A DNA stretch of 64,000 bases from NCBI GenBank assembly GCA_947564735.1, contig CANOEC010000001.1:186001-250000 (forward strand), read 5' to 3'. A program made the position numbers and the translations under genes. The DNA comes from an uncultured Lachnospiraceae bacterium. Lineage in GTDB: Bacteria > Bacillota > Clostridia > Lachnospirales > Lachnospiraceae. The notes under the pieces were generated by a model. That model searched no databases. It saw only the letters and a program-made list of their open reading frames with translations, and was not told the DNA's origin. This document shows, one piece after another, positions 1-64,000 of the stretch. Positions within the stretch are counted from its first letter, which is position 1. Each line of letters starts with the position of its first letter.

Positions 1-1257
1 AACTGCCTGACAAATTCACCGCAATTACTGGCAATGAATAAATGCGGCATCTTCCTGCTTGGTTTCATCCTGATGATACACACCGTTTATCTGGATAAAA
101 ACTGGAATTTTCCGAAATATTTCTGCGCGCTTGCCCAGATGACCGGCACTATTTTTATCTGCATTTTTCGCCCCTTTGGCGACATGATCTCTTATTTTGA
201 TGCCAAAAAGAAGGCAAAAGACGGGAAAAACAGCAACTTAATTCCGGTACTTATTGGCATATCCATCGCCCTTCCGCTGCTTTTGTTTGTGACGATTCTT
301 CTTGCCAGCGCCGATGCGGTATTTGCAAATATTTTTATACACATACTGGATTCCATAAATTTAGTTACTGTTTTTGGCGTAATATTAATGACTGTAATTA
401 CTTTTTTTGCTTCCTATGCTGTCTATGCCGCTTTTTCCATGAAAGAGGTAAAAGAAGAAATCACTGACCACCGCACGCTAGAACCAATCATCGCTATCAT
501 TGTCACGGTGACGCTGTCCGTTATTTATCTCATTTTCAGCGTCATACAGATTCTCTATCTTTTTATCGGCAATTTGAAACTGCCGGATGGGTATACTTAT
601 TCAAGCTATGCGAGAGAAGGGTTTTTCCAACTGCTCTTTGTCTGTGTCTTGAATCTGCTCATTGTGCTGATATGCCTGTATCTTTTCCGGGATAACGTGG
701 TATTAAAAGCGATTCTGACAGTTATCAGCGGCTGTACGTTTATTATGATTTTATCAAGCGCGTTGCGGATGCTTATGTATATCAACCGCTACAACCTTAC
801 TTTTCTGCGGATATTTGTCCTCTGGTCCCTTGCCGTTATCTTCCTCTTGATGGCAGGTGTAACCGTTTCTATCTATATGAATAAATTTCCGCTCTTTACT
901 TATAGCATGATGATTGTCACGGTATTTTATATCGGACTGTCCTTCGCGCATCCGGATTACTGGATTGCAAAATATAATCTAAATCCACAACATATAGAAT
1001 ATCTGGATGAATACGATACACGGGACAGTCAGACCTATCTGACAAAACTGTCTTCCGATGCCGCGCCGGTGATACTGGATGAAAAGACAAATCCTTATCT
1101 GGAAAAATACTTTAACGTTCTCGATAATGACGGAGACCTTCATGACGAACTCCTATGGCTGAACAGATACTATCATAAAATACAGCTTCTCTCGGAAGAT
1201 ATGCATATACGAAACTTTAATTTCTCTGTGCATGCCGCAGAAAACTATATCCACTGA
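1..1257 (+). CDS. DUF4173/DUF4153-like polytopic membrane protein (5' partial)
   Basis: The reading frame is open to the first base of the window, so the gene begins upstream; the first Met in view is at 34. At least eight hydrophobic segments are visible, followed by a soluble C-terminal tail of about 90 residues that ends HAAENYIH. The arrangement of many membrane helices and a short hydrophilic C-terminus fits the DUF4173/DUF4153 family of Gram-positive membrane proteins, whose role is unknown. It converges with the SH3 gene to its right, and a strong GC hairpin separates the two. Identity is from overall pattern only. That it is a real gene is nearly certain, the family name less so. Confidence 0.75.
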   Translation, partial: NCLTNSPQLLAMNKCGIFLLGFILMIHTVYLDKNWNFPKYFCALAQMTGTIFICIFRPFGDMISYFDAKKKAKDGKNSNLIPVLIGISIALPLLLFVTILLASADAVFANIFIHILDSINLVTVFGVILMTVITFFASYAVYAAFSMKEVKEEITDHRTLEPIIAIIVTVTLSVIYLIFSVIQILYLFIGNLKLPDGYTYSSYAREGFFQLLFVCVLNLLIVLICLYLFRDNVVLKAILTVISGCTFIMILSSALRMLMYINRYNLTFLRIFVLWSLAVIFLLMAGVTVSIYMNKFPLFTYSMMIVTVFYIGLSFAHPDYWIAKYNLNPQHIEYLDEYDTRDSQTYLTKLSSDAAPVILDEKTNPYLEKYFNVLDNDGDLHDELLWLNRYYHKIQLLSEDMHIRNFNFSVHAAENYIH

Positions 1258-1288
1258 GATCGCGTGCCGCAGGGCACACCACGACGAC

Positions 1289-1328
1289 GGGGCTGCCACG
1301 GGTTATAAATCAATTCCCCGGCAGCCCC
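1289..1328. terminator. GC-rich hairpin between convergent genes
   Basis: GGGGCTGCC (1289-1297) pairs perfectly with GGCAGCCCC (1320-1328), and the stem can extend inward by GGG/CCC. It sits between the convergent genes ending at 1257 and 1363. Neither side has a good U-tract, so it may act as a bidirectional terminator or only as an mRNA 3' stabiliser. A smaller hairpin (GTGCC-GCAG-GGCAC) lies just before it. Confidence 0.45.
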
Positions 1329-1362
1329 ATTATTTGAAACACATTACTTTAAGCGGAACAGA

Positions 1363-1932
1363 CTATCCCTCCTGTTCCTCCCTGCCCTTTGAACTTTTAA
1401 TCCCTGAAAAAATACCTGTGGCAAAAATCCCGAGAACCAGAACGATAATGACACTGCCCCATATTTTAGAGCGGCGTGCGTCTGCGCGATAACGCTCCAC
1501 CGTCTCCACAACAAGCTTTGCCTCCTGCTCCGTTCTTGCCATCTCCTCATCCAGCGCCGCCACATCCATCTCCTGCACGCTCAGATATTCCTTGGGGACA
1601 TATCCTTCTTTATCCTGATAAATCACGCGGTACCATCCACTGCCTGTCTCCCCCGTGACAAAAACGGAATCACCCTTTTGGTAAGACATAATGACCTCTG
1701 CATTATCTTCCGGCGCAGTCTTCATCTTTACAGATTCCTCCGCCATCATAAGTTGGCTTAACTCGGATATCTCCGCTGCACTTCCCGGCTGTAATGTATC
1801 TTCCTCCGGTAACTGTATTGCCGCGGCATCTTCCAACGCATTGACGTATTGCATATTGCCCGCTGTGCCGGATAACCCGAAGCAGATTCCCATGACTGCC
1901 AGTATACTTGCAATTTTCACTTCTTTTTTCAT
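1363..1932 (-). CDS. Exported SH3-like domain membrane protein
   Basis: This 189-residue protein starts with a signal-peptide-like segment (MKKEVKIASILAVMGICFGL). A bacterial SH3 (SH3b) domain follows at about residues 66-118, with the typical KMKTAPEDNAEVI, GDSVFVTGE, GWYRVIY and GYVPKEYL pieces. A charged helical stretch and one transmembrane helix (about 160-178) complete it, so the SH3 domain probably lies outside the cell. SH3b domains commonly bind cell-wall peptidoglycan; here that is inferred. The start has a GGAAGGA ribosome site. The gene lies 40 bases after the ligase-like gene and is probably the last gene of the polysaccharide region. No enzymatic domain is seen. Confidence 0.7.
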   Translation of the reverse strand: MKKEVKIASILAVMGICFGLSGTAGNMQYVNALEDAAAIQLPEEDTLQPGSAAEISELSQLMMAEESVKMKTAPEDNAEVIMSYQKGDSVFVTGETGSGWYRVIYQDKEGYVPKEYLSVQEMDVAALDEEMARTEQEAKLVVETVERYRADARRSKIWGSVIIVLVLGIFATGIFSGIKSSKGREEQEG

Positions 1933-1972
1933 AATGATGTCCTTCCTCTCATTGATAACATACTTATTTTTC

Positions 1973-3340
1973 CTAAACCTTCAGTTCCAATTCCGATAGC
2001 TTGATGCCGACACTTTCCACCTGCTTCTCCTCCTCCTTATAAAAGCAGGCTAACACAAGCAGATAAAAATAGCAGACTATATTATGTATCCCCGGATTCC
2101 AAAATAAAAGCTGTATCAGAAACATACCGGAAATCAAAATAAGAATCCCTGTAACCGGCTTGTCCAATGCATAATTTCTACACATTTTATCTGTAAACAA
2201 CACCATCAGAATCATCAAAAATATCCCCGGAAGCACTCCCATTGTCTGAAAACATTGCAAGATACCACTTTCACTCTGTCCGATAGACCCAGCCAAGGGA
2301 ACTGCAAAAGATTTCACCATATTGTATGCAATACTGTCCGGCAATGCCGCCCATCCGCCACCGAGAACCACCGTAGAAAACATCAGTAGTACCGTCATCA
2401 GGATAAACCGATATGCTTTCTGCATTTTCCGCAGTACCAGCCGCTCCAAATCCATTCCTTCCGGAATCCTGTCCCAATAATGAAAAAAAATAATCCCTCC
2501 TGCTGCCACCAGCAAATCTATATAAACGCTGTGCTCCAGCGAATAAGAAACCTCCGGTCGGATAATCTGCGTATATTCCGTGATAAGACTCATATTGCTT
2601 AGCATGAATAAATATAGGAAAAATAACTGCATCACTCTTTTCACTAAGATTGCTGTCGGTCGCAGCACTACCGGAACCGTCAGAAAATAAATTCCCATCA
2701 GCCACAGGCTCATTACATTCCGGTTGAGAAATAATACAAAAAAACTGATACCCGACACCATAATGTAAAATCCCGAACGCATTTTGTCCCGGCATAGACA
2801 ATATCCATACACTGAAATCATACCAATAAGCAGAAAATAAGATGATATCTGTGGGGAATCTGCAAAAAAAGGCTCCATAATACTGCTTCTCCATCCATTC
2901 TCCAGACTACCTAACAGATAAAGTCCCGCTACCAGCAACCCGCAATATAGAATCAAATCCAAATAGAATATTTTAAACTCTACTCCCGAAGAAACCAGCA
3001 GGCAAATCATTGCAAGCGCAATTATTTCGGCATTCCATGAAAAATCTATAAATCCCTCCTCTGACGTGCTAAAAAGCTTTAAAATAACTGAAAATACTGC
3101 ATACACAATGGCTGCTATCGCCGCCGTATCCGTCAGATACCTTACTGTCGGAAACGGAACCTCTTTTCTGCCTGCATAAATTATCTTAATGACCAGCCAA
3201 GCAGACGCCGTTATAAGCAGGAACAGACTGTATACCGGAAACCCGGCAATCTCTGTCCTTACCACAGAAAGCATAGATAATATTAGTAACACACAGATAC
3301 ATTTATCCGCCAGCCATGCATAGGTAATTTTTTTATGCAT
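1973..3340 (-). CDS. O-antigen ligase/polymerase-like polytopic membrane protein
   Basis: The 455-residue product is almost entirely hydrophobic, with roughly 11-12 predicted membrane segments and a short charged C-terminus. It contains a larger loop after the middle helices that includes polar residues and the stretch RPEVSYSLEHSVY. This layout is that of Wzy polymerases and O-antigen ligases, which join or transfer lipid-linked glycans outside the membrane. I chose the Met at 3340 because AAAGGAG stands 7-8 bases before it; the frame is open 21 codons further but without a ribosome site. It belongs to the flippase and glycosyltransferase gene set by position. Sequence alone does not separate polymerase from ligase. 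Confidence 0.6.
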   Translation of the reverse strand: MHKKITYAWLADKCICVLLILSMLSVVRTEIAGFPVYSLFLLITASAWLVIKIIYAGRKEVPFPTVRYLTDTAAIAAIVYAVFSVILKLFSTSEEGFIDFSWNAEIIALAMICLLVSSGVEFKIFYLDLILYCGLLVAGLYLLGSLENGWRSSIMEPFFADSPQISSYFLLIGMISVYGYCLCRDKMRSGFYIMVSGISFFVLFLNRNVMSLWLMGIYFLTVPVVLRPTAILVKRVMQLFFLYLFMLSNMSLITEYTQIIRPEVSYSLEHSVYIDLLVAAGGIIFFHYWDRIPEGMDLERLVLRKMQKAYRFILMTVLLMFSTVVLGGGWAALPDSIAYNMVKSFAVPLAGSIGQSESGILQCFQTMGVLPGIFLMILMVLFTDKMCRNYALDKPVTGILILISGMFLIQLLFWNPGIHNIVCYFYLLVLACFYKEEEKQVESVGIKLSELELKV

Positions 3341-3358
3341 TTGGAACTCCTTTCCTAC

Positions 3359-3409
3359 AAGATAATCTGCGAAGCAGATTATCTTGGGAAGAATGTTTCG
3401 CATTCTTCC
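3359..3409. repeat. Two adjacent perfect hairpins (REP-like)
   Basis: The first hairpin has 12-bp arms AAGATAATCTGC / GCAGATTATCTT around a GAA loop (3359-3385). The second has 9-bp arms GGAAGAATG / CATTCTTCC around TTTCG (3387-3409). They lie directly upstream of the ligase-like gene start. The GC-GAA-GC turn is an unusually stable mini-hairpin. They could be a repetitive extragenic element or a leader structure. Confidence 0.6.
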
Positions 3410-3716
3410 AAATTTGTCAAAATTTCCTAGTTATAGAAAAAATGCACAATACCATATCTTGTATTTTATTTTGCACCCAATGATTTCTCACTCTATATTT
3501 TGATAATAAGTGACACAGTATTATCATTTTATTTACTTTTTTTCTACGATAATATATGAATAAACCTTTGTACTGTTCCGTTCTCTGTGATATATATAAT
3601 GTATGCTTGTTTTTTAAATACAGCTTATTACGAAAACCACATTCTGGTAACACTCTGATTCATCTTATTTTTAGGACAAACTCTTTTATTGTCCATCTAA
3701 GGAAAGGCACTTCTTT
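3404..3716. other. AT-rich intergenic stretch, no gene seen
   Basis: About 310 AT-rich bases between divergent genes. A short minus-strand open frame exists, but its composition is low-complexity and no ribosome site supports it. The last 65 bases (CATCTTA, ACAAACTCTTT and GGAAAGGCACTT) recur near 5905-5957, so they are part of the repeated unit of the gene that follows. Confidence 0.5.
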
Positions 3717-4598
3717 ATGACTCTTACTAAAAGCACTTCTATACCCTCTTCCACATCCTCCGATATTCCAAAACGCCGTGTCAACTGGCATGAAGCCTTA
3801 GTCTGCGCTGTGCAGATTGAACTGCGGGATTACGCTGACCTGCTGGATTTCCGGTCAGAGTTTATCCTTGGCAAAAACAGCTATCGTATTGACCTTCTGG
3901 TCATCAAAAAGCTGTGCTCTCAGTCCATCCTAAAAAAATTTGCCCATATTTTTCAGACTCACAACCTGTTTGAAATGAAAGGTATCCACTCCTCTGTAAC
4001 AATTAACTCTTACTATAAGTGTATTGGCTATGCAGGGCTTCTCATTGACCAGCTTAACAATATAAACAAAACGCAATATACTTCCCTTGATATCAGCATT
4101 ACCTTTCTGACTTTTCGATACCCACAAAAGCTGCTCCGACATCTTAAAGATGAACGAAATATAGTAGTTGAAAAATTCTATCAAGGGATATATCATATCA
4201 GTAAAGAGACATTTATAACACAGATTATCGTTATAAGCGAACTGCCTTCTGACGAAAATCTGTATCTACGATCTCTGACAAACCACTTGCAAGACTCTGA
4301 ACTTATTAACCGTATATCTGATGACTATGCAAAACATAAGGACAGCGATATCTATACAAAATACTTAAACCAGCTAACTACTGCCAATCTTGGAACGAAA
4401 GGAGATACGTCTATGGTATGTGAAGGATTATTTAATTTATTTGGTACGACTTCCGAGGAAGTCATTGCAAAGGCTAAGCAGGAATCGGATGATTATTATT
4501 TACCTCAAATTGATTACTTGAAAAACCTTTTAAAGCAGAATAATATTGCTTTTGATTTAACTTCCTTATCGAGTGAAACAAATATGTCCAATCAGTGA
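3717..4598 (+). CDS. PD-(D/E)XK nuclease-like protein, intact copy of a tandem family
   Basis: The 293-residue protein has a core reminiscent of the PD-(D/E)XK nuclease fold: Asp59 in YRIDLLVIKK followed by Glu86-x-Lys88 in LFEMKGI, with an upstream helix bearing Glu26 and Glu35. I recognise similar proteins as common, uncharacterised genes in Lachnospiraceae; nuclease activity is inferred. The C-terminal third (from about residue 232) is a separate small region, and an internal Met at residue 233 has its own strong AAAGGAG site. The start has GGAAAGG upstream. Decayed copies follow at 4870-5759. It runs opposite to the surrounding polysaccharide genes, suggesting independent acquisition. Confidence 0.7.
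   Translation: MTLTKSTSIPSSTSSDIPKRRVNWHEALVCAVQIELRDYADLLDFRSEFILGKNSYRIDLLVIKKLCSQSILKKFAHIFQTHNLFEMKGIHSSVTINSYYKCIGYAGLLIDQLNNINKTQYTSLDISITFLTFRYPQKLLRHLKDERNIVVEKFYQGIYHISKETFITQIIVISELPSDENLYLRSLTNHLQDSELINRISDDYAKHKDSDIYTKYLNQLTTANLGTKGDTSMVCEGLFNLFGTTSEEVIAKAKQESDDYYLPQIDYLKNLLKQNNIAFDLTSLSSETNMSNQ
4413..4598 (+). CDS. Possible intragenic small protein (C-terminal part of the nuclease-like gene)
   Basis: An in-frame ATG at 4413 lies 8 bases after AAAGGAG (4398-4404), a better ribosome site than that of the full-length gene. Starting there would give 61 residues, beginning MVCEGLFNLFGTTSEEV, identical to the C-terminus of the longer protein. The decayed downstream copy keeps an AGGAG plus ATG at the same place (5248-5262) and the same MVCE start. 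In Rpn nucleases an internally initiated C-terminal fragment blocks the full-length toxin; whether that happens here is inference. Confidence 0.4.
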   Translation: MVCEGLFNLFGTTSEEVIAKAKQESDDYYLPQIDYLKNLLKQNNIAFDLTSLSSETNMSNQ

Positions 4599-4869
4599 TG
4601 GTTGGGTATTTCATCATTTATATAATTTTTTTAACAGACTGCTTATTCGTGTATAAATATCCACTTATAAGTTCATTCTTTAATTATTATATTTATACTT
4701 GCGCATGATTTCTTCTGCCATTCCTAACTTTACTAATATCATTGCCGTATCAAACACGATATTGCTAATCAATTTTTATAGTCATATAGTAAATGTTATA
4801 TCAATTTGCATAAGATTTTTTTTGATTTATAATAATCATTATACCGATAATATCTATTGTGGAAGCCGT
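4599..4869. other. AT-rich spacer between tandem copies
   Basis: No coding potential is seen. Its last part (GGAAGCCGTATACCATAAT, 4860-4878) resembles GAAGCTATATCCCGATAAT at 5869-5887, so it is probably a much-diverged part of the same repeated unit. Confidence 0.4.
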
Positions 4870-5330
4870 ATACCATAATCTTCTGGTTATCAAAAGCTGT
4901 CAGAACAATCCATCTCGAAAAATATTGCCCTCAGTTTTTCGCCATATAACCTCTTTCTGGCATTTAGATATCCCCTTATGCTTATTCTCCATCTTATAGA
5001 TAAACGAAATATAGAAGTTAGAAAATCTGTTTCATGGATATATTATGTCATTAACGAGATATTTAAATACGTATTATCGTTACAAACAAACTGCCTTAAG
5101 ATGAAAATCTGTATCTGCAATGCCTAACCGACCACTTGCAGGATGCCACACTTATTAACCCCTTATCCTACAACTATATAAAGCACAAGGACATCGATAT
5201 TTATACAAAATATTTAAACCAACTAACAACCGCTAACTTCAAAACTAGGAGAACCTCTATGGTGTGTGAAAATCTACTTAATCTGTCTAAGGAAAGCCAA
5301 AATGAAACCGTCATAAACAACCGACAGAAA
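4870..5330 (+). pseudogene. Decayed second copy of the PD-(D/E)XK-like gene
   Basis: From 4878 the DNA matches the intact copy (CTTCTGGTTATCAAAAGCTG against CTTCTGGTCATCAAAAAGCTG near 3894), but the 5' end is missing. A further internal deletion and shifts interrupt the frame around 4930-5130. The tail is still readable in frame from 5136: LINPLSYNYIKHKD, IYTKYLNQLTTAN and MVCENLLNLS match the end of the intact protein. No functional full-length product is possible. The tail now reads straight into the next copy. Confidence 0.7.
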
Positions 5331-5759
5331 TCAAATACTAGCTATATACCTAAGCGACGTATCAACTGGCACAAAGCTGCATCTTACGCTGCGCAGATAA
5401 TTTCCAAAAATATAGCTCATATTTTCAAGACTTACAACCTATTTACAATTAAGGGTTTTTCATCTTCCATAACAATTAACGATTATTACGCGACCTTCGG
5501 TTATGCATGTCTTTTCGTCAGCCATCTTTGTAATTTATGTATGAAACAATACAGCAGTTCAGATATTACCATTACTTTATTAACTTACCGCTATCCGCGT
5601 AAGCTTATGAATCATTTACAAAATGAACGGAAACTAACAATTAATAAAATTTCCCACGGTATATATCATATTAATGAATATACACTCAAAGCACAGATTA
5701 TTGTTGTAAACCAACTATCTCACGATGAGAATCCGTATCTACATTGCATAATTGATTAG
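5331..5759 (+). pseudogene. Decayed third copy, lacking the catalytic segment
   Basis: Joined in frame to the tail of the second copy. YIPKRRINWHKAASYAAQI matches the N-terminus of the intact protein, but about 35 residues containing Asp59 are deleted, and the Glu-x-Lys motif reads TIK. The body continues through IKGFSSSITINDYYATFGYA and YRYPRKLMNHLQNERKL, then stops after DENPYLHCIID, missing the last third. The loss of both acidic residues means it cannot be an active nuclease. The 207-codon open frame from 5136 is therefore a chimera of two remnants. Confidence 0.7.
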
Positions 5760-5904
5760 TCTAAAAAATCTAAAGCAAAAACTTGACTCAAGCTCCGTAT
5801 TAAGCGAAACAACTTTTTGTTACCTATGATATATGTATCATATACTTACTTTTAGCAATCTGTTGCAGAAGCTATATCCCGATAATTTTCCGCTTCATCT
5901 TATT

Positions 5905-5957
5905 GTCGGAATAAACTCTTTCATCATCCCTTTAAAGAAAGGCACTTTTTTATGACT
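5905..5957 (+). pseudogene. Leader and start codon of a fourth lost copy
   Basis: CTTCATCTTATTGTCGG, ATAAACTCTTTCAT and AAAGAAAGGCACTTTTTTATGACT closely match the 60 bases upstream of and including the start of the intact copy (3660-3722). The frame stops a few codons after the ATG. Only the promoter-proximal leader of a further copy remains, directly before the flippase gene end. Confidence 0.6.
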
Positions 5958-5995
5958 TGGGTATAGGTACATCTTTTCACATACTTTAGGATAAA

Positions 5996-7351
5996 CTACT
6001 CTATTTTATTATTTAATTTCTCATTAAGCATTCGAAATGTAAAAATAGGAGCTATAAACTCATACGGTACAAGCGCAATTGTATTAGCTACGACCACACC
6101 AATCCAACTTCCTGTCACTTGCACGAGTATATAAGATAAGGGAATAAAAACCAATGCTGCAAATGTCATCCATATCATTTGCACTTTAAAATACGATAAA
6201 CCATTTCCTATGGAAGTATTAACATTATGAAGAACGAAAATTGCACTGGAACAAATAAACGCCAAAGCATACTTTTGATTTACATTAATCACACTTTCAC
6301 CCAACCATATTCTGACAATCCATGGTAATAACGGTATAATACATAATTCTAATAAAATACATACAAATACCGTTAAAAGAAAAATTTTATATATTTTTTT
6401 AATCCAATTGAAATTCTTTTGCACCTGTGCTTTTGTAACTGCTGACCAAATAGGTGCCAGCAATAATGCAACAGCCATTCCAACTGTACTAAATATTCGA
6501 TAGTACACTTGATATTCAATCACATAATTCATAGATGTTAATTTAGAAATGACAATTTCATTAGTAGATGAAATTACCATAAATACTAGTTGTAGCCACA
6601 ACAGTGAAATTCCAATACTAAATATATCCTTTACACAGTCTGTTTTGATATTTTTTAATGAAAAATAACTGCCTTTCAACAAATATTTAAATACAATAAA
6701 AGTACAAATAATATAAGGAATATTAATTGCACAAATATTTATTATCGACATCATTTTCAGATTCATTTCCAAATCACCAGATGGCATAATATTTAGGCAA
6801 ACTGTGATAATAATATTAGGTATTAATGTTAGAAAGCTTACTATAGCAGAATATTGCATAGCATATAGTATCGATGTAACTATTTTTAATATAATGTTAA
6901 TAACCACTCCCAAAAAAACTATCTGTACACAATCTATTAAAAGTATATTTGATATAATCGAAGCATCAACATTAAATATTCTATTCCAATTTAATTTTGA
7001 AATTCCAATTTCACCAACTATTAAAATAAATCCGGATATTAAAATCATCAATCCATACGTTGTAGAAATCAAATCCGTCATATACTTCTTATCCTGTTTT
7101 TCAATTGCAATAGGCAATTTATTTCTCAATCCATGTCCTAAACCTAAGTCAAACAGATTAACCCAGTTTAATACAGACAACATTGTATACCATACTCCTA
7201 AAACTGTTTTATTATGAAAAAAATTAATATACAAAGGAAGCAAAAGAAAATTCACAAGTAAAGATGCACCCTTTGCAAAAAATGCACCAATTATATTTTT
7301 CATAATTTTTAAATCAATTTCAGATAATTTTATAAATTTTCTTTTATCCAT
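5996..7351 (-). CDS. Wzx-like polysaccharide flippase (MATE/MOP superfamily)
   Basis: The protein (451 residues from the Met at 7351) has about 12-14 hydrophobic helices and the hallmarks of Wzx-type exporters: an N-terminal GAFFAKGASLLVNFLLLPLYINFF, then FDLGLGHGLRNKLP in the second helix pair, and a central WLQLVFMVISSTNEIVISKL. Such proteins move lipid-linked repeat units across the membrane. The frame stays open 20 codons further to 7411, but those codons (MIKSRSRDNTNVVVEIYGLK) are a decayed piece of the methyltransferase 3' end copied from 10040-10110. I therefore prefer the later Met, although neither start has a clear ribosome site. Confidence 0.75.
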   Translation of the reverse strand: MDKRKFIKLSEIDLKIMKNIIGAFFAKGASLLVNFLLLPLYINFFHNKTVLGVWYTMLSVLNWVNLFDLGLGHGLRNKLPIAIEKQDKKYMTDLISTTYGLMILISGFILIVGEIGISKLNWNRIFNVDASIISNILLIDCVQIVFLGVVINIILKIVTSILYAMQYSAIVSFLTLIPNIIITVCLNIMPSGDLEMNLKMMSIINICAINIPYIICTFIVFKYLLKGSYFSLKNIKTDCVKDIFSIGISLLWLQLVFMVISSTNEIVISKLTSMNYVIEYQVYYRIFSTVGMAVALLLAPIWSAVTKAQVQKNFNWIKKIYKIFLLTVFVCILLELCIIPLLPWIVRIWLGESVINVNQKYALAFICSSAIFVLHNVNTSIGNGLSYFKVQMIWMTFAALVFIPLSYILVQVTGSWIGVVVANTIALVPYEFIAPIFTFRMLNEKLNNKIE

Positions 7352-7440
7352 TTTTAATCCATATATTTCTACTACAACATTTGTATTGTCTCTACTACGA
7401 GATTTTATCATTGTATTTCAACGCATTGCCAAAACTAATC
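7349..7440 (-). repeat. Decayed duplicate of the methyltransferase gene 3' end
   Basis: Read on the minus strand, TTTTGG, a GTTGAAATACAATGATAAAATC block and then ATATATGGATTAAAAATGGATAA follow the same order as the end of the methyltransferase gene (TTTTGGAAGTATG, AATATAATGATAAAATCC, ATATGGATTAAAAAAGGATAG at 10040-10140). In the old frame KYNDKI is kept and then a stop appears. This is a recombination scar joining the flippase gene to an older methyltransferase copy. Confidence 0.7.
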
Positions 7441-7471
7441 AAAACATAGTTTCAATACAAATATGTCTCAC

Positions 7472-9199
7472 TTATTTTCTTTTTATTACTTTATAGAAAC
7501 GAGTCTCACATTCAACCGTGTATCCTTCGGGAACAGGAGAACTCTCACATATAATTATTAAAGGAGTTTCTTCAACAATTGCTTCTAAATTTCTAACACA
7601 GTATAATGTCTTATCCTGCATCATATATTGAATACTTCCTGTATATAGATTACTCGTTCTACATGAAAAATCATTGTACAAATAATAAACATTCCTATTC
7701 GGATTTTCTTCAATTTTTTCCATAGCCGGATATATTACATTTAAAAATTGAACATGTATCAAATCTGCAATGGATGGGTTAGTAATCCTAATCCAGATAG
7801 TAATTAAAAATACAGATATTATTAAAGTTTTACAATTTATTATTTTTATAAAAGAACATACTACTAAAATTGTTCCAGTTGCTACAATTATCAATACCAT
7901 TAATTTTAGCATATTGTTTTGATCTATCTGGTTAAAATAACTCATTATTTGCGAGCAACTAGAATAAAAATTTGATACATTATATTTAACAATGTATTGT
8001 TCAAAAATTACTAAAAAAAATAAACAATAGAATACTTGCCATAAGAATCTCTTCATAATTTTCTTTGCATCTAAAAAAATTAATTGAAAAATTCCAAGGG
8101 TAATGATAATTATTCCTAACCAATCTGTATACCTTCCATAAGCAACCGTATCTATTCGTCCGGGATAAATCATAAACAATGCAGCAACTGCCATTGTTCC
8201 AAAAAATGATCCTAATATATAACAATAAACAAACAATTTTTCACTGTCATACTTTTCACCTCTTATATAATTTATAATATTTTCCAACATATACCAAATG
8301 CCCATTCCACCTAAGAAAAAAGATGCAAGTACAAAATAAAATATTTTTCCACCGTAACTAATTAAAAAATTTTTAAACCCTTCTACGCTAAATAAATATT
8401 TAATTTTTATTTTTTGTCCATCAAAATCATTATTATCTTCTGTCTTACCTGTTTCATTTTCATAAGATTCTTCTATAATTGTTGTATCGGTATAGACGTT
8501 TTCATATAATGATTTCTTTATGAATGAGCTACCTGTCATGAGTACAATAACTGTCACTACAAATATCACCGATTGCCATAATCTCTTTTTTTTAAGAAAA
8601 CCCAAAATAAACACTAACAGAATTCCTATTACGACTATTCCTATACTTCTTTGATGTGTGATATACAAGTCAAACAAAATCAGACCAAACAAAAAATAAA
8701 ATATTGTCCTCCCACCTTCATACAACTTTTTTAAAATAACAACACTTAATAAAAATAGAAAACACAAATAGGTCTCACTCCATGCCGTCTGTGTATGAAA
8801 CTGGATACTTGGATAAAAAAAAGGAACCAGACAAATAACATTTCTTACATTTTTATGAATCTCTGGAAATATCCATTTTGTCAAATAATTTAAAATATAA
8901 TATCCACCTGCCACCATAAAGACGTTTACAACAATTGCCGACTGATGGAGTGTCTCAGCGTTTTTAAATATTTTCATTAACAGAAAAAGAATTACACTAT
9001 AACCATAAGAATAATATGGTGAAAAATTTCCCATTACCCCTGACCAATTCTGTCCATTCCAATAGGCTGCAGCTGACCAATAACCAATTTCGTCAAGACA
9101 TATGGAAGGAATAAACAGTAAATTCAAATTCTTTAAATAAAATATGATAAGTATAAAAAGACAGCCACAAAAAGGGACTTTATTTTTTATAAACTCCAT
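7472..9199 (-). CDS. GT-C membrane glycosyltransferase (GT39/ArnT-like)
   Basis: The 575-residue polytopic protein begins with a helix and then PSICLDEIGYW, an Asp36-Glu37 pair in the first external loop. This is the catalytic position in GT-C enzymes of the PMT/ArnT type, which use polyprenyl-phosphate sugars outside the membrane. Ten or more further helices follow, then a soluble C-terminal domain (about 480-575). It is a paralogue of the 599-residue protein at 16923-18722: both share DE-x-GYW, YYSYGYS/YYSFGYG and PGRID/PGRLD. The gene is 5 bases after the GT2 gene, has an AAGGTAAAAGGA site, and is clearly co-transcribed. The sugar and acceptor cannot be read from sequence. Confidence 0.75.
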   Translation of the reverse strand: MEFIKNKVPFCGCLFILIIFYLKNLNLLFIPSICLDEIGYWSAAAYWNGQNWSGVMGNFSPYYSYGYSVILFLLMKIFKNAETLHQSAIVVNVFMVAGGYYILNYLTKWIFPEIHKNVRNVICLVPFFYPSIQFHTQTAWSETYLCFLFLLSVVILKKLYEGGRTIFYFLFGLILFDLYITHQRSIGIVVIGILLVFILGFLKKKRLWQSVIFVVTVIVLMTGSSFIKKSLYENVYTDTTIIEESYENETGKTEDNNDFDGQKIKIKYLFSVEGFKNFLISYGGKIFYFVLASFFLGGMGIWYMLENIINYIRGEKYDSEKLFVYCYILGSFFGTMAVAALFMIYPGRIDTVAYGRYTDWLGIIIITLGIFQLIFLDAKKIMKRFLWQVFYCLFFLVIFEQYIVKYNVSNFYSSCSQIMSYFNQIDQNNMLKLMVLIIVATGTILVVCSFIKIINCKTLIISVFLITIWIRITNPSIADLIHVQFLNVIYPAMEKIEENPNRNVYYLYNDFSCRTSNLYTGSIQYMMQDKTLYCVRNLEAIVEETPLIIICESSPVPEGYTVECETRFYKVIKRK

Positions 9200-9204
9200 T
9201 CCTT

Positions 9205-10014
9205 TTACCTTCCATTTGATTCAAACCGCATAATCCTTTTTATAGATGCTCTCACAAAACAAAACACTTCCAATTTATAAAAAATTTTTTTAATGATTTG
9301 TTTAATATATCCAATTATAGTTAACTGTTTTTCAAATTTTAAATTATATATTTCTTTTAATTGATTATTTTCTTTATAACGAAGCGCGATACATTGGCAA
9401 GAAAATCCTTCACGATTTACATTTGAGATAATTACATTAACTTTTTTAAAAATACGTCCTTCCCTTTTTAACCTTAAAACCTGTTCATAATCTGCCACAA
9501 TCTTATATTGACAATCAAATGGAAATTTCAATAACAATTCTCTTCGTACAAATAAAGATTGATGACATAACGACCACCCTTCTTCCAAAAAATTAATATT
9601 ATGATTAACAATCAGCCCTTGACCTTCTGATAGTTGAAATAATGTATGACCATAAAGAGCATCGACTTCTTTCCAATTTTTTTGTCTAAAAATGTCCGAA
9701 ATAACATTCTGGTTATAAAACGTATCGCCGGAATTCATAAAAATAACCCAATCTCCGTGACAATTCTCAACAGCTATATTCATTGCGTCATAAATTCCAT
9801 GATCTGATGAAATAATATGTTTAAATTGAATTCCTTTTTTTTGGAAATCAGACCGATACCTCCTTATAATTTCATTTGTTTTATCAACCGAATTTCCATC
9901 CTTAATAATATATTCTATAAATTTATAATCCTGTTCTAATACGGATTTTAATGTTTTCTCTATTTCCGCTTCTGAATTTAAACAAATTGTAACAACAGAA
10001 ATCATGTCATTCAT
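9205..10014 (-). CDS. GT2 family glycosyltransferase (WcaA/colanic-type)
   Basis: The 269-residue protein opens MNDMISVVTICLNSEAEIEKTL, the nucleotide-sugar binding strand of GT2 enzymes. It continues with IIKDGNSVDKT and DHGIYDAMNIAV and a NSGD (94-97) in place of the DXD metal site, as usual in this subgroup. It acts at the inner membrane face, adding one sugar to the lipid-linked repeat. I chose the start at 10014 because GGAGG stands just before it. The frame is open upstream to 10152, but that part overlaps the methyltransferase 3' end and is not needed. It lies 25 bases after the methyltransferase stop. Confidence 0.85.
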   Translation of the reverse strand: MNDMISVVTICLNSEAEIEKTLKSVLEQDYKFIEYIIKDGNSVDKTNEIIRRYRSDFQKKGIQFKHIISSDHGIYDAMNIAVENCHGDWVIFMNSGDTFYNQNVISDIFRQKNWKEVDALYGHTLFQLSEGQGLIVNHNINFLEEGWSLCHQSLFVRRELLLKFPFDCQYKIVADYEQVLRLKREGRIFKKVNVIISNVNREGFSCQCIALRYKENNQLKEIYNLKFEKQLTIIGYIKQIIKKIFYKLEVFCFVRASIKRIMRFESNGR

Positions 10015-10039
10015 TTTTTCCTCCGCTTCCAAATCAGCA

Positions 10040-10966
10040 CTATCCTTTTTTAATCCATATACTTCCATCACCACATCCACGAAGTCTTTCTGGGATTTTA
10101 TCATTATATTTTTCTTGTAACATACTTCCAAAAAATTGCATAGAATACGCACTATTATTCATTAAAAACGCTCTTAACAAATACATCTCATTATAAGCCC
10201 TTCCCTCATATATCCATTCAGCTGGATACACGAAAGGATAAAACATATCATGAAAATGAATATAAACATTCTTTCTTAATCGCGGAAGTACTTCAAAAAA
10301 TAAATAGTTAACATCCGAATTTATTTTAGCCACATGTGATGAATCAATAAACAAAATATCATTTTCTTCTAAAATATCAAAAAAATCCAAAGATATTTCT
10401 TGCAAATCCTTTTCATAAATTTCCAAATTATCATCAGGCTTTAATAAGGATTTTAATCTTTCAGCACGTGGTTCAATCGATATAATTTTCATTTTATTAT
10501 TCAAATAATACTCATTAGTATCCAACATGACCGATGTAGAAAATCCTGATCCGACTTCAATAATATTTTTAGGTTTTATAATTCGTAACATATAATAAAG
10601 CGCATCTGCACTCCCCTTACAAAACCATTCATTATCATAATAATATCGATAAGGTCCTTTTGCTTTCTGAACAGACCATTTAGGCAGATTAATTTTTTCC
10701 ATTTCTTTTATTAATTCAAACTGTCTATCCACATTAAAATCAACATCTAGAATTTTCTTACTTCCTGCAAATATTTTTTTCTCATTCTTATGAATTTCTA
10801 CAATGTCTGGATATGGTGATTCATAATAATTAAATGGCTTCGCATAAAGATAATCAGTAGGCTTTAAAACTACTGGTCTAAAAAATTTAAATCTTCTCCA
10901 TTGTTTTTGTGCCATTACCCCCCCCCTTGAAAAAATCAATTTCCTTATAAAATCTTTCCTCTTCAT
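10040..10966 (-). CDS. Class I methyltransferase-like protein with G9 tract near its 5' end
   Basis: The 308-residue product carries NIIEVGSGFSTSVML (about 135-148), matching the SAM-binding glycine loop, followed by ISIEPRAERL and NDILFIDSSHV; the fold of a class I methyltransferase is likely. It ends SIWIKKG. In this cluster it could methylate a sugar. The first start (10966) has AGGAAGGA upstream. Codons 14-17 contain a run of nine G (10918-10926 as C on the given strand), followed by an in-frame Met18. A change in run length would put the upstream start out of frame while leaving Met18 usable. The substrate is unknown. Confidence 0.7.
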   Translation of the reverse strand: MKRKDFIRKLIFSRGGVMAQKQWRRFKFFRPVVLKPTDYLYAKPFNYYESPYPDIVEIHKNEKKIFAGSKKILDVDFNVDRQFELIKEMEKINLPKWSVQKAKGPYRYYYDNEWFCKGSADALYYMLRIIKPKNIIEVGSGFSTSVMLDTNEYYLNNKMKIISIEPRAERLKSLLKPDDNLEIYEKDLQEISLDFFDILEENDILFIDSSHVAKINSDVNYLFFEVLPRLRKNVYIHFHDMFYPFVYPAEWIYEGRAYNEMYLLRAFLMNNSAYSMQFFGSMLQEKYNDKIPERLRGCGDGSIWIKKG

Positions 10967-11127
10967 TTAAATATTCCTTCCTAATTATTTTTTATATTAC
11001 CTCACAAAAATACGTTTCATATTGATAATATATCCCTTCAAAAATAAGAAAACACTTAAATATATTTATTAAAAAATTTTATTAATCCCTAAATCTATAA
11101 ATGACTTACCAATACTATTTAACACAG

Positions 11128-12144
11128 TTACTCGATGTACTTTTTTAACGGAAATTTTCTTTGATTAATAATAAACTTCCCTGCACGATATACTAAATTT
11201 GGCGATATACACAATAAAAAACCAACTATTCGCTCAAAAATTGTACCGGCTTTGACTGTAACGTATGAAAGATAATTTTTTTTACAATTCATTTTTATTT
11301 TTTTAAAAATTATATTATCAGCATAATTACCAATAATCATTTGCAACATTAATCTAATGCTACTCCTAACAGAACGATACTTTATGTATTTTTGTACTAT
11401 TTTGTTTTCCATTTTTGTTATATTTTCCAATTTTGAGATACACGTCAAGTTTGAGATGTTCTTTTGATTAAATTTTTTACTTGAATAGGTATGGTTCATA
11501 ACAGACTGTTCATTTCTTCTATAAAAGTATATTGCTTTATTGAGATAATAATATGACCTACAATACTGCAAGTATTCAATTACAAATACCATATCCTCTC
11601 CAACTGCTATATTTTCATAGAATTTGATATTTCTATCTTCTATAATATTTTTGCGAAACATCTTATTACATGCCGACCCATGTATAACATTTGTACATAC
11701 TACATGATAAAATAAATCTTCTCTACTTAAGAATCCTTCTTCTCCAATCAATATTTGTTTCTGAATTTCTGCAACACGGCTATATCCACATATTACTATA
11801 TCTGCCATATCCATTTTTTCATATAAACTTTGAACATAAGTTTTATCAACATAATCATCTGCATCTACAAATAAAAGATATTTTCCATTTGACATCTCAA
11901 TGCCCTTATTTCTTGCACTCGAAACACCTCTGTTTTCTTGATGCCATATTTTAATTCTGGAATCCTTTTTTTCCCATTCTACACATATATCCAAAGAATT
12001 ATCTGTAGAACCATCTTCAATTAATAGAACTTCTATATTTTGGTATGTTTGATTAATGATGCTACTTAAGCATTTATCCAAATATTTTTCTGCGTTATAT
12101 ATAGGAACAATAATACTTACACTTTTCTCTTCACTATTTAACAT
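11128..12144 (-). CDS. GT2 family glycosyltransferase (A-type, EpsJ-like)
   Basis: The 338-residue protein has the full GT2 signature: VSIIVPIYNAEKYLDKCL, LIEDGSTDNS (42-50), NRGVSSARNKG and LFVDADDYVD with the metal-binding DAD at 94-96. The C-terminal 100 residues are basic and hydrophobic and probably sit on the membrane. It transfers a sugar from a nucleotide donor onto the growing lipid-linked glycan. Its first 11 bases overlap the end of the phosphoribosyltransferase-like gene, indicating coupled translation. A gap of about 160 AT-rich bases separates it from the methyltransferase gene. Confidence 0.85.
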   Translation of the reverse strand: MLNSEEKSVSIIVPIYNAEKYLDKCLSSIINQTYQNIEVLLIEDGSTDNSLDICVEWEKKDSRIKIWHQENRGVSSARNKGIEMSNGKYLLFVDADDYVDKTYVQSLYEKMDMADIVICGYSRVAEIQKQILIGEEGFLSREDLFYHVVCTNVIHGSACNKMFRKNIIEDRNIKFYENIAVGEDMVFVIEYLQYCRSYYYLNKAIYFYRRNEQSVMNHTYSSKKFNQKNISNLTCISKLENITKMENKIVQKYIKYRSVRSSIRLMLQMIIGNYADNIIFKKIKMNCKKNYLSYVTVKAGTIFERIVGFLLCISPNLVYRAGKFIINQRKFPLKKYIE

Positions 12145-13087
12145 AATCTATTTTATCAAATACCTTTCTTATAATTCGTTTTACTGTCACTTTCAATTCT
12201 CTATTCCTATTTTCCATTTTTTTTACCACGTTTTTACTAGTTATTAATTTCCTATTCGTAACACATAATACTGGCTTCCCTGATTTTTGACATATTTCCA
12301 ATGCCTGATTATAATCACTTTCAAAAAATAAAAAACATTTAGTTTTTTTATAAATTTCAGCCTTATAATCTGCATGATTAAAAGAAAGTGCTCTTTCCTT
12401 TGCAGTAATGTTATCTACCAATACAAGCTCACCATATTCCACATGATACTTTTCTAACCATTTTTCCGTTTCTTTCCGATACTTCTCTAACCTACAAGAA
12501 ACTAAATAACCAATTTTTTGCGTTGGTATAAATTTGGGTGGCGCATTTTTTATAAATTCTAGATAATGCACTCCGTCGTCATTTTGAAAAATTGACGGAT
12601 TTTCACAAATTACTCCATCTATATCCATACAACAATATTCTAGTGCCCAATGGTGCATATAATTCCATTCAAACATTCTTGGTTGTTCACATATCTCAAA
12701 ATAAATATCTACTTTTTTACAACTTGCAGCTAAACTATAAACTGCTAAATATGTAACCTTCCCCAATATTTTTTCTTCTTTTAATTGATCCTTTACCTCT
12801 TTTATTGCTCTGCCACTACTAATACTGTCATCTACAATCAACACATGTTTGGAATCTCCTGTTGTTTTAATCCAATTTTGACATTTTCTTGTACTGCCAG
12901 TTTTAAGAATACTCCCAGCTAAAAAATTATCTATATCAGTAAAAGGCAAATTTAAATACAATGCTAGTATATTTGCTACCATTGTTCCACTTCTTGGAAT
13001 CCCGACAATTAAATCAATATCTCTCGGTATTTTATATAAGTTTTTCACAATACAATCTACTAAATCTTCATATGTCTTATAATTCAT
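12134..13087 (-). CDS. Phosphoribosyltransferase-like/HAD-like two-domain protein
   Basis: The N-terminal half reads as a type I phosphoribosyltransferase: LIVGIPRSGTMVANILA and the PRPP-binding motif VLIVDDSISSGRA (82-93). The second half begins CCMDIDGVICENPS (about 152-165), which fits the DxDG nucleophile motif of the HAD phosphatase superfamily, followed by further HAD-like segments. Such fusions occur in capsule and glycan clusters and may make or recycle a sugar-nucleotide precursor; the exact reaction is unknown. I start at 13087 (MNYKTYEDLV), where homology to the family begins, although the ribosome site is weak. It overlaps the following GT2 gene by 11 bases. Confidence 0.7.
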   Translation of the reverse strand: MNYKTYEDLVDCIVKNLYKIPRDIDLIVGIPRSGTMVANILALYLNLPFTDIDNFLAGSILKTGSTRKCQNWIKTTGDSKHVLIVDDSISSGRAIKEVKDQLKEEKILGKVTYLAVYSLAASCKKVDIYFEICEQPRMFEWNYMHHWALEYCCMDIDGVICENPSIFQNDDGVHYLEFIKNAPPKFIPTQKIGYLVSCRLEKYRKETEKWLEKYHVEYGELVLVDNITAKERALSFNHADYKAEIYKKTKCFLFFESDYNQALEICQKSGKPVLCVTNRKLITSKNVVKKMENRNRELKVTVKRIIRKVFDKIDYVK

Positions 13088-13146
13088 TTTTTCACACCCA
13101 TCAAAAAAATCCCGACACAAAGCATGTCCACACTGCACTTACCAGT

Positions 13147-13168
13147 ACAATTTCATACTTCATATCAG
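13147..13168. repeat. Left arm of a 22-bp inverted repeat around the Rpn pseudogene
   Basis: ACAATTTCATACTTCATATC followed by AG is the reverse complement of 14491-14512, with one mismatch in 22. The pair brackets the broken Rpn gene. On the minus strand it reads ATGAAGTATGAAATTGT, which could be the start of a lost coding sequence. Confidence 0.55.
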
Positions 13169-13221
13169 GATTCAAATTTCTTGTTTATTTAATTTTTATA
13201 TTTCTTTCTATACCATCTTCT

Positions 13222-14260
13222 CTACCAATACAGCTCTATCTTTTTCTCAGCTTCCTCTTCACTTAGCTCATACTGTTCCATTAATTGTTGTCTGATAATT
13301 ACACGTGGAGACGCAACAGCCTTCAAAGCCTGTATCAGCTTTTTGATACCTTCCATTCTTGCTTCTTCCCTAACTTCTCTTCTGCCTTCTTCCCTAGCTA
13401 TCCGCCGTGTCTCCTGCACATCATACGCTTCAAAATTTGCAAACAATTCTCCCATATGCCGCTCCTTTACTTTTTCTGAAAATGCTTCTGCCTCTTCACG
13501 TGGCACATTAATTTTCATAAGCAGTATTTCTACTATCTGGGCTATGATATCCAACAGGTATGCCGGTGACTTAGATGTAATATCATTTAAGTAGTCCTCG
13601 CTGATATCCTTACTGAGTTCTGCAAAATCTGTCGCTTTCTGTAACTTGCTAATCATCATTATAATAGAAAGCTCATCTTTCTTTTCCATAATCTCCGCGT
13701 TACTATAATCTTTTAGCTGTACTAGAATACATTTAAAATTTGGTAAGTAATCGCTAAAAACATTACTCAGATAAACTCTATCCTCTAATTGACTACCACC
13801 ATTCCAGTCAGATGTTCCGTCATAATAGACAATCGGAAGTACAGGAGGATATTTAAAGCTTTTTGTTTTACTGATACCCCTATGTTCTCTTTCCTGCTCT
13901 TTCTCATAGTCTTCCCAGATATACACAATATAACGTAATATTTGCATAATTACATTATAATCCACACGCGATTTATGTTCAATAAGTGAAATTAAATAAA
14001 ACGGTGTTTCGTTTCCTCTTAGCCGGACTTTTTTTTACTACATCCGAATTTCTTTCTTCAGTAAACATATGCACATATTGTCTGGAAACATCCTCAATAT
14101 CTTCAGGCTTTACATCCTTTAGAATTGGTATATTCACATACCCATGCAAAAATTGTGAGCATAAGTGGGCATCTCCAAAAATAATCTTGCTGGAACTATC
14201 TCTAATCTGCGAATTGGGAATCGTATAATCACTGCCTTGCTCATTTGTCTGTTTCATCAT
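13222..14260 (-). pseudogene. Rpn-family (YhgA-like/PDDEXK) nuclease gene with single-base frameshift
   Basis: The N-terminal frame (14260 to 13979) reads MMKQTNEQGSDY, IIFGDAHLCSQFLHGYVN, EDIEDVSRQYVHMFTEERNSDVV and then shifts. The rest reads from the other frame as VRLRGNETPFYLISLIEHKS, then VDYNVIMQILRYIVYIWEDY and PPVLPIVYYDG. Together they give one Rpn/YhgA protein with the Asp and Glu-x-Lys catalytic residues. The shift lies in a run of eight A (14029-14036, T on the given strand); seven would restore the frame. The C-terminus (RREVREEARMEGIKKLIQAL) is typical of the family and contains an internal Met at 13356 preceded by GGGAAGAAG. It is either a dead gene or slippage-controlled. Confidence 0.8.
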
Positions 14261-14628
14261 AAACCTGCCTTTCCGCATGGAATATGATAATGAATATACC
14301 GGATAAATCATAAAGGATTCCACTCATATCCCATGTCATCCTATTTCATTTTGTTTTGGGATACTTGCTTGAAATTCTTAGAATTAAGCATGATTCCTTG
14401 TTACAGTAACAGAAAACAACATCATAGAAACTGATGCGATATTTTCACTTATCACTATAGCAGAGAATGCCTTACGATGCAAGGTACATTCTGATATAAA
14501 GTATGAAATTGTCAAGGTACACATTTTCTAAATACAAAAAACTCCTAACGCCAAGCATCCATGTCCTTTCGACAATTGAATACTTTACATTAGGAGTTAA
14601 AAATTTCTTTTTCTGTATAATAACTGTT
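14261..14628. other. Junction between two pseudogenes with repeat arms
   Basis: No intact gene. It holds the right arm of the Rpn-flanking repeat (14491-14512), a local inverted repeat (AACTCCTAACG near 14539 with CATTAGGAGTT near 14588), and the left arm of the second repeat, GACAATTGAATACTTTAC (14571-14588). This density of repeat arms suggests nested insertion and deletion events. Confidence 0.5.
14571..14595. repeat. Left arm of an inverted repeat around the AAA-ATPase pseudogene
   Basis: GACAATTGAATACTTTAC and the following ATTAGGA match the reverse complement of 15777-15801 (GTAAAGTATTCAATTGTC preceded by TCCTAAC) at 24 of 25 positions. The arms lie just outside the broken AAA-ATPase gene on both sides. 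Confidence 0.6.
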
Positions 14629-15710
14629 CTAATTCTTACAACATTTTATCTTACAATGCTTTTTATAAAAACAAATCCCATATTTTATAATACTGTTATA
14701 ACCATCATCCAACAACTCATCCGCATATTGTCGGTCGTCTATCTGTCGTAGCGCATCCTCACATTTTTTCGGCTGACTTACTACGCCTCTTAAACCATTC
14801 CATAATATTACTTTCATAAATATACCGCACTTCCATATTTGGAATTGCCATTGTAATATATGCCTGCATTCCATCAAAATAATGATTTACTGCTTTCAAA
14901 TATCCGGTAAGGAGTAAGAAAAACATAGCCATCATACCATTTTTGTATTTCCTTCAGCTTACTTCCCAAATTATAATATGAAAGGAGCTCGGATACCTCT
15001 GCCTTCGTAAATCCAAAGCATCCTGCAAAGCTGTCACTTATGATTGAAATGACATTCAGATTATTTTTAGTGAGAACTCCATGATAGAGCGCACAAATGT
15101 CATCATTTCTTCATAAAATCCTGCAAAATATGCATTTTCAAGAAGTACATCATATTCATCAATTAAGATAATCACTTTTTGCTTATGATATTTAGCAAGA
15201 CATTTTGAAAGAAAGGCAACTGCATCTGCATACACTTTATTATCATCTGTCAAGGAAATAATTTTTTTATATAGTTCCTTTTCAGTTTCTAATAAAATAT
15301 TTGATGTGAAACATATTGATGCCGGATAAATTCATTGGCTATCTGTTTCTTTAACATCCAGACCGCAGTAGCAATATCCGGTTGTTTTGCAGATTTCAAT
15401 GAAAGAAATATAACAGGATATTGACTCATATTTTTTGTATATTTTTCACCTGCGGACATAATCTTCATACCGTCAAAGTAATGCATTTTGTCTATTTCAT
15501 GACCTGCTTCATCCAATTCTTTTTCAAAAAAAGTTTTCAGCATGTCGAGCGCCAACGTCTTTCCGAACCTTCTGGGTCTGGTATAAAGATTACATAGCTC
15601 TGCCGGTCTAATAATTCTTTTATCATCAATGTTTTATCAACATAATAATAATCTTCATCAATAATTTTTTTATAAAATTCAATACCAATAGGAAGATTTT
15701 TCTTCTCCAT
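14629..15710 (-). pseudogene. AAA-ATPase-like/PD-(D/E)XK (DUF1703-type) gene, shattered
   Basis: Starting at 15710 the frame reads MEKKNLPIGIEFYKKIIDED and YYYVDKTLMIKELL, the usual beginning of AAA-ATPase-like (PF09820) proteins. The Walker A region (RPRRFGKTLALDML) is in another frame. Two more shifts follow: ILLETEKELYKKII, then KVIILIDEYDVLLENAYF (Walker B). A large part of the middle is missing between SKLKEIQKWYDGYVF and the C-terminal DALRQIDDRQYADELLDDGY and IIKYGICFYKK. An intact protein would have about 520-550 residues; this one has at least three frame changes and a deletion, so it is dead. Confidence 0.85.
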
Positions 15711-15776
15711 ACCAGACCTCCGCAGGATAAAAGCTTTACCATAGTATATCTTTTTTCAATGCACAATACAACATTT

Positions 15777-15801
15777 TCCTAACGTAAAGTATTCAATTGT
15801 C
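15777..15801. repeat. Right arm of the inverted repeat around the AAA-ATPase pseudogene
   Basis: The partner of 14571-14595. It lies about 65 bases before the pseudogene's start codon. AATTGTCAAGGT, which overlaps and follows the arm, also occurs near 14507-14518, so the element is edged by both inverted and short direct repeats. Confidence 0.55.
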
Positions 15802-15836
15802 AAGGTTCTTTCACTCTTTGGAAAAATTTCCTATTA

Positions 15837-15857
15837 TCAAAATGCCTGCGGCATTTT
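15837..15857 (-). terminator. Hairpin after the DPM1-like gene
   Basis: CAAAATGCC and GGCATTTTG form a perfect 9-bp stem with a 3-base loop just beyond the stop at 15870. The downstream U-tract on the minus strand is weak, so termination is plausible but not certain. Confidence 0.5.
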
Positions 15858-15869
15858 GTTTTCATAAGC

Positions 15870-16907
15870 TTACGCTTCCCCGGCTTCCGCCAAAGGCTTT
15901 ACTTCTTCCCCGTTTATCAAACGGTACGTTTTCACAGCTTCCTTCTCCACCTTCATCTGCAAATAAATCGCATCATACTCCGTCTTTCTCGCATGATACT
16001 GCGTGTCTTGAAGAAGCTTTCTGTTTGCCGCAATCACATCCGCCAGAAGCCCAATCATAAAAGTCAGAAAACCTATGATAATCAATGTGCACGCCAGAAT
16101 AAGTGACTGTACATGTCCGCCGGACTGCCCCATTGCCATGTAAAACAAAAACCGAAACCCAATCATCAGACCAATTAACACCGGCATAACCGCCAGATAG
16201 GTAAAGGACTTAAGCGGTTTATACATCATATACGCACGAAGGATTGTCAGCATACTTTTTTTCACATATCCCCATATGCTGTGAAATAATCTCGATGGTC
16301 TTAGCTCTGCATTTGTTCTTACCGGCACGCTTGTAATTGCCATTTTTTCTCTGCCCGCCTGCACAATTGTCTCAAGTGTATATGTATAATCATTTACTAC
16401 ATTGATGTGCATTGCAGCTTCCCTGCTGAAGGCACGAAAACCGCTCGGTGCATCGGGTATATCTGTATTGGAAGCTTTTCGCACGACCCAGCTTCCGAAA
16501 TGCTGCAATTTCTTTTTTAAAAAGGAAAAGTGCTCCGTCTGGTCAATGGGTCTTTCTCCAATTACCATATCCGCCTGTCCATCCAGAATCGGCTGAATCA
16601 GCTTCTGGATATCCTCCGCGCAATACTGGTTATCTGCATCCGTATTGACAATGATATCAGCGCCGTTTCTAAGACAGCCGTCCAGTCCCGCCATAAATCC
16701 TTTGGCAAGTCCTTTATTTTGTTTGAAATTAACAACATGATGCACGCCCCATTTCTGCGCAACTTCTACAGTATTATCACTGCTGCCATCATTAATAATC
16801 AGATATTCTATCTCGTCTATTCCCTCTAACGTTCTGGGAAGGTCATTGAGCGCAATCTCCAATGTTTCCGCTTCGTTATAACAAGGAATCTGGATAATCA
16901 GTTTCAT
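15870..16907 (-). CDS. DPM1-like polyprenyl-phosphate glycosyltransferase (GT2, two TM)
   Basis: The 345-residue protein begins MKLIIQIPCYNEAETL, with IINDGSSDNT and the metal-binding DAD at 90-92 (IVNTDADNQY), then APSGFRAFSREAA, as in dolichol/polyprenyl-phosphate mannosyltransferases. Two membrane helices follow at about 235-300. Such enzymes charge polyprenyl phosphate with a sugar, which GT-C enzymes then use outside the cell. The next gene upstream is a GT-C protein, so the pair could work as donor synthase and transferase. I start at 16907, six bases after GAGGTG; a GTG three codons earlier is possible. It lies 15 bases after the GT-C gene. Confidence 0.85.
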   Translation of the reverse strand: MKLIIQIPCYNEAETLEIALNDLPRTLEGIDEIEYLIINDGSSDNTVEVAQKWGVHHVVNFKQNKGLAKGFMAGLDGCLRNGADIIVNTDADNQYCAEDIQKLIQPILDGQADMVIGERPIDQTEHFSFLKKKLQHFGSWVVRKASNTDIPDAPSGFRAFSREAAMHINVVNDYTYTLETIVQAGREKMAITSVPVRTNAELRPSRLFHSIWGYVKKSMLTILRAYMMYKPLKSFTYLAVMPVLIGLMIGFRFLFYMAMGQSGGHVQSLILACTLIIIGFLTFMIGLLADVIAANRKLLQDTQYHARKTEYDAIYLQMKVEKEAVKTYRLINGEEVKPLAEAGEA

Positions 16908-16922
16908 ATGGCGCACCTCTTT

Positions 16923-18722
16923 CTACTTAATCACAAACAGTACAAACGCCTGACTTTCGGCACATTTCTGATACTCTTTTTCAAACTCTTCCAGATATTC
17001 ACAGTTCCTGTCTGCAATCAGAAAACCTTCTTCTGGCAAAATATTTTCTAACTTGTTCTGCGCACACTTCATATCCTGTAATCCGATAATTTCTATTTTC
17101 CTGTCCCGCATGGCAAACTGTATCAAATCAATATATTGAAAACCTCCGCCATACAAATAGCTGACTGGCGCCTCATAATCCGTCATATACTGTGCAATCC
17201 GCAGATTATAATAATCCACATCATTAAAGGGCTTCGTATATTTTTCTCCAAGACCGATCGCAAGTAATGCCTCCATGAAAAGAAACACCCCCAACACATA
17301 TATGTACTTTCCAAATCGCTGTCCGATATATAGGCAAAGCATGACACATGCCATAAGCACAATTCCAAACAAAAAAGCTTTTGGAAATTCTTTCAAAACG
17401 TCATAATTCCAGTCATCCGACAAATAGCTGATACCTGCCGCAAAATACCCTTGCATAACAGTAAGTCTGCTATGCAGGGCATTCCAGAAGGTAATACCAA
17501 ACGAAAAGATTGCCACACCCACATTCACTAAAAACACACGCAACTTATGTTCGGTATCACAGACCATCATCAGACCTAATCCTATAAAAACTGGCAACAG
17601 GTGCTCATTATATCTTCCATAAACAAATCCATCCAATCTGCCGGGCGTCATGGTTGCTATTGCAGTGATAATAAATTGTCCCAACATGGAGAGCAGACAG
17701 AAAAAATAAAAATATTCTCTATTTCCGTTTTCTTCCGGCTTTACACGATTTATAAACAAATTCCGGAACAAACGGCATGTCCCATGAAAACAACCAATTA
17801 CCGCAGGAACGAACAATCCGAAGGAGGCAATAACCAAGTAGTATAATTTTCCTGCACTGCTTATCAGAAATGCTTTGATACCTTGAAAAGTAAACAAATT
17901 TTTCAATAGTTCAAAACGTCCCCTATAATCGTTAATAGATAATAATGTTGTATCCGCCACAGCATATACGGTATCCGTAACCCTTGTCTTTATCCTCATC
18001 CCACAAACGGCGCCAATTGCTAACACTGCAAATATAATCGCCACATTCTTTCGTGCGGAAGGCATCTTCCATGCATACACGATAAGTATCATTACTGCAG
18101 CAATACACACTGCCACTGTGCGCATATGTACAAAATATAGATAAAGAATTGACAATGCCAGCAAAATTCCATTTATTTTGTTTGTTTTTTCCATAAATAA
18201 AAGTATCTGGAAGCATATTAACGCATACAGGAACATAAGTAATGCTTCTGTCAACGTCATCTGTACATAAAAAGACCATGACGGATAGAAAACCGCTATT
18301 CCTACAGCCAGTACAACCTGCATTTTTTTCTCTTCTGAATCTTCTGCCCGATGCAGTCTCTTAAAAATTTCCCACAATATTCCAACTGCACCGCACTGCA
18401 ACAGCATATTGACCACAAGCGCTGCACGATATGCCTTTATGCTGTCCTTAAAAATCCATAATATGGGCGTAAGAATCATTCCGTATCCAAAAGAATAATA
18501 AGAACCAAGCGCCGCCGTGTCGGACCAGTCATAACCTAACATCTGCGCTGCGCTCGCCCAGTAGCCAAATTCATCCGGATAAATGGAAAATCCACACACT
18601 TTATAAATATGAAATTGAAAAATACAAAAAATAAGTAATATAAACAGCAACAAGTACCGGAAGAAGAATCTTATTCTCCCTCCGGTTACTGCCTGCCTAT
18701 CATTAATATTTAACGATAGCAT
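16923..18722 (-). CDS. GT-C membrane glycosyltransferase (GT39/ArnT-like), second paralogue
   Basis: This 599-residue protein has at least eleven hydrophobic segments and a first external loop with the catalytic-type pair Asp50-Glu51 in SIYPDEFGYW. YYSFGYGMIL, FVHMRTVAVC and PGRLDGFVYGRY follow, and a soluble C-terminal tail. It resembles the 575-residue protein at 7472-9199 throughout. It probably transfers a sugar from polyprenyl phosphate made by the adjacent DPM1-like enzyme. The frame is open to 18815, but I prefer 18722 (MLSLNINDRQ): it follows CAGGGTG and overlaps the end of the secreted-protein gene by 20 bases, suggesting translational coupling. Confidence 0.75.
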   Translation of the reverse strand: MLSLNINDRQAVTGGRIRFFFRYLLLFILLIFCIFQFHIYKVCGFSIYPDEFGYWASAAQMLGYDWSDTAALGSYYSFGYGMILTPILWIFKDSIKAYRAALVVNMLLQCGAVGILWEIFKRLHRAEDSEEKKMQVVLAVGIAVFYPSWSFYVQMTLTEALLMFLYALICFQILLFMEKTNKINGILLALSILYLYFVHMRTVAVCIAAVMILIVYAWKMPSARKNVAIIFAVLAIGAVCGMRIKTRVTDTVYAVADTTLLSINDYRGRFELLKNLFTFQGIKAFLISSAGKLYYLVIASFGLFVPAVIGCFHGTCRLFRNLFINRVKPEENGNREYFYFFCLLSMLGQFIITAIATMTPGRLDGFVYGRYNEHLLPVFIGLGLMMVCDTEHKLRVFLVNVGVAIFSFGITFWNALHSRLTVMQGYFAAGISYLSDDWNYDVLKEFPKAFLFGIVLMACVMLCLYIGQRFGKYIYVLGVFLFMEALLAIGLGEKYTKPFNDVDYYNLRIAQYMTDYEAPVSYLYGGGFQYIDLIQFAMRDRKIEIIGLQDMKCAQNKLENILPEEGFLIADRNCEYLEEFEKEYQKCAESQAFVLFVIK

Positions 18723-19422
18723 ATGCACCCTGACCACCTGTTGTATCAAAGGTGATCGTATTAGGATTGGAATCTGTATCCTGAAGAACAGACACTGCTC
18801 CGCCCGGACGTACACAAATTACAGCAAAAGTCTTACCATCCTGTGCAAATGACTTCGGCACACCGACTTTGATTGTAATCTTTTCTCCATCCTGCGAAAG
18901 AAGACTGAATTGTCCGCCAGCTTTCTTACCAATCTCAATGTTAATGCAGGGACCTACTGTAGCGCCTAAAGCTGCTGCCGCATTATCGATTACCGCTTTC
19001 GCAAGATTGCTCTTCTTAACGTCCATGTTAGAAAATCTTGCGTAAGGAACCTCTCCTGCCGTAAGTCCATAGCTGCTTGCGATTCCTGCAAGACCGCTTG
19101 TAATTGCCGTACCATCAACACTGGTTGCAATATAAACACCCTGTACTGTGGATTTTGTACCTGCAACCGTATTTGTTACAGGAATCTCAGCAATACTGCT
19201 CACGGAAGATGAACCGCTGCCATTGCTTTCGCTCGCTACGTTAACGATAGCAAGCACTTCTTCTTCCACAGTCATAACCGGCTGCTCGCATGAACCACCG
19301 GAAACAGGGTCGCCGGATCCCGTAATAGGATCGCTGCTTGCCATTACACCCATGGAAGGCGCCGCAATAAGAGCAACAGTCAAAGCGCCTGCCATCATCC
19401 TTTGAATGAATTTCATTTTCAT
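18703..19422 (-). CDS. Secreted protein of unknown function at head of glycosyltransferase operon
   Basis: The 239-residue product has a clear signal peptide (MKMKFIQRMMAGALTVALIA, cleavage probably after VMA-S near residue 29). A Gly/Ser-rich linker containing two similar repeats (DPITGSG, DPVSGGS) follows, then a mature domain of about 180 residues ending AYAIVKY. No lipobox, membrane helix or sorting motif is present, so it is likely released or wall-associated. I do not recognise a named domain. An AAGGAGGAGAGGAAGA site precedes the start. It is the first gene downstream of the putative inversion switch, and its end overlaps the GT-C gene, so the two should be expressed together. Confidence 0.75.
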   Translation of the reverse strand: MKMKFIQRMMAGALTVALIAAPSMGVMASSDPITGSGDPVSGGSCEQPVMTVEEEVLAIVNVASESNGSGSSSVSSIAEIPVTNTVAGTKSTVQGVYIATSVDGTAITSGLAGIASSYGLTAGEVPYARFSNMDVKKSNLAKAVIDNAAAALGATVGPCINIEIGKKAGGQFSLLSQDGEKITIKVGVPKSFAQDGKTFAVICVRPGGAVSVLQDTDSNPNTITFDTTGGQGAYAIVKY

Positions 19423-19474
19423 TCTTCCTCTCCTCCTTATAATTTTTTCTAAAATTTCATAAAAATTATCTTAT

Positions 19475-19500
19475 TTCATAAAATAAAATATTTTACGAAA
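19475..19500. repeat. Left putative recombination site of invertible segment
   Basis: The 26 bases TTCATAAAATAAAATA, TTTTACGAAA match, in inverted orientation, 20745-20770 at 23 positions. The site is itself an imperfect palindrome (TTCATAA ... TTACGAA around an asymmetric 11-base centre), the usual design of a tyrosine-recombinase core site. A further TTTCATAAAAATTAT lies just left of it and may be an accessory arm. Confidence 0.6.
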
Positions 19501-19558
19501 AGGAGTTTTTCATAGCTTTTTAAGCGCTTCTGCGGCACTCTACCATTTTTTTGACGGT

Positions 19559-20665
19559 CTAAAAATTCTGATTTAATCTCTCCATTAACGTTCTTTTCTG
19601 ATTGAAAGAAGTGTGCACATATAATTGAAGTGTAATGTGTATGTCAGAATGACCCATAATCTCACACAGACTTTTTGCATCAAATCCCAGTTCCACACAT
19701 CTGCTTGCAAAACAGTGCCGCAAAGCATGAAAACGAAAGATGTCAAACCCATTTTTTTTCAAAAAACGCTCAAACCGGTATTGCAATGTGCGCGGTTCAC
19801 AATAACAAACCCGTTTACCGGGAACGATATATTCTTCCGGCATTCCTTTTTTACTCATCAGAAAATTAATCAGATGACTTGGTAATGGAATATCCCTCAC
19901 AGAACTGCTCGTCTTCGGCTGCATGATATAGATTTCTGTTTCCGAATGCCTCTGAGAATATGTGCTTACCCTCTGCATTGTTTTATTGATATGAATCATC
20001 CCCTTGTCTAAGTCCACATCCTTCCATTGCAGAGCGCACAATTCTCCGATTCTGATTCCCGAATTAATTGCAATCAAGATACCGGCTTGTTCCGGCACTT
20101 CTTTTTCGTATAATAATTTTTCCACTTCATTTATAGTTTCTATGGTGGGAAGTTTTTTTGTCGCTGATTTGTTTTCATTTTTTTCGTCGAATGACGGAAT
20201 TGAGATATGATAATGAATATCTTCATGCTCATTTTCATAATATTTAAGCGCCTGTTGGAGCAATGCGATTATATTCTTGATATATCCTGCGGATAGACCG
20301 TCATCTTTCTTGGTCAGAATAAATTTACGCATCTTTTCCCGGCTTAACATTTCGGGATATATCTGCGACCAATATGGTAATAGATGATTTTCAATTATCC
20401 TCCGGTAATTTGCATAGGTCGATGGCTTCCAATATTCTTTTTTGTGTTCTAACCAATCATATAAAATAATGCCTATTGTATCGCCTTTTCCTCTGATATC
20501 ACCGTATTTTTCAATATAACTGTGCATTTTACTCTTTACTTCATTATAATTTTTGCCGTAAATAGAACGATATTTGCGTTTTTTATTCCCGTCATATCCT
20601 AAAATAATCCTTCCTTCCCATCGTCCATCCTTACGTTTATAAATATTACGCCCTCTTCTTGCCAT
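19559..20665 (-). CDS. Tyrosine site-specific recombinase
   Basis: The 368-residue protein has an N-terminal arm-type DNA-binding region (IYKRKDGRWEGRIILGYDG), a SAM-like core-binding domain (about 60-150) and a complete catalytic domain: Arg205 (SGIRIGEL), Lys251 (QPKTSSS), His313-x-x-Arg316 (HALRH), His339 (GHSDIHIT) and Tyr349 (LYVHTS). It therefore should be active. The start has CGGAGGAAAATACA upstream. There is no phage gene, excisionase or relaxase near it, and no tRNA. Instead it is enclosed by two inverted 26-bp sites, so a role as a DNA invertase controlling the surface genes at its left is more likely than integration of a mobile element. Confidence 0.9.
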   Translation of the reverse strand: MARRGRNIYKRKDGRWEGRIILGYDGNKKRKYRSIYGKNYNEVKSKMHSYIEKYGDIRGKGDTIGIILYDWLEHKKEYWKPSTYANYRRIIENHLLPYWSQIYPEMLSREKMRKFILTKKDDGLSAGYIKNIIALLQQALKYYENEHEDIHYHISIPSFDEKNENKSATKKLPTIETINEVEKLLYEKEVPEQAGILIAINSGIRIGELCALQWKDVDLDKGMIHINKTMQRVSTYSQRHSETEIYIMQPKTSSSVRDIPLPSHLINFLMSKKGMPEEYIVPGKRVCYCEPRTLQYRFERFLKKNGFDIFRFHALRHCFASRCVELGFDAKSLCEIMGHSDIHITLQLYVHTSFNQKRTLMERLNQNF

Positions 20666-20705
20666 TGTATTTTCCTCCGATTAACCATAAATTTGTAAAA
20701 AAATA

Positions 20706-20733
20706 TTGACATAACTTGGATTTAAGTTACAAT
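20706..20733 (+). promoter_or_regulatory. Strong promoter pointing out of the recombinase segment
   Basis: TTGACA (20706-20711), a 16-base spacer, then TACAAT (20728-20733). It reads rightward, away from the recombinase, yet no plus-strand gene follows for about 1.8 kb. It lies 12 bases inside the right recombination site. After inversion it would sit at about 19512-19539, reading leftward towards the secreted protein and glycosyltransferase genes. Confidence 0.65.
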
Positions 20734-20744
20734 AAAAAAAGGAA

Positions 20745-20770
20745 TTTCATAATTTATTTTATTTTATGAA
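20745..20770. repeat. Right putative recombination site of invertible segment
   Basis: TTTCATAATT, TATTTTATTTTATGAA is the inverted partner of 19475-19500, with 16 contiguous matching bases plus 7 of the next 10. It contains TTCATAA and TTATGAA arms around an asymmetric AT centre, consistent with strand exchange by the enclosed recombinase. Confidence 0.6.
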
Positions 20771-20776
20771 GTAAAA

Positions 20777-20795
20777 AAACGAGCACAGCTCGTTT
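20777..20795 (-). terminator. Insulating terminator outside the right recombination site
   Basis: AAACGAGC and GCTCGTTT form a perfect 8-bp stem with a 3-base loop. On the minus strand it is followed by a T-run, so it would stop leftward transcription entering the recombinase segment. A further imperfect palindrome (CGAGATTCG with CGAACTCG) follows it. Confidence 0.6.
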
Positions 20796-20852
20796 GCGAG
20801 ATTCGCTTCGCGAACTCGTGAATAAACGTAGGAATTTCCTATAGTATAAAAA

Positions 20853-20881
20853 AGGATCTTGGGAAGTTCTCTCAAGATCCT
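20853..20881 (-). terminator. Intrinsic terminator of the MATE gene
   Basis: AGGATCTTGGG pairs with CTCAAGATCCT over 11 positions (one wobble) around a 7-base loop. On the minus strand the stem is followed by TTTTTTATA. It lies 30 bases after the MATE stop codon. Confidence 0.8.
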
Positions 20882-20911
20882 AAATAATTTATTTAACTTA
20901 TCACATTATTT

Positions 20912-22276
20912 CTAATGATTCTCTGTATCCGCCGCCTTCATTTCCCGAATTACGCTCATTCCAATCGGTATGGATAACGTTAATGCGCATACATCCGATA
21001 CTGCCTGACAAAACTCGACTCCCTTCAGTCCGAAGAAATAAGGCAGAACGGCAATCAGCGGCAGAAAAAATATCCCCTGTCTTGCAGAAGAGACAATGGA
21101 TGCCTTTACACCCTTTCCAATAGATTGTAACATCATATTACACATAATAATCCACGAACTTAACGGAAATGCAATAACCGAATAACGAAGCGCCGCCGTT
21201 CCCACTTCAATAACCTCCAAATCCTCTTTTCGGAAGACTGTCACGAACTGCGGTGCGAAAACATAGACAATGACAGCCAATCCGGAAAGCGCCAAAAAAG
21301 CAAATTTCACGCAGAACCAGTACCCCTCCAATACTCTCTTATATTTTCCTGCGCCATAATTAAATCCACAGACAGGTTGAAATCCCTGTCCGAATCCAAT
21401 CAAAGCAGAGTTCGCAAACATCATAATACGGGACACAATTGACATCCCGGCAATCGCCGCATCTCCATATACACTGGCGGCATGATTTAAACAAATCGTG
21501 GCAACGCTGGCAAGTCCTTGACGGAACAATGCCGGAATCCCTCCCCTTATAATTTCCTGATACAAATGCAGACTTGGTTTAAAATTAGAGAAGCGGATGC
21601 GGATATTACCGCCTCTTGTGACCATAATCAGCAAAAATACAAAACTCAGATATTGACTTATGGTCGTTGCAAGCGCTGCGCCTGCAACACCCAGTCCGCA
21701 TGTAAATATTAAAATCGGATCCAAAGCAATATTGATTACCGCACCCGATACAATTCCAATCATTGCATAGAACGCACTTCCTTGAAAACGCATCTGATTA
21801 TTCAAAACAAGAGACGCCGTCATTGCCGGTGCGCCAAATAAAATGATTCTCAAATAAGATACCGTATACGGCAGAATCGTCGGCGTAGACCCAAGCGCAT
21901 AAGAAAGCGGCTTAATAAAGAACATACAACCGAGCATGATGGCAATTCCCATAAAAAATGATGAAAAAAATCCGACGGCAGACATTTTCTCGGCTTCCTC
22001 AATCTCTCCCGCCCCTAATTTTCTTGAAATAAAGTTTCCAGAACCATGACCAAATAAAAAACCGATTGCCTGAATAATCGCCATCAATGAAAATGCAACC
22101 CCGACGGCAGCCGTTGACTGCGTATCCAGCTTGCCCACAAAAAAAGTATCTGCCATATTATAAAAAGAAGTAACCAGCATACTCAAAATTGTTGGAACCG
22201 CGAGCCTGCACACGAGCTTTTTTACCGGTTGCTGCGTCATATAAATTCTTTTTTCTTCCGCATCTGCAAATTTCAT
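20912..22276 (-). CDS. MATE family multidrug/sodium efflux transporter
   Basis: The 454-residue protein has twelve membrane helices in two related halves. It shows MATE landmarks: PVKKLVCRLAVPTILSMLVTSFYNMADTFFVG in helix 1, FGHGSGNFISRKLGAGE, and in the second half IMMFANSALIGFGQGFQPVCGFNYGAG. MATE proteins export cationic drugs or metabolites in exchange for Na+ or H+. I start at 22276 (MKFADAEEKRIYM), which follows AGAAAGGAAAGAAG; the open frame upstream to 22333 has no ribosome site. It is a single gene with its own terminator. The substrate is unknown. Confidence 0.92.
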   Translation of the reverse strand: MKFADAEEKRIYMTQQPVKKLVCRLAVPTILSMLVTSFYNMADTFFVGKLDTQSTAAVGVAFSLMAIIQAIGFLFGHGSGNFISRKLGAGEIEEAEKMSAVGFFSSFFMGIAIMLGCMFFIKPLSYALGSTPTILPYTVSYLRIILFGAPAMTASLVLNNQMRFQGSAFYAMIGIVSGAVINIALDPILIFTCGLGVAGAALATTISQYLSFVFLLIMVTRGGNIRIRFSNFKPSLHLYQEIIRGGIPALFRQGLASVATICLNHAASVYGDAAIAGMSIVSRIMMFANSALIGFGQGFQPVCGFNYGAGKYKRVLEGYWFCVKFAFLALSGLAVIVYVFAPQFVTVFRKEDLEVIEVGTAALRYSVIAFPLSSWIIMCNMMLQSIGKGVKASIVSSARQGIFFLPLIAVLPYFFGLKGVEFCQAVSDVCALTLSIPIGMSVIREMKAADTENH

Positions 22277-22497
22277 GTAAACTTCTTTCCTTTCTGAAAA
22301 TATTAATTCTATTTTTATTATCCACCCCATCAATCACAATAAACTCAAAGTATGCCAATATCTTTTGAAGTATGCTTCACATTTTTCTGTTCTTTGGGAA
22401 AATTTCTTATAAAACAAAATACATATTTATTAATATTCTACATATGCTATTCCTAATTCATAACGTTTTCATTATCGTACACAGAAAGGAATTGCCC

Positions 22498-23100
22498 ATG
22501 AATCCAAAAGCATTATTTCAGTTATCCTATGGTCTGTATGTTGTTTCTACAAAACATGACAAAAAAATGAATGGCTGTATTATCAATACGGTAACGCAGG
22601 TGACAGACAACCCGAAACAGATTGTTGTAGCAATTAATAAAGAAAATCTGACCTGTGAACTTATCCAAAAATCCGGAGTACTATCAGTTTCCGTGTTATC
22701 CGAAACAGCGCCTTTCTCACTTTTTCAGCATTTTGGATTTCAAAGTGGAAAAAATACCGACAAATTTGTAGATTTTCCTTTTGCCATGACGGCACAGGAG
22801 CTTCCATATTTAAAGGAACACGTTACTGCTTATTTAGACTGCAAAGTAACAGACAGCTTTGATTTTGGAAGTCATATTCTTTTTCTTGCTCTGGTAACAG
22901 ATTGTGAAGTTCTTTCCGGTGAAAAGGCAATGACTTACTCTTTCTACCATGAATTTGTAAAACCGCAGCCTGCCACTACTTCTGCAAAAGGATGGCGCTG
23001 TGTTGTATGCGGCTATATCTATGAAGGAGAAGAACTTCCACCCGACTTTATATGCCCATGGTGTAAACACGGCGTAGAAGATTTTGAGAAAATTACGTAA
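22498..23100 (+). CDS. Flavin reductase-rubredoxin fusion (high-molecular-weight rubredoxin, Hrb-like)
   Basis: Residues 1-155 form an FMN-binding flavin-reductase domain (LFQLSYGLYVVSTKHDKKMNG, INTVTQVTDNPKQIVVAINK). The last 45 residues are a rubredoxin with both iron-binding pairs, CVVCGYIYEG and CPWCKHG. This fusion is known from anaerobes such as Moorella, where Hrb passes electrons from NADH to flavodiiron proteins that remove oxygen or nitric oxide. Here the role is inferred. I start at 22498, after an AGAAAGGA site; the frame is open further to 22372 without support. It runs divergently from the MATE gene and its tail overlaps the next, opposite gene by 8 bases. Confidence 0.9.
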   Translation: MNPKALFQLSYGLYVVSTKHDKKMNGCIINTVTQVTDNPKQIVVAINKENLTCELIQKSGVLSVSVLSETAPFSLFQHFGFQSGKNTDKFVDFPFAMTAQELPYLKEHVTAYLDCKVTDSFDFGSHILFLALVTDCEVLSGEKAMTYSFYHEFVKPQPATTSAKGWRCVVCGYIYEGEELPPDFICPWCKHGVEDFEKIT

Positions 23101-23425
23101 CTATAATTCCTTCTTCTTCTGCTCTTAACTTGCATCCATTTTCATAAGAACCAATTTCGCAAATCTCGGCTTTCTTTTGTCTGATACAGAAATCACAGGA
23201 AGGACACGGCTTCTTTTCTCCTGCAAAATCCCTCACTACAGCCTGTCCTTTCTCATTATGTCTGCATGTACTGCACCAGCAGATAGAACATTCTTTAAAT
23301 AATGTAATCTGATTTTCTTTATTACAATTTTCTGATTCTATATATTCACTTTTTACAGAAGAACTTTTTTCTTCCTGCGATATGTAATCAAATAAGCTTA
23401 ATTGTCCGTCCAGTTGTTTTTTCAT
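23093..23425 (-). CDS. Small cysteine-rich protein, unknown
   Basis: The 110-residue protein begins MKKQLDGQLSLFDYISQEE and then carries nine cysteines, including CSICWCSTC and CPSCDFC and two later single Cys (CEIG, GCKL). They look arranged for metal binding, either zinc or an iron-sulphur cluster. I do not recognise a named family; the N-terminal QLSLFDY is like the tails that bind DNA sliding clamps or occur in small phage-related proteins, but that is speculative. An AAGGA lies 10 bases before the start. It ends tail-to-tail within the Hrb gene, with 8 bases shared. Confidence 0.6.
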   Translation of the reverse strand: MKKQLDGQLSLFDYISQEEKSSSVKSEYIESENCNKENQITLFKECSICWCSTCRHNEKGQAVVRDFAGEKKPCPSCDFCIRQKKAEICEIGSYENGCKLRAEEEGIIVT

Positions 23426-23582
23426 TGGAAAAAGTCCTTATAAATATGGTAGTTTTGTCGAATATAATATTAACACGTATTTTTAAGATTATCAAATGTG
23501 CTAATATATTATATTTAATTGCAATATGCATACAATAGTTATATAATATTAATAATTGTAATACAAGATGGAGGTTAACAAT

Positions 23583-23843
23583 ATGGCACAGTCAACCATA
23601 ACTGCACGGATAGATGAAAAGGATAAAATAAAGTTTGACAATTTTTGTTCTAACGTAGGTCTTAATACTTCAACAGCTATTAATATGTTTGTAAAAGCTG
23701 TTCTACGTGAAAATCGTATTCCATTTGAGATTACACAAATTTCAGACCCATTCTATGAAGAAGAAAATCAAAAATATATTATGAAATCTATTAAAGAATT
23801 AAAATCTGGGAAAGGACAACCACATGAGTTGATAGAGATATGA
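23583..23843 (+). CDS. RelB/DinJ family antitoxin, apparently without a toxin
   Basis: The 86-residue protein starts MAQSTITARIDEKDKIKF with the ribbon of a ribbon-helix-helix DNA-binding domain, followed by VGLNTSTAINMFVKAVL and RENRIPFEI, the DinJ/RelB signature. Such proteins neutralise a YafQ/RelE mRNA-cleaving toxin and repress their own operon. I start at 23583, after GGAGG. The expected toxin gene is absent: only a 17-codon frame follows at 23845-23898 (MSEKIYIAHCRGHYKDK and stop), and its end may be a remnant of a YafQ-like GxYK segment. It is therefore an orphan or decayed module. Confidence 0.8.
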   Translation: MAQSTITARIDEKDKIKFDNFCSNVGLNTSTAINMFVKAVLRENRIPFEITQISDPFYEEENQKYIMKSIKELKSGKGQPHELIEI

Positions 23844-23898
23844 TATGAGTGAAAAAATATATATTGCGCATTGTCGTGGTCATTATAAAGATAAATAA

Positions 23899-24202
23899 TT
23901 TTGTTTTTGACTTCTTTAATTTCTCCTTAACCTTCAATAAATAATATGTATTATTTCAAATACGCCTTTTCCAATTATTAAAGTATATTAATCTTGAAGG
24001 ATTTTTATAAAAATCCCCGTATTTACGCTATTGCAACCTATAATTTACATCAAAAAACTTAAAAGCAACATGAAATTGATAGAATTTACATCCATGTTTT
24101 TCTAAAATGCATAATAGTTACTGACCGGTCAAAACAAAAATCAGCTTTACAGAGTGAAAATTATGAAACATAATATCAGACACAGAAAGGAAAGGATTAA
24201 AA
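23899..24202. other. Intergenic stretch with a TGACCGGTCA palindrome
   Basis: About 300 AT-rich bases without a gene. The only GC-containing perfect palindrome is TGACCGGTCA (24122-24131), about 70 bases before the XRE regulator start, where it could be that regulator's operator. Confidence 0.4.
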
Positions 24203-25126
24203 ATGAGTTTAGGGGAAAATTTACAATACTTAAGAAAGAGAGATAATATCACACAGGAACAGTTGGCGGAGCAGCTTAACGTATCAAGGCAGTCCGTATC
24301 AAAATGGGAATCTGATACCACATATCCCGAAATGGAAAAATTACTTCAATTATGCCAGATGTTTCATTGCAGTATGGACGATATCGTACAAGGGGTCATT
24401 AAAGATGTTAATTTAGAAGGAAAAAGTGAATATGACAGACATATGAATCAATTCAGCAAATTGATATCGCTTGGCGTCAGCTTAATCCTTCTTGGTATTT
24501 CATTCATGTTTTTGATATACGGATGCAATTTTTTTATCGGTAGAGAAATGATTAAAGAAGACTTTTCTACTATAATATTTTTTATTTTTCTGACTATCAG
24601 CGTGGCAATCTTAATTGTTGCCTCCATGCAGCACGGAGACTTCACTAAAAAACATCCGATTGTTGATAATTTCTATTCACAGAATGAAATAGATGCTTTC
24701 AATAAGAAATTTTCGATTATGATTGCCGTAGGCGTATCTGTTATCTTAATAGGAATCATTACCGTAATCGGAGTTGAGACAATCTATCCTCAGCTTGAAG
24801 ATAATGAATATATGGAATCTTTGGCTTCCGCTTTATTTATGCTTTTTATTAACTTCGGCGTGACTACGCTGGTATATGCAGGGATACAAAAGGGTAAATA
24901 TAATATTGATGAATACAATAAAGAACATGATGTAAACTCGGATACCTATAAGAAAAATCAATTAAAAAGTTCCATAAATGCATGCATTATGCTGATTTCC
25001 ACTGTCATATTCTTTATATTCGGATTTACGATTGATGGCGGATTCGGAGTGCCTTATGTTTTAATATTTGCTGTGGGTGGAATCTGCTGCGCCATTGCTT
25101 CGATTATCATTAATTATAAGAAATAA
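24203..25126 (+). CDS. XRE-family regulator with membrane domain
   Basis: Residues 5-62 form a helix-turn-helix (LGENLQYLRKRDNITQEQLA, NVSRQSVSKWES) of the XRE/Cro type. After a linker come about six hydrophobic helices (SLGVSLILLGISFMFLIYG onward to the C-terminus). Proteins of this layout are common in Clostridia as membrane-anchored regulators that often respond to cell-envelope stress; the target here is unknown. The start is preceded by AGAAAGGAAAGGA. A terminator follows at once, so it is a single-gene unit. The TGACCGGTCA palindrome upstream is a candidate for self-regulation. Confidence 0.8.
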   Translation: MSLGENLQYLRKRDNITQEQLAEQLNVSRQSVSKWESDTTYPEMEKLLQLCQMFHCSMDDIVQGVIKDVNLEGKSEYDRHMNQFSKLISLGVSLILLGISFMFLIYGCNFFIGREMIKEDFSTIIFFIFLTISVAILIVASMQHGDFTKKHPIVDNFYSQNEIDAFNKKFSIMIAVGVSVILIGIITVIGVETIYPQLEDNEYMESLASALFMLFINFGVTTLVYAGIQKGKYNIDEYNKEHDVNSDTYKKNQLKSSINACIMLISTVIFFIFGFTIDGGFGVPYVLIFAVGGICCAIASIIINYKK

Positions 25127-25129
25127 CAC

Positions 25130-25173
25130 AAAGAGAGCAGATGTAATTTTCCAGAGAAACATTTGCTCTCTTT
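25130..25173 (+). terminator. Intrinsic terminator after the XRE regulator
   Basis: AAAGAGAGCAGATGT pairs with ACATTTGCTCTCTTT (one wobble) around a 14-base loop, followed by TTTAAATTT. Confidence 0.75.
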
Positions 25174-25182
25174 TTAAATTTG

Positions 25183-25211
25183 TTGTAGGTATTTTTTAGT
25201 TTTGGTATAAT
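25183..25211 (+). promoter_or_regulatory. Promoter of the YesM/YesN two-component operon
   Basis: TTGTAG (25183-25188), 17 bases, TATAAT (25206-25211), 45 bases before the kinase start codon. Confidence 0.6.
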
Positions 25212-25255
25212 ATTATCATATATTAGATAATTAAAAATATCAGGAGGTTCAAAAT

Positions 25256-27037
25256 ATGTACTTACAGCGAATGAAAAAGGCATTTTTAAACCTTTCTTTA
25301 ACCTCAAAATTAAAATATACCTATACCATCTTAATTTTTGTCTGTATTTTCTGTAATCTTATCATTCTATATGGTTTCTTTTCCCGTGAAATGCAGAAAA
25401 CACTTTCTACTCTCACTTCTCAGACTGTAGAAACCGTGTCCAAGAATGTAGACAGTTCTCTTACAACAATTTCCAAGACTTCTACATATCTGCTTGGCAC
25501 TACGGAGGTACAAAATTATCTGCAGGATATTAATCATTCCGAATATGCCATTCTTTCCAAACAACTCCGTAATTCTCTTTATATGTCACTTGAATCGATG
25601 CCTCTTGTTTCTTCTATTATTATTATGCAGCCCTCCGGCGTTTATGAAGGCGCTGCACGCTATAATCTTCCTTCTGTACAAATGGATTCTCTTGAGGATA
25701 CTCCATGGTATGAGGAACTCTATTCCAAAAAGGGCGCTCCCATATTAACAATCAATGGAGGAGGATATTTCACATTTGAAGACGACAAAAATTACGTTAC
25801 TTTAATACGTCTAATCAATAGTACAGAAGATGCACATCCGCTGGGATATATGTTTATTAATATTTCCGTAGATTCTCTGCTTTCTTTTGCGCGCGAAGAT
25901 GAAAGCAATTATTCTGATTTTTATGTATCTTCCGGAACAGATACGATTCTTCCGTTTTTAAATGATAACCTAAACCTATGGTTACAAAATGTTTCCTTAG
26001 ATTCTATATATAATAAAAACATAATCAAAATTGGTCATGAACGTTATTTATTATTAAAATTTCAGACTTCTAATCTTGACTGGAACTACATAGCCGCTAT
26101 TAATTATAACCTTTTAGCACATCAAAACCGTGCTTTTATTATCATTTCCATAATACTGCTTTTAATCAGCTTTGGCTTTTTCATATTGATTGCACTTGGC
26201 ACGAATCGTTTTATCACAGCTCCTCTGTCACAGCTTATGAAAGCAATGAAAAAATCGGAAACAGGGGATTTTAACCATGCAAATGTAACATCCTATCATG
26301 ATGAGATTGGACAGCTCCAAAATGCCTATAATGATATGGTAGATAAAATACAACAACTTCTTGATTCCAAAGTTTCTGAACAAAAGAAACTTCGTAAGGC
26401 AGAACTCAATGTTCTTCAAGAACAAATCAAACCTCATTTTCTATATAACAGTTTAGGAGCCATTTCCTATCTGGTTACTTCGCAGCAAAATGAAAAAGCC
26501 TATGACTTAATTATTTCTTTATCAGAATACTATCGTGAAAGTCTTAGTAAAGGAAATAAAGTTATACCGCTTTCTTCTGAAATTAATATTGTTCAAAATT
26601 ATCTAAAACTGCAAAAAGTTCGTTTTCCGGAAATTTTTAACGATGAATACGAGATACAGGAAGATGTTCTTTCCTATCGTATTCCAAGATTAATCCTACA
26701 GCCTTTAGTTGAAAATTCATTGTATCATGGCATTATTCCTACTTGTGATTATGGAACCATTAAAGTATGCATTTATACAGATAGCGAATGTCTTATTATC
26801 TGTGTTTCAGATAATGGTATTGGAATGACTCAAGCCGATTTAGACAGAATTTGGATGGTTCAAAATGATAGTTCCTCTCAGAGTTTTGGATTAAGAGGAA
26901 CGATTGAACGAATGCAGATTTTTTATGAAACACAGGATATATGCACAATAAACAGCAAACCCAATGAAGGAACAACAATTACATTTTCAATTCCACTAAG
27001 CAGAACGGAGAAACAAGATGAACAACTCAGTTTTTAA
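25256..27037 (+). CDS. YesM-type sensor histidine kinase
   Basis: This 593-residue kinase has two membrane helices (about 22-42 and 293-315) enclosing a 250-residue extracellular sensor. A HAMP linker, the His_kinase domain with phospho-acceptor His394 in QIKPHFLYNSL, and a HATPase domain with LVENSLYHG and DNGIGM follow. This is the LytS/YesM class, which in Firmicutes usually senses oligosaccharides and controls sugar uptake genes. The start follows a canonical AGGAGG site. Its last 20 bases overlap the response-regulator gene. The convergent ABC transporter and GH43 enzyme to the right are the likely targets. Confidence 0.9.
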   Translation: MYLQRMKKAFLNLSLTSKLKYTYTILIFVCIFCNLIILYGFFSREMQKTLSTLTSQTVETVSKNVDSSLTTISKTSTYLLGTTEVQNYLQDINHSEYAILSKQLRNSLYMSLESMPLVSSIIIMQPSGVYEGAARYNLPSVQMDSLEDTPWYEELYSKKGAPILTINGGGYFTFEDDKNYVTLIRLINSTEDAHPLGYMFINISVDSLLSFAREDESNYSDFYVSSGTDTILPFLNDNLNLWLQNVSLDSIYNKNIIKIGHERYLLLKFQTSNLDWNYIAAINYNLLAHQNRAFIIISIILLLISFGFFILIALGTNRFITAPLSQLMKAMKKSETGDFNHANVTSYHDEIGQLQNAYNDMVDKIQQLLDSKVSEQKKLRKAELNVLQEQIKPHFLYNSLGAISYLVTSQQNEKAYDLIISLSEYYRESLSKGNKVIPLSSEINIVQNYLKLQKVRFPEIFNDEYEIQEDVLSYRIPRLILQPLVENSLYHGIIPTCDYGTIKVCIYTDSECLIICVSDNGIGMTQADLDRIWMVQNDSSSQSFGLRGTIERMQIFYETQDICTINSKPNEGTTITFSIPLSRTEKQDEQLSF

Positions 27038-28619
27038 GGTTATCATCGTAGACGATGAAGAGTTAGCGCAAAAAATGCTTATTACCGGTACAAATTGGCA
27101 GGCGCTTAATATGGAAATAATTGCAGAAGCTGTCTCAGGTCAGGATGCGCTTTCCATTATGGAAGAACAGATACCCGATATTCTTTTTACCGATATCAAA
27201 ATGCCTTATATGGACGGAATGGAACTGTGCAGTATTGTAACAAAACGTTATCCGCATATTAAAATTGTCATTACAACTGCTTTCAAAGATTTTGATTATG
27301 CTCATCAATGTATCAGCCTTGGTGTTTCACATTTTCTTTTAAAACCTATTAACCGTAACGATTTAGTGACAACCCTTTTAAAACTTCGGAAACAGATTGA
27401 AAAGGAAAAGCAGCAATGGCTTGAATTTGACCACTTAAAGAAAATATTAGAAAAAAACTATTCTTTTTTACGAGAACGTTTTCTATTAGAATTTTGTGAG
27501 AACAGTACGCATTCTGCTTCCATAGAAAAGCAGATTTCTTATTATTTTCCAAACGGAATCCCATCTTATATACAAGTAACTCTTTTGGAAGCTCACTCTT
27601 CTCATTCCGGCAATTTAACAGAAGAAGAACATCTTTTACAGGACATGAAAAATCTGGAATTTATTAAGAAACACTTAGAAGAAACCGAAAATATTGAGAT
27701 ATTTGCTGACAATAATCATCATCTGGTGCTTTTAACTTATTCTCCGAAAGTTCAAGTTATTTCTTTGTGTGAACAGCTTCAACGCAGTATATATCAGACT
27801 TCCGGAAATGAAATTTTATTTGGCATTGGAAACCACTATGATAATTTTTATAAAGCGGAGATTTCTTACATGGAAGCTTTAGAATCTCTCAAATTCAGCC
27901 GTTATATGCCAAACCAACCCATTGTCATTTACCAGAATGATCTCCATGTTCAGAATAGTGAATGGAACTCTTCTCCTGCGGAATTAGAAGATATCAAATT
28001 TTATATTAAGGCTGGTCTTCCTGATTCTGTACAAAAACTCCTTTTTCAGCTTTATACAAAATCGGACGGCAATCTGATTAGTCTGGAACATGCACGTATT
28101 TTATCGATGACTTTATTATCTTCTGCTGTTAATGTTGCAAATGATATTGGAATTCCGTTAGACGGTTTATTTTCTGATTCCGGCAATTTTTTTCTACAGA
28201 TATTATTAGAACCTACCAGTCTGGATTTGCGTAATCAGACAAATTCTTTTTTAACACGGCTTGCAACGGAAATTTCCACATACCGTACTAACAAAAGTAA
28301 AACTGTTCTATGGGAAGTTTTACAATATATTCAGACACATTTAACCGATTCTTCTCTTTCACTTGGTTCTGTAGCTGAACTTTTTCATATGAATGACAGT
28401 TATTTGAGCCGTACTTTTACGAAAGAATTAGGATTCAGTTTCTCTAAATATTTAAACAGACTCCGTATGGAACATGCAATTACACTGTTAAATACCACTG
28501 ATTTAAAGGCATATCAGATTGCGGAAGCAGTCGGTATTCCGGATGCTTACTATTTCAGTAACTGCTTTAAGAAATACACAGGAAAATCCATCAGAGATTA
28601 TAGAAAAGGAACAACTTAA
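27018..28619 (+). CDS. YesN-type AraC-family response regulator
   Basis: The 533-residue protein has an N-terminal receiver domain (VIIVDDEELAQ, phosphorylated Asp59 in LFTDIKMPYMDG, Lys in FLLKPI), a long central linker, and two AraC helix-turn-helices at the C-terminus (VAELFHMNDSYLSRTFTKEL and IAEAVGIPDAYYFSNCFKKY, ending KSIRDYRK). It is the partner of the overlapping YesM kinase. By family it activates sugar-transport and glycosidase genes; the GH43-ABC unit converging on it is the obvious candidate regulon. Its stop lies 25 bases from the end of the GH43 gene. Confidence 0.9.
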   Translation: MNNSVFKVIIVDDEELAQKMLITGTNWQALNMEIIAEAVSGQDALSIMEEQIPDILFTDIKMPYMDGMELCSIVTKRYPHIKIVITTAFKDFDYAHQCISLGVSHFLLKPINRNDLVTTLLKLRKQIEKEKQQWLEFDHLKKILEKNYSFLRERFLLEFCENSTHSASIEKQISYYFPNGIPSYIQVTLLEAHSSHSGNLTEEEHLLQDMKNLEFIKKHLEETENIEIFADNNHHLVLLTYSPKVQVISLCEQLQRSIYQTSGNEILFGIGNHYDNFYKAEISYMEALESLKFSRYMPNQPIVIYQNDLHVQNSEWNSSPAELEDIKFYIKAGLPDSVQKLLFQLYTKSDGNLISLEHARILSMTLLSSAVNVANDIGIPLDGLFSDSGNFFLQILLEPTSLDLRNQTNSFLTRLATEISTYRTNKSKTVLWEVLQYIQTHLTDSSLSLGSVAELFHMNDSYLSRTFTKELGFSFSKYLNRLRMEHAITLLNTTDLKAYQIAEAVGIPDAYYFSNCFKKYTGKSIRDYRKGTT

Positions 28620-28644
28620 CTGCTGTTCCTTTTCAAATCCATTT

Positions 28645-30285
28645 TTATATATATTTTCCATCCACTTCCATATTCAGTTCCCGATAAGAAAAATAATCAA
28701 AATCAGCGGGAAGCGCTGTTCCAAGTCCGTCTGTACTGAACATTCCAGTAAAAGCACCCGTAAATGCTGCATCATAAACGGCTTTGATATACTCATCAGA
28801 CAATTTGGCAGAATCAAACTGATATGCCGTTTCCTGCCATGTTTCTCCATCAAAAGAATATAAATATTGATAGGAAATACCTCTTACCTGAACTTTCAAA
28901 TAAATATACTCTGTATCATTTGGAACAGGAATCGGTTTTTCTTTATAAACACTAAAGGTTTTTCCCAAATCCGTTGCAACAACATCAATTACTCTTCCGT
29001 ATTTTTTATTCCATGTAATTTGTATACAGGACCAGTTTTTCGTATTATAATAACAGGTTAATCCTGCTGATTGTTGGATATTCTTTGGTCTATATGACAT
29101 TTTAGTTTCCGCATCAAAAGTAAAACTCTGCCATCTTCTTGCCACATGCGCCTGCAGAAATGTAGATGCCAATGATTGTCTTCCATATAATCTCAAATGT
29201 CCGGGACAATCCGTGAATGACATCGTATCTTCTCCAAGAGGAATTCTCAAAGTCTGGAAATGAAAACTCAATTTATTACAATCAAAATCATCTTTTTCAC
29301 TGATTTCTTCTCCCTCACTTTCTATTGCATCGATAGGCGCCTCCACTTCCACCATTCCTTTATGACCGCCTACAATATGAGGCCATCCGTCGTCATCCCA
29401 TATTACTTTTTGAATTCCTGTTTCTCTGCCAAGAGGACACCAGCCTCTTTGTTCTGCAATCGACTCTGTATGATGATGAATAGGCCTTCCCATCAAATGT
29501 GCAAAATACCATTCTCCCGATTTTGTCTGTACCAAGGATCCATGTCCCGCCTTTTGAATTTGATGAAATGGAGCATCCAATGTTGTTAGCATAGGTTCAC
29601 CCGGTTGTGTCTCAAAAACGCCGTGTAGGGACTCAGCTCTTGCTACTCTTTCCTGATGTGCATATACTGTTCCACCTTGAGCAACGAACAGATAATAATA
29701 TCCGTTCATTTTATATAAATGAGGACCTTCTGTAAAACGATCCACGGTTCCTTTATAAATTACCCATGGTTCCCCAATCAATTTCTGTTCTTCTTCCGAA
29801 TATTCTGTACACATAATCCCATAAAAAGGATGATGAAAGCTTCTCGGATCCCAGTATTGATTAACTAAATATTTCTTTCCATTATCGTCATGAAATAAAG
29901 ATGCATCAAATCCTGCCGTGTTCAAAACAACTGGATCTGACCACGGTCCCATAATATCTTTTGCTGTCGTCAAATAATTAATACAATCTTTATAAGAACC
30001 GTCAGTTACTTTTACATCCGTATAAACCAGATAAAACTTTCCATTGTGATAAGATAAATCCGGAGCCCAGATACCACCAGAATCTGGATTACCCCACATA
30101 TTCAAAAGACGCTTTTCATTAAGCGGATAAGTGATTAACTTCCAGTGAACCAAATCTTTTGATTCATGAATCCGAACACCCGGCCACCATTCAAAAGTTG
30201 AAGATGCAATGTAATAAGTATCGTCTACCCTAATCAGACTTGGATCCGGATGAAATCCTCTCAAAACAGGATTTTTTATTTTCAT
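28645..30285 (-). CDS. GH43 beta-xylosidase-type glycoside hydrolase
   Basis: The 546-residue protein has the three GH43 catalytic residues: Asp14 (RGFHPDPSLI), Asp127 (AGFDASLF) and Glu186 (FTEGPHL). The catalytic five-blade propeller takes up residues 1-310. A beta-sandwich C-terminal domain (about 330-540) is typical of xylosidases such as XynB. There is no signal peptide, so it acts inside the cell on imported short xylo- or arabinoxylo-oligosaccharides. It is the last gene of a minus-strand unit with two ABC permeases and a binding protein. Arabinofuranosidase activity is also possible; the exact linkage is not decidable here. Confidence 0.9.
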   Translation of the reverse strand: MKIKNPVLRGFHPDPSLIRVDDTYYIASSTFEWWPGVRIHESKDLVHWKLITYPLNEKRLLNMWGNPDSGGIWAPDLSYHNGKFYLVYTDVKVTDGSYKDCINYLTTAKDIMGPWSDPVVLNTAGFDASLFHDDNGKKYLVNQYWDPRSFHHPFYGIMCTEYSEEEQKLIGEPWVIYKGTVDRFTEGPHLYKMNGYYYLFVAQGGTVYAHQERVARAESLHGVFETQPGEPMLTTLDAPFHQIQKAGHGSLVQTKSGEWYFAHLMGRPIHHHTESIAEQRGWCPLGRETGIQKVIWDDDGWPHIVGGHKGMVEVEAPIDAIESEGEEISEKDDFDCNKLSFHFQTLRIPLGEDTMSFTDCPGHLRLYGRQSLASTFLQAHVARRWQSFTFDAETKMSYRPKNIQQSAGLTCYYNTKNWSCIQITWNKKYGRVIDVVATDLGKTFSVYKEKPIPVPNDTEYIYLKVQVRGISYQYLYSFDGETWQETAYQFDSAKLSDEYIKAVYDAAFTGAFTGMFSTDGLGTALPADFDYFSYRELNMEVDGKYI

Positions 30286-30307
30286 AAGATACCTTCCTTT
30301 CTTTGTA

Positions 30308-31138
30308 TCAGCCTTTTACTGCACCGGCAACCATACCGCTTTGTACCTGATTGCTGAATAATAAATAAATAACAACTGTCGGCAAAGTCGCCACTACAAG
30401 TCCTGCGCCCATCGTACCCCAATCTGTTGTATACTGTCCTACCATCTGCATAATACCAACTGTTAATGTTCTATATTTTTCAGAATTAATAAATGTAATT
30501 GCAAACATCATTTCATTCCATGTTGATAAAAATGTAAAAATAGAAATGGTTGCAAGCGCTGGTTTTACAAGCGGCAGTATAATTGTAAAAAATGTTCTGA
30601 ATATTCCGCACCCATCTAAAAATGCCGATTCTTCCAACTCCATCGGAAGCACTTGAAAAAATCCAATCATAAAAAAGATTGCCATTGGAAGTGCAAACGC
30701 TATATAAGGAACAATGATTGCCTGATAGGTATCCAGCATTTTGAGATTACGAAGCATGATAAATACCGGAAGAAGCACTGCATGAAGAGGTATCATTAAT
30801 CCAATAGAGAAAAAAGGTTTCACAAATCGGTTTGCTTTTACTCTCATTCTTGCAATCGCATAGGAAACCATACAGGCAAGAATATCCGAAACTACAATTA
30901 CAATTAACGTTACAAAAATACTGTTTAGCAGATAATGTCCCACATTTGCATTAAACAATGCATTTTCATAATTAGACCAATGAAATTCCTTCGGAAGTCC
31001 CATAACATTTCCACTGTATATTTCGTTGTTATCTTTCAATGAAAAGAAAGCAAGAAAGAGTAAAGGATAAATCTGCACAATCGCAAATGCCACTAAAACA
31101 ACATGAAGCAAAACCTTTGTTGGTTTTATCTTTTTCAT
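30308..31138 (-). CDS. Sugar ABC transporter permease (MalG/LacG-type)
   Basis: The 276-residue protein has six membrane helices and the EAA loop (ESAFLDGCGIFRTFFTIILPLVKPA, about 190-214) that contacts the ATPase. The C-terminus (QSGMVAGAVKG) is the usual ending of carbohydrate uptake transporter 1 MalG-type permeases. It lies 22 bases before the GH43 gene and 12 after the partner permease. No ATPase gene is present in the cluster; this is common in Firmicutes, where a shared MsmX-type ATPase serves several importers. Confidence 0.93.
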   Translation of the reverse strand: MKKIKPTKVLLHVVLVAFAIVQIYPLLFLAFFSLKDNNEIYSGNVMGLPKEFHWSNYENALFNANVGHYLLNSIFVTLIVIVVSDILACMVSYAIARMRVKANRFVKPFFSIGLMIPLHAVLLPVFIMLRNLKMLDTYQAIIVPYIAFALPMAIFFMIGFFQVLPMELEESAFLDGCGIFRTFFTIILPLVKPALATISIFTFLSTWNEMMFAITFINSEKYRTLTVGIMQMVGQYTTDWGTMGAGLVVATLPTVVIYLLFSNQVQSGMVAGAVKG

Positions 31139-31150
31139 CTTCTTCCCTCC

Positions 31151-32026
31151 TTAATAAGTAATATTTTCTACTTTAAATAATTTTTCAATCAGGAAATAGA
31201 AAATCAGACATTCCAATACGATAAATATTGCCATCGCACTTCCTATTCCGTATTCCATTCTGGAAAAAATTGACGTATACATTAATGTACTTGGCACCTC
31301 ACTTGCATGCAAGGGACCACCCTTTGTAAGAACCCATATCAAATCAAAAAGTTTCAGTGAACCAATTACTGCAAAAGTCAGACTCACTTTCATTGTGCTC
31401 TTAATCAAAGGAATTGTTACATGAAATGCCATCTGCCTTTCGTTTGCTCCATCAATTTGGGCCGCCTCATAAATATCTGACGGAACACTCTTGATTCCCG
31501 TGTAGAGTATCAACATATGATATCCTATATACTGCCATACAATAGGAAAAAAGGAAGACGCAAGTACAAAACGCTTATCTCCCAGCCAATCCTGACCTTT
31601 AAATCCAAAGCTTTTTAAAATCGCATTTAACGCACCATAGTCAGGATTATATATTTTTAAGAACAATTGTCCTATCACAACCGTGGAAAGCAATACAGGA
31701 ATAAAATAAATAGTCCGGTATATTTTTTCACCTTTTACATTTCTTGCCAGTACAAGAGCAAAGAATAATGCCGGTATTAATTGTCCGACAATTGACGCCA
31801 CTGCCAGAATAAGTGAATTTCTTGCTGACAAAAGAAATGCTTCATCTTTTAATAATTTCAAATAATTAGATATTCCAATAAATATTTTTTCCCCGATTCC
31901 GTCCCACTGCATTGTACTGTAATAACCTGACATGGCAATCGGAACAAACGCCATAACCAGATAAATCACCAGAGCAGGAATTACAAAAATCCAATATGCT
32001 TTTTTATTTCCAAGCATTTTCTGCAT
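31151..32026 (-). CDS. Sugar ABC transporter permease (MalF/LacF-type)
   Basis: The 291-residue partner permease has six helices (AYWIFVIPALVIYLVMAF first) and the EAA loop (DIYEAAQIDGANERQMAFHVTIPLIK). The terminal segment IFYFLIEKLFKVENITY is typical of MalF-type carbohydrate permeases. It forms the membrane channel with the MalG-type protein downstream. A strong hairpin terminator lies between this gene and the binding protein upstream, so the permeases are probably made at a lower level. Confidence 0.93.
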   Translation of the reverse strand: MQKMLGNKKAYWIFVIPALVIYLVMAFVPIAMSGYYSTMQWDGIGEKIFIGISNYLKLLKDEAFLLSARNSLILAVASIVGQLIPALFFALVLARNVKGEKIYRTIYFIPVLLSTVVIGQLFLKIYNPDYGALNAILKSFGFKGQDWLGDKRFVLASSFFPIVWQYIGYHMLILYTGIKSVPSDIYEAAQIDGANERQMAFHVTIPLIKSTMKVSLTFAVIGSLKLFDLIWVLTKGGPLHASEVPSTLMYTSIFSRMEYGIGSAMAIFIVLECLIFYFLIEKLFKVENITY

Positions 32027-32114
32027 AATAGATAATCTCCTTTCAAAATATGAGATTTTGCAAATGATATTATAATAAACCTTTAGTTTTTCAAGAAATT
32101 TTCTATGTAAAAAA

Positions 32115-32144
32115 GAGAGAATCCGGAAATGTTTTCCGGATTCT
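32115..32144 (-). terminator. Intra-operon attenuating terminator
   Basis: AGAGAATCCGGA and TCCGGATTCTCT form a perfect 12-bp stem with a 6-base loop, followed on the minus strand by TTTTTT. It sits between the binding-protein stop and the permease start. Partial read-through would give more binding protein than permease, as in many sugar operons. Confidence 0.8.
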
Positions 32145-32154
32145 CTGCATGTGA

Positions 32155-33543
32155 CTACTCGTTTAATGCTTGAAGATTCGCACAGAAATCTTCCGGAGTG
32201 ACAGAACCATCAATTAGTTTTGCAATCTCATTCATAATCGTATCTGCTTTTGATCCACCTGTTAAAGAATCTAACCAATATACATATCCTGTCGCATCTG
32301 CAGTCAATGTTGCAATTTCCTGTGACAAACGATTCAGTTCGGAAGTATCACCCATATCTGCTTCCCATGCCGGCATTCCGGAACCTGCAAGATATTGGTC
32401 TTTGGACATTTTTTCACAGATATACTGTGCAACTGCTGCAGCTTCTTCCGGATGCTCACAACTGCTGCTTACAAGGAAAGTTTCACCAGAACCACCATGG
32501 AACTCATCAATTGTTCCTTTACCGCCTTCAATTACAGGGAACTTAATAACAGAAATCTTACCTTTTACTGCAGCATCGTCAGCTTCACAATCACCGTTTA
32601 ACCAACTTCCCATAAACATCATTGCCGCTCTTCCCTGTTTAAAAGCTGCTACGGCATCATCTTCTGAAGTACCCATTGCACTGCTGCCAAAACCGCCTCT
32701 GGCTGCAAGTTCCTGTACTCTCTTAGCCGCTTCTACCAATTCCGGAGTATTGAAAGAACCTGTACCGTTCAATGCTGCATTGAAGTCTTCTGCTCCTGCC
32801 ATTCTGATTGCATGTATTCCATAAATCATAAGTCCCGGCCATAAATCCTTTTCTCCAAGAGAAATCGGTGTAATGCCCGCTGCATTAAATGCATCCACAG
32901 CAGCAAGTAATTCATCATAAGTTTCAGGAACTTTCACATTATTCTGCTCAAACAACTCTGTGTTAACATACAATGAAGCAACCGCTACACTGTAAGGATA
33001 TCCATATGTTTTTCCGTCAAACATAAAATTGTCTAACGTACCGCCTAATATCCGGCTTTTCACATCATCTGTCATGTAATCATCTAAAGGTAATACAAGA
33101 CCTGCATCAACATAAGGTTTCATCGTTCCTGCACCCCAGTTAAAGAATACATCCGGCAGTTCATTTCCTGCCATTGCAGTTTTTAATTTTACCTTATAGG
33201 ATTCAGACTCAGTTCCTTCATGTACCACTTCCACATTTGGCATATCTGTCTTAATAGATTCGAGTGCATTATAAAATGCAACATAATTACCATCAGTGGA
33301 ATTAGGATCTGAAAACTGTGACCATAATGTAATTGTCACTTTTTCTTCGGATGACTCCGTATCTGCCTCTGCATTTGAAGTTTCTTCCGTAGATACATTT
33401 GCGGAATCACCTGCTTCTGCTTCCACTGTTTCCCCACTTTCTGCTGTAGTAGCAGTTTCTCCCGAATTTCCACAAGCTGTACATCCAAGTACTAATACTG
33501 CTGACATCATTAATCCAATTGTTTTTAATAATTTCTTTTTCAT
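32155..33543 (-). CDS. Sugar-binding lipoprotein of ABC transporter (family 1 solute-binding)
   Basis: The 462-residue precursor has a lipoprotein signal (MKKKLLKTIGLMMSAVLVLG followed by Cys21, with a second Cys24) and a long acidic Ser/Thr/Glu-rich linker (about 25-70) that keeps the domain away from the membrane. A periplasmic-type binding domain follows: ITLWSQFSDPN, GNELPDVFFNWGAG and the late AAMMFMGSWLNGD are typical of family 1 carbohydrate-binding proteins. It binds an oligosaccharide outside the cell for the two downstream permeases. I start at 33543, after AAAGGAGAGGCT; an ATG five codons earlier belongs to the ribosome-site region. Confidence 0.92.
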   Translation of the reverse strand: MKKKLLKTIGLMMSAVLVLGCTACGNSGETATTAESGETVEAEAGDSANVSTEETSNAEADTESSEEKVTITLWSQFSDPNSTDGNYVAFYNALESIKTDMPNVEVVHEGTESESYKVKLKTAMAGNELPDVFFNWGAGTMKPYVDAGLVLPLDDYMTDDVKSRILGGTLDNFMFDGKTYGYPYSVAVASLYVNTELFEQNNVKVPETYDELLAAVDAFNAAGITPISLGEKDLWPGLMIYGIHAIRMAGAEDFNAALNGTGSFNTPELVEAAKRVQELAARGGFGSSAMGTSEDDAVAAFKQGRAAMMFMGSWLNGDCEADDAAVKGKISVIKFPVIEGGKGTIDEFHGGSGETFLVSSSCEHPEEAAAVAQYICEKMSKDQYLAGSGMPAWEADMGDTSELNRLSQEIATLTADATGYVYWLDSLTGGSKADTIMNEIAKLIDGSVTPEDFCANLQALNE

Positions 33544-33705
33544 AGCCTCTCCTTTCAAGAACTATTTTCTTTTGATGATATTATTTTAACTTTTACAATT
33601 TTTCTTTAGAATAGAATTGCTTTACCATTTCTTAGATATTTTTGACTGAAAATAAAAAAAGTTATAAATTTTTTATTTTTGATAGAATATTTTTTCTTAA
33701 AAGTA

Positions 33706-33746
33706 AAAAGCCGCTAAAGTACATATTTAAACTTTAACAGCTTTTT
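33706..33746. terminator. Bidirectional terminator between metallophosphoesterase and ABC unit
   Basis: AAAAGCCGCTAAAGT and ACTTTAACAGCTTTT form a 15-bp stem (two imperfect pairs) around a 10-base loop. T-runs follow in both directions. It terminates the leftward gyrA-metallophosphoesterase transcript. Confidence 0.7.
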
Positions 33747-33798
33747 TAATTGATTGTATGAACTTTACATATTTTTAAACAATAACATTACTATATTG

Positions 33799-34653
33799 TT
33801 ATGTAATGAAATTCTGAAACGCCATCTCCCAATATTTCTCCGGGATATCCGGCCACGATACGTTTTCTTCCCCTTCTTCACATAATTTTTTAGCAAGCTG
33901 CAGACAAGGACTCGTATAGTCATCTCCCGTATACAACGTATGAAGATTTAATTTTGACCAATAGAATGCTTTCTCCATAATTCCGGAAGACACAAACTCT
34001 TCCTTAACTGTATCCACATCATATTCTAATTGAAAAAATTCTTCTTCCCATCCTTTGTCTGTTCCATGCAATATCATGTATTGTGTCTTACCGTTATGAT
34101 ACCATGGAATCCCTACCGAGCCGGGATGAATCAATTTTTTCTTGCCAAATTGCATAACTTCCTGCGTATGCGTATGCGCTCCAATCAATAAATCCACGTC
34201 CAGATTCAACATGATACTTTCTAAATTTTCATTCTCCGGTTTCAGAAGCTCGGTAGAAGATGTCAGAGAACCATGACAATAACGAAAAGCAGGATATCCT
34301 TCTTTTATATAGATACCTTGAATATCTATGCTTTCATAGAAATCAAAATCTTTTTTCGTCAGATTCTCATAAGTGTACAGCAGATTACCGCTTGCAGAGG
34401 AATAAGTCCATCTTTCTCCGGGTTGATTTCTATGATTTATCATATAATCTTCCCTGTTTCCTCTGATAAAATGACAGCGGTATTTGTCCATCATCTCATA
34501 AATTACTCTCATTGTACGCTGAGGATAAGGACAATCACTGATATAATCCCCAAGAAAAATAAATTCATCAACTTTTCTTTCAAGTGCATGATTTATACAA
34601 GCTTCCAAAGCAATATGATTGCTGTGAATATCTCCGAGAACAGCTATTTTCAT
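33799..34653 (-). CDS. Calcineurin-like metallophosphoesterase (YfcE/MJ0936-like)
   Basis: The 284-residue protein has the metal-binding motifs of metallophosphoesterases: GDIHSN (about 7-12), [19 protein letters not shown] and GAHTHTQ. The family hydrolyses phosphodiesters or phosphomonoesters with Mn2+ or similar ions. A C-terminal extension of about 90 residues (from [13 protein letters not shown]) follows the catalytic core. Its start codon overlaps the gyrA stop (ATGA type, 4 bases), so its translation should depend on gyrA. The substrate is unknown; linkage to gyrase is unusual and may only reflect a local read-through arrangement. Confidence 0.85.
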
Positions 34654-37223
34654 TCTTCTTCCTCTTTTGGGAGATGTATTTCTTTTCCATCGTCTATGTC
34701 ATCAGGTATATGATATTTCTCATCTTCCGGTATCTCTTGCATGGCGTCTTCAATATTCTCAAATTCCTGATTGCCGTCACTCAATTTTTCGCGGACTTTG
34801 GCGATTTTGGCAACTTTTACATTATCATCGAGATTAATCATCTTAACGCCGGAAGTAATCCTTCCAAGAGTTGAAATATCTTCCATACGAAGCTGTATGA
34901 TGATTCCTTCTGTTGTAATCATCATGATTTCATGGTCATCATTGACAGCCTTTACACCAACTACATCACCTGTTTTTTCGGTAATCTTATAGCACTTAAC
35001 GCCTTTTCCCCCACGTTTTTGTACCGTAAATTCATCTAAATAGGTACGTTTTCCCATACCGTTTTCAGACACAATCAGCAGAGAATCACCTTGATGATCA
35101 AGCTGCATACCTACAATTTCATCCTGATCGGACAGATTCATACCAATGACGCCCATGGACGCCCTACCCGTATGACGTACATCTGTCTCCTTGAATCTGA
35201 TACACATACCAAGTTTTGTAATCAGGAATATTTCTGTATCCATGGAAGTCGTCTTTACTTCAATCAATTCGTCATCTTCACGAAGATTAATAGCCATCAG
35301 ACCATTTTTTCTGACATTACTAAATTCCATGACCGAGGTCTTCTTAACAATACCTTTCTTTGTTACCATAAAGAGATTTTTATTCTCTTCATATTCCTTG
35401 AGCGGAATCATCGCCGATATCTTTTCACCCGGATTCAACTGTAAAATATTTACAATTGCAATTCCTCTGGAAGTACGGCTCGATTCCGGGATTTCGTAGG
35501 CTTTCAGACGATACACACGACCTAAATTTGTGAAAAACATCAGATAATGATGGGTCGTTGTCATAAGAAGATCTTCAATATAATCTTCTTCAATTGTCTG
35601 CATTCCTTTAATTCCCTTACCGCCACGGTTTTGCGCCTTAAAATTATCTACCGTCATACGTTTTACATAACCAAGACTGGTCATGGCAATCACCGTATTT
35701 TCTTTCGGAATCAAATCTTCCATATTGATATCATAGACGTCAAAACCAATCTGGCTTCTTCTATCATCGCCATATTTTTCAGCTGTAATAAGCATTTCTT
35801 CTTTGATAACGCCAAGCAGCAACTTTTCATCTGCAAGAATCGCCTTTAATTCGGCAATCTTAGCCATTAATTCCCTGTGCTCATTCTCAAGCTTCTCTCT
35901 TTCCAGACCTGTCAAAGAACGCAGACGCATATCGACAATCGCCTGAGACTGTGCATCGGAAAGTCCAAAACGCTCAATCAATCTCTCTTTTGCAATCTGT
36001 GTCGTCTGACTGCTTCTGATAATCTGGATAACCTCATCAATATGGTCAAGAGCAATCAATAATCCTTGTAAAATATGATCTCTCTCTTCCGCCTTATTCA
36101 GATCATATTTCGTTCTTCTTGTAACAACTTCTTCCTGATGCTTTAGATAATAGGTAAGCATATCAAGAAGATTCATGACTTTCGGCTCATTATTGACAAG
36201 CGCCAGCATAATAACGCCAAAAGAATCCTGTAGCTGCGTATGTTTATATAATTGATTCAAAATCACGTTTGCATTGGCATCTTTGCGAAGTTCTATGACA
36301 ATACGCATACCTTCACGGTTTGTTTCATCCCGAAGGTCTGTAATTCCATCAATTTTCTTCAATTTCACCAAATCGGCAATTTTTAATATCAGATTTGCCT
36401 TATTAACCATATAGGGAAGTTCCGTAACAATGATACGGCTCTTACCGTTAGGCATTGTTTCAATATCCGTTACCGCACGGACTCTTACTTTTCCTCTTCC
36501 GGTACGGTATGCTTCCTCTGCTCCCCTCGTTCCTAAAATGATGCCGCCGGTAGGAAAATCCGGTGCTTTGACAATGCTTAAGATTTCTTCAATTTCTGTC
36601 TGTCTGTTTTCGTTTACTCTGTTATCTATAATCTTGACTACCGCATTGACCACTTCCCTTAAATTATGAGGAGGGATATTCGTAGCCATACCGACTGCGA
36701 TACCGGAAGTACCGTTGACAAGCAGATTCGGATAACGGCTTGGAAGAACAGTAGGCTCTTTCTCCGTATCATCAAAGTTCGGTACAAAGTCTACGGTATC
36801 TTTATTAATATCCGCAAGCAGCTCCATAGAAATCTTACTAAGTCTTGCTTCGGTATAACGCATTGCCGCAGCGCCGTCACCATCCACAGAACCAAAGTTT
36901 CCGTGACCATCCACGAGTGGATAACGGGTAGACCATTCCTGCGCCATATTAACCAAAGCGCCATAAATAGAACTATCTCCGTGAGGATGATATTTACCCA
37001 TTGTATCACCGACGATACGGGCGCTCTTTCTATGAGGCTTATCCGGACCATTATTTAACTCAATCATGGAATACAGAACCCGGCGCTGTACAGGTTTTAA
37101 GCCATCCCTTACATCAGGAAGCGCACGAGCCGCTATGACGCTCATGGCGTAATCAATGTAAGAATCTTCCATTTTTTTCTTAAGGTCTACTTCCTCAATT
37201 TTATCAAAAATTTGATCATCCAT
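34650..37223 (-). CDS. gyrA: DNA gyrase subunit A
   Basis: The 857-residue protein has the winged-helix and tower domains with the catalytic Tyr123 ([12 protein letters not shown]), and a C-terminal beta-pinwheel whose GyrA-box is seen as QNRGGKG and later QKRGGKG. With GyrB it introduces negative supercoils ahead of replication. In the quinolone-binding region ([13 protein letters not shown], 79-91) the serine is kept at 84, but the usual acidic residue four positions later is Gly88. The C-terminus is long and acidic ([14 protein letters not shown]). It lies 20 bases after gyrB and overlaps the next gene by 4 bases. Confidence 0.98.
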
Positions 37224-37243
37224 TCTGTAACCATGTACCTTTC

Positions 37244-39160
<1,917 letters not shown>

Positions 39161-39237
39161 TTATTCACCATGCCCTTCTTTGCTACGGTAATTCATATAC
39201 CGTAATCATAAACCCCTGACCCTTACATGATTATCAT

Positions 39238-40338
39238 TTATTGTTGTTCATCCGAATGATTACTTATTATTCTACCATTTTCTATATGGAAAACTTTGTC
39301 GATTTCAAATCTGTTATTCACAAATTCATCAAGACCCGTACATGTAATAATCGTCTGAATATCTCCGATTGTACTTAACAGATAATTTTGTCTGTTACTG
39401 TCAAGTTCTGACAATACATCGTCTAATAAAAGTACCGGATTTTCCTTCGTTATTTTCTTAACAAGTTCTATTTCAGATAATTTAAGGGATAACGCTGCTG
39501 TTCTTTGCTGCCCTTGCGAGCCGAATTTGCGGATATCAATATTTCCTACCGTAAAACAAAAATCATCTCTGTGAGGACCGGTCGTAGTCTGCTTTAACTT
39601 AATATCCTTTTCCTGATTCATATTGAGATACTTTTCATAATCTTCTATCATGACATCCGGCTCATATTGAATGACCAAATCCTCTTTACCGCCCGACAGT
39701 TTTCTATGTATTTCAAATATAATCTCATTTAATTGTTCTACAAATAATTTTCTTCTCTCTATAATCTTACTTCCAAACGAAATAAGTTGAGAATCCCATA
39801 TATTCAAAGTATCTCTGAGAGATGGATTAAAATACATATCTTTGAGAAGTTTATTGCGTTGATTTACGATTTTGTTATAGTGATTCAGATTATAGAGATA
39901 AAATTGATCTAACTGACACAACTCCATATCTACAAATCTTCTTCTCTCCGCAGGACCATTCTTGATAATGCTCAAATCTTCCGGAGAAAAGAAAACTACA
40001 TTCAATAAACCGATTAATTCTGCTGCTTTTTTTATTTTCTGCCCATCTATTGCAATTCCCTTAGACTTATTCTTGCGAAGATGCATATCTACTCTTGTTT
40101 CAATACCGTCTTTTTCAAGATAAGTCCTAATGTGAGCTTCTTCTTTATCAAAATTAACAATATCCTTGTCTTTACTTCCCTTATGTGATTTTGTAATAGC
40201 AGACAAATAGATGGCTTCCAGAATATTTGTCTTACCTTGTGCATTATCGCCATATAGAATATTTGTCCCTTCACTAAACTCAATATGTAAGGATTCGTAA
40301 TTACGGAAATCTGCTAATTCCAATGATTTTATAATCAT
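39238..40338 (-). CDS. recF: DNA replication and repair protein RecF
   Basis: The 366-residue SMC-like ATPase has the Walker A motif GDNAQGKTN (30-38), the ABC signature region FGSQGQQRTAALSLKLSE, and Walker B PVLLLDDVLSELD. RecF with RecO and RecR loads RecA at single-stranded gaps and helps restart stalled forks. The start ATG shares one base with the stop of the S4-domain gene, so translation is coupled. The classical order dnaA-dnaN-S4-recF-gyrB-gyrA is kept. Confidence 0.96.
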   Translation of the reverse strand: MIIKSLELADFRNYESLHIEFSEGTNILYGDNAQGKTNILEAIYLSAITKSHKGSKDKDIVNFDKEEAHIRTYLEKDGIETRVDMHLRKNKSKGIAIDGQKIKKAAELIGLLNVVFFSPEDLSIIKNGPAERRRFVDMELCQLDQFYLYNLNHYNKIVNQRNKLLKDMYFNPSLRDTLNIWDSQLISFGSKIIERRKLFVEQLNEIIFEIHRKLSGGKEDLVIQYEPDVMIEDYEKYLNMNQEKDIKLKQTTTGPHRDDFCFTVGNIDIRKFGSQGQQRTAALSLKLSEIELVKKITKENPVLLLDDVLSELDSNRQNYLLSTIGDIQTIITCTGLDEFVNNRFEIDKVFHIENGRIISNHSDEQQ

Positions 40339-40547
40339 CAGTTTTCTACCCTAACCTGTTGTCCATCAAACTCTATGATATCACCGGCATGTATTTTCTT
40401 GCCACGCTGTACTTCTACTTCACCGTTTACTTTTACAAATCCTTCTTGGATTTTTATTTTAGCATCTATACCGGAATCCACTAATCCGGCAAGTTTAAGC
40501 GCCTGACCGAGTTTGATATATTCGTCTTTTATTTTAATTGTTTCCAT
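40338..40547 (-). CDS. yaaA: S4-domain RNA-binding protein (YaaA/RlbA type)
   Basis: The 69-residue protein is a single S4 RNA-binding domain: EYIKLGQALKLAGLVDSG, KIKIQEGFVKVNGEVE, RGKKIHAGDIIEFDGQ. Homologues between dnaN and recF in Gram-positives are linked to ribosome assembly. It lies 27 bases after dnaN and touches recF. Binding to RNA is inferred from the domain. Confidence 0.93.
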   Translation of the reverse strand: METIKIKDEYIKLGQALKLAGLVDSGIDAKIKIQEGFVKVNGEVEVQRGKKIHAGDIIEFDGQQVRVEN

Positions 40548-40574
40548 ATTATTATTTTTTATACCTTCATGGTT

Positions 40575-41684
40575 TTAATTTACTGTTGTAAAGTTAACCG
40601 GAAGAATCACATATATATAAGATTCCTCACTATTTCTTATAAAACAGGGAGCCTTTGGATTTACCATATATAAATCCACTTCCTCATCTTCAATGACACG
40701 CAGAGAATCAATCAAAAACTTTGGATTAAATCCAATCATCAAATCCTTACCTTCTTTGGTGATGTCAATCTCTTCATCCATGCTTCCCACGGTAGAATTC
40801 ATTTTCAATTCCATTGAAGTATCGGAAATACTGATAATAATCGGTTTTTTATCGCCTTCCTTTACAAGAAGCGTAGCTCTGTCGATACAATCCAGCAACT
40901 CTTTTTTATGAATCTTTACTTTTGTTTCGTAATCACTGGAAAGCATCTGGTCAATCTTGAAATATTCGCCTTCTATCAGTCTTGACACCACAATGGTTCT
41001 ATCAAATTCAAATAAGATATGTTTATTTGTAAAATAAATGTTTACATCTTTATCCATATCACCGGAAAGAATCTTACTGATTTCATTTAACGTCTTTCCG
41101 GGAACCACTACTTTTTTATTCTCATAAGAATTTTTCAATGTTATTTTTCTGATTGAAATTCTATGACCGTCAAGAGAAACTACTTTCAAAGTATTCTGAT
41201 TGATTTCAAATAACTCACCCGTCATCAGTTTGTTATTATCATTATCCGAAATAGAGAATATAGTCTGTCTGATTACCTCTTTCAAAGTAAACTGCGAAAC
41301 TATCACGCTGTCGTCTCTCTCTATTTCCGGAAGAAATGAAAAATCTTCTCCCGATTTTCCTATAATATTGAACTTTGCCTTTTCACAGGTAATGGTGGTC
41401 TTAAAAGAGTCCGTCGTTTCAATTGTAATATCATTATCCGGAAGTTTTCTTACAATCTCCAAAAAAATCTTTGCGTCTAATGCAATGATTCCTTTGTCAA
41501 TAATCTCACCATCAATCGTAGTCTCAATACCTAATTCCATATCATTTGCAGTCAGCTTAATCTCACCGTTTCTCGTATCAACAAGAATACATTCCAGAAT
41601 TGACATCGTAGTCTTACTGGGAACAGCTTTGGAAACAGTTTGCACACCGTTTAACAGATTAGACTTTTTACATACAATTTTCAT
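40575..41684 (-). CDS. dnaN: DNA polymerase III beta clamp
   Basis: The 369-residue sliding clamp shows three related domains, beginning MKIVCKKSNLLNGVQTVSKAV and ending with the usual VNPKAPCFIRNSE and YVILPV. It encircles DNA and holds polymerase III. I start at 41684; the open frame upstream (11 codons, beginning at 41717) does not fit the family. An AAAGGAAA lies about 12 bases upstream, and a DnaA box (41686-41694) directly precedes the start codon, so DnaA binding could influence clamp expression. Confidence 0.97.
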   Translation of the reverse strand: MKIVCKKSNLLNGVQTVSKAVPSKTTMSILECILVDTRNGEIKLTANDMELGIETTIDGEIIDKGIIALDAKIFLEIVRKLPDNDITIETTDSFKTTITCEKAKFNIIGKSGEDFSFLPEIERDDSVIVSQFTLKEVIRQTIFSISDNDNNKLMTGELFEINQNTLKVVSLDGHRISIRKITLKNSYENKKVVVPGKTLNEISKILSGDMDKDVNIYFTNKHILFEFDRTIVVSRLIEGEYFKIDQMLSSDYETKVKIHKKELLDCIDRATLLVKEGDKKPIIISISDTSMELKMNSTVGSMDEEIDITKEGKDLMIGFNPKFLIDSLRVIEDEEVDLYMVNPKAPCFIRNSEESYIYVILPVNFTTVN

Positions 41685-41717
41685 TTGTGTATAATTTCCT
41701 TTCTTAACTATAAACAA

Positions 41718-41980
41718 AATCTTGAGCTGCCATAAAGTAATATATTAATAATTTATTTAGTATTATTAGTAATAATAGATGTTGATATGTGTATAACCTT
41801 ATCTATTATACTATTTTTCAATAAAAATGAAAACGAATAAGATGCTAAAAACTTCGGATAACATGAAAATAATTTGTAAGTTATTAACATTCTATTTTCT
41901 TTATAATTCTTCATAAAATGAAAAAGATATGTTTATAAACGCTGTTTTAACATGGTCTGTGTATAAAAATGTTTATAAAA
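41718..41980. other. dnaA-dnaN intergenic part of oriC with DnaA boxes and AT-rich candidate unwinding element
   Basis: TGTGTATAA (complement TTATACACA, a perfect DnaA box) occurs at 41788-41796 and 41958-41966, with a third at 41686-41694 by the dnaN start. Near-boxes TGTTTATAA lie at 41930 and 41970. Left of the 41788 box is a run of about 50 almost pure A/T bases with repeated TAG/TAA triplets (TTAGTATTATTAGTAATA, AATAGATG), resembling DnaA-trio repeats of the unwinding element. Confidence 0.65.
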
Positions 41981-43342
41981 TTATGAAGGATTTATTTTCT
42001 TCTTTATAACATCTATTTTGTTCCTAAGTTCCTCATTTGTTTCCAGTTCTGCCGTGATTTTATTGATTCCATGAATCACGGTGGTATGGTCCTTTTTGCC
42101 AAGAAGTTTTGCTGTATTGGCAAGGGATGTATCAGTCAATGTTCTGCACAGATACATCACAACCTGTCTTGGTTGTACAAATTCTGAATTTCTTTTTTTG
42201 GATGTAATGTCTTCAGGATTAACGCCAAAATGTTCCGCTACCACATCAATAATAAGGGAAGGAGTAATTTCCTTTGGTTTGTCCGGATATATCACGTCCT
42301 TCAATGCTTCTTCCGCATATTCCAGATTAATGTCTACATTATTTAATTTAGAAAAAGCAATGATTTTATTGAATGCTCCTTCCAATTCTCTTATATTTGA
42401 TTTTATATTGTTGGCAATGTATTGAAATACTTCATCATCTATATCCTTCTTATGATAGATTTCAGCATTTTTCTTTAAGATAGCCATTCTTGTTTCATAG
42501 TCGGGCGGCTGTATATCCGCAATCAGACCCCATTCAAATCTTGAACGGAATCTTTCTTCCAGAGTATCCATTTCTTTCGGCGGTTTATCGGAAGAAAGAA
42601 TTATCTGTTTTCCAACAGAATGCAATGTATTAAAAGTGTGGAAAAATTCTTCCTGTGTACTTTCTTTTCCTATAATAAACTGTATATCATCTATGAGAAG
42701 CACGTCAACATTTCTGTATTTTTCCCTAAGCATATTCATTTTTGTGGCGTCACCGCTTCTGATAGAGTCAATTACTTCATTGGTAAACACCTCTGATGTC
42801 ACGTACAAAACTTTCATATTAGGATTTTCTTCTAATATAAAATGTCCTATTGAGTGCATTAAGTGTGTTTTTCCAAGACCTGCTCCTCCGTATATATAGA
42901 GAGGATTGTATACTTTGCCCGGGGATTCCGCTACGGCAAGGGAAGCAGAGTGGGCAAATTTATTGTTACTTCCTACCACAAAGGTATCAAACTTGTATTT
43001 TGGATTAAGATTTGATTTTTCATAATTCATATTGTAGGCAGGATTTAATAAATGAGCCTTGTTTTCTGTTTCATTTTCAATATCTTTTTCCAATACGAAA
43101 ACAATGTCATAGGTATGATTCATCATTTCAGAGATTGTGACTTGAAAATAACTTCTATATTTAGAAGAAATATAATTCAGGGCATGTGCCTGATCGGATG
43201 GAATCATAATAAAAACAACATTATCCTTTACCTGATAAAACATAAGGGGAATAATCCAAGTAGAGTAGGAAATATCGGAAAGTTCGTACTCTTTTCTCAA
43301 TGTTTCTTTGATTAAATCCCAATTTTCTTTGATTGAATCCAT
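41981..43342 (-). CDS. dnaA: Chromosomal replication initiator DnaA
   Basis: The 453-residue protein has all four domains: an N-terminal interaction domain (WDLIKETLRKEYELSDISYSTWI), a variable linker, the AAA+ domain with Walker A GGAGLGKTH (152-160), Walker B VLLIDDIQF and the arginine-finger region EERFRSRFEWG, and the C-terminal helix-turn-helix with the signature KKDHTTVIHGI. It binds DnaA boxes, melts the origin and loads the helicase. A GGGGTT-like site precedes the start. Together with DnaA boxes on both sides it marks the origin and the divergence point of the window. Confidence 0.98.
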   Translation of the reverse strand: MDSIKENWDLIKETLRKEYELSDISYSTWIIPLMFYQVKDNVVFIMIPSDQAHALNYISSKYRSYFQVTISEMMNHTYDIVFVLEKDIENETENKAHLLNPAYNMNYEKSNLNPKYKFDTFVVGSNNKFAHSASLAVAESPGKVYNPLYIYGGAGLGKTHLMHSIGHFILEENPNMKVLYVTSEVFTNEVIDSIRSGDATKMNMLREKYRNVDVLLIDDIQFIIGKESTQEEFFHTFNTLHSVGKQIILSSDKPPKEMDTLEERFRSRFEWGLIADIQPPDYETRMAILKKNAEIYHKKDIDDEVFQYIANNIKSNIRELEGAFNKIIAFSKLNNVDINLEYAEEALKDVIYPDKPKEITPSLIIDVVAEHFGVNPEDITSKKRNSEFVQPRQVVMYLCRTLTDTSLANTAKLLGKKDHTTVIHGINKITAELETNEELRNKIDVIKKKINPS

Positions 43343-43415
43343 TTCTTAACCCCATTTTTGCAGCATAGTGAATTGAAATAGTGTAAACCATAACATCGAA
43401 ATTACCCTACAATAT

Positions 43416-43444
43416 ATAATAATACAAAAAATATAAAAATTCAA
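43416..43444 (-). promoter_or_regulatory. Candidate dnaA promoter
   Basis: On the minus strand TTGAAT, a 17-base spacer and TATTAT lie about 75 bases before the dnaA start. DnaA boxes just upstream (43453-43484) would allow self-repression. Confidence 0.5.
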
Positions 43445-43779
43445 ATGATAAGTTTTCCACATTATTTCACATAAATTATCAACAAGTTTACATATTTTAT
43501 AAAAAGAGGAAACGCAATGTGTATAACTTGATTTATGGATATAAACATCACAAGTCATGGGATAATTAAGGAAAAAAAATGTTATTAGCATTGAAATAAC
43601 AAGTTATCCACATTTTATAAACATTTTGTGGATATATTTATGTAAAGTGGATAAAAAAATCATGTACTAGATATAGTATGTGATTTCTGATATAGATAAC
43701 AAAATATAGATTAAGAAAAAAATATAAATAATTTGTTTATTTTTATTATATTTTAATATAGAAAAAATGGCGTATTTAC

Positions 43780-43808
43780 TTGACGTTTTCGCATTAATTA
43801 TATATAAT
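43780..43808 (+). promoter_or_regulatory. rpmH promoter
   Basis: TTGACG (43780-43785), 17 bases, TATAAT (43803-43808): near-consensus and 80 bases before rpmH. Confidence 0.8.
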
Positions 43809-43889
43809 CAACATGTTGTTTTTCCAATTAATGTTTAAAATGTCTACCTTATATAAATATTAAGGTTTATGAAAAGGAGGTGCATCGGT

Positions 43890-44024
43890 ATGAAAATGAC
43901 TTATCAGCCCAAAAAGAGACAGAGATCCAAGGTTCATGGATTCAGAAAGAGAATGAGTACTAAGGGCGGAAGAAAAGTAATCGCAGCAAGACGTGCAAAA
44001 GGAAGAAAGAAATTATCAGCATAG
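43890..44024 (+). CDS. rpmH: 50S ribosomal protein L34
   Basis: A 44-residue, very basic protein: [20 protein letters not shown], then [20 protein letters not shown], ending KLSA. This is the complete and conserved L34, part of the large ribosomal subunit. The AAAGGAGG site is 10 bases before the ATG. It heads the rightward operon with rnpA, opposite dnaA, as in nearly all Firmicutes. Confidence 0.98.
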
Positions 44025-44086
44025 GGCGCAGGAATGTGCCCTTTTTTTCTCCGTATAAATAACCTGTCGGAAAGGTACGGTTAAAA

Positions 44087-44428
44087 ATGGTTTTTTCAGA
44101 ATCCTTGAAGAAAAATCAAGATTTCCAGAATGTTTACAGAAAAGGTAAGAGTTACGCTAACAGATATTTGGTAATGTATGTATTGGAAAACAACACTGAT
44201 AAGAACAGACTGGGAATATCTGCCAGTAAGAAGGTAGGAAACAGTGTCGTAAGACATAGGTTTGCCAGACTGGTGAGAGAGAGTTACCGGCTACATGAAA
44301 ATATATTTAATAGTGGTTTAGATATAGTAGTCGTTGCAAGAAAAAGTGCGGCTTCGGTTGGATATAAGGAAATCGAAAGCGCGTTATTACATCTTTCAAA
44401 ACTTCATCATATTATTTCGGATAGTTAG
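44087..44428 (+). CDS. rnpA: Ribonuclease P protein component
   Basis: The 113-residue basic protein shows the RnpA core SLKKNQDFQNVYRKGKSYAN, LGISASKKVGNSVVRHRFAR (the RNR-type RNA-binding helix) and DIVVVARKSAA. It assists the RNase P RNA in removing tRNA 5' leaders. It lies 62 bases after rpmH and 48 before the yidD start; all belong to one rightward transcript. Confidence 0.97.
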   Translation: MVFSESLKKNQDFQNVYRKGKSYANRYLVMYVLENNTDKNRLGISASKKVGNSVVRHRFARLVRESYRLHENIFNSGLDIVVVARKSAASVGYKEIESALLHLSKLHHIISDS

Positions 44429-44476
44429 AGTTTGCGAAGCCTAATTTGTTCTGATGAAGAATCATTAGAAATTGAT

Positions 44477-44686
44477 ATGAAAAAATTATTTATTTATCTT
44501 ATTAAATTCTATAGAAAATATATTTCTCCAATGAAAAGTACGAAATGTCCTTATTTTCCTACTTGTTCAGAGTATGGTCTGGAAGCAATTGAGAAATACG
44601 GAGCTTTCAAGGGAGGATTGATGGCTCTTTGGAGAATATGCAGATGTAATCCTTTTTCAAAAGGTGGTTATGATCCTGTTCCGTAG
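44477..44686 (+). CDS. yidD: Membrane protein insertion efficiency factor YidD
   Basis: From the Met at 44477 the product has 69 residues: an amphipathic start ([18 protein letters not shown]), then [21 protein letters not shown] and [23 protein letters not shown], matching the YidD family with its conserved cysteines and proline-rich end. It helps YidC insert membrane proteins. A TTG 15 codons upstream also keeps the frame open, but the family begins at the chosen Met. It sits between rnpA and yidC, the standard place. Confidence 0.94.
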
Positions 44687-44719
44687 AGAGCAGAGAGAAA
44701 TGAAGGAGGTAATCCGTTA

Positions 44720-46036
44720 GTGTTAGGTGTTTTATTGACGAAAGATACTGGAAAAATACTTGGTCCCATTGTCAAACTTCTGGGATATATTATGGAAGGT
44801 ATCTTTTTTGTGCTGGATAAAATAGGCATTCCTAATATCGGACTTGCTATCATATTATTTACGATTGTTATGTATCTTCTTATGATGCCTCTTACAATCA
44901 AGCAGCAGAAATTTTCAAAATTGTCTGCGAAGATGAATCCTGAACTTCAGGCAATTCAGGCGAAATATAAGAATAAAAAAGATAATGATTCTATGATGGC
45001 AATGAATATGGAGACGAAAGCCGTTTATGCAAAATATGGTGTTTCGCCGACGGGAAGTTGTGTTCAGTTATTGATACAGATGCCTATTCTCTTAGCATTA
45101 TATCGTGTTATTTATAATATGCCGGCTTATGTAGGAAAGATTAAGGAAGCTTTTTTTCCTCTGGTTGATAATTTGATTGCGCAGGCGGGGAGTTCTGAAT
45201 TTCTTCAGACCTTTTCACAGGCTGGAATGTATGCAAGACAATTTACCAATGAGTCATTTACAGGCGGTGTAACAAGTTATATCCAGAATACTTTTATTGA
45301 TGTATTAAACAAAGCTTCCTCTGCAGAATGGCTTAGTATTATAGATAAGTTTCCTTCTTTGTCTGGTGATGTAGATCATACGCTTGGTTTATTGAATCAG
45401 TATAATAATTTCTTAGGACTTAATATTGCAAATTCGCCTTCTTTTACGGTAAAAGAGGCAATATCCAATGGTTCTTATTTGATGGTAGTTGCGGCGCTTG
45501 CGATTCCGGTTTTGTCTGCTGTAACACAGTGGATTAATGTAAAATTGATGCCGCAGCAGAATACGCAGGATAATAAGAATGCCAACGATCAGCAGGCGGC
45601 AATGATGCAGTCCATGAAGACCATGAATATGATGATGCCTATTATGTCTGCAATTTTCTGTTATACGCTTCCCGCAGGTATGGGTCTTTACTGGGTAGCC
45701 GGCGCTGTTGTAAGAAGTATTCAGCAGATTGTGATTAATAAACATATTGATAAATTGGATTTGGATGAGCTGATTAAGAATAATGAAGAAAAAGCCAAGA
45801 AGAAAATGGAAAAGGCAGGAGCCAGAGCGGAGCAGATGGCAGCTTATGCCAATATGAACACAAAAAATGTAAATAACATACCAAAAAAACAATCTACTCC
45901 TTCGATGACTCAGGAAGAAAAAGAAGCGGCGATTAAGAAATCTACTGAGTATTATAACAAAAATGCAAAGCCGGGCAGTATGATGTCCAAAGCAAATATG
46001 GTAAAACAATATAACGAAAAAAATAATAAGCAATAG
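44720..46036 (+). CDS. yidC: YidC/Oxa1/Alb3 family membrane protein insertase
   Basis: The 438-residue protein has a first helix near 20-45, then LPLT-like MPLTIKQQKFSKLSAKMNPELQ with the charged coiled region, then three to four further helices (LIQMPILLALYRVIYNMPAY, ALAIPVLSAVTQWINVKLM, FCYTLPAGMGLYWVAG). A basic, low-complexity C-terminus (KKKMEKAGARAEQ) probably contacts the ribosome. It inserts membrane proteins alone or with Sec. The start is GTG at 44720, nine bases after AAGGAGG. The hydrophilic loop before the third helix is longer than in Bacillus homologues. Confidence 0.95.
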   Translation: MLGVLLTKDTGKILGPIVKLLGYIMEGIFFVLDKIGIPNIGLAIILFTIVMYLLMMPLTIKQQKFSKLSAKMNPELQAIQAKYKNKKDNDSMMAMNMETKAVYAKYGVSPTGSCVQLLIQMPILLALYRVIYNMPAYVGKIKEAFFPLVDNLIAQAGSSEFLQTFSQAGMYARQFTNESFTGGVTSYIQNTFIDVLNKASSAEWLSIIDKFPSLSGDVDHTLGLLNQYNNFLGLNIANSPSFTVKEAISNGSYLMVVAALAIPVLSAVTQWINVKLMPQQNTQDNKNANDQQAAMMQSMKTMNMMMPIMSAIFCYTLPAGMGLYWVAGAVVRSIQQIVINKHIDKLDLDELIKNNEEKAKKKMEKAGARAEQMAAYANMNTKNVNNIPKKQSTPSMTQEEKEAAIKKSTEYYNKNAKPGSMMSKANMVKQYNEKNNKQ

Positions 46037-46054
46037 ATTGGGGGATTGATTATT

Positions 46055-46693
46055 ATGGAATTTATTGAAGTATCTGCAAAAACAGTCAACGACGCAATTA
46101 CGGAAGCATGTCAGAAGCTGACTGTAACCAGTGATAAGTTGGAATATGAAGTAGTGGAAGAAGGTTCTACGGGATTTTTGGGAATTGGTTCTAAACCTGC
46201 CATTATCAAGGCGAGAGTAAAATCTTCTGTGAAAGATACCGCCAAGGATTTCTTAAATGATGTTTTTGCTGCTATGAATATGACGGTAGTCGTAGATGTA
46301 AAATATGATGAAAACGATAATTGCATGGATATTGATTTGAGCGGCGACGACATGGGCGTTCTGATTGGCAAGAGAGGACAGACTTTAGATTCTTTGCAGT
46401 ATCTTGTATCTCTTGTCATAAACAAAAATGCTGAGAATTATATCAGAGTAAAAGTTGATACGGAGAATTACCGTCAGAGAAGAAAAGAAACTCTTGAGAA
46501 TCTGGCAAAGAATATTTCTTATAAGGTAAAGAGAACCAAAAGACCTGTATCTTTGGAGCCTATGAACCCTTATGAGAGAAGGATTATCCATTCCGCTCTT
46601 CAGAATGATAAATATGTTACGACACATAGCGAAGGGGATGAACCTTACCGACACGTAGTGGTTGTTTTGAAGAAATATGAAAGAAACAATTAA
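46055..46693 (+). CDS. jag: Jag/KhpB RNA-binding protein
   Basis: The 212-residue protein has a Jag N-terminal domain (MEFIEVSAKTVNDAITEACQ, GFLGIGSKPAIIKA), a KH domain (VLIGKRGQTLDSLQYLVSLV) and an R3H domain (SLEPMNPYERRIIHSALQ, EGDEPYRHVVV). In Gram-positives it binds many RNAs with KhpA and affects cell elongation and sporulation. I start at 46055, where GGGGG precedes; an ATT/ATG-rich leader allows a start three codons earlier. It follows yidC closely in the same operon. Confidence 0.95.
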   Translation: MEFIEVSAKTVNDAITEACQKLTVTSDKLEYEVVEEGSTGFLGIGSKPAIIKARVKSSVKDTAKDFLNDVFAAMNMTVVVDVKYDENDNCMDIDLSGDDMGVLIGKRGQTLDSLQYLVSLVINKNAENYIRVKVDTENYRQRRKETLENLAKNISYKVKRTKRPVSLEPMNPYERRIIHSALQNDKYVTTHSEGDEPYRHVVVVLKKYERNN

Positions 46694-46794
46694 TAAGATG
46701 TAATAATTATTTATATGATTAGATGATGATACGGTAACAATAAAAACAGCAGGAATTTATATTCTTGCTGTTTTTGCAAAAATGGAGCATGATT

Positions 46795-48198
46795 ATGAAA
46801 ACAGATACCATAGCGGCAATTGCGACGGCTCTTTCAGATTCCGGAATCGGGATTATTCGTGTGAGCGGTGATGATGCAGTTGTGATTGTAAATCAAATAT
46901 TCAGAAACAGTAAAAAAGAACAATCTCTGTTAAAATATGAATCTCATACGATTCATTATGGTTTTATTGTGGAAGATGATGATAAAATAATTGATGAAGT
47001 AATGATTTCTGTTATGAAAGCTCCGAAGAGTTATACGACGGAAAATACGGTTGAAATTAATTGCCATGGCGGTATCTTTATGATGAGAAAGATACTGGAT
47101 ATGGTATTAAAGGCAGGTGCAAGAATTGCAGAGCCGGGAGAATTTACGAAGCGCGCTTTTTTAAACGGAAGAATAGATTTATCAAAAGCAGAAGCAGTGA
47201 TGGATGTTATTCAGGCAAAAAATGAATTTGCGCTCCAATCTTCGATAAAACAGTTAAAGGGTTCCATATCTGATAAAATAAGAAGTCTTCGGGAAGAGAT
47301 TTTGTATGAAATTGCTTTTATTGAATCGGCATTGGATGACCCGGAGCATATTAGTCTGGAAGGTTACCACGACAGATTGAATGGTAAAGTGGATTATATT
47401 ATAAATGAGTTAGATAATTTGTTAAGGTCTGCAGATAATGGAAGGATATTAAAAGAAGGGATTCATACTGTCATTGTGGGAAAACCAAACGCGGGAAAGT
47501 CTTCTCTTCTGAATCTTTTAATCGGTGAAGAAAAAGCGATAGTGACAGATATAGCCGGAACGACGAGAGATACGTTAGAAGAACTAATTTCTTTGGACGG
47601 GATTACATTGAATGTGATTGATACTGCGGGAATCAGATGTACGGAAGACCAAGTAGAAAGAATCGGTGTAGAACGTGCGCGTAAGATTTCTTCAGATGCC
47701 GATTTAATTCTTTATGTTGTGGATTCTTCCGTGGAGCTTGATGAAAATGATGAAGACATTATTCGTATGATTCAGAATAAAAAAGTGATTATTCTTCTGA
47801 ATAAATCTGATTTGTATGAAGTGGTAAATGAAAAAAATATTTCTGATATGGTAAGAAAAAGTTTGAATCATGATAATGACTATAAAATTATTAAAACTTC
47901 CACTAAAGAAGAAAAAGGAATCCAGATATTGACTGATTCTATTAAAGAAATGTTTTTCCACGGAAATATTTCTTATAATGATGAAGTATATGTTACAAAT
48001 ATGCGGCATAAGGAAAAAATTATGGATGCAAAAAACAGTATGTTACAAGTTGCAGATAGTTTAGAAATGGATATGCCGGAAGATTTTTATTCGATTGATT
48101 TGATGAGCGCTTATGCATCCCTTGGGATGATCATCGGGGAAGAAGTCGGAGACGATTTGGTGAATGAGATTTTTTCTAAATTTTGTATGGGTAAGTAA
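46795..48198 (+). CDS. mnmE: tRNA modification GTPase MnmE
   Basis: The 467-residue protein starts MKTDTIAAIATALSDSGIGI with the folate-binding domain. A helical domain follows, with an inserted G domain carrying G1 GKPNAGKSS (229-237), the TT of IAGTTRDT, G3 DTAGIR and G4 NKSD, and the C-terminal FCMGK motif whose cysteine is needed for catalysis. With MnmG it makes the carboxymethylaminomethyl group at U34 of tRNAs. I start at 46795 after GGAGC. mnmG follows after 113 bases that contain two hairpins. Confidence 0.97.
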   Translation: MKTDTIAAIATALSDSGIGIIRVSGDDAVVIVNQIFRNSKKEQSLLKYESHTIHYGFIVEDDDKIIDEVMISVMKAPKSYTTENTVEINCHGGIFMMRKILDMVLKAGARIAEPGEFTKRAFLNGRIDLSKAEAVMDVIQAKNEFALQSSIKQLKGSISDKIRSLREEILYEIAFIESALDDPEHISLEGYHDRLNGKVDYIINELDNLLRSADNGRILKEGIHTVIVGKPNAGKSSLLNLLIGEEKAIVTDIAGTTRDTLEELISLDGITLNVIDTAGIRCTEDQVERIGVERARKISSDADLILYVVDSSVELDENDEDIIRMIQNKKVIILLNKSDLYEVVNEKNISDMVRKSLNHDNDYKIIKTSTKEEKGIQILTDSIKEMFFHGNISYNDEVYVTNMRHKEKIMDAKNSMLQVADSLEMDMPEDFYSIDLMSAYASLGMIIGEEVGDDLVNEIFSKFCMGK

Positions 48199-48200
48199 AA

Positions 48201-48227
48201 GGTTGAAAGAATTACATTCTTTCAACC
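48201..48227 (+). other. 11-bp perfect hairpin in the mnmE-mnmG spacer
   Basis: GGTTGAAAGAA and TTCTTTCAACC with a 5-base loop, three bases after the mnmE stop. It lacks a U-tract (GCGAG follows), so it is more likely a processing or stability element than a terminator. Confidence 0.6.
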
Positions 48228-48270
48228 GCGAGTTTGTGCTGACGCCGTTGGCATTAGTCCCAAACATCGC
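48228..48270 (+). ncRNA. Candidate structured leader of mnmG
   Basis: Directly after the first hairpin, GCGA-GTTTG pairs with CAAAC-A-TCGC, enclosing CTGACGCC-GTT-GGCATTAG, which pairs over most of its length. This nested long stem lies 42 bases before the mnmG start. I know no riboswitch class that fits. Function is unknown; the structure is read directly from the sequence. Confidence 0.45.
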
Positions 48271-48311
48271 AGACTGAGAAATGATGTTGAAATTTTTAAG
48301 AGGAATATAAT

Positions 48312-50243
48312 ATGCCGGAGATTAGAGAAAAAGTTGATGTGTGTGTAGTAGGTGCAGGTCATGCCGGATGTGAAGCGGCGCTTGCCTGTGCGAGACTTGG
48401 GTTGGAGACGGTAATTTTTACGGTCAGTGTGGATAGTATTGCTTTGATGCCGTGTAATCCCAATGTGGGAGGTACTTCTAAGGGACATCTTGTTCGCGAA
48501 ATTGATGCTCTCGGCGGAGAGATGGGCAAGAATATAGATAAGACCTTTATACAATCTAAGATGTTGAACAAATCTAAAGGTCCTGCCGTTCATTCCCTGC
48601 GTGCGCAGGCTGATAAATCAGAATATAGCCGTGCGATGCGTAAAGTATTGGAAAATCAAGAACATCTGACAATTAAGCAGGCGGAAGTATGTGAATTATT
48701 GGCAAAGTCATATGACAGTTCTTCCGAATCTGATTGTATTGCTACGAAAAAGATAACAGGCGTGAAAACTTTTACAGGAGCTGTTTATGAATGTAAAGCA
48801 GTCATTTTATGTACAGGCACTTATTTGAAAGCGCGATGCCTTTGTGGTGAGGCGATTACATATACAGGTCCGAACGGTTTGCAGGCTGCCAATCATTTGA
48901 CAGATTCTCTTCTGAATCTTGGGATTGAAATACAGCGTTTTAAGACAGGTACGCCGGCAAGAATGGATGGAAATACGATTGATTATAGTAAAATGGAAGA
49001 ACAGTTTGGTGATGAGAGAGTCATTCCTTTTTCCTTTTCAACAAATCCAGAGGATGTACAGATTGAACAGGTGTCCTGCTGGCTGACCTATACGAATGAG
49101 AAGACTCATGAGATTATTCGTGAAAATCTGGACCGTTCTCCGATATATGCCGGAATCATAGAAGGAACCGGACCGAGATATTGTCCTTCGATTGAAGATA
49201 AAGTAGTAAAATTTGCAGATAAGGAGAGACATCAGGTTTTTATTGAGCCGGAAGGACTTCACACGAATGAAATGTATGTGGGAGGAATGTCTTCTTCTCT
49301 TCCGGAGGATGTGCAGCTTGCGATGTACCGTACTGTGCCGGGATTAGAACATTGTAAGATTGTGAGAAATGCTTATGCCATTGAATATGATTGTATTAAT
49401 CCAAGACAATTGTATCCTACTCTGGAATTTAAGGATATCAAAGGATTATTCAGCGGCGGTCAGTTTAATGGCAGTAGTGGTTATGAAGAAGCGGCGGCAC
49501 AGGGATTGATTGCGGGGATAAATGCCGCGCTTACAATTTTTGGAAAAGAACCGATAGTGCTTGATCGTTCTCAGGCATATATTGGTGTATTGATTGATGA
49601 TTTGGTTACCAAAGAAAATCTGGAGCCATATCGAATGATGACTTCCAGAGCTGAATATCGTCTGTTGCTCCGTCAGGATAATGCAGACTTGAGACTGCGA
49701 AAAATCGGATATGATGTTGGATTGGTCTCTAAGGAAGTATATGAACTGACTGTGCAGAAGAAAAAATTAATTGCTCAGGAAATTGAAAGATTGAAGAATA
49801 CGGTGATTGGAGCGGCAAAAGAAAATCAGGAATTTCTTTCTTCTCATGGAAGTGCTACTCTTAAAACAGCGGCGAGTCTTGCCGAATTAATGTGCCGTCC
49901 GGAATTAAATTATAAAATATTATCTGAAATTGACTTAAATCGTACACCTCTTCCGGAAGAGGTGATAGAGCAGGTAGAGATTGAAATAAAATATGAAGGA
50001 TATATTGAAAGACAATCTCGTCAGGTAGAGCAGTATAAAAAAATGGAAAAGAAACGCATTCCTGCTGATTTGGATTACAATGATATCAGTTCACTTAGAC
50101 TGGAAGCAAGGCAGAAATTGATTTCCTATAAACCTGTTTCTGTCGGGCAGGCTTCGAGAATTTCCGGTGTGTCCCCGGCGGATATTTCTGTGTTGATTGT
50201 TTATCTGGAACATTATCATTCGTTAAAATCAGAGGAGATTTGA
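48312..50243 (+). CDS. mnmG: tRNA uridine-5-carboxymethylaminomethyl modification enzyme MnmG
   Basis: The 643-residue FAD enzyme has the dinucleotide fold [20 protein letters not shown], the family motifs [22 protein letters not shown] and [21 protein letters not shown]-like [12 protein letters not shown], and the C-terminal helical domain ([39 protein letters not shown]). It works with MnmE on U34 of tRNA. The start follows TTTAAGAGGAATATAAT. It is full length. A 128-base spacer with several short inverted repeats separates it from rsmG. Confidence 0.97.
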
Positions 50244-50371
50244 GTTATAGCCGGGGATGCGATTTGAGCGCAGATGTGATAATCGCAATAGTGCAAGCAG
50301 TATGCTAATTTTTCATCGCGTGTGATTGTAGTAGACTGTTCTGGCACAAATTTACAGACTGAGAGAAGGGC

Positions 50372-51118
50372 ATGGTTATTCCTGTGAAAGAATATGATTT
50401 AAAACAATTTTGTAAAGATTTGGAAGAGCTGCATCTTGTTTTATCTGATTCTCAGATGGAACAATTTATTCTCTATTATGAAATGCTTGTTGAAAAGAAT
50501 AAAGTCATGAATCTGACTGCCATTACGGATTTTGATGAAGTTTTTAAAAAGCATTTTATTGACAGTCTTTCATTGGTAAAGGCGTATGATATGAATCAGT
50601 CTGAAGGTGGGATTTCTGTGATTGATGTCGGTACGGGCGCTGGTTTTCCGGGAATACCGTTAAAAATTGCTTTTCCAAATCTGAAAGTTACCTTGTTGGA
50701 TTCTTTAAATAAAAGAATTGATTTTTTGAATGATGTGATAAGTGAATTGAAGTTGAATGAAATAAAGACAATTCATGGCAGGGCGGAGGATTATGCGAAA
50801 CCGGGTCAATTAAGGGAACAATATGATTTGTGTGTGTCCAGAGCAGTTGCTCACCTTTCGGTTCTTGCGGAATATTGTCTTCCCTATGTAAAAGTAGGCG
50901 GAAAATTTATTTCTTATAAGTCTGAGAAAATTACGGAAGAAATGAAGGATGCAGAACATGCAATCCGGCTGCTGGGCGGAAAAGAAGAGGGACAGATTTC
51001 TTTTATGCTTCCGGATTCCGATATATACCGGAATTTGTTTGTAGTAGTAAAAATGAGTGCGACGCCGAAAAAATTTCCGCGAAAAGCTGGAACGGCAAAT
51101 AAGACGCCGTTAAAATAA
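50372..51118 (+). CDS. rsmG: 16S rRNA (guanine527-N7)-methyltransferase RsmG
   Basis: The 248-residue methyltransferase carries the family motifs YYEMLVEKNKVMNLTAI, FIDSL, the SAM-binding IDVGTGAGFPGIPLKIAFP and VSRAVAHLSVLAEYCLPYVK. It methylates G527 of 16S rRNA; loss gives low-level streptomycin resistance. The mnmE-mnmG-rsmG order is typical of the right side of Firmicutes origins. An AAGGGC site directly precedes the ATG, and an alternative Met is not needed. Confidence 0.96.
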   Translation: MVIPVKEYDLKQFCKDLEELHLVLSDSQMEQFILYYEMLVEKNKVMNLTAITDFDEVFKKHFIDSLSLVKAYDMNQSEGGISVIDVGTGAGFPGIPLKIAFPNLKVTLLDSLNKRIDFLNDVISELKLNEIKTIHGRAEDYAKPGQLREQYDLCVSRAVAHLSVLAEYCLPYVKVGGKFISYKSEKITEEMKDAEHAIRLLGGKEEGQISFMLPDSDIYRNLFVVVKMSATPKKFPRKAGTANKTPLK

Positions 51119-51144
51119 ATAAAGATGCGGAGATAAATTAATTT

Positions 51145-52830
51145 ATGAAAATTTTACTCGTAGCAATCAATGCAAAATACATACATTCTAATCCGGCTGT
51201 TTTTTCTTTGAAATCATGTACGGGTAAATATGAACCTTATGTAGAGGTGTTAGAATTTACAATTAACCAGCAGCCTTCTTTTATCTTGCGCGAAATATAT
51301 AGAAAACATGCTGATGTGGTTGCTTTTTCCTGTTATATCTGGAATCGTAATATGTTAGACAGTATGATTCCGGATTTGCATAAAGTTCTTCCCGATGCAG
51401 ATATATGGGCGGGAGGTCCGGAGGTTTCTTATAATGCATTGGAAATGATACAAAGGTGGAAACTGCGCGGTGTGATGTGTGGACCCGGAGAAGCTGTTTT
51501 TTCTGTTCTGGTATCTTCTTACGTGGAAGGTCATTCTGGAAATTTGCCCTCTGTTCTTGACGGAAATGTCCATAGACTTCCTTTAAATGATATCCCTTTC
51601 TGGTATGAAGATTTATCTGATTTTGAACATCGTATTATTTATTATGAAAGCAGCCGTGGCTGTCCTTTTTCATGCAGTTATTGTCTTTCCTCTATTGATA
51701 AGAACATGGACTTTAGATGTGTGGAGCGTGTGTGTCGGGAACTTCATTTCTTTTTGGAAAGAAAAGTTCCTCAAGTGAAGTTTGTGGATCGTACCTTTAA
51801 TTGTAAGAAGGAACATGCACTGCCAATCTTACGGTATATTTTAGCATATGATAATGGGGTGACTAATTTTCATTTTGAGATTGCGGCGGATTTATTGGAT
51901 GAAGATTATTTTATTCTGTTTGAACAATTTCGTCCCGGTGCAATCCAATTGGAGATTGGTGTGCAATCCACATGTCTTCAGACTATCTGTGAGATTGACC
52001 GCGTAACAGATTTTGAAAAAATTGCCGCCGCTGTTCGGAGAATATCTTCCTCTCATAATATTCATGTACATTTGGATTTGATTGCCGGTCTTCCTTTTGA
52101 AGATTTGCATACATTTCAAAATTCTTTTAATGATGTATATTCCCTTTATCCAGAGCAATTGCAATTGGGTTTTTTAAAAGTATTAAAAGGTTCCAATATG
52201 GAATTACGTTCTGATAAATACGAATTAAAATATACTGATTTACCGCCTTATGAGGTGCTTTCTACTAAGTGGTTATCTTATGAAGAGATATGCCGTCTAA
52301 AGCAGATAGAAGAAATTCTGGAAATATATTATAATAGTGGTCAGTTTAAAAATACGCTTCAGTATTTAAATAAGTTTTTCAGTACGCCTTATGATATGTA
52401 TGATAATTTGGCTTCTTGGTTTAGTGAACATGATTTATTCGGTGTTCAGTCGTCACGTGTGCGGAAGTATGAAATTTTGTCAGAGTTTGGAGTATGGTAT
52501 CAAAATCATTTCGGAGAGTTAAACTTGAAGATTTTGCGTGAGAATCTTGCTTATGATTTATATTTACGGGAGAATATGAAAAATCGTCCTTCCTTTCTTT
52601 TGTCTTTGGAAGAAAGAAAGAACGATATTCATGATCTTTTATATGAGGAATCTGAAACACATAAATTATTTCCAAAATTGTCTGGCTGTAGTTATCGAGA
52701 ATTGACAAAAGTACTTCATGTCGAAATTTTTGAAGAAATTTTAAAGAAACCTGTAGCTCTTGTTTTTTCTTATGACAAGCGTGATCCGTTAACAAATAAT
52801 TGTGCTGTGATACAAGTACCGTTGAAATAA
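51145..52830 (+). CDS. B12-binding-domain radical SAM protein (DUF4080 type)
   Basis: The 561-residue protein has an N-terminal cobalamin-binding-like domain (MKILLVAINAKYIHSNPAVF, VVAFSCYIWN, WAGGPEVSYN) and a radical-SAM barrel with the cluster ligands Cys173, Cys177 and Cys180 in RGCPFSCSYC. The C-terminal half matches DUF4080 (LGFLKVLKGSNMEL, EFGVWYQNHFGELN). The class performs methylations or rearrangements by radical chemistry; the substrate of this subfamily is not known to me. It follows rsmG by 26 bases and ends at a strong terminator. Confidence 0.88.
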   Translation: MKILLVAINAKYIHSNPAVFSLKSCTGKYEPYVEVLEFTINQQPSFILREIYRKHADVVAFSCYIWNRNMLDSMIPDLHKVLPDADIWAGGPEVSYNALEMIQRWKLRGVMCGPGEAVFSVLVSSYVEGHSGNLPSVLDGNVHRLPLNDIPFWYEDLSDFEHRIIYYESSRGCPFSCSYCLSSIDKNMDFRCVERVCRELHFFLERKVPQVKFVDRTFNCKKEHALPILRYILAYDNGVTNFHFEIAADLLDEDYFILFEQFRPGAIQLEIGVQSTCLQTICEIDRVTDFEKIAAAVRRISSSHNIHVHLDLIAGLPFEDLHTFQNSFNDVYSLYPEQLQLGFLKVLKGSNMELRSDKYELKYTDLPPYEVLSTKWLSYEEICRLKQIEEILEIYYNSGQFKNTLQYLNKFFSTPYDMYDNLASWFSEHDLFGVQSSRVRKYEILSEFGVWYQNHFGELNLKILRENLAYDLYLRENMKNRPSFLLSLEERKNDIHDLLYEESETHKLFPKLSGCSYRELTKVLHVEIFEEILKKPVALVFSYDKRDPLTNNCAVIQVPLK

Positions 52831-52839
52831 TAAAAATAT

Positions 52840-52878
52840 ACGAGATTTGTGTCCGTGTGCATTTGACACAAATCTCGT
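52840..52878. terminator. Strong bidirectional terminator
   Basis: ACGAGATTTGTGTC and GACACAAATCTCGT form a perfect 14-bp stem with an 11-base loop between convergent genes. It is followed by A/T-rich runs on both strands. Confidence 0.85.
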
Positions 52879-52889
52879 GAAAACTAAAA

Positions 52890-53843
52890 TTATTGTTCGC
52901 AGAGAAAGATACTAATCTGTTCAATGATTTCATCCGGAGCTTCCAACTGCGGAAGGTGTTTTGTTTCTGGAATATAAACCTCCTCAATTGCAGCATTGTA
53001 ATATTTATAATTATCGATTGTTGTTTTAATATCCTGTTCTTTTTCTCCGCCAATCATCAGGATGCTATGATTGATTTCTTTTAATTCGTGTAGAATATTC
53101 ATATTCATATATTTTCCGACATAACTTGCGAAAGCAAATTTTGAATTGTATTTTCCAGCATATGATGCTTCCAGATAATTTAAAATATATTTTTCCTTTA
53201 TTTCATCAGAATGATAAAAATATTGTTCCCGGAATATTTTTTCAAGTGTACATCTATTTATAAGTACATGATATGTAAATGTTCCGATAATCGGTGTTTC
53301 AAGAAAGAGCTTCATCAACTTTGTCTGTTTCGATGGAATCTGGTTTTGTAAATACAGATTCTGAGGATTGATACAGATTAATTTGTTAACGATTTCCGGA
53401 TGATTATGACAGGTGAGCATAGCAAATGGAACTGATTCACCGGTTACTACAATGGACGTCTTGCGTTTGATGACATTCATGATAAAGTCACTGATTAATT
53501 GTTCGTACAGATTATTTGTATATGTGATGGAAGGTTTGTCGGACAAACCATACCCTAATAGGTCTATAGAATATACTTCGTGTTTCTCTGTAAGATTATT
53601 GATGATTCTGTGATATTCATAATTGGAGCTTCCTGCTGTTAAATCATGTATGAGAAGAAGGGGGATTCCACTGCCTTTCTTTTGATATCTGATTTTACCG
53701 AATCGCCATTCATAATAATGATTTTCTGAATTTCCTAATAGATTCTTTACAGTGCATAAAGATGTATGGATTCGATTAATCATATGAATTGTAGCAATGG
53801 AAGAACTTGATAAAAATATTGTGGTAGTTAGTTTTTTGTTCAT
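52890..53843 (-). CDS. Alpha/beta hydrolase, membrane-anchored
   Basis: The 317-residue protein has an N-terminal hydrophobic stretch (KLTTTIFLSSSSIATIHMI) that may anchor it, then an alpha/beta hydrolase fold: LLLIHDLTAGSSNYEYHRII (oxyanion region), VYSIDLLGYGLSDKP, nucleophile Ser137 in VVTGESVPFAML and the late His in ETKHLPQLEAP. The nucleophile elbow is G-E-S-V-P rather than the usual G-x-S-x-G. The physiological ester or other substrate is unknown. I start at 53843, after GAGGATT. A clean promoter and an 18-bp palindrome lie upstream, so it has its own regulation. Confidence 0.8.
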   Translation of the reverse strand: MNKKLTTTIFLSSSSIATIHMINRIHTSLCTVKNLLGNSENHYYEWRFGKIRYQKKGSGIPLLLIHDLTAGSSNYEYHRIINNLTEKHEVYSIDLLGYGLSDKPSITYTNNLYEQLISDFIMNVIKRKTSIVVTGESVPFAMLTCHNHPEIVNKLICINPQNLYLQNQIPSKQTKLMKLFLETPIIGTFTYHVLINRCTLEKIFREQYFYHSDEIKEKYILNYLEASYAGKYNSKFAFASYVGKYMNMNILHELKEINHSILMIGGEKEQDIKTTIDNYKYYNAAIEEVYIPETKHLPQLEAPDEIIEQISIFLCEQ

Positions 53844-53871
53844 AATAATCCTCATTTCTGCGCATGCTTTT

Positions 53872-53889
53872 GACTCAATTTATTGAGTC
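53872..53889. promoter_or_regulatory. 18-bp perfect palindrome, candidate operator
   Basis: GACTCAATTTATTGAGTC is perfectly symmetrical and lies between the hydrolase promoter and its start codon, where a bound repressor would block transcription. Confidence 0.5.
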
Positions 53890-53927
53890 TGTATTTCCAG
53901 CTCTTACTCAAAAAATTCTTTATTGAT

Positions 53928-53956
53928 ATTATACTTGATAATTTCATTTCTTACAA
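53928..53956 (-). promoter_or_regulatory. Promoter of the alpha/beta hydrolase gene
   Basis: On the minus strand TTGTAA, 17 bases, TATAAT, 85 bases before the start codon. Confidence 0.7.
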
Positions 53957-54114
53957 ATATTCCTATAAAAATGTTTTCAATTACTTTTCATAAGTATAAA
54001 TTTAGTATATCATAAAAATAGCCGGAATGGTTTTTATATCGTAGAGTAAAGTCGTATGTTTCTGGCATTGTGTTATTGCCTTAAAAGTATGTCTGCATAA
54101 GATTGGAGCAATTT

Positions 54115-55107
54115 ATGGATATAGAGAGTTTTGATATTGTACAAACGATTTATGATGAATTAAAAAAAGAACAGACTAGTAAAATTAATGAATTGAATGA
54201 GAAGAAAAACAAAGTGATAGAGATAGATGCATATTTAAATAGTCTCTTAAGTAAAGAAGAAAGTGATCTTCGTGTTTTTCTTCCAAGAAAAATCGAAGAT
54301 GTATATCATGATATAATTGAACAAAATAGGCAGCAGAAAGAACATTTAATTTCTGAGTGTGATGAATTGGAGAGACAGATTCATCTTCAGAATAACAAGA
54401 TTGACCAGCTTGAAAAAATTATTTCTAGTAAATCTTCCATGTTACACGTGAAACAACTTTCAATGTTGGATGTTCAAGAGAAGGAGCGCCAGAGGATTGC
54501 AAGGGATTTACATGATACTTCTCTTCAAAATTTGACACATCTTGTTCATAAAGTAGAATTAAGTTCACTTTATATAGACCAAGATCCTATCAAGGCTAAG
54601 CTAGAATTAGCAACAGTGGAAAATGGAATCCGAAAAGTAATAGATGATATTAGAAATAGTATCTTTGATTTACGTCCAATGACTGTCGATGATCTTGGTT
54701 TGAAAGAAACAATAGAAAAATTACTGATTGTTTTGAATCAGGATAAACAGTTTCATATTATTGCAGATATTGATCAAATTGGTAGAATGTATTCGGATTC
54801 TTATTTGCGAATTTTATTTATATCAATTTATCGCATTATACAAGAGTGTGTACAAAATTCTATCAAACATTCTAAAGGAAATGAAATTATTGTGAAGTTA
54901 AAGGATGTAGATAATGTATATCAAATTTTGGTGAAAGATAATGGTATAGGATTTGATATGGATGAGGCAACCAAGAAAGAAAAACATTTTGGTTTGTCTG
55001 TTATTAAAGAAAGAGTTTTGTTTCTTGGTGGAATAATTAATATTGATTCGAGTAATGGAACGTCTATAGAGATAAAAGTTCCGAAAGTAGAAATGGGTAT
55101 TTGTTAG
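54115..55107 (+). CDS. Cytoplasmic sensor histidine kinase (HisKA_3, DegS/NarX class)
   Basis: The 330-residue protein has no membrane helix. Residues 15-120 form a charged coiled-coil sensor. The dimerisation helix carries His133 in ERQRIARDLHDTSLQNL, and the ATPase domain has ECVQNSIKHSKGN, VKDNGIGFD and HFGLSVIKERV. The architecture is that of DegS, which senses internal signals. I start at 54115 after TTGGAG; an upstream TTG at 54103 is unlikely. Its end overlaps the upstream extension of the response-regulator frame. A near-perfect parS sequence lies inside the gene at 54440-54455. Confidence 0.9.
   Translation: MDIESFDIVQTIYDELKKEQTSKINELNEKKNKVIEIDAYLNSLLSKEESDLRVFLPRKIEDVYHDIIEQNRQQKEHLISECDELERQIHLQNNKIDQLEKIISSKSSMLHVKQLSMLDVQEKERQRIARDLHDTSLQNLTHLVHKVELSSLYIDQDPIKAKLELATVENGIRKVIDDIRNSIFDLRPMTVDDLGLKETIEKLLIVLNQDKQFHIIADIDQIGRMYSDSYLRILFISIYRIIQECVQNSIKHSKGNEIIVKLKDVDNVYQILVKDNGIGFDMDEATKKEKHFGLSVIKERVLFLGGIINIDSSNGTSIEIKVPKVEMGIC
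54440..54455. promoter_or_regulatory. parS: Near-perfect parS site inside the kinase gene
   Basis: TGTTACACGTGAAACA matches the parS consensus TGTTTCACGTGAAACA at 15 of 16 positions. It is in the coding sequence for MLHVKQ and about 1.4 kb left of the two perfect sites. Confidence 0.75.
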
Positions 55108-55124
55108 ACAGGGGGAATGTTTTA

Positions 55125-55769
55125 ATGAAGATAAAAGTTATGATTGCAGATGATCACAGTTTAATAAGAGAAGGAATTAAGCAATTACTAGAATTTGATG
55201 GAAGTATTGAAGTGATTGCTGAAGCTTCCAATGGGGTTGAGTGTCTTGATATTTTACAAACTGTTACCCCGGATGTTTTGCTTTTGGATATTAATATGCC
55301 GGGAAAAAATGGATTGGATGTTTTGACGGAAATTAAAAAGAAAAATAGTGAAGTCAAAGTTTTGATTTTGACAGTACATAATGAGTTGGAATATTTATTG
55401 AAAGCTGTTGATATTGGTGTAGATGGGTATATTTTAAAAGATGCCGAATTGGTTGAATTAAAAAAAGCAATTCATGCAGTGTTATCTGGAGAAAACTATA
55501 TTCAGGCGAGTTTAATTCCGGCTTTGAATAATCGTCTGGCAAATAGAGATATTGATAAAGATAAGATTGAATTATTGACAAGTAGGGAATTAGAAGTATT
55601 GATACAGGTGGCAAATGGAATGTTTAATAAGGAGATTGCTACTAATTTAAATATTAGTGAGAGGACCGTTAAAAATCATATTTCAAATATCTTTAAAAAA
55701 ATAGATGTTTCTGATAGAACACAGGCAGCGGTTTTTGCAATTAAAAATAATATTATTAAGCTATTTTAA
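55125..55769 (+). CDS. NarL/FixJ-family response regulator
   Basis: The 214-residue protein has a receiver domain with the acidic pocket (IADDHSLI), phosphorylated Asp55 in LLDINMPGKNG and the Lys in GYILKDA, and a C-terminal LuxR-type helix-turn-helix (LTSRELEVLIQVANGMFNKE, LNISERTVKNHISNIFKKI). It is the partner of the upstream kinase and resembles DegU. I start at 55125, preceded by GGGGG. It is the last gene before the parS region. Its targets are not visible here; the divergent hydrolase is one possibility. Confidence 0.92.
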   Translation: MKIKVMIADDHSLIREGIKQLLEFDGSIEVIAEASNGVECLDILQTVTPDVLLLDINMPGKNGLDVLTEIKKKNSEVKVLILTVHNELEYLLKAVDIGVDGYILKDAELVELKKAIHAVLSGENYIQASLIPALNNRLANRDIDKDKIELLTSRELEVLIQVANGMFNKEIATNLNISERTVKNHISNIFKKIDVSDRTQAAVFAIKNNIIKLF

Positions 55770-55837
55770 AAATGATGTTCACATTAATATTTTTAATTTT
55801 AAAGGTTAAAATGTGTTATTTTTAATATGATAGAATA

Positions 55838-55853
55838 TGTTTCACGTGAAACA
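55838..55853. promoter_or_regulatory. parS: parS centromere site 1
   Basis: TGTTTCACGTGAAACA, the perfect 16-bp ParB-binding palindrome, about 12 kb from oriC and 420 bases before parA. Confidence 0.97.
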
Positions 55854-55896
55854 TTTTAAATTTTTTGCCTTAATTTGGATTATGGACACAAGATAA

Positions 55897-55912
55897 TGTT
55901 TCACGTGAAACA
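55897..55912. promoter_or_regulatory. parS: parS centromere site 2
   Basis: A second perfect TGTTTCACGTGAAACA, 59 bases after the first. Two half-sites (CGTGAAACA at about 55941 and 55974) follow, in which only the right arm is kept. Confidence 0.97.
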
Positions 55913-56169
55913 AATTCACCCAAGATATTGTGAATGAATGCGTGAAACATTTTTATTGAAACAAAAAATGATGCGTGAAACATTTAAAACATACTTATCA
56001 TCTTTTGTAACAATTCAATCTTTCATTCCAGTTTATCCTTCCAAGCAAGCTATACCATGATACAGCGTCTGACAGATGCGTCTTGATGAATAAACTGACA
56101 CGGAAAGACTAAACTGTTCCATCTTTTTTTTTACTGTAATAAATTCCTATAGATTATCCAATGATTTAG

Positions 56170-56178
56170 TGATATAAT
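56170..56178 (+). promoter_or_regulatory. parA promoter, extended -10
   Basis: TGATATAAT has the TGn extension directly before TATAAT; the -35 is weak. It lies about 80 bases before the parA start. Confidence 0.5.
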
Positions 56179-56260
56179 CGTAAACGGACATAAAAAAGAA
56201 ATATTTTGAAGAGAAACGTTTTGTCGAAATACAAAACGAAAGGTAGAGGAAAAAATAAGT

Positions 56261-57028
56261 ATGGGAAGAACGATTGCAATTGCAAATCAGAAGGGCGGAG
56301 TTGGTAAGACGACAACTTCTATTAATTTATCTGCATCATTGGCAGAGAAAGGAAAAAAAGTATTAGTAATTGATACGGATCCTCAGGGAAATACCACCAG
56401 TGGTTTTGGAGTTGAGAAGAATGATTTAGAAAATACAATTTATGAATTGATTTTAGGAGAATGTTCTATTAATGAATGTATTCTCTCTGATGTAATTCCG
56501 GGTGTATCGGTTATTCCTTCTAACGTGAATCTAGCGGCTGCGGAAATTGAATTAATCGGAGTTGATAAGAAAGAATACATATTGAAGTCAGAAGTTGATT
56601 GGATTAAAGATAAGTATGATTTTATTATTATTGATTGTCCGCCTTCATTGAATTTACTTACAATCAATTCCATGACGACGGCGGATTCTGTACTTGTTCC
56701 GATTCAATGCGAGTATTATGCTCTGGAAGGGTTAAGTCAGCTTATCCATACAGTAAATCTGGTAAAAGAAAGATTGAATCCTGATTTAGATATGGAAGGC
56801 GTCGTTTTTACTATGTACGACTCCAGAACAAATTTATCCATGCAGGTAGTAGATAATGTAAAAAATCATTTCAAGCAAAATGTATATAATACTGTAATAC
56901 CTAGAAATATCAGATTAGCCGAAGCTCCCAGTTATGGAATGCCGATTAGTATGTATGACCCTAAATCTTCAGGTGCGGAGGCGTATATGTTACTGGCGGA
57001 TGAAGTAATCAATAGAAAGGATGCATAG
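56261..57028 (+). CDS. parA: Chromosome partitioning ATPase ParA/Soj
   Basis: The 255-residue ATPase has the deviant Walker A KGGVGKTT (11-18), the DTDPQGN motif and FIIIDCPPSL. It binds DNA with ATP, interacts with ParB-parS and in Bacillus relatives also controls DnaA. Length is normal. It lies 3 bases before parB, near the parS cluster. An ortholog of Soj rather than a plasmid ParA, judging by the chromosomal context next to the origin. Confidence 0.96.
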   Translation: MGRTIAIANQKGGVGKTTTSINLSASLAEKGKKVLVIDTDPQGNTTSGFGVEKNDLENTIYELILGECSINECILSDVIPGVSVIPSNVNLAAAEIELIGVDKKEYILKSEVDWIKDKYDFIIIDCPPSLNLLTINSMTTADSVLVPIQCEYYALEGLSQLIHTVNLVKERLNPDLDMEGVVFTMYDSRTNLSMQVVDNVKNHFKQNVYNTVIPRNIRLAEAPSYGMPISMYDPKSSGAEAYMLLADEVINRKDA

Positions 57029-57031
57029 GGT

Positions 57032-57925
57032 ATGGCGGCAAAAGTAAAGAGAGGTTTAGGCAAGGGACTGGATTCAATGATTCCTGTTCCGGAAAGTAGT
57101 CCATCGCCGGAAAAAGTAGCGGATAAGACAGAGGAGAAGGGACCAGAAACAGTTGTAAAGATAACACAGGTAGAGCCAAACAGAGAACAGCCTAGAAAAA
57201 ATTTTGATGAAGATGCTTTACAGGAATTGGCTGATTCTATTAAGCAGTTTGGATTATTACAGCCTATTTTGGTTCAGGATAGAAAAACGCACTACGAAAT
57301 TATTGCAGGTGAACGTCGATGGCGTGCTGCCAAGCTGGCTGGATTAAAAGAGGTTCCTGTTATTATCCGTGATTATACGGAACAAGAAATTGTAGAAATT
57401 TCTCTGATAGAAAATATTCAGAGGGAAGACTTAAATCCCATAGAAGAAGCGCAGGCATATAAGAAGCTTTTGACAGAATTTCATTTGAAGCAGGATGAAG
57501 TGGCGGAGAGGGTTTCTAAAAGCAGAACGGCAGTTACTAATTCTATGCGACTTTTGAAATTGTGTGATGAAGTGCAGCAAATGATTATTGATGATATGTT
57601 ATCTACCGGTCATGCAAGAGCTTTGATTTCAATCGAGGATCCCGAACAACAGTATATCATTGCACAGAAAATATTTGATGAGAAGTTAAGTGTTCGTGAT
57701 GTTGAAAAGCTTGTTAAAAATTTGAACAAGCCGGAAAAACCAAAGAAAGATGTGATAGAAGATAAAAGTCTGGAAATTATCTATCAAGATGTAGAAGAAA
57801 AGCTTAAACAGTCGCTTGGTACAAAGGTAGAAATTTCATCCAAGGGAAACGGTTCAGGGAAGATTGAAATAGAATTTTATAATCACGATGATTTAGACAG
57901 AATTATTGAATTGCTGTCCAAATAG
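57032..57925 (+). CDS. parB: Chromosome partitioning protein ParB/Spo0J
   Basis: The 297-residue protein contains the ParB CTPase motifs IAGERRWRAAKLAGL and SLIENIQREDLNPIEEA, a helix-turn-helix (KQDEVAERVSKSRTAVTN) that binds parS, and a C-terminal dimerisation segment (VEISSKGNGSGKIEIEF). It begins AAKVKRGLGKGLDSMIP, the arginine-containing tail that contacts ParA. It spreads around parS and recruits condensin. The three parS sites 1-3 kb to the left are its targets. Confidence 0.97.
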   Translation: MAAKVKRGLGKGLDSMIPVPESSPSPEKVADKTEEKGPETVVKITQVEPNREQPRKNFDEDALQELADSIKQFGLLQPILVQDRKTHYEIIAGERRWRAAKLAGLKEVPVIIRDYTEQEIVEISLIENIQREDLNPIEEAQAYKKLLTEFHLKQDEVAERVSKSRTAVTNSMRLLKLCDEVQQMIIDDMLSTGHARALISIEDPEQQYIIAQKIFDEKLSVRDVEKLVKNLNKPEKPKKDVIEDKSLEIIYQDVEEKLKQSLGTKVEISSKGNGSGKIEIEFYNHDDLDRIIELLSK

Positions 57926-57976
57926 AAACAGTCTAGTATACGGACGATAAGAAGTAAACAGAAAGGTACAGGATCG

Positions 57977-58498
57977 ATGAATTATAATTTACTTGAACAA
58001 ATGGGAATAGGCAATTTCGATTTAACATATTTATTTATCGCATCATATGTTTTGATTCTTATCCTGATGATTGTAACAATTGTTCAGACGGTGAAACTCA
58101 ATAAATTGTCAAAAAGATATAAGAAGTTTATGTCGGGTAAAAATGCTAAGAGTCTGGAAAAGGATATTGAAGGTATTTATGAAGATAATAAGTTTATCAA
58201 AACGTCCACAGAAAAAAATCGTAAGGATATACAGTCATTGTATAGAAAATTCGAGAGCGCTTTTCAGAAAGTAGGTATTGTAAAATATGATGCCTATAAC
58301 CAGGTGGGAGGGCAACTCAGTTTTTCACTTGCCCTTCTTGATGAAAATGATAATGGATTCGTGCTAAATTCTGTTCACAGCGCAGAAGGCTGCTATTCGT
58401 ACACAAAGGAAATCAAGAATGGTTTATGCGAGATATCTTTAGGTGAAGAAGAAAAACAGGCGTTGGATATTGCAATGGATATGGTAATAAATGATTAA
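57977..58498 (+). CDS. DUF4446 family membrane protein
   Basis: The 173-residue protein has one N-terminal membrane helix (about 18-40, YLFIASYVLILILMIVTIV), a basic coiled-coil segment (LNKLSKRYKKFMSGKN onward) and a globular C-terminal domain including KVGIVKYDAYNQVGGQLSFS and LLDENDNGFVLNSVHS. This is DUF4446, common directly downstream of parB in Clostridia. Function is unknown; the constant position suggests a link with origin or division functions. It starts 51 bases after parB with an AAAGGTA-like site. Confidence 0.9.
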   Translation: MNYNLLEQMGIGNFDLTYLFIASYVLILILMIVTIVQTVKLNKLSKRYKKFMSGKNAKSLEKDIEGIYEDNKFIKTSTEKNRKDIQSLYRKFESAFQKVGIVKYDAYNQVGGQLSFSLALLDENDNGFVLNSVHSAEGCYSYTKEIKNGLCEISLGEEEKQALDIAMDMVIND

Positions 58499-58537
58499 AA
58501 ACAAAAAATAGGGTTATATGAGGGTATAGAAAGATAG

Positions 58538-58587
58538 GTTGAAAAAACATTTTCAACTATTAACTAGGGGAGCCTGCTGAAGTAGGC
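58538..58587 (+). other. Two hairpins in the leader of the HD-GYP gene, one between Shine-Dalgarno and start
   Basis: GTTGAAAA/TTTTCAAC (58538-58557) is followed by AGGGGAG (58565-58571), then GCCTGC-TGAA-GTAGGC (58572-58587) and the ATG at 58590. The second stem sits between the ribosome site and the start and would shorten the effective spacing. It looks like a translational control element. Confidence 0.5.
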
Positions 58588-58589
58588 AG

Positions 58590-59648
58590 ATGGGTATAAA
58601 TATGAAGGTATGCAGTATTGAGGAATTAGTAGGAGAAGAGGTTTTGGCAAAAGATATTTTTACGCCTGAATATCAGATACTCCTATCTATGGGTACAAAA
58701 TTAAAAAAAGAATACATTGAAAAATTAATAGAACTAAATGTGAAAGAAGTATGGATTGAGGAAAGTGAACCACATGCTAAAAGGGTATTGATTCTGAAAG
58801 AAGAAGTTGAGGAAACATTTAAGCATAAGGTAAAGAACATTCTGGAAAAACATACTTACAGTCATAATGAAGAGCTGGCAGAATTATGTCATACGGCGGA
58901 TCGTATCATTACCAATATTTTGGAAGAAGAACAGGTAGTAGAGCAGATATATGACATCAAAGCGCGAAGCTCAGACATCTACGAACATTCTATCAGCATA
59001 TGCAGTCTTGCGACGGTTGTGGCATTGAAAATGAATATGCCTAAACACAAAATACACGACATAGGAGTTGGTTGTCTTTTGCATGATTTAGGACTCCGTT
59101 ATCTGACGGTTGATTATACCGATGTTGATTTTAAAGAGTGTCCGGAATCAGAATATGCAGAATATAAAAAACATCCGATTTATGGATACACTGCTTTGCG
59201 CGGTGAAAATTGGATTTCCAATGCAAGTAAAAATATGATATTATATCACCATGAACGTTTGGACGGTTCCGGTTATCCGTTGAAAGCAACAGATATTTCC
59301 AAAGAATGCAGGATCATACAAGTCTGTGATGCATTTGATGAATTGATATGCGGAATCGGATGTAAGCGCGTAAAAGTATTTGAGGCGATAGAATATCTGA
59401 AAATCTACAAAGATATTAAGTTTGACGGTGAAATAGTCGATATCTTTTTGGAATTTACAGCAGTATACCCTGCGGGAACTGTTGTTCGCACAAATGAAAA
59501 AGAGATTGGTGTTGTTTTGTATCAGAATAAAGAGTTTCCGGACAGACCGGTTTTGCGTATTATTAAAGACAAAGATGGTAATAGTGTAGACGAGGTCAAG
59601 GATTTGATTGAAGTGAATCATATATATATAAAAGAAGTTATTGACTAG
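58590..59648 (+). CDS. HD-GYP domain protein
   Basis: The 352-residue protein has an HD-GYP domain with HD at 165-166 (CLLHDLGLRYL) and the complete HHERLDGSGYP motif (220-230). Such domains hydrolyse cyclic di-GMP or a related cyclic dinucleotide. The first 60 residues (VCSIEELVGEEVLAKDIFTP) form a typical N-terminal module. No membrane helix is present. Starts at 58590 or at 58602 (MKVCSIEE) are both possible; the latter fits family members better but lacks its own ribosome site. The unusual leader hairpin is noted separately. It lies between DUF4446 and serS. Confidence 0.9.
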   Translation: MGINMKVCSIEELVGEEVLAKDIFTPEYQILLSMGTKLKKEYIEKLIELNVKEVWIEESEPHAKRVLILKEEVEETFKHKVKNILEKHTYSHNEELAELCHTADRIITNILEEEQVVEQIYDIKARSSDIYEHSISICSLATVVALKMNMPKHKIHDIGVGCLLHDLGLRYLTVDYTDVDFKECPESEYAEYKKHPIYGYTALRGENWISNASKNMILYHHERLDGSGYPLKATDISKECRIIQVCDAFDELICGIGCKRVKVFEAIEYLKIYKDIKFDGEIVDIFLEFTAVYPAGTVVRTNEKEIGVVLYQNKEFPDRPVLRIIKDKDGNSVDEVKDLIEVNHIYIKEVID

Positions 59649-59672
59649 CATGACAAGAAGAGGAGGATGATT

Positions 59673-60950
59673 ATGATAGACATCAAATTTTTAAGGGAGA
59701 ATCCGGACATTGTAAAAGAAAATATCAAGAAAAAATTCCAAGACAATAAGCTTGTCTTGGTAGATGAAGTGATTGAACTGGATGCACAGGTCCGTAAGGT
59801 ACAGCAGGAAGCGGATGAAATTCGTGCCAACAGGAATAAGATTTCAAAAGAAATCGGTATGCTTATGGGACAGGGGAAAAAAGAAGAAGCCGAAGCGAAA
59901 AAAGCAGAGGTTGCTGCGAATGCTGTACGTCTTACTGAATTGGAAGCAAAAGAAAATGAACTTCGTGAGAAGATAAAAAAAGATATGATGACGATTCCGA
60001 ACATTATCGATCCTTCCGTGCCGATTGGAAAAGATGATTCGGAAAATGTTGAAATCAAGAAATATGGAGAACCTGTTGTACCGGATTTTGAAATTCCTTA
60101 TCATACGGAGATTATGGAGAAATTTAACGGTATTGATATGGATGCCGCCGGGCGCGTAGCAGGCAATGGATTTTATTATCTGATGGGTGATATTGCAAGA
60201 CTGCATTCCGCTGTACTTGCATATGCCAGAGATTTCATGATTGGCAGAGGCTTTACTTATTGTGTACCACCTTTTATGATTAGAAGCGCCGTTGTGGATG
60301 GTGTGATGAGTTTTGCTGAGATGGATGCGATGATGTACAAAATTGAAGGAGAAGATTTATATTTAATTGGAACTTCTGAGCACTCCATGATTGGTAAGTT
60401 TATCGACACAATTATTCCGGAAGAAGAGCTTCCTCATACATTAACCAGTTACTCTCCTTGCTTCCGCAAAGAAAAAGGTGCGCATGGCATCGAGGAGAGA
60501 GGAGTATATCGTATTCATCAATTTGAAAAGCAGGAAATGATTGTGGTATGTAAACCGGAAGAATCAGCGATGTGGTTTGATAAGCTGTGGCAGAATACAG
60601 TAGACCTTTTCCGTTCTATGGATATTCCGGTGAGAACAATTGAGTGTTGTTCCGGTGACTTGGCGGATTTGAAAGTCAAGTCTTATGACGTGGAAGCATG
60701 GTCTCCCAGACAGAAGAAATATTTTGAAGTTGGAAGCTGTTCTAATTTGGGAGACGCACAGGCAAGAAGACTTCGTATTCGTGTAAATGGAAAAGATGGA
60801 AAATATTTTGCGCATACACTTAATAACACAGTGGTTGCGCCGCCCAGAATGTTGATTGCATTCTTAGAGAATAATTTGCAGGCTGATGGTTCTATTCGTA
60901 TTCCGGAAGTGCTTCGTCCATACATGGGAGGCATAACGGAGATTCGATAG
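59673..60950 (+). CDS. serS: Serine-tRNA ligase
   Basis: The 425-residue class II synthetase starts MIDIKFLRENPDIVKENIKK, with the long coiled-coil arm (about 30-100) that grips tRNA-Ser. The catalytic core has motif 2 FRKEKGAHGIEERGVYRIHQ, the GTSEHSMIG loop and motif 3 HTLNNTVVAPPRMLIAFLEN. It charges tRNA-Ser, and also serves selenocysteine tRNA. I start at 59673, after GGAGG. An ATG two codons earlier is less well placed. Confidence 0.97.
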   Translation: MIDIKFLRENPDIVKENIKKKFQDNKLVLVDEVIELDAQVRKVQQEADEIRANRNKISKEIGMLMGQGKKEEAEAKKAEVAANAVRLTELEAKENELREKIKKDMMTIPNIIDPSVPIGKDDSENVEIKKYGEPVVPDFEIPYHTEIMEKFNGIDMDAAGRVAGNGFYYLMGDIARLHSAVLAYARDFMIGRGFTYCVPPFMIRSAVVDGVMSFAEMDAMMYKIEGEDLYLIGTSEHSMIGKFIDTIIPEEELPHTLTSYSPCFRKEKGAHGIEERGVYRIHQFEKQEMIVVCKPEESAMWFDKLWQNTVDLFRSMDIPVRTIECCSGDLADLKVKSYDVEAWSPRQKKYFEVGSCSNLGDAQARRLRIRVNGKDGKYFAHTLNNTVVAPPRMLIAFLENNLQADGSIRIPEVLRPYMGGITEIR

Positions 60951-60987
60951 ATTTGTCTGATACAATTTTGAGAAGGAGGTGGAATTT

Positions 60988-61872
60988 TTGCATAAATTTA
61001 TGCGAGCTATCGGTTTTAGTCAATTAACTGACAGACAGGAACAGCAAAAATTGATCACGGATGTGATTCTGAATGCATCGCGCCGTTCTTATACATCTAA
61101 TAGTAAAGAAACCATACTTGCAGAATTTTGTGAAGATTTTGCCAAGGATATGGGTATCGCCGTTTGTGGCGAGTTTGATGAAAACGATAAATTTACTTAT
61201 GATTATTATTATCCTTATCTGCGTGGAACCGGAATCAGTTCGACTGAAGATGTTTCCGTGGAACGCCATGCAGACAAGGAATCTTATGCCGGAGTGTGCG
61301 ATGATATCAAAGTAGGTGTAAGTCTGATTTTTTATCTGCAAAATATGGTACCCTATGTCAAAGCACAGTATGAAAATACCCTGCCGATTAAAGGAACGAC
61401 ACTGACATTGTCCGGTTTGTCGTTAAAGGGAAGTATCCTGCTGCCAATCAGTAAGAATGAAAAACAGAGGCAAAAGATACAAAAAGCGTCCATGAATAGA
61501 AACCAACTGATTGACGCGGCAAGAAAAGGCGACGAGGACGCTATTGAGACACTAACGTTAGAAGACATGGACACATATACATCCATCTCTAAGAAAATTC
61601 TGACCGAAGATGTATTTAGTCTGGTGGACACATACTTTATGCCGTATGGTGTAGAATGTGATCAGTATTCTATTATGGGAGAAATCATGGATATCTCTCT
61701 TCGTGTAAATAGAATTACCGAAGAGGAGATTTACGTGATGCGGCTAAGTTGTAATGATCTGCAGTTTGACATATGCATCAATAAGCAGGATTTATACGGA
61801 GAACCGTTGGTGGGAAGAAGATTTAAAGGCGTTGTATGGATGCAGGGATATATTAATTATCCTTCGATATAA
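60988..61872 (+). CDS. DUF3881 family protein
   Basis: The 294-residue soluble protein (TTG start at 60988, 8 bases after AAGGAGG) begins MHKFMRAIGFSQLTDRQEQQ and contains KETILAEFCEDFAKDMGIAV, YDYYYPYLRGTGISS and SLIFYLQNMVPYVKAQ. I recognise this as DUF3881, found almost only in Lachnospiraceae and relatives; its function is unknown. No membrane or signal segments. It is close behind serS and followed by the tRNA promoter. A GTG nine bases earlier overlaps the ribosome site and is not credible. Confidence 0.85.
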   Translation: MHKFMRAIGFSQLTDRQEQQKLITDVILNASRRSYTSNSKETILAEFCEDFAKDMGIAVCGEFDENDKFTYDYYYPYLRGTGISSTEDVSVERHADKESYAGVCDDIKVGVSLIFYLQNMVPYVKAQYENTLPIKGTTLTLSGLSLKGSILLPISKNEKQRQKIQKASMNRNQLIDAARKGDEDAIETLTLEDMDTYTSISKKILTEDVFSLVDTYFMPYGVECDQYSIMGEIMDISLRVNRITEEEIYVMRLSCNDLQFDICINKQDLYGEPLVGRRFKGVVWMQGYINYPSI

Positions 61873-61876
61873 TGTT

Positions 61877-61905
61877 TTGACATTCAGCGCAAAGTTCTTT
61901 ATAAT
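61877..61905 (+). promoter_or_regulatory. tRNA-Arg promoter
   Basis: Perfect consensus: TTGACA (61877-61882), 17 bases, TATAAT (61900-61905), 18 bases before the tRNA. Confidence 0.95.
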
Positions 61906-61923
61906 AGGATACAGGCAGTATCA

Positions 61924-61995
61924 GTTCCCTTAGTTAAATGGATATAACAGGAGCCTCCTAAGCCCCAGTTGTGAGTTCGATTCTCGCAGGGAACG
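61924..61995 (+). tRNA. tRNA-Arg (anticodon CCT)
   Basis: A 72-base cloverleaf: acceptor GTTCCCT/AGGGAAC, D-stem GTTA/TAAC, anticodon loop CTCCTAA with anticodon CCT (reads AGG), T-stem GTGAG/CTCGC with loop TTCGATT, discriminator G. The variable loop is only four bases, and the anticodon stem GGAGC/GCCCC has one A-C mismatch. CCA is not encoded. Confidence 0.93.
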
Positions 61996-62003
61996 TTGAA
62001 AAA

Positions 62004-62044
62004 GGTTGTAAATTCAAGGATTCTTGGACTTACAATCTTTTTTA
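62004..62044 (+). terminator. Terminator of the tRNA gene
   Basis: GGTTGTAAATTCAAG and CTTGGACTTACAATC form a 15-bp stem (one mismatch, two wobbles) with a 4-base loop followed by TTTTTTT. Confidence 0.8.
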
Positions 62045-62362
62045 TTGTGGAAGATTCATAATTTGTAACTTATTTACGTCAGTCCGCAATTTTGGTCAAT
62101 AGAGTGGCAAATACGATATAACATCTAAATCTTAATTCATATTCTCTTTCTTTAACTTATAAACCCATATTAATCATTAAAAAAAGAAAACTATAAATTG
62201 TAATATTTTACAATATATTGAAATACGTCTCATTCAGGGTATGGTAGCATTTAGATAAAATAGTAGATTTTTTAAAGAAAAAAAAGATAACTGCAATGAC
62301 GGCGATGTAGTAAGAAAACTGCCAAAAAGGGACGGGTAACGAAGGAAAGGGAGGGCAACAAA
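62045..62362. other. Intergenic region before the rhamnosidase, with palindrome
   Basis: About 320 AT-rich bases. TTGTAATATTTTACAA (62198-62213) is a perfect palindrome that may be an operator for the following gene. No convincing promoter or other gene is seen. Confidence 0.4.
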
Positions 62363-64000
62363 ATGAAGCTATATGATTTTTGCATAGAATACAGAGAAAA
62401 GCCATTCGGGCTTTCCGTGAGAAAACCAAGATTTTCGTGGAAACTGGAAAGTGAAGGGCAAAATGTAGTCCAGACTGTATACCAATTACAAGTAATGTGT
62501 GAGGGAGAAACCGTCTGGGACAGCGGAAGGGTTGACAGTGACCAGTCAGTGCTGATTCCCTATGCAGGAAAAGCATTGGAAGAGGAAAAGGAATATCAGG
62601 TTTCGTTGTATGTGGAAGATAATCATCGACATCAGGCAGAAAGTGGTACATCGTTTTTTACAGGCATTTTTGATGGCACACATTTTCAGGCAAAAATGAT
62701 TACGCATGATTTTGGTGAGGAAGAAAGGGCATGTCCCATTTTTTATACGGAATTTTCCATTGCAAAATCTATTAAAAGGGCATGTCTATATGTCACGGCA
62801 CATGGCGTCTACGAGGCGAGGATGAATGGCAGACGGATTGGAAATGATTATATGGCGCCCGGCTGGACAGAATACCACAAACGTCTGCAGTATCAGTCCT
62901 ATGATGTCACAGAGAGCATAAATGCCGAAAATCTATTGGAAATAACAGTGGGGAATGGCTGGTATAAGGGGATATTAAGCTATGACTGCAAACCAAATCG
63001 TTATGGAGACAGGGTGGAGGTTTTTGCGGAGCTTCATATTTTGTATGAGGATGGCAGCAGGGAAGTAGTAGCTACCGGTTCCGATTGGAAGGTACGGACC
63101 GGAGAAATCCGTTACAGTGAGATTTACATGGGAGAGACCATTGACACAGATGCGCCGGAGCAGATGGAAGGAACCGTGTCAAAAACAGCATTTGACTGCG
63201 CAGTTCTTGTTCCGCAGGAGAGTGAACCGGTACGGGTGGTAGAGAGGATTCTGCCAAAGAGAATTTTTACAGACCCGAAAGGAAACAGGCTGGTGGATTT
63301 CGGGCAGAACCTTACAGGGCTTGTTGAGGTGAAGATTAAGGGGAAAAAAGGGCAGAAAATTTCCATAAGACATGCGGAAGTCTTGGATAGGGACGGTGTT
63401 TTTTATCCCGATACGCTCCGTACGGCAAAGTCTTTGGATACTTATATTTTGAATGGGGAAGAGCAGATATTAATGCCTCATTTTACATTCCATGGGTTCC
63501 GTTATATTGCGGTGGAGGGAATAGAAGATATAACGACGGGTATGTTTACGGCGTGTGCAATGCATACGGATATGAAAAAGACAGGAACATTCCACTGTTC
63601 CAATGAGGCGGTCAACAGGCTTCAGAGTAATATCGCGTGGAGTATCCGGGATAATTTTTTTGATATTCCTACAGACTGTCCTCAAAGGGATGAGCGGCTT
63701 GGCTGGATGGGAGATGCCCAAGTAATTTCATGGACGGCGGCATTTAACAATCAGGCTGCATTGTTTTTTACGAAATGGATGAGAGATGTGGCGGCAGCTT
63801 CATCTCTGGAAAAGGGTGTTCCCCATGTGGTTCCGGATATTCAAGGGTCTTACAGTTCTGCGGCGTGGAGTGATGCGGCTGTCATTATTCCATGGGTTGT
63901 TTATCAGACTTACGGTGATGTGCGGATTCTGGAAGAAAACTGGCAGTGTATGCACGAATGGGTGGATTATATTCAAGATAAGGTAAATGAAAACGATTTG
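62363..64000 (+). CDS. Alpha-L-rhamnosidase, GH78 (3' end beyond the window)
   Basis: Frame open from the ATG at 62363 (after GGGAGGG) to the end of the window, 546 codons. The N-terminus reads MKLYDFCIEYREKPFGLSVR, then beta-sandwich domains (VYEARMNGRRIGNDYMAPGW, LVDFGQNLTGLVEVKIKGKK), and the start of the (alpha/alpha)6 catalytic domain with the GH78 signature CPQRDERLGWMGDAQ (439-453) containing the catalytic acidic residues. GH78 enzymes cleave terminal alpha-L-rhamnose from plant pectins or glycosides. No signal peptide, so it probably works inside the cell. Usual length is about 850-950 residues, so roughly a third is missing. Confidence 0.93.
   Translation, partial: MKLYDFCIEYREKPFGLSVRKPRFSWKLESEGQNVVQTVYQLQVMCEGETVWDSGRVDSDQSVLIPYAGKALEEEKEYQVSLYVEDNHRHQAESGTSFFTGIFDGTHFQAKMITHDFGEEERACPIFYTEFSIAKSIKRACLYVTAHGVYEARMNGRRIGNDYMAPGWTEYHKRLQYQSYDVTESINAENLLEITVGNGWYKGILSYDCKPNRYGDRVEVFAELHILYEDGSREVVATGSDWKVRTGEIRYSEIYMGETIDTDAPEQMEGTVSKTAFDCAVLVPQESEPVRVVERILPKRIFTDPKGNRLVDFGQNLTGLVEVKIKGKKGQKISIRHAEVLDRDGVFYPDTLRTAKSLDTYILNGEEQILMPHFTFHGFRYIAVEGIEDITTGMFTACAMHTDMKKTGTFHCSNEAVNRLQSNIAWSIRDNFFDIPTDCPQRDERLGWMGDAQVISWTAAFNNQAALFFTKWMRDVAAASSLEKGVPHVVPDIQGSYSSAAWSDAAVIIPWVVYQTYGDVRILEENWQCMHEWVDYIQDKVNENDL

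Follow-up and report, generated by a model that had tools for sequence, protein, structure and literature searches.

A candidate self-contained promoter-inversion cassette with an integrase-type tyrosine recombinase in an uncultured Lachnospiraceae bacterium

Within the window, as we call the whole 64,000-nucleotide stretch of DNA analyzed here, the segment 19474–20771 is very probably a self-contained promoter-inversion (phase-variation) cassette, which carries an integrase-type tyrosine recombinase and was sequenced in its OFF orientation. That the cassette still switches in this lineage today is held with less confidence than the cassette reading itself. In the proposed mechanism, the enclosed recombinase would act on the two 27-bp sites that flank it, and would turn its own gene and an outward promoter round together. 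Because the two sites are inverted and have a common spacer, the product should be an inversion, and because the recombinase gene lies within the segment in both states, switching should be reversible. In the sequenced orientation, the promoter would point right, away from the predicted operon headed by the gene for the secreted protein P0002, the expression of which would be OFF or low; after inversion, it would point left, across the left site, into the operon, which would then be ON. The features concerned are as follows.

15870–16916, minus strand: third predicted target gene, a family-2 glycosyltransferase (Glycos_transf_2, E 4e-24)
16923–18815, minus strand: second predicted target gene, a 630-aa membrane protein with a homolog in 5/5 orthologous loci
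18703–19422, minus strand: first predicted target gene, for P0002, a secreted protein of 239 aa (by eye, with a signal peptide)
19474–19500, plus strand: left recombination site, an 11-bp arm, the spacer AAAAT (19485–19489) and a second 11-bp arm; the pair is kept in 5/5 orthologs
19559–20665, minus strand: tyrosine recombinase P0001, 368 aa, Phage_int_SAM_3 and Phage_integrase
20706–20733, plus strand: outward promoter-like site, TTGACA-N16-TACAAT, 11 of 12 consensus positions
20745–20771, minus strand: right recombination site, an inverted copy with the identical spacer (20756–20760, minus-strand reading)
20853–20881, no strand: hairpin outside the segment, an inverted repeat; by eye, hairpins are found nearby in five orthologs

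The segment, its sites and its recombinase

The sequence-only reading of this DNA had placed two 26-bp sites at 19475–19500 and 20745–20770, inverted and matching at 23 positions, 16 of them contiguous. Our own count gave the same figures (23/26, longest contiguous run 16), and the unit was extended to 27 bp, the natural site length as defined by comparison of many loci. The imperfect palindrome with an asymmetric center, also described in that reading, proved to be an asymmetric 5-bp spacer flanked by two 11-bp inverted arms. The left site reads TTTCATAAAAT-AAAAT-ATTTTACGAAA and the right site, as its reverse complement, CTTCATAAAAT-AAAAT-AAATTATGAAA. The two differ at 4 of the 27 positions; the spacer is unaffected, and the inner arm accounts for three of the differences. 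The likeness of this inverted pair is non-random: when the pair of intergenic regions (136 nt and 247 nt, each with 72% AT) was shuffled with dinucleotides preserved, none of the 2000 shuffles reached the observed score of 18, the maximum being 15.

As had been claimed, the ORF list and the promoter scan gave for 19474–20771 one recombinase ORF and one outward promoter-like site, with no further gene. The promoter-like site was the top score in the 4-kb scan, in which such sites were in no excess as a class (15 versus a shuffle mean of 13.4). By its consensus match, it is a putative promoter inside the segment that points outward, and when the segment was inverted in silico it read into the secreted-protein gene, with the −10 element ending 89 nt before the ATG.

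Two leftward terminators were said to lie on the right of the segment. One terminator-like site was indeed found, at 20795–20777, and the second, the hairpin at 20853–20881, is absent from the terminator list; this hairpin may stop transcription between the right neighbor and the segment. We rejected the terminators as an insulating feature, as the nearer one sits within a dispersed 80-bp repeat that the orthologous locus L021 lacks at this place (by eye). This repeat, about 80 bp beside the right site (20772–20853), has at least 48 further matches in the genome, with 40 of the 118 candidates scored, and the better copies, which are dispersed and have hairpins, are 80–98% identical. On the left, no terminator was seen between the recombinase gene and the secreted-protein gene in the terminator scan. 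Because the recombinase gene reads toward the secreted-protein gene, read-through expression of the target is possible.

The recombinase itself was assigned to the tyrosine family by Pfam (Phage_integrase, E 6e-24), and no serine-recombinase family was among the families listed. Residues R205, K251, H313, R316, H339, and Y349, which we take to be the catalytic ones, are all present, and their columns are retained in 123 or 124 of the 124 aligned homologs. In PHROGs the protein is labeled an integrase, with PHROG 1 spanning residues 8–366, and its closest solved chains are 6emy, 6en0, and 6emz, an Int protein that is presumably the Tn1549 integrase. Judged by the Phage_int_SAM_3 domain, the PHROG label, and these chains, it is an integrase-type enzyme. 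About 65 residues precede its core-binding domain, and no arm-binding family was found in the protein by Pfam; the core-binding and catalytic domains are present with the catalytic residues, as in IntTn916-type tyrosine recombinases. The best-characterized arm-domain tyrosine recombinases are phage or ICE integrases, as presented in the relevant part of PMC8138268, so a dedicated inverter from this group would be unusual.

Orthologous loci and predicted target genes

The genome of the window (G000) comprises 4.5 Mb in 102 contigs, and its closest orthologous loci are in uncultured MAGs. When 78 genomes of the genus were searched with the recombinase, a match at E 1e-40 or better came up in 41, a figure that counts the window's own genome. 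Five places (L021–L025) are clear orthologs, with recombinases 69–82% identical, and the named-genome contig scan gave the same five again (as L079–L083), while a scan of viral contigs for relatives gave no match. Both sites are retained in all five. The arms have drifted between orthologs, reading CATAAAAT in most and CGCAAAAT in L025, but the two sites within one genome remain alike, and those of L025 (= L083) show no difference at any of the 27 positions. The outward promoter is also kept, with 10–11 of 12 consensus matches in 5/5 orthologs.

The secreted protein and the genes that follow it on the left had been named as the target, and conservation bears this out: on that side, all five loci have the beginning of the 630-aa gene as well as a P0002 ortholog (70–87% identity), the compared flanks ending before the third target gene. 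As a target, the right-hand MATE gene was discarded, since it occurs there only in the window and in L021 (= L079), one of the five orthologs, and is transcribed toward the segment.

P0002 has no known family in profile searches. Its predicted structure has a mean pLDDT of 59, with residues 1–98 below 50 and a β-rich C-terminal part; a PDB comparison with a cut-off of E 0.001 gave no match, and no fold was adopted. The 630-aa membrane protein has no Pfam or NCBIfam family and is perhaps a GT-C type glycosyltransferase, a label given by eye. For the family-2 glycosyltransferase, the best NCBIfam models were AglJ and PpgS, both under cut-off. We take this pair of membrane protein and family-2 glycosyltransferase to resemble the Gtr-type systems that decorate surface glycans. 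Near the glycosyltransferase genes, the window also contains a YhgA-like putative transposase family protein (13222–13965, PF04754, E 8e-15).

Genes of the P0002 type occur at 49 places in 30 of the 78 genomes. Among the 30 places inspected, 11 have an upstream recombinase and 19 have none within a flank of about 1.5 kb. In the six focal-type loci, the best promoter before P0002 rose from 7–9 of 12 consensus positions as sequenced to 10–11 of 12 after in silico inversion, at a position 57–89 nt before the ATG, so that inversion is predicted to connect the promoter to the conserved gene in 6/6 of them. Among the P0002 relatives without a neighboring recombinase, 11 of the 18 scored have a promoter of 10–11/12 within 250 nt upstream; this comparison of promoters before P0002 genes was run without a shuffle control. 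Where the recombinase of a P0002 locus has diverged, inversion brought no clear gain in the three loci scored: the promoter went from 10 to 9 of 12 in L089, from 8 to 8 in L090, and from 9 to 10 in L094, the fourth such locus, L086, having been left out of the scoring.

All 11 P0002-type loci with an upstream recombinase (30 of the 49 places inspected) are OFF-like, and a flipped copy of the focal type did not turn up among them, so that present switching at the focal locus is an inference. The same uniformity would suit a switch that was once functional and is now locked in the focal lineage, with its target expressed solely by read-through from the recombinase gene, and so would the 4/27 differences between the focal sites, with their three changes in the inner arm. 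We consider this rather unlikely, for the catalytic residues of the recombinase are intact, the spacer is identical in both focal sites, the sites and the promoter have been kept while recombinase identity fell to 69–82%, and the L025 pair is still perfect.

The wider family, spacer pairing and orientation

The comparison was widened to a draw of 397 genomes from the family, of which three or more are shared with the genus set; a recombinase match at E 1e-50 or better was present in 81. Altogether, 126 loci were analyzed, 72 of them from the family draw and 54 from the genus, the latter being the window, its five orthologs, and 48 further places. The genus places are 54 of 55 (G015:C165, later L248, is outside the 126), and the family places are 72 of 102 new ones among 107 found, the remaining 30 being mostly lower scoring, with at most five candidates scored per genome. 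Enough flank for the site test was available in 122 of the 126.

In an ungapped search for inverted repeats round the recombinase, a score of at least 18 was reached in 82/122 loci, as compared with 12/600 mismatched flank pairs (one of the 82, L188, is a duplicated gene and is excluded from the total of 89 given below). The repeats have a common design, in which 5 bp separate an arm of approximately TTTCGYARAnT from its inverted counterpart. A site model was then trained on the repeat pairs, and each flank was searched singly with the spacer masked and the scored locus excluded from training, while its relatives stayed in. Sites of at least 9 bits were obtained on both flanks in 76/122 loci, and in 73 of these 76 the spacers were identical as inverted repeats, whereas in none were they identical as direct repeats; between different loci, spacers agree in 1.2% of comparisons. 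In the three exceptions, L147, L164, and L172, the model chose a weak place, and their repeat-search scores were 21, 17, and 17, respectively. Four more loci below the 9-bit threshold also have matching spacers, and a second search, of 49 loci, gave five more matched pairs enclosing the recombinase and no direct-repeat pair.

When the recombinases of the spacer test were grouped at 60% identity, 44 of the 47 groups had a matched pair. By either method, an enclosing inverted pair was found in 89 of the 126 loci. No enclosing pair was found by either method in 37/126, among them L195 and L196, which do have a matched inverted pair, the second site of which overlaps or abuts the recombinase start. 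In these two, the recombinase match begins at query residue 41–53, and by this alignment the enzyme is perhaps a form without the N-terminal domain. In L150, both matched sites lie to the left of the recombinase, as a short inverton of 417 bp beside its enzyme. Even between related loci the spacer can differ, yet the two copies inside one locus agree, for example TAGGT in L102, AAGAT in L112, TGGAT in L116, and TGGGT in L118. Agreement of this kind would be upheld by strand exchange within a common overlap, and is consistent with inversion rather than with integration or excision, as the sequence-only reading had expected of inverted sites. That reading had also staked itself on the conservation of the sites among relatives with the recombinase, and this holds in the five orthologs; the wider family adds the 73/76 inverted spacer matches. 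An outward promoter of 11–12/12 was present in 34/77 matched loci, versus 0/77 when shuffled and 1/77 toward the recombinase, the control consisting of simple rather than dinucleotide shuffles.

Relatives that have inverted were found in one branch of the paralogous switches. When L115, L119, and L118 were compared with L104, the recombinase segment was collinear and both flanks were inverted, with one breakpoint at an intact site and the other within about 100 bp. In the comparisons of L102 with L105 and of L116 with L118, the flip was seen on one flank, with its breakpoint at the site. No right site is recognizable in L104 and L105, and of the TnpB-like target the aligned remnant in L104 is only about 220 nt long; because of this, both loci may be locked. 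In L115 and L119, the invertible segment is 2.3 kb long and includes a second gene between the recombinase and the right site (7468–8073 in L115 and 7465–8049 in L119, oriented), that of L115 being Uma2-like (PF05685, E 3e-36).

Orientation was also counted from homologous neighbor proteins, with intact and non-intact sites pooled. In the TnpB-like target group, 15 copies are on the promoter-averted side and five, all with matched sites, on the promoter side. For the CpsB-type target the figures are five and two, with one additional copy that reads toward the segment, and one of the two promoter-side copies, L170, is without a matched pair. The P0002 type (10 and 0) and the LytR-CpsA-Psr type (7 and 0) have neighbors on the averted side alone. 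By these alignments, relatives exist in both states, of which the OFF-like state is the commoner. The opposite orientation that had been predicted among relatives is thus found in the paralogous switches, but not in the focal type (0/11), in a comparison of one genome per species and of many drafts in many contigs. The idea of a self-inverting switch with its own recombinase is accordingly supported at the focal locus by site pairing and conservation, the inversions being seen in paralogs only. The large family and the integrase type of the enzyme go beyond what that reading had noticed.

These data also bear on whether the segment could be a degenerate or minimal integrative element, that is, a leftover phage or conjugative-transposon integrase with the two sites as its attachment ends. 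When an element has integrated, the crossover sequence is repeated at both of its ends in direct orientation. In our loci, the crossover is inverted in 73/76 and direct in 0/76, and for this reason a mobile-element reading of the recombinase was set aside. In addition, there is no cargo except the recombinase, the P0002 genes and the outward promoter are conserved in the orthologs, and flipped relatives are known for the paralogs. The integrase label in PHROGs, the Int protein as closest chain, and the prominence of phage and ICE integrases among arm-domain recombinases in the part of PMC8138268 concerned would agree with such an origin, which we nevertheless regard as very improbable for the segment. 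Hardly credible at all is an insertion-sequence-like element with the sites as terminal inverted repeats moved by a tyrosine transposase: it would account for a single gene between inverted ends and for family members that adjoin several kinds of genes, but the P0002 and 630-aa neighbor genes are common to six orthologs, the spacer varies among loci yet is common to both ends, a match that transposon ends do not need, and the family site pattern gives just two matched pairs in G000, with different spacers.

Returning to the promoter-inversion cassette, the second of these pairs (L095, C46:16701–29801) belongs to another cassette of G000, with a recombinase 40% identical and the spacer GTTTG, located before a CpsB/CapC capsule gene and a Wzz gene in the OFF-like orientation. 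The focal-site pattern itself, with up to three mismatches, occurs in G000 at its own two sites and at three weak places; trans targets elsewhere in the genome were dismissed, since two of these places are sites of that other cassette. Site-like sequences at C31:29318–29343 and C1:110683–110708 have the spacer CCTGT in common but are on different contigs, and no recombinase match was reported at either in the G000 search; this pair may be due to chance. With a private spacer for each cassette, recombination between several cassettes of one cell should be prevented.

Other cassettes adjoin genes for a TadZ-like protein (L145, 3674–4801, minus strand), a LytR-CpsA-Psr protein (L096, 4844–5848, minus strand), and a PP2C phosphatase (L147, 2799–3575, minus strand). 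A TnpB/Cas12f-like neighbor was found in L102 (7238–8542, plus strand), L116 (7441–8781, plus strand), and 18 more loci, mostly with 434–503 aa. For the L102 protein, the structural model gave AsCas12f as a Foldseek match (E 2e-11), and a Cas12f1-like zinc-finger domain is present in the two proteins scanned. The acidic residues expected in the RuvC motifs are missing in the 18 aligned proteins (read by eye), and because of this the neighbor looks nuclease-dead and TldR-like. It is often followed by a gene of 450–860 aa, by eye a relative of CDP-glycerol polymerases, without Pfam support. As a parallel, PMC13418256 mentions, in the part concerned, hin and promoter inversions beside csrA-tldR loci.

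It seems reasonably likely, then, that in Lachnospiraceae an integrase lineage of the conjugative-transposon type was converted into self-contained phase switches of a single gene each, a class that is widespread there. Its cassettes would consist of a recombinase, an outward promoter, and two sites with private spacers, and would be placed before capsule starter, LytR-CpsA-Psr, glycosyltransferase, TadZ-like, and, in one large branch, TnpB-like (nuclease-dead, TldR-like) genes.

Meaning and comparison with known systems

To our knowledge, phase switches are less charted in gut Clostridia than in Bacteroides. The family described here gives a readable switch rule for a major gut family, as its sites follow one design (arms of approximately TTTCGYARAnT and a locus-particular 5-bp spacer), and switches, their state, and candidate targets can therefore be found from sequence alone. 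It also poses the question of the route from integrase to dedicated inverter, and the cassettes may offer small inverters for engineering anaerobes. By full-text search, no description of the focal cassette was recognized in open-licence PMC papers, and an earlier mention is possible.

The segment of the Hin/fljBA flagellin switch of Salmonella includes an outward promoter. Like it, the focal cassette has a recombinase gene and an outward promoter inside the invertible segment; Hin is cited in PMC5903667, in the passage on such enzymes, as an example of a recombinase encoded within its segment, and the portion of PMC3798978 that deals with it describes a serine recombinase with an enhancer. 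The focal cassette differs from Hin/fljBA in its tyrosine recombinase, its site design, and its targets. Closer in enzyme and host is RecV of Clostridioides difficile (cwpV, flagellar, and cmrRST switches), also a tyrosine recombinase that uses short inverted repeats in a member of the Clostridia. RecV works on a number of segments, its own gene being outside them, whereas the focal recombinase lies within its own segment and spacers differ between cassettes. The RecV switches control surface properties, according to the section concerned of PMC5903667.

Among the invertons reported in PMC11892184, group 139 comprises, in the part of that study concerned, 33 invertons, 32 of them from the class Clostridia, linked to a nearby tyrosine-type recombinase/integrase (invertase group 35), with orientation changes in reads. 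The two examples for which that part gives coordinates are about 255 bp long and so cannot contain the recombinase. By this description, the group stands apart from the focal cassette, and L150, with its 417 bp, has such a short neighboring pair; the short Clostridia invertons of that account may be a sister arrangement. The Tn916/Tn1549-type integrases share with the focal recombinase the catalytic domain family and the nearest solved structures (the IntTn916 subgroup, as outlined in part of PMC8138268). These integrases move elements between DNA molecules, whereas the focal segment has no mobile cargo and has paired inverted sites. Promoter-inversion switches are thus known, as is a recombinase inside its segment in the case of Hin; what appears to be new is a family of self-contained cassettes built on an integrase-type tyrosine recombinase.
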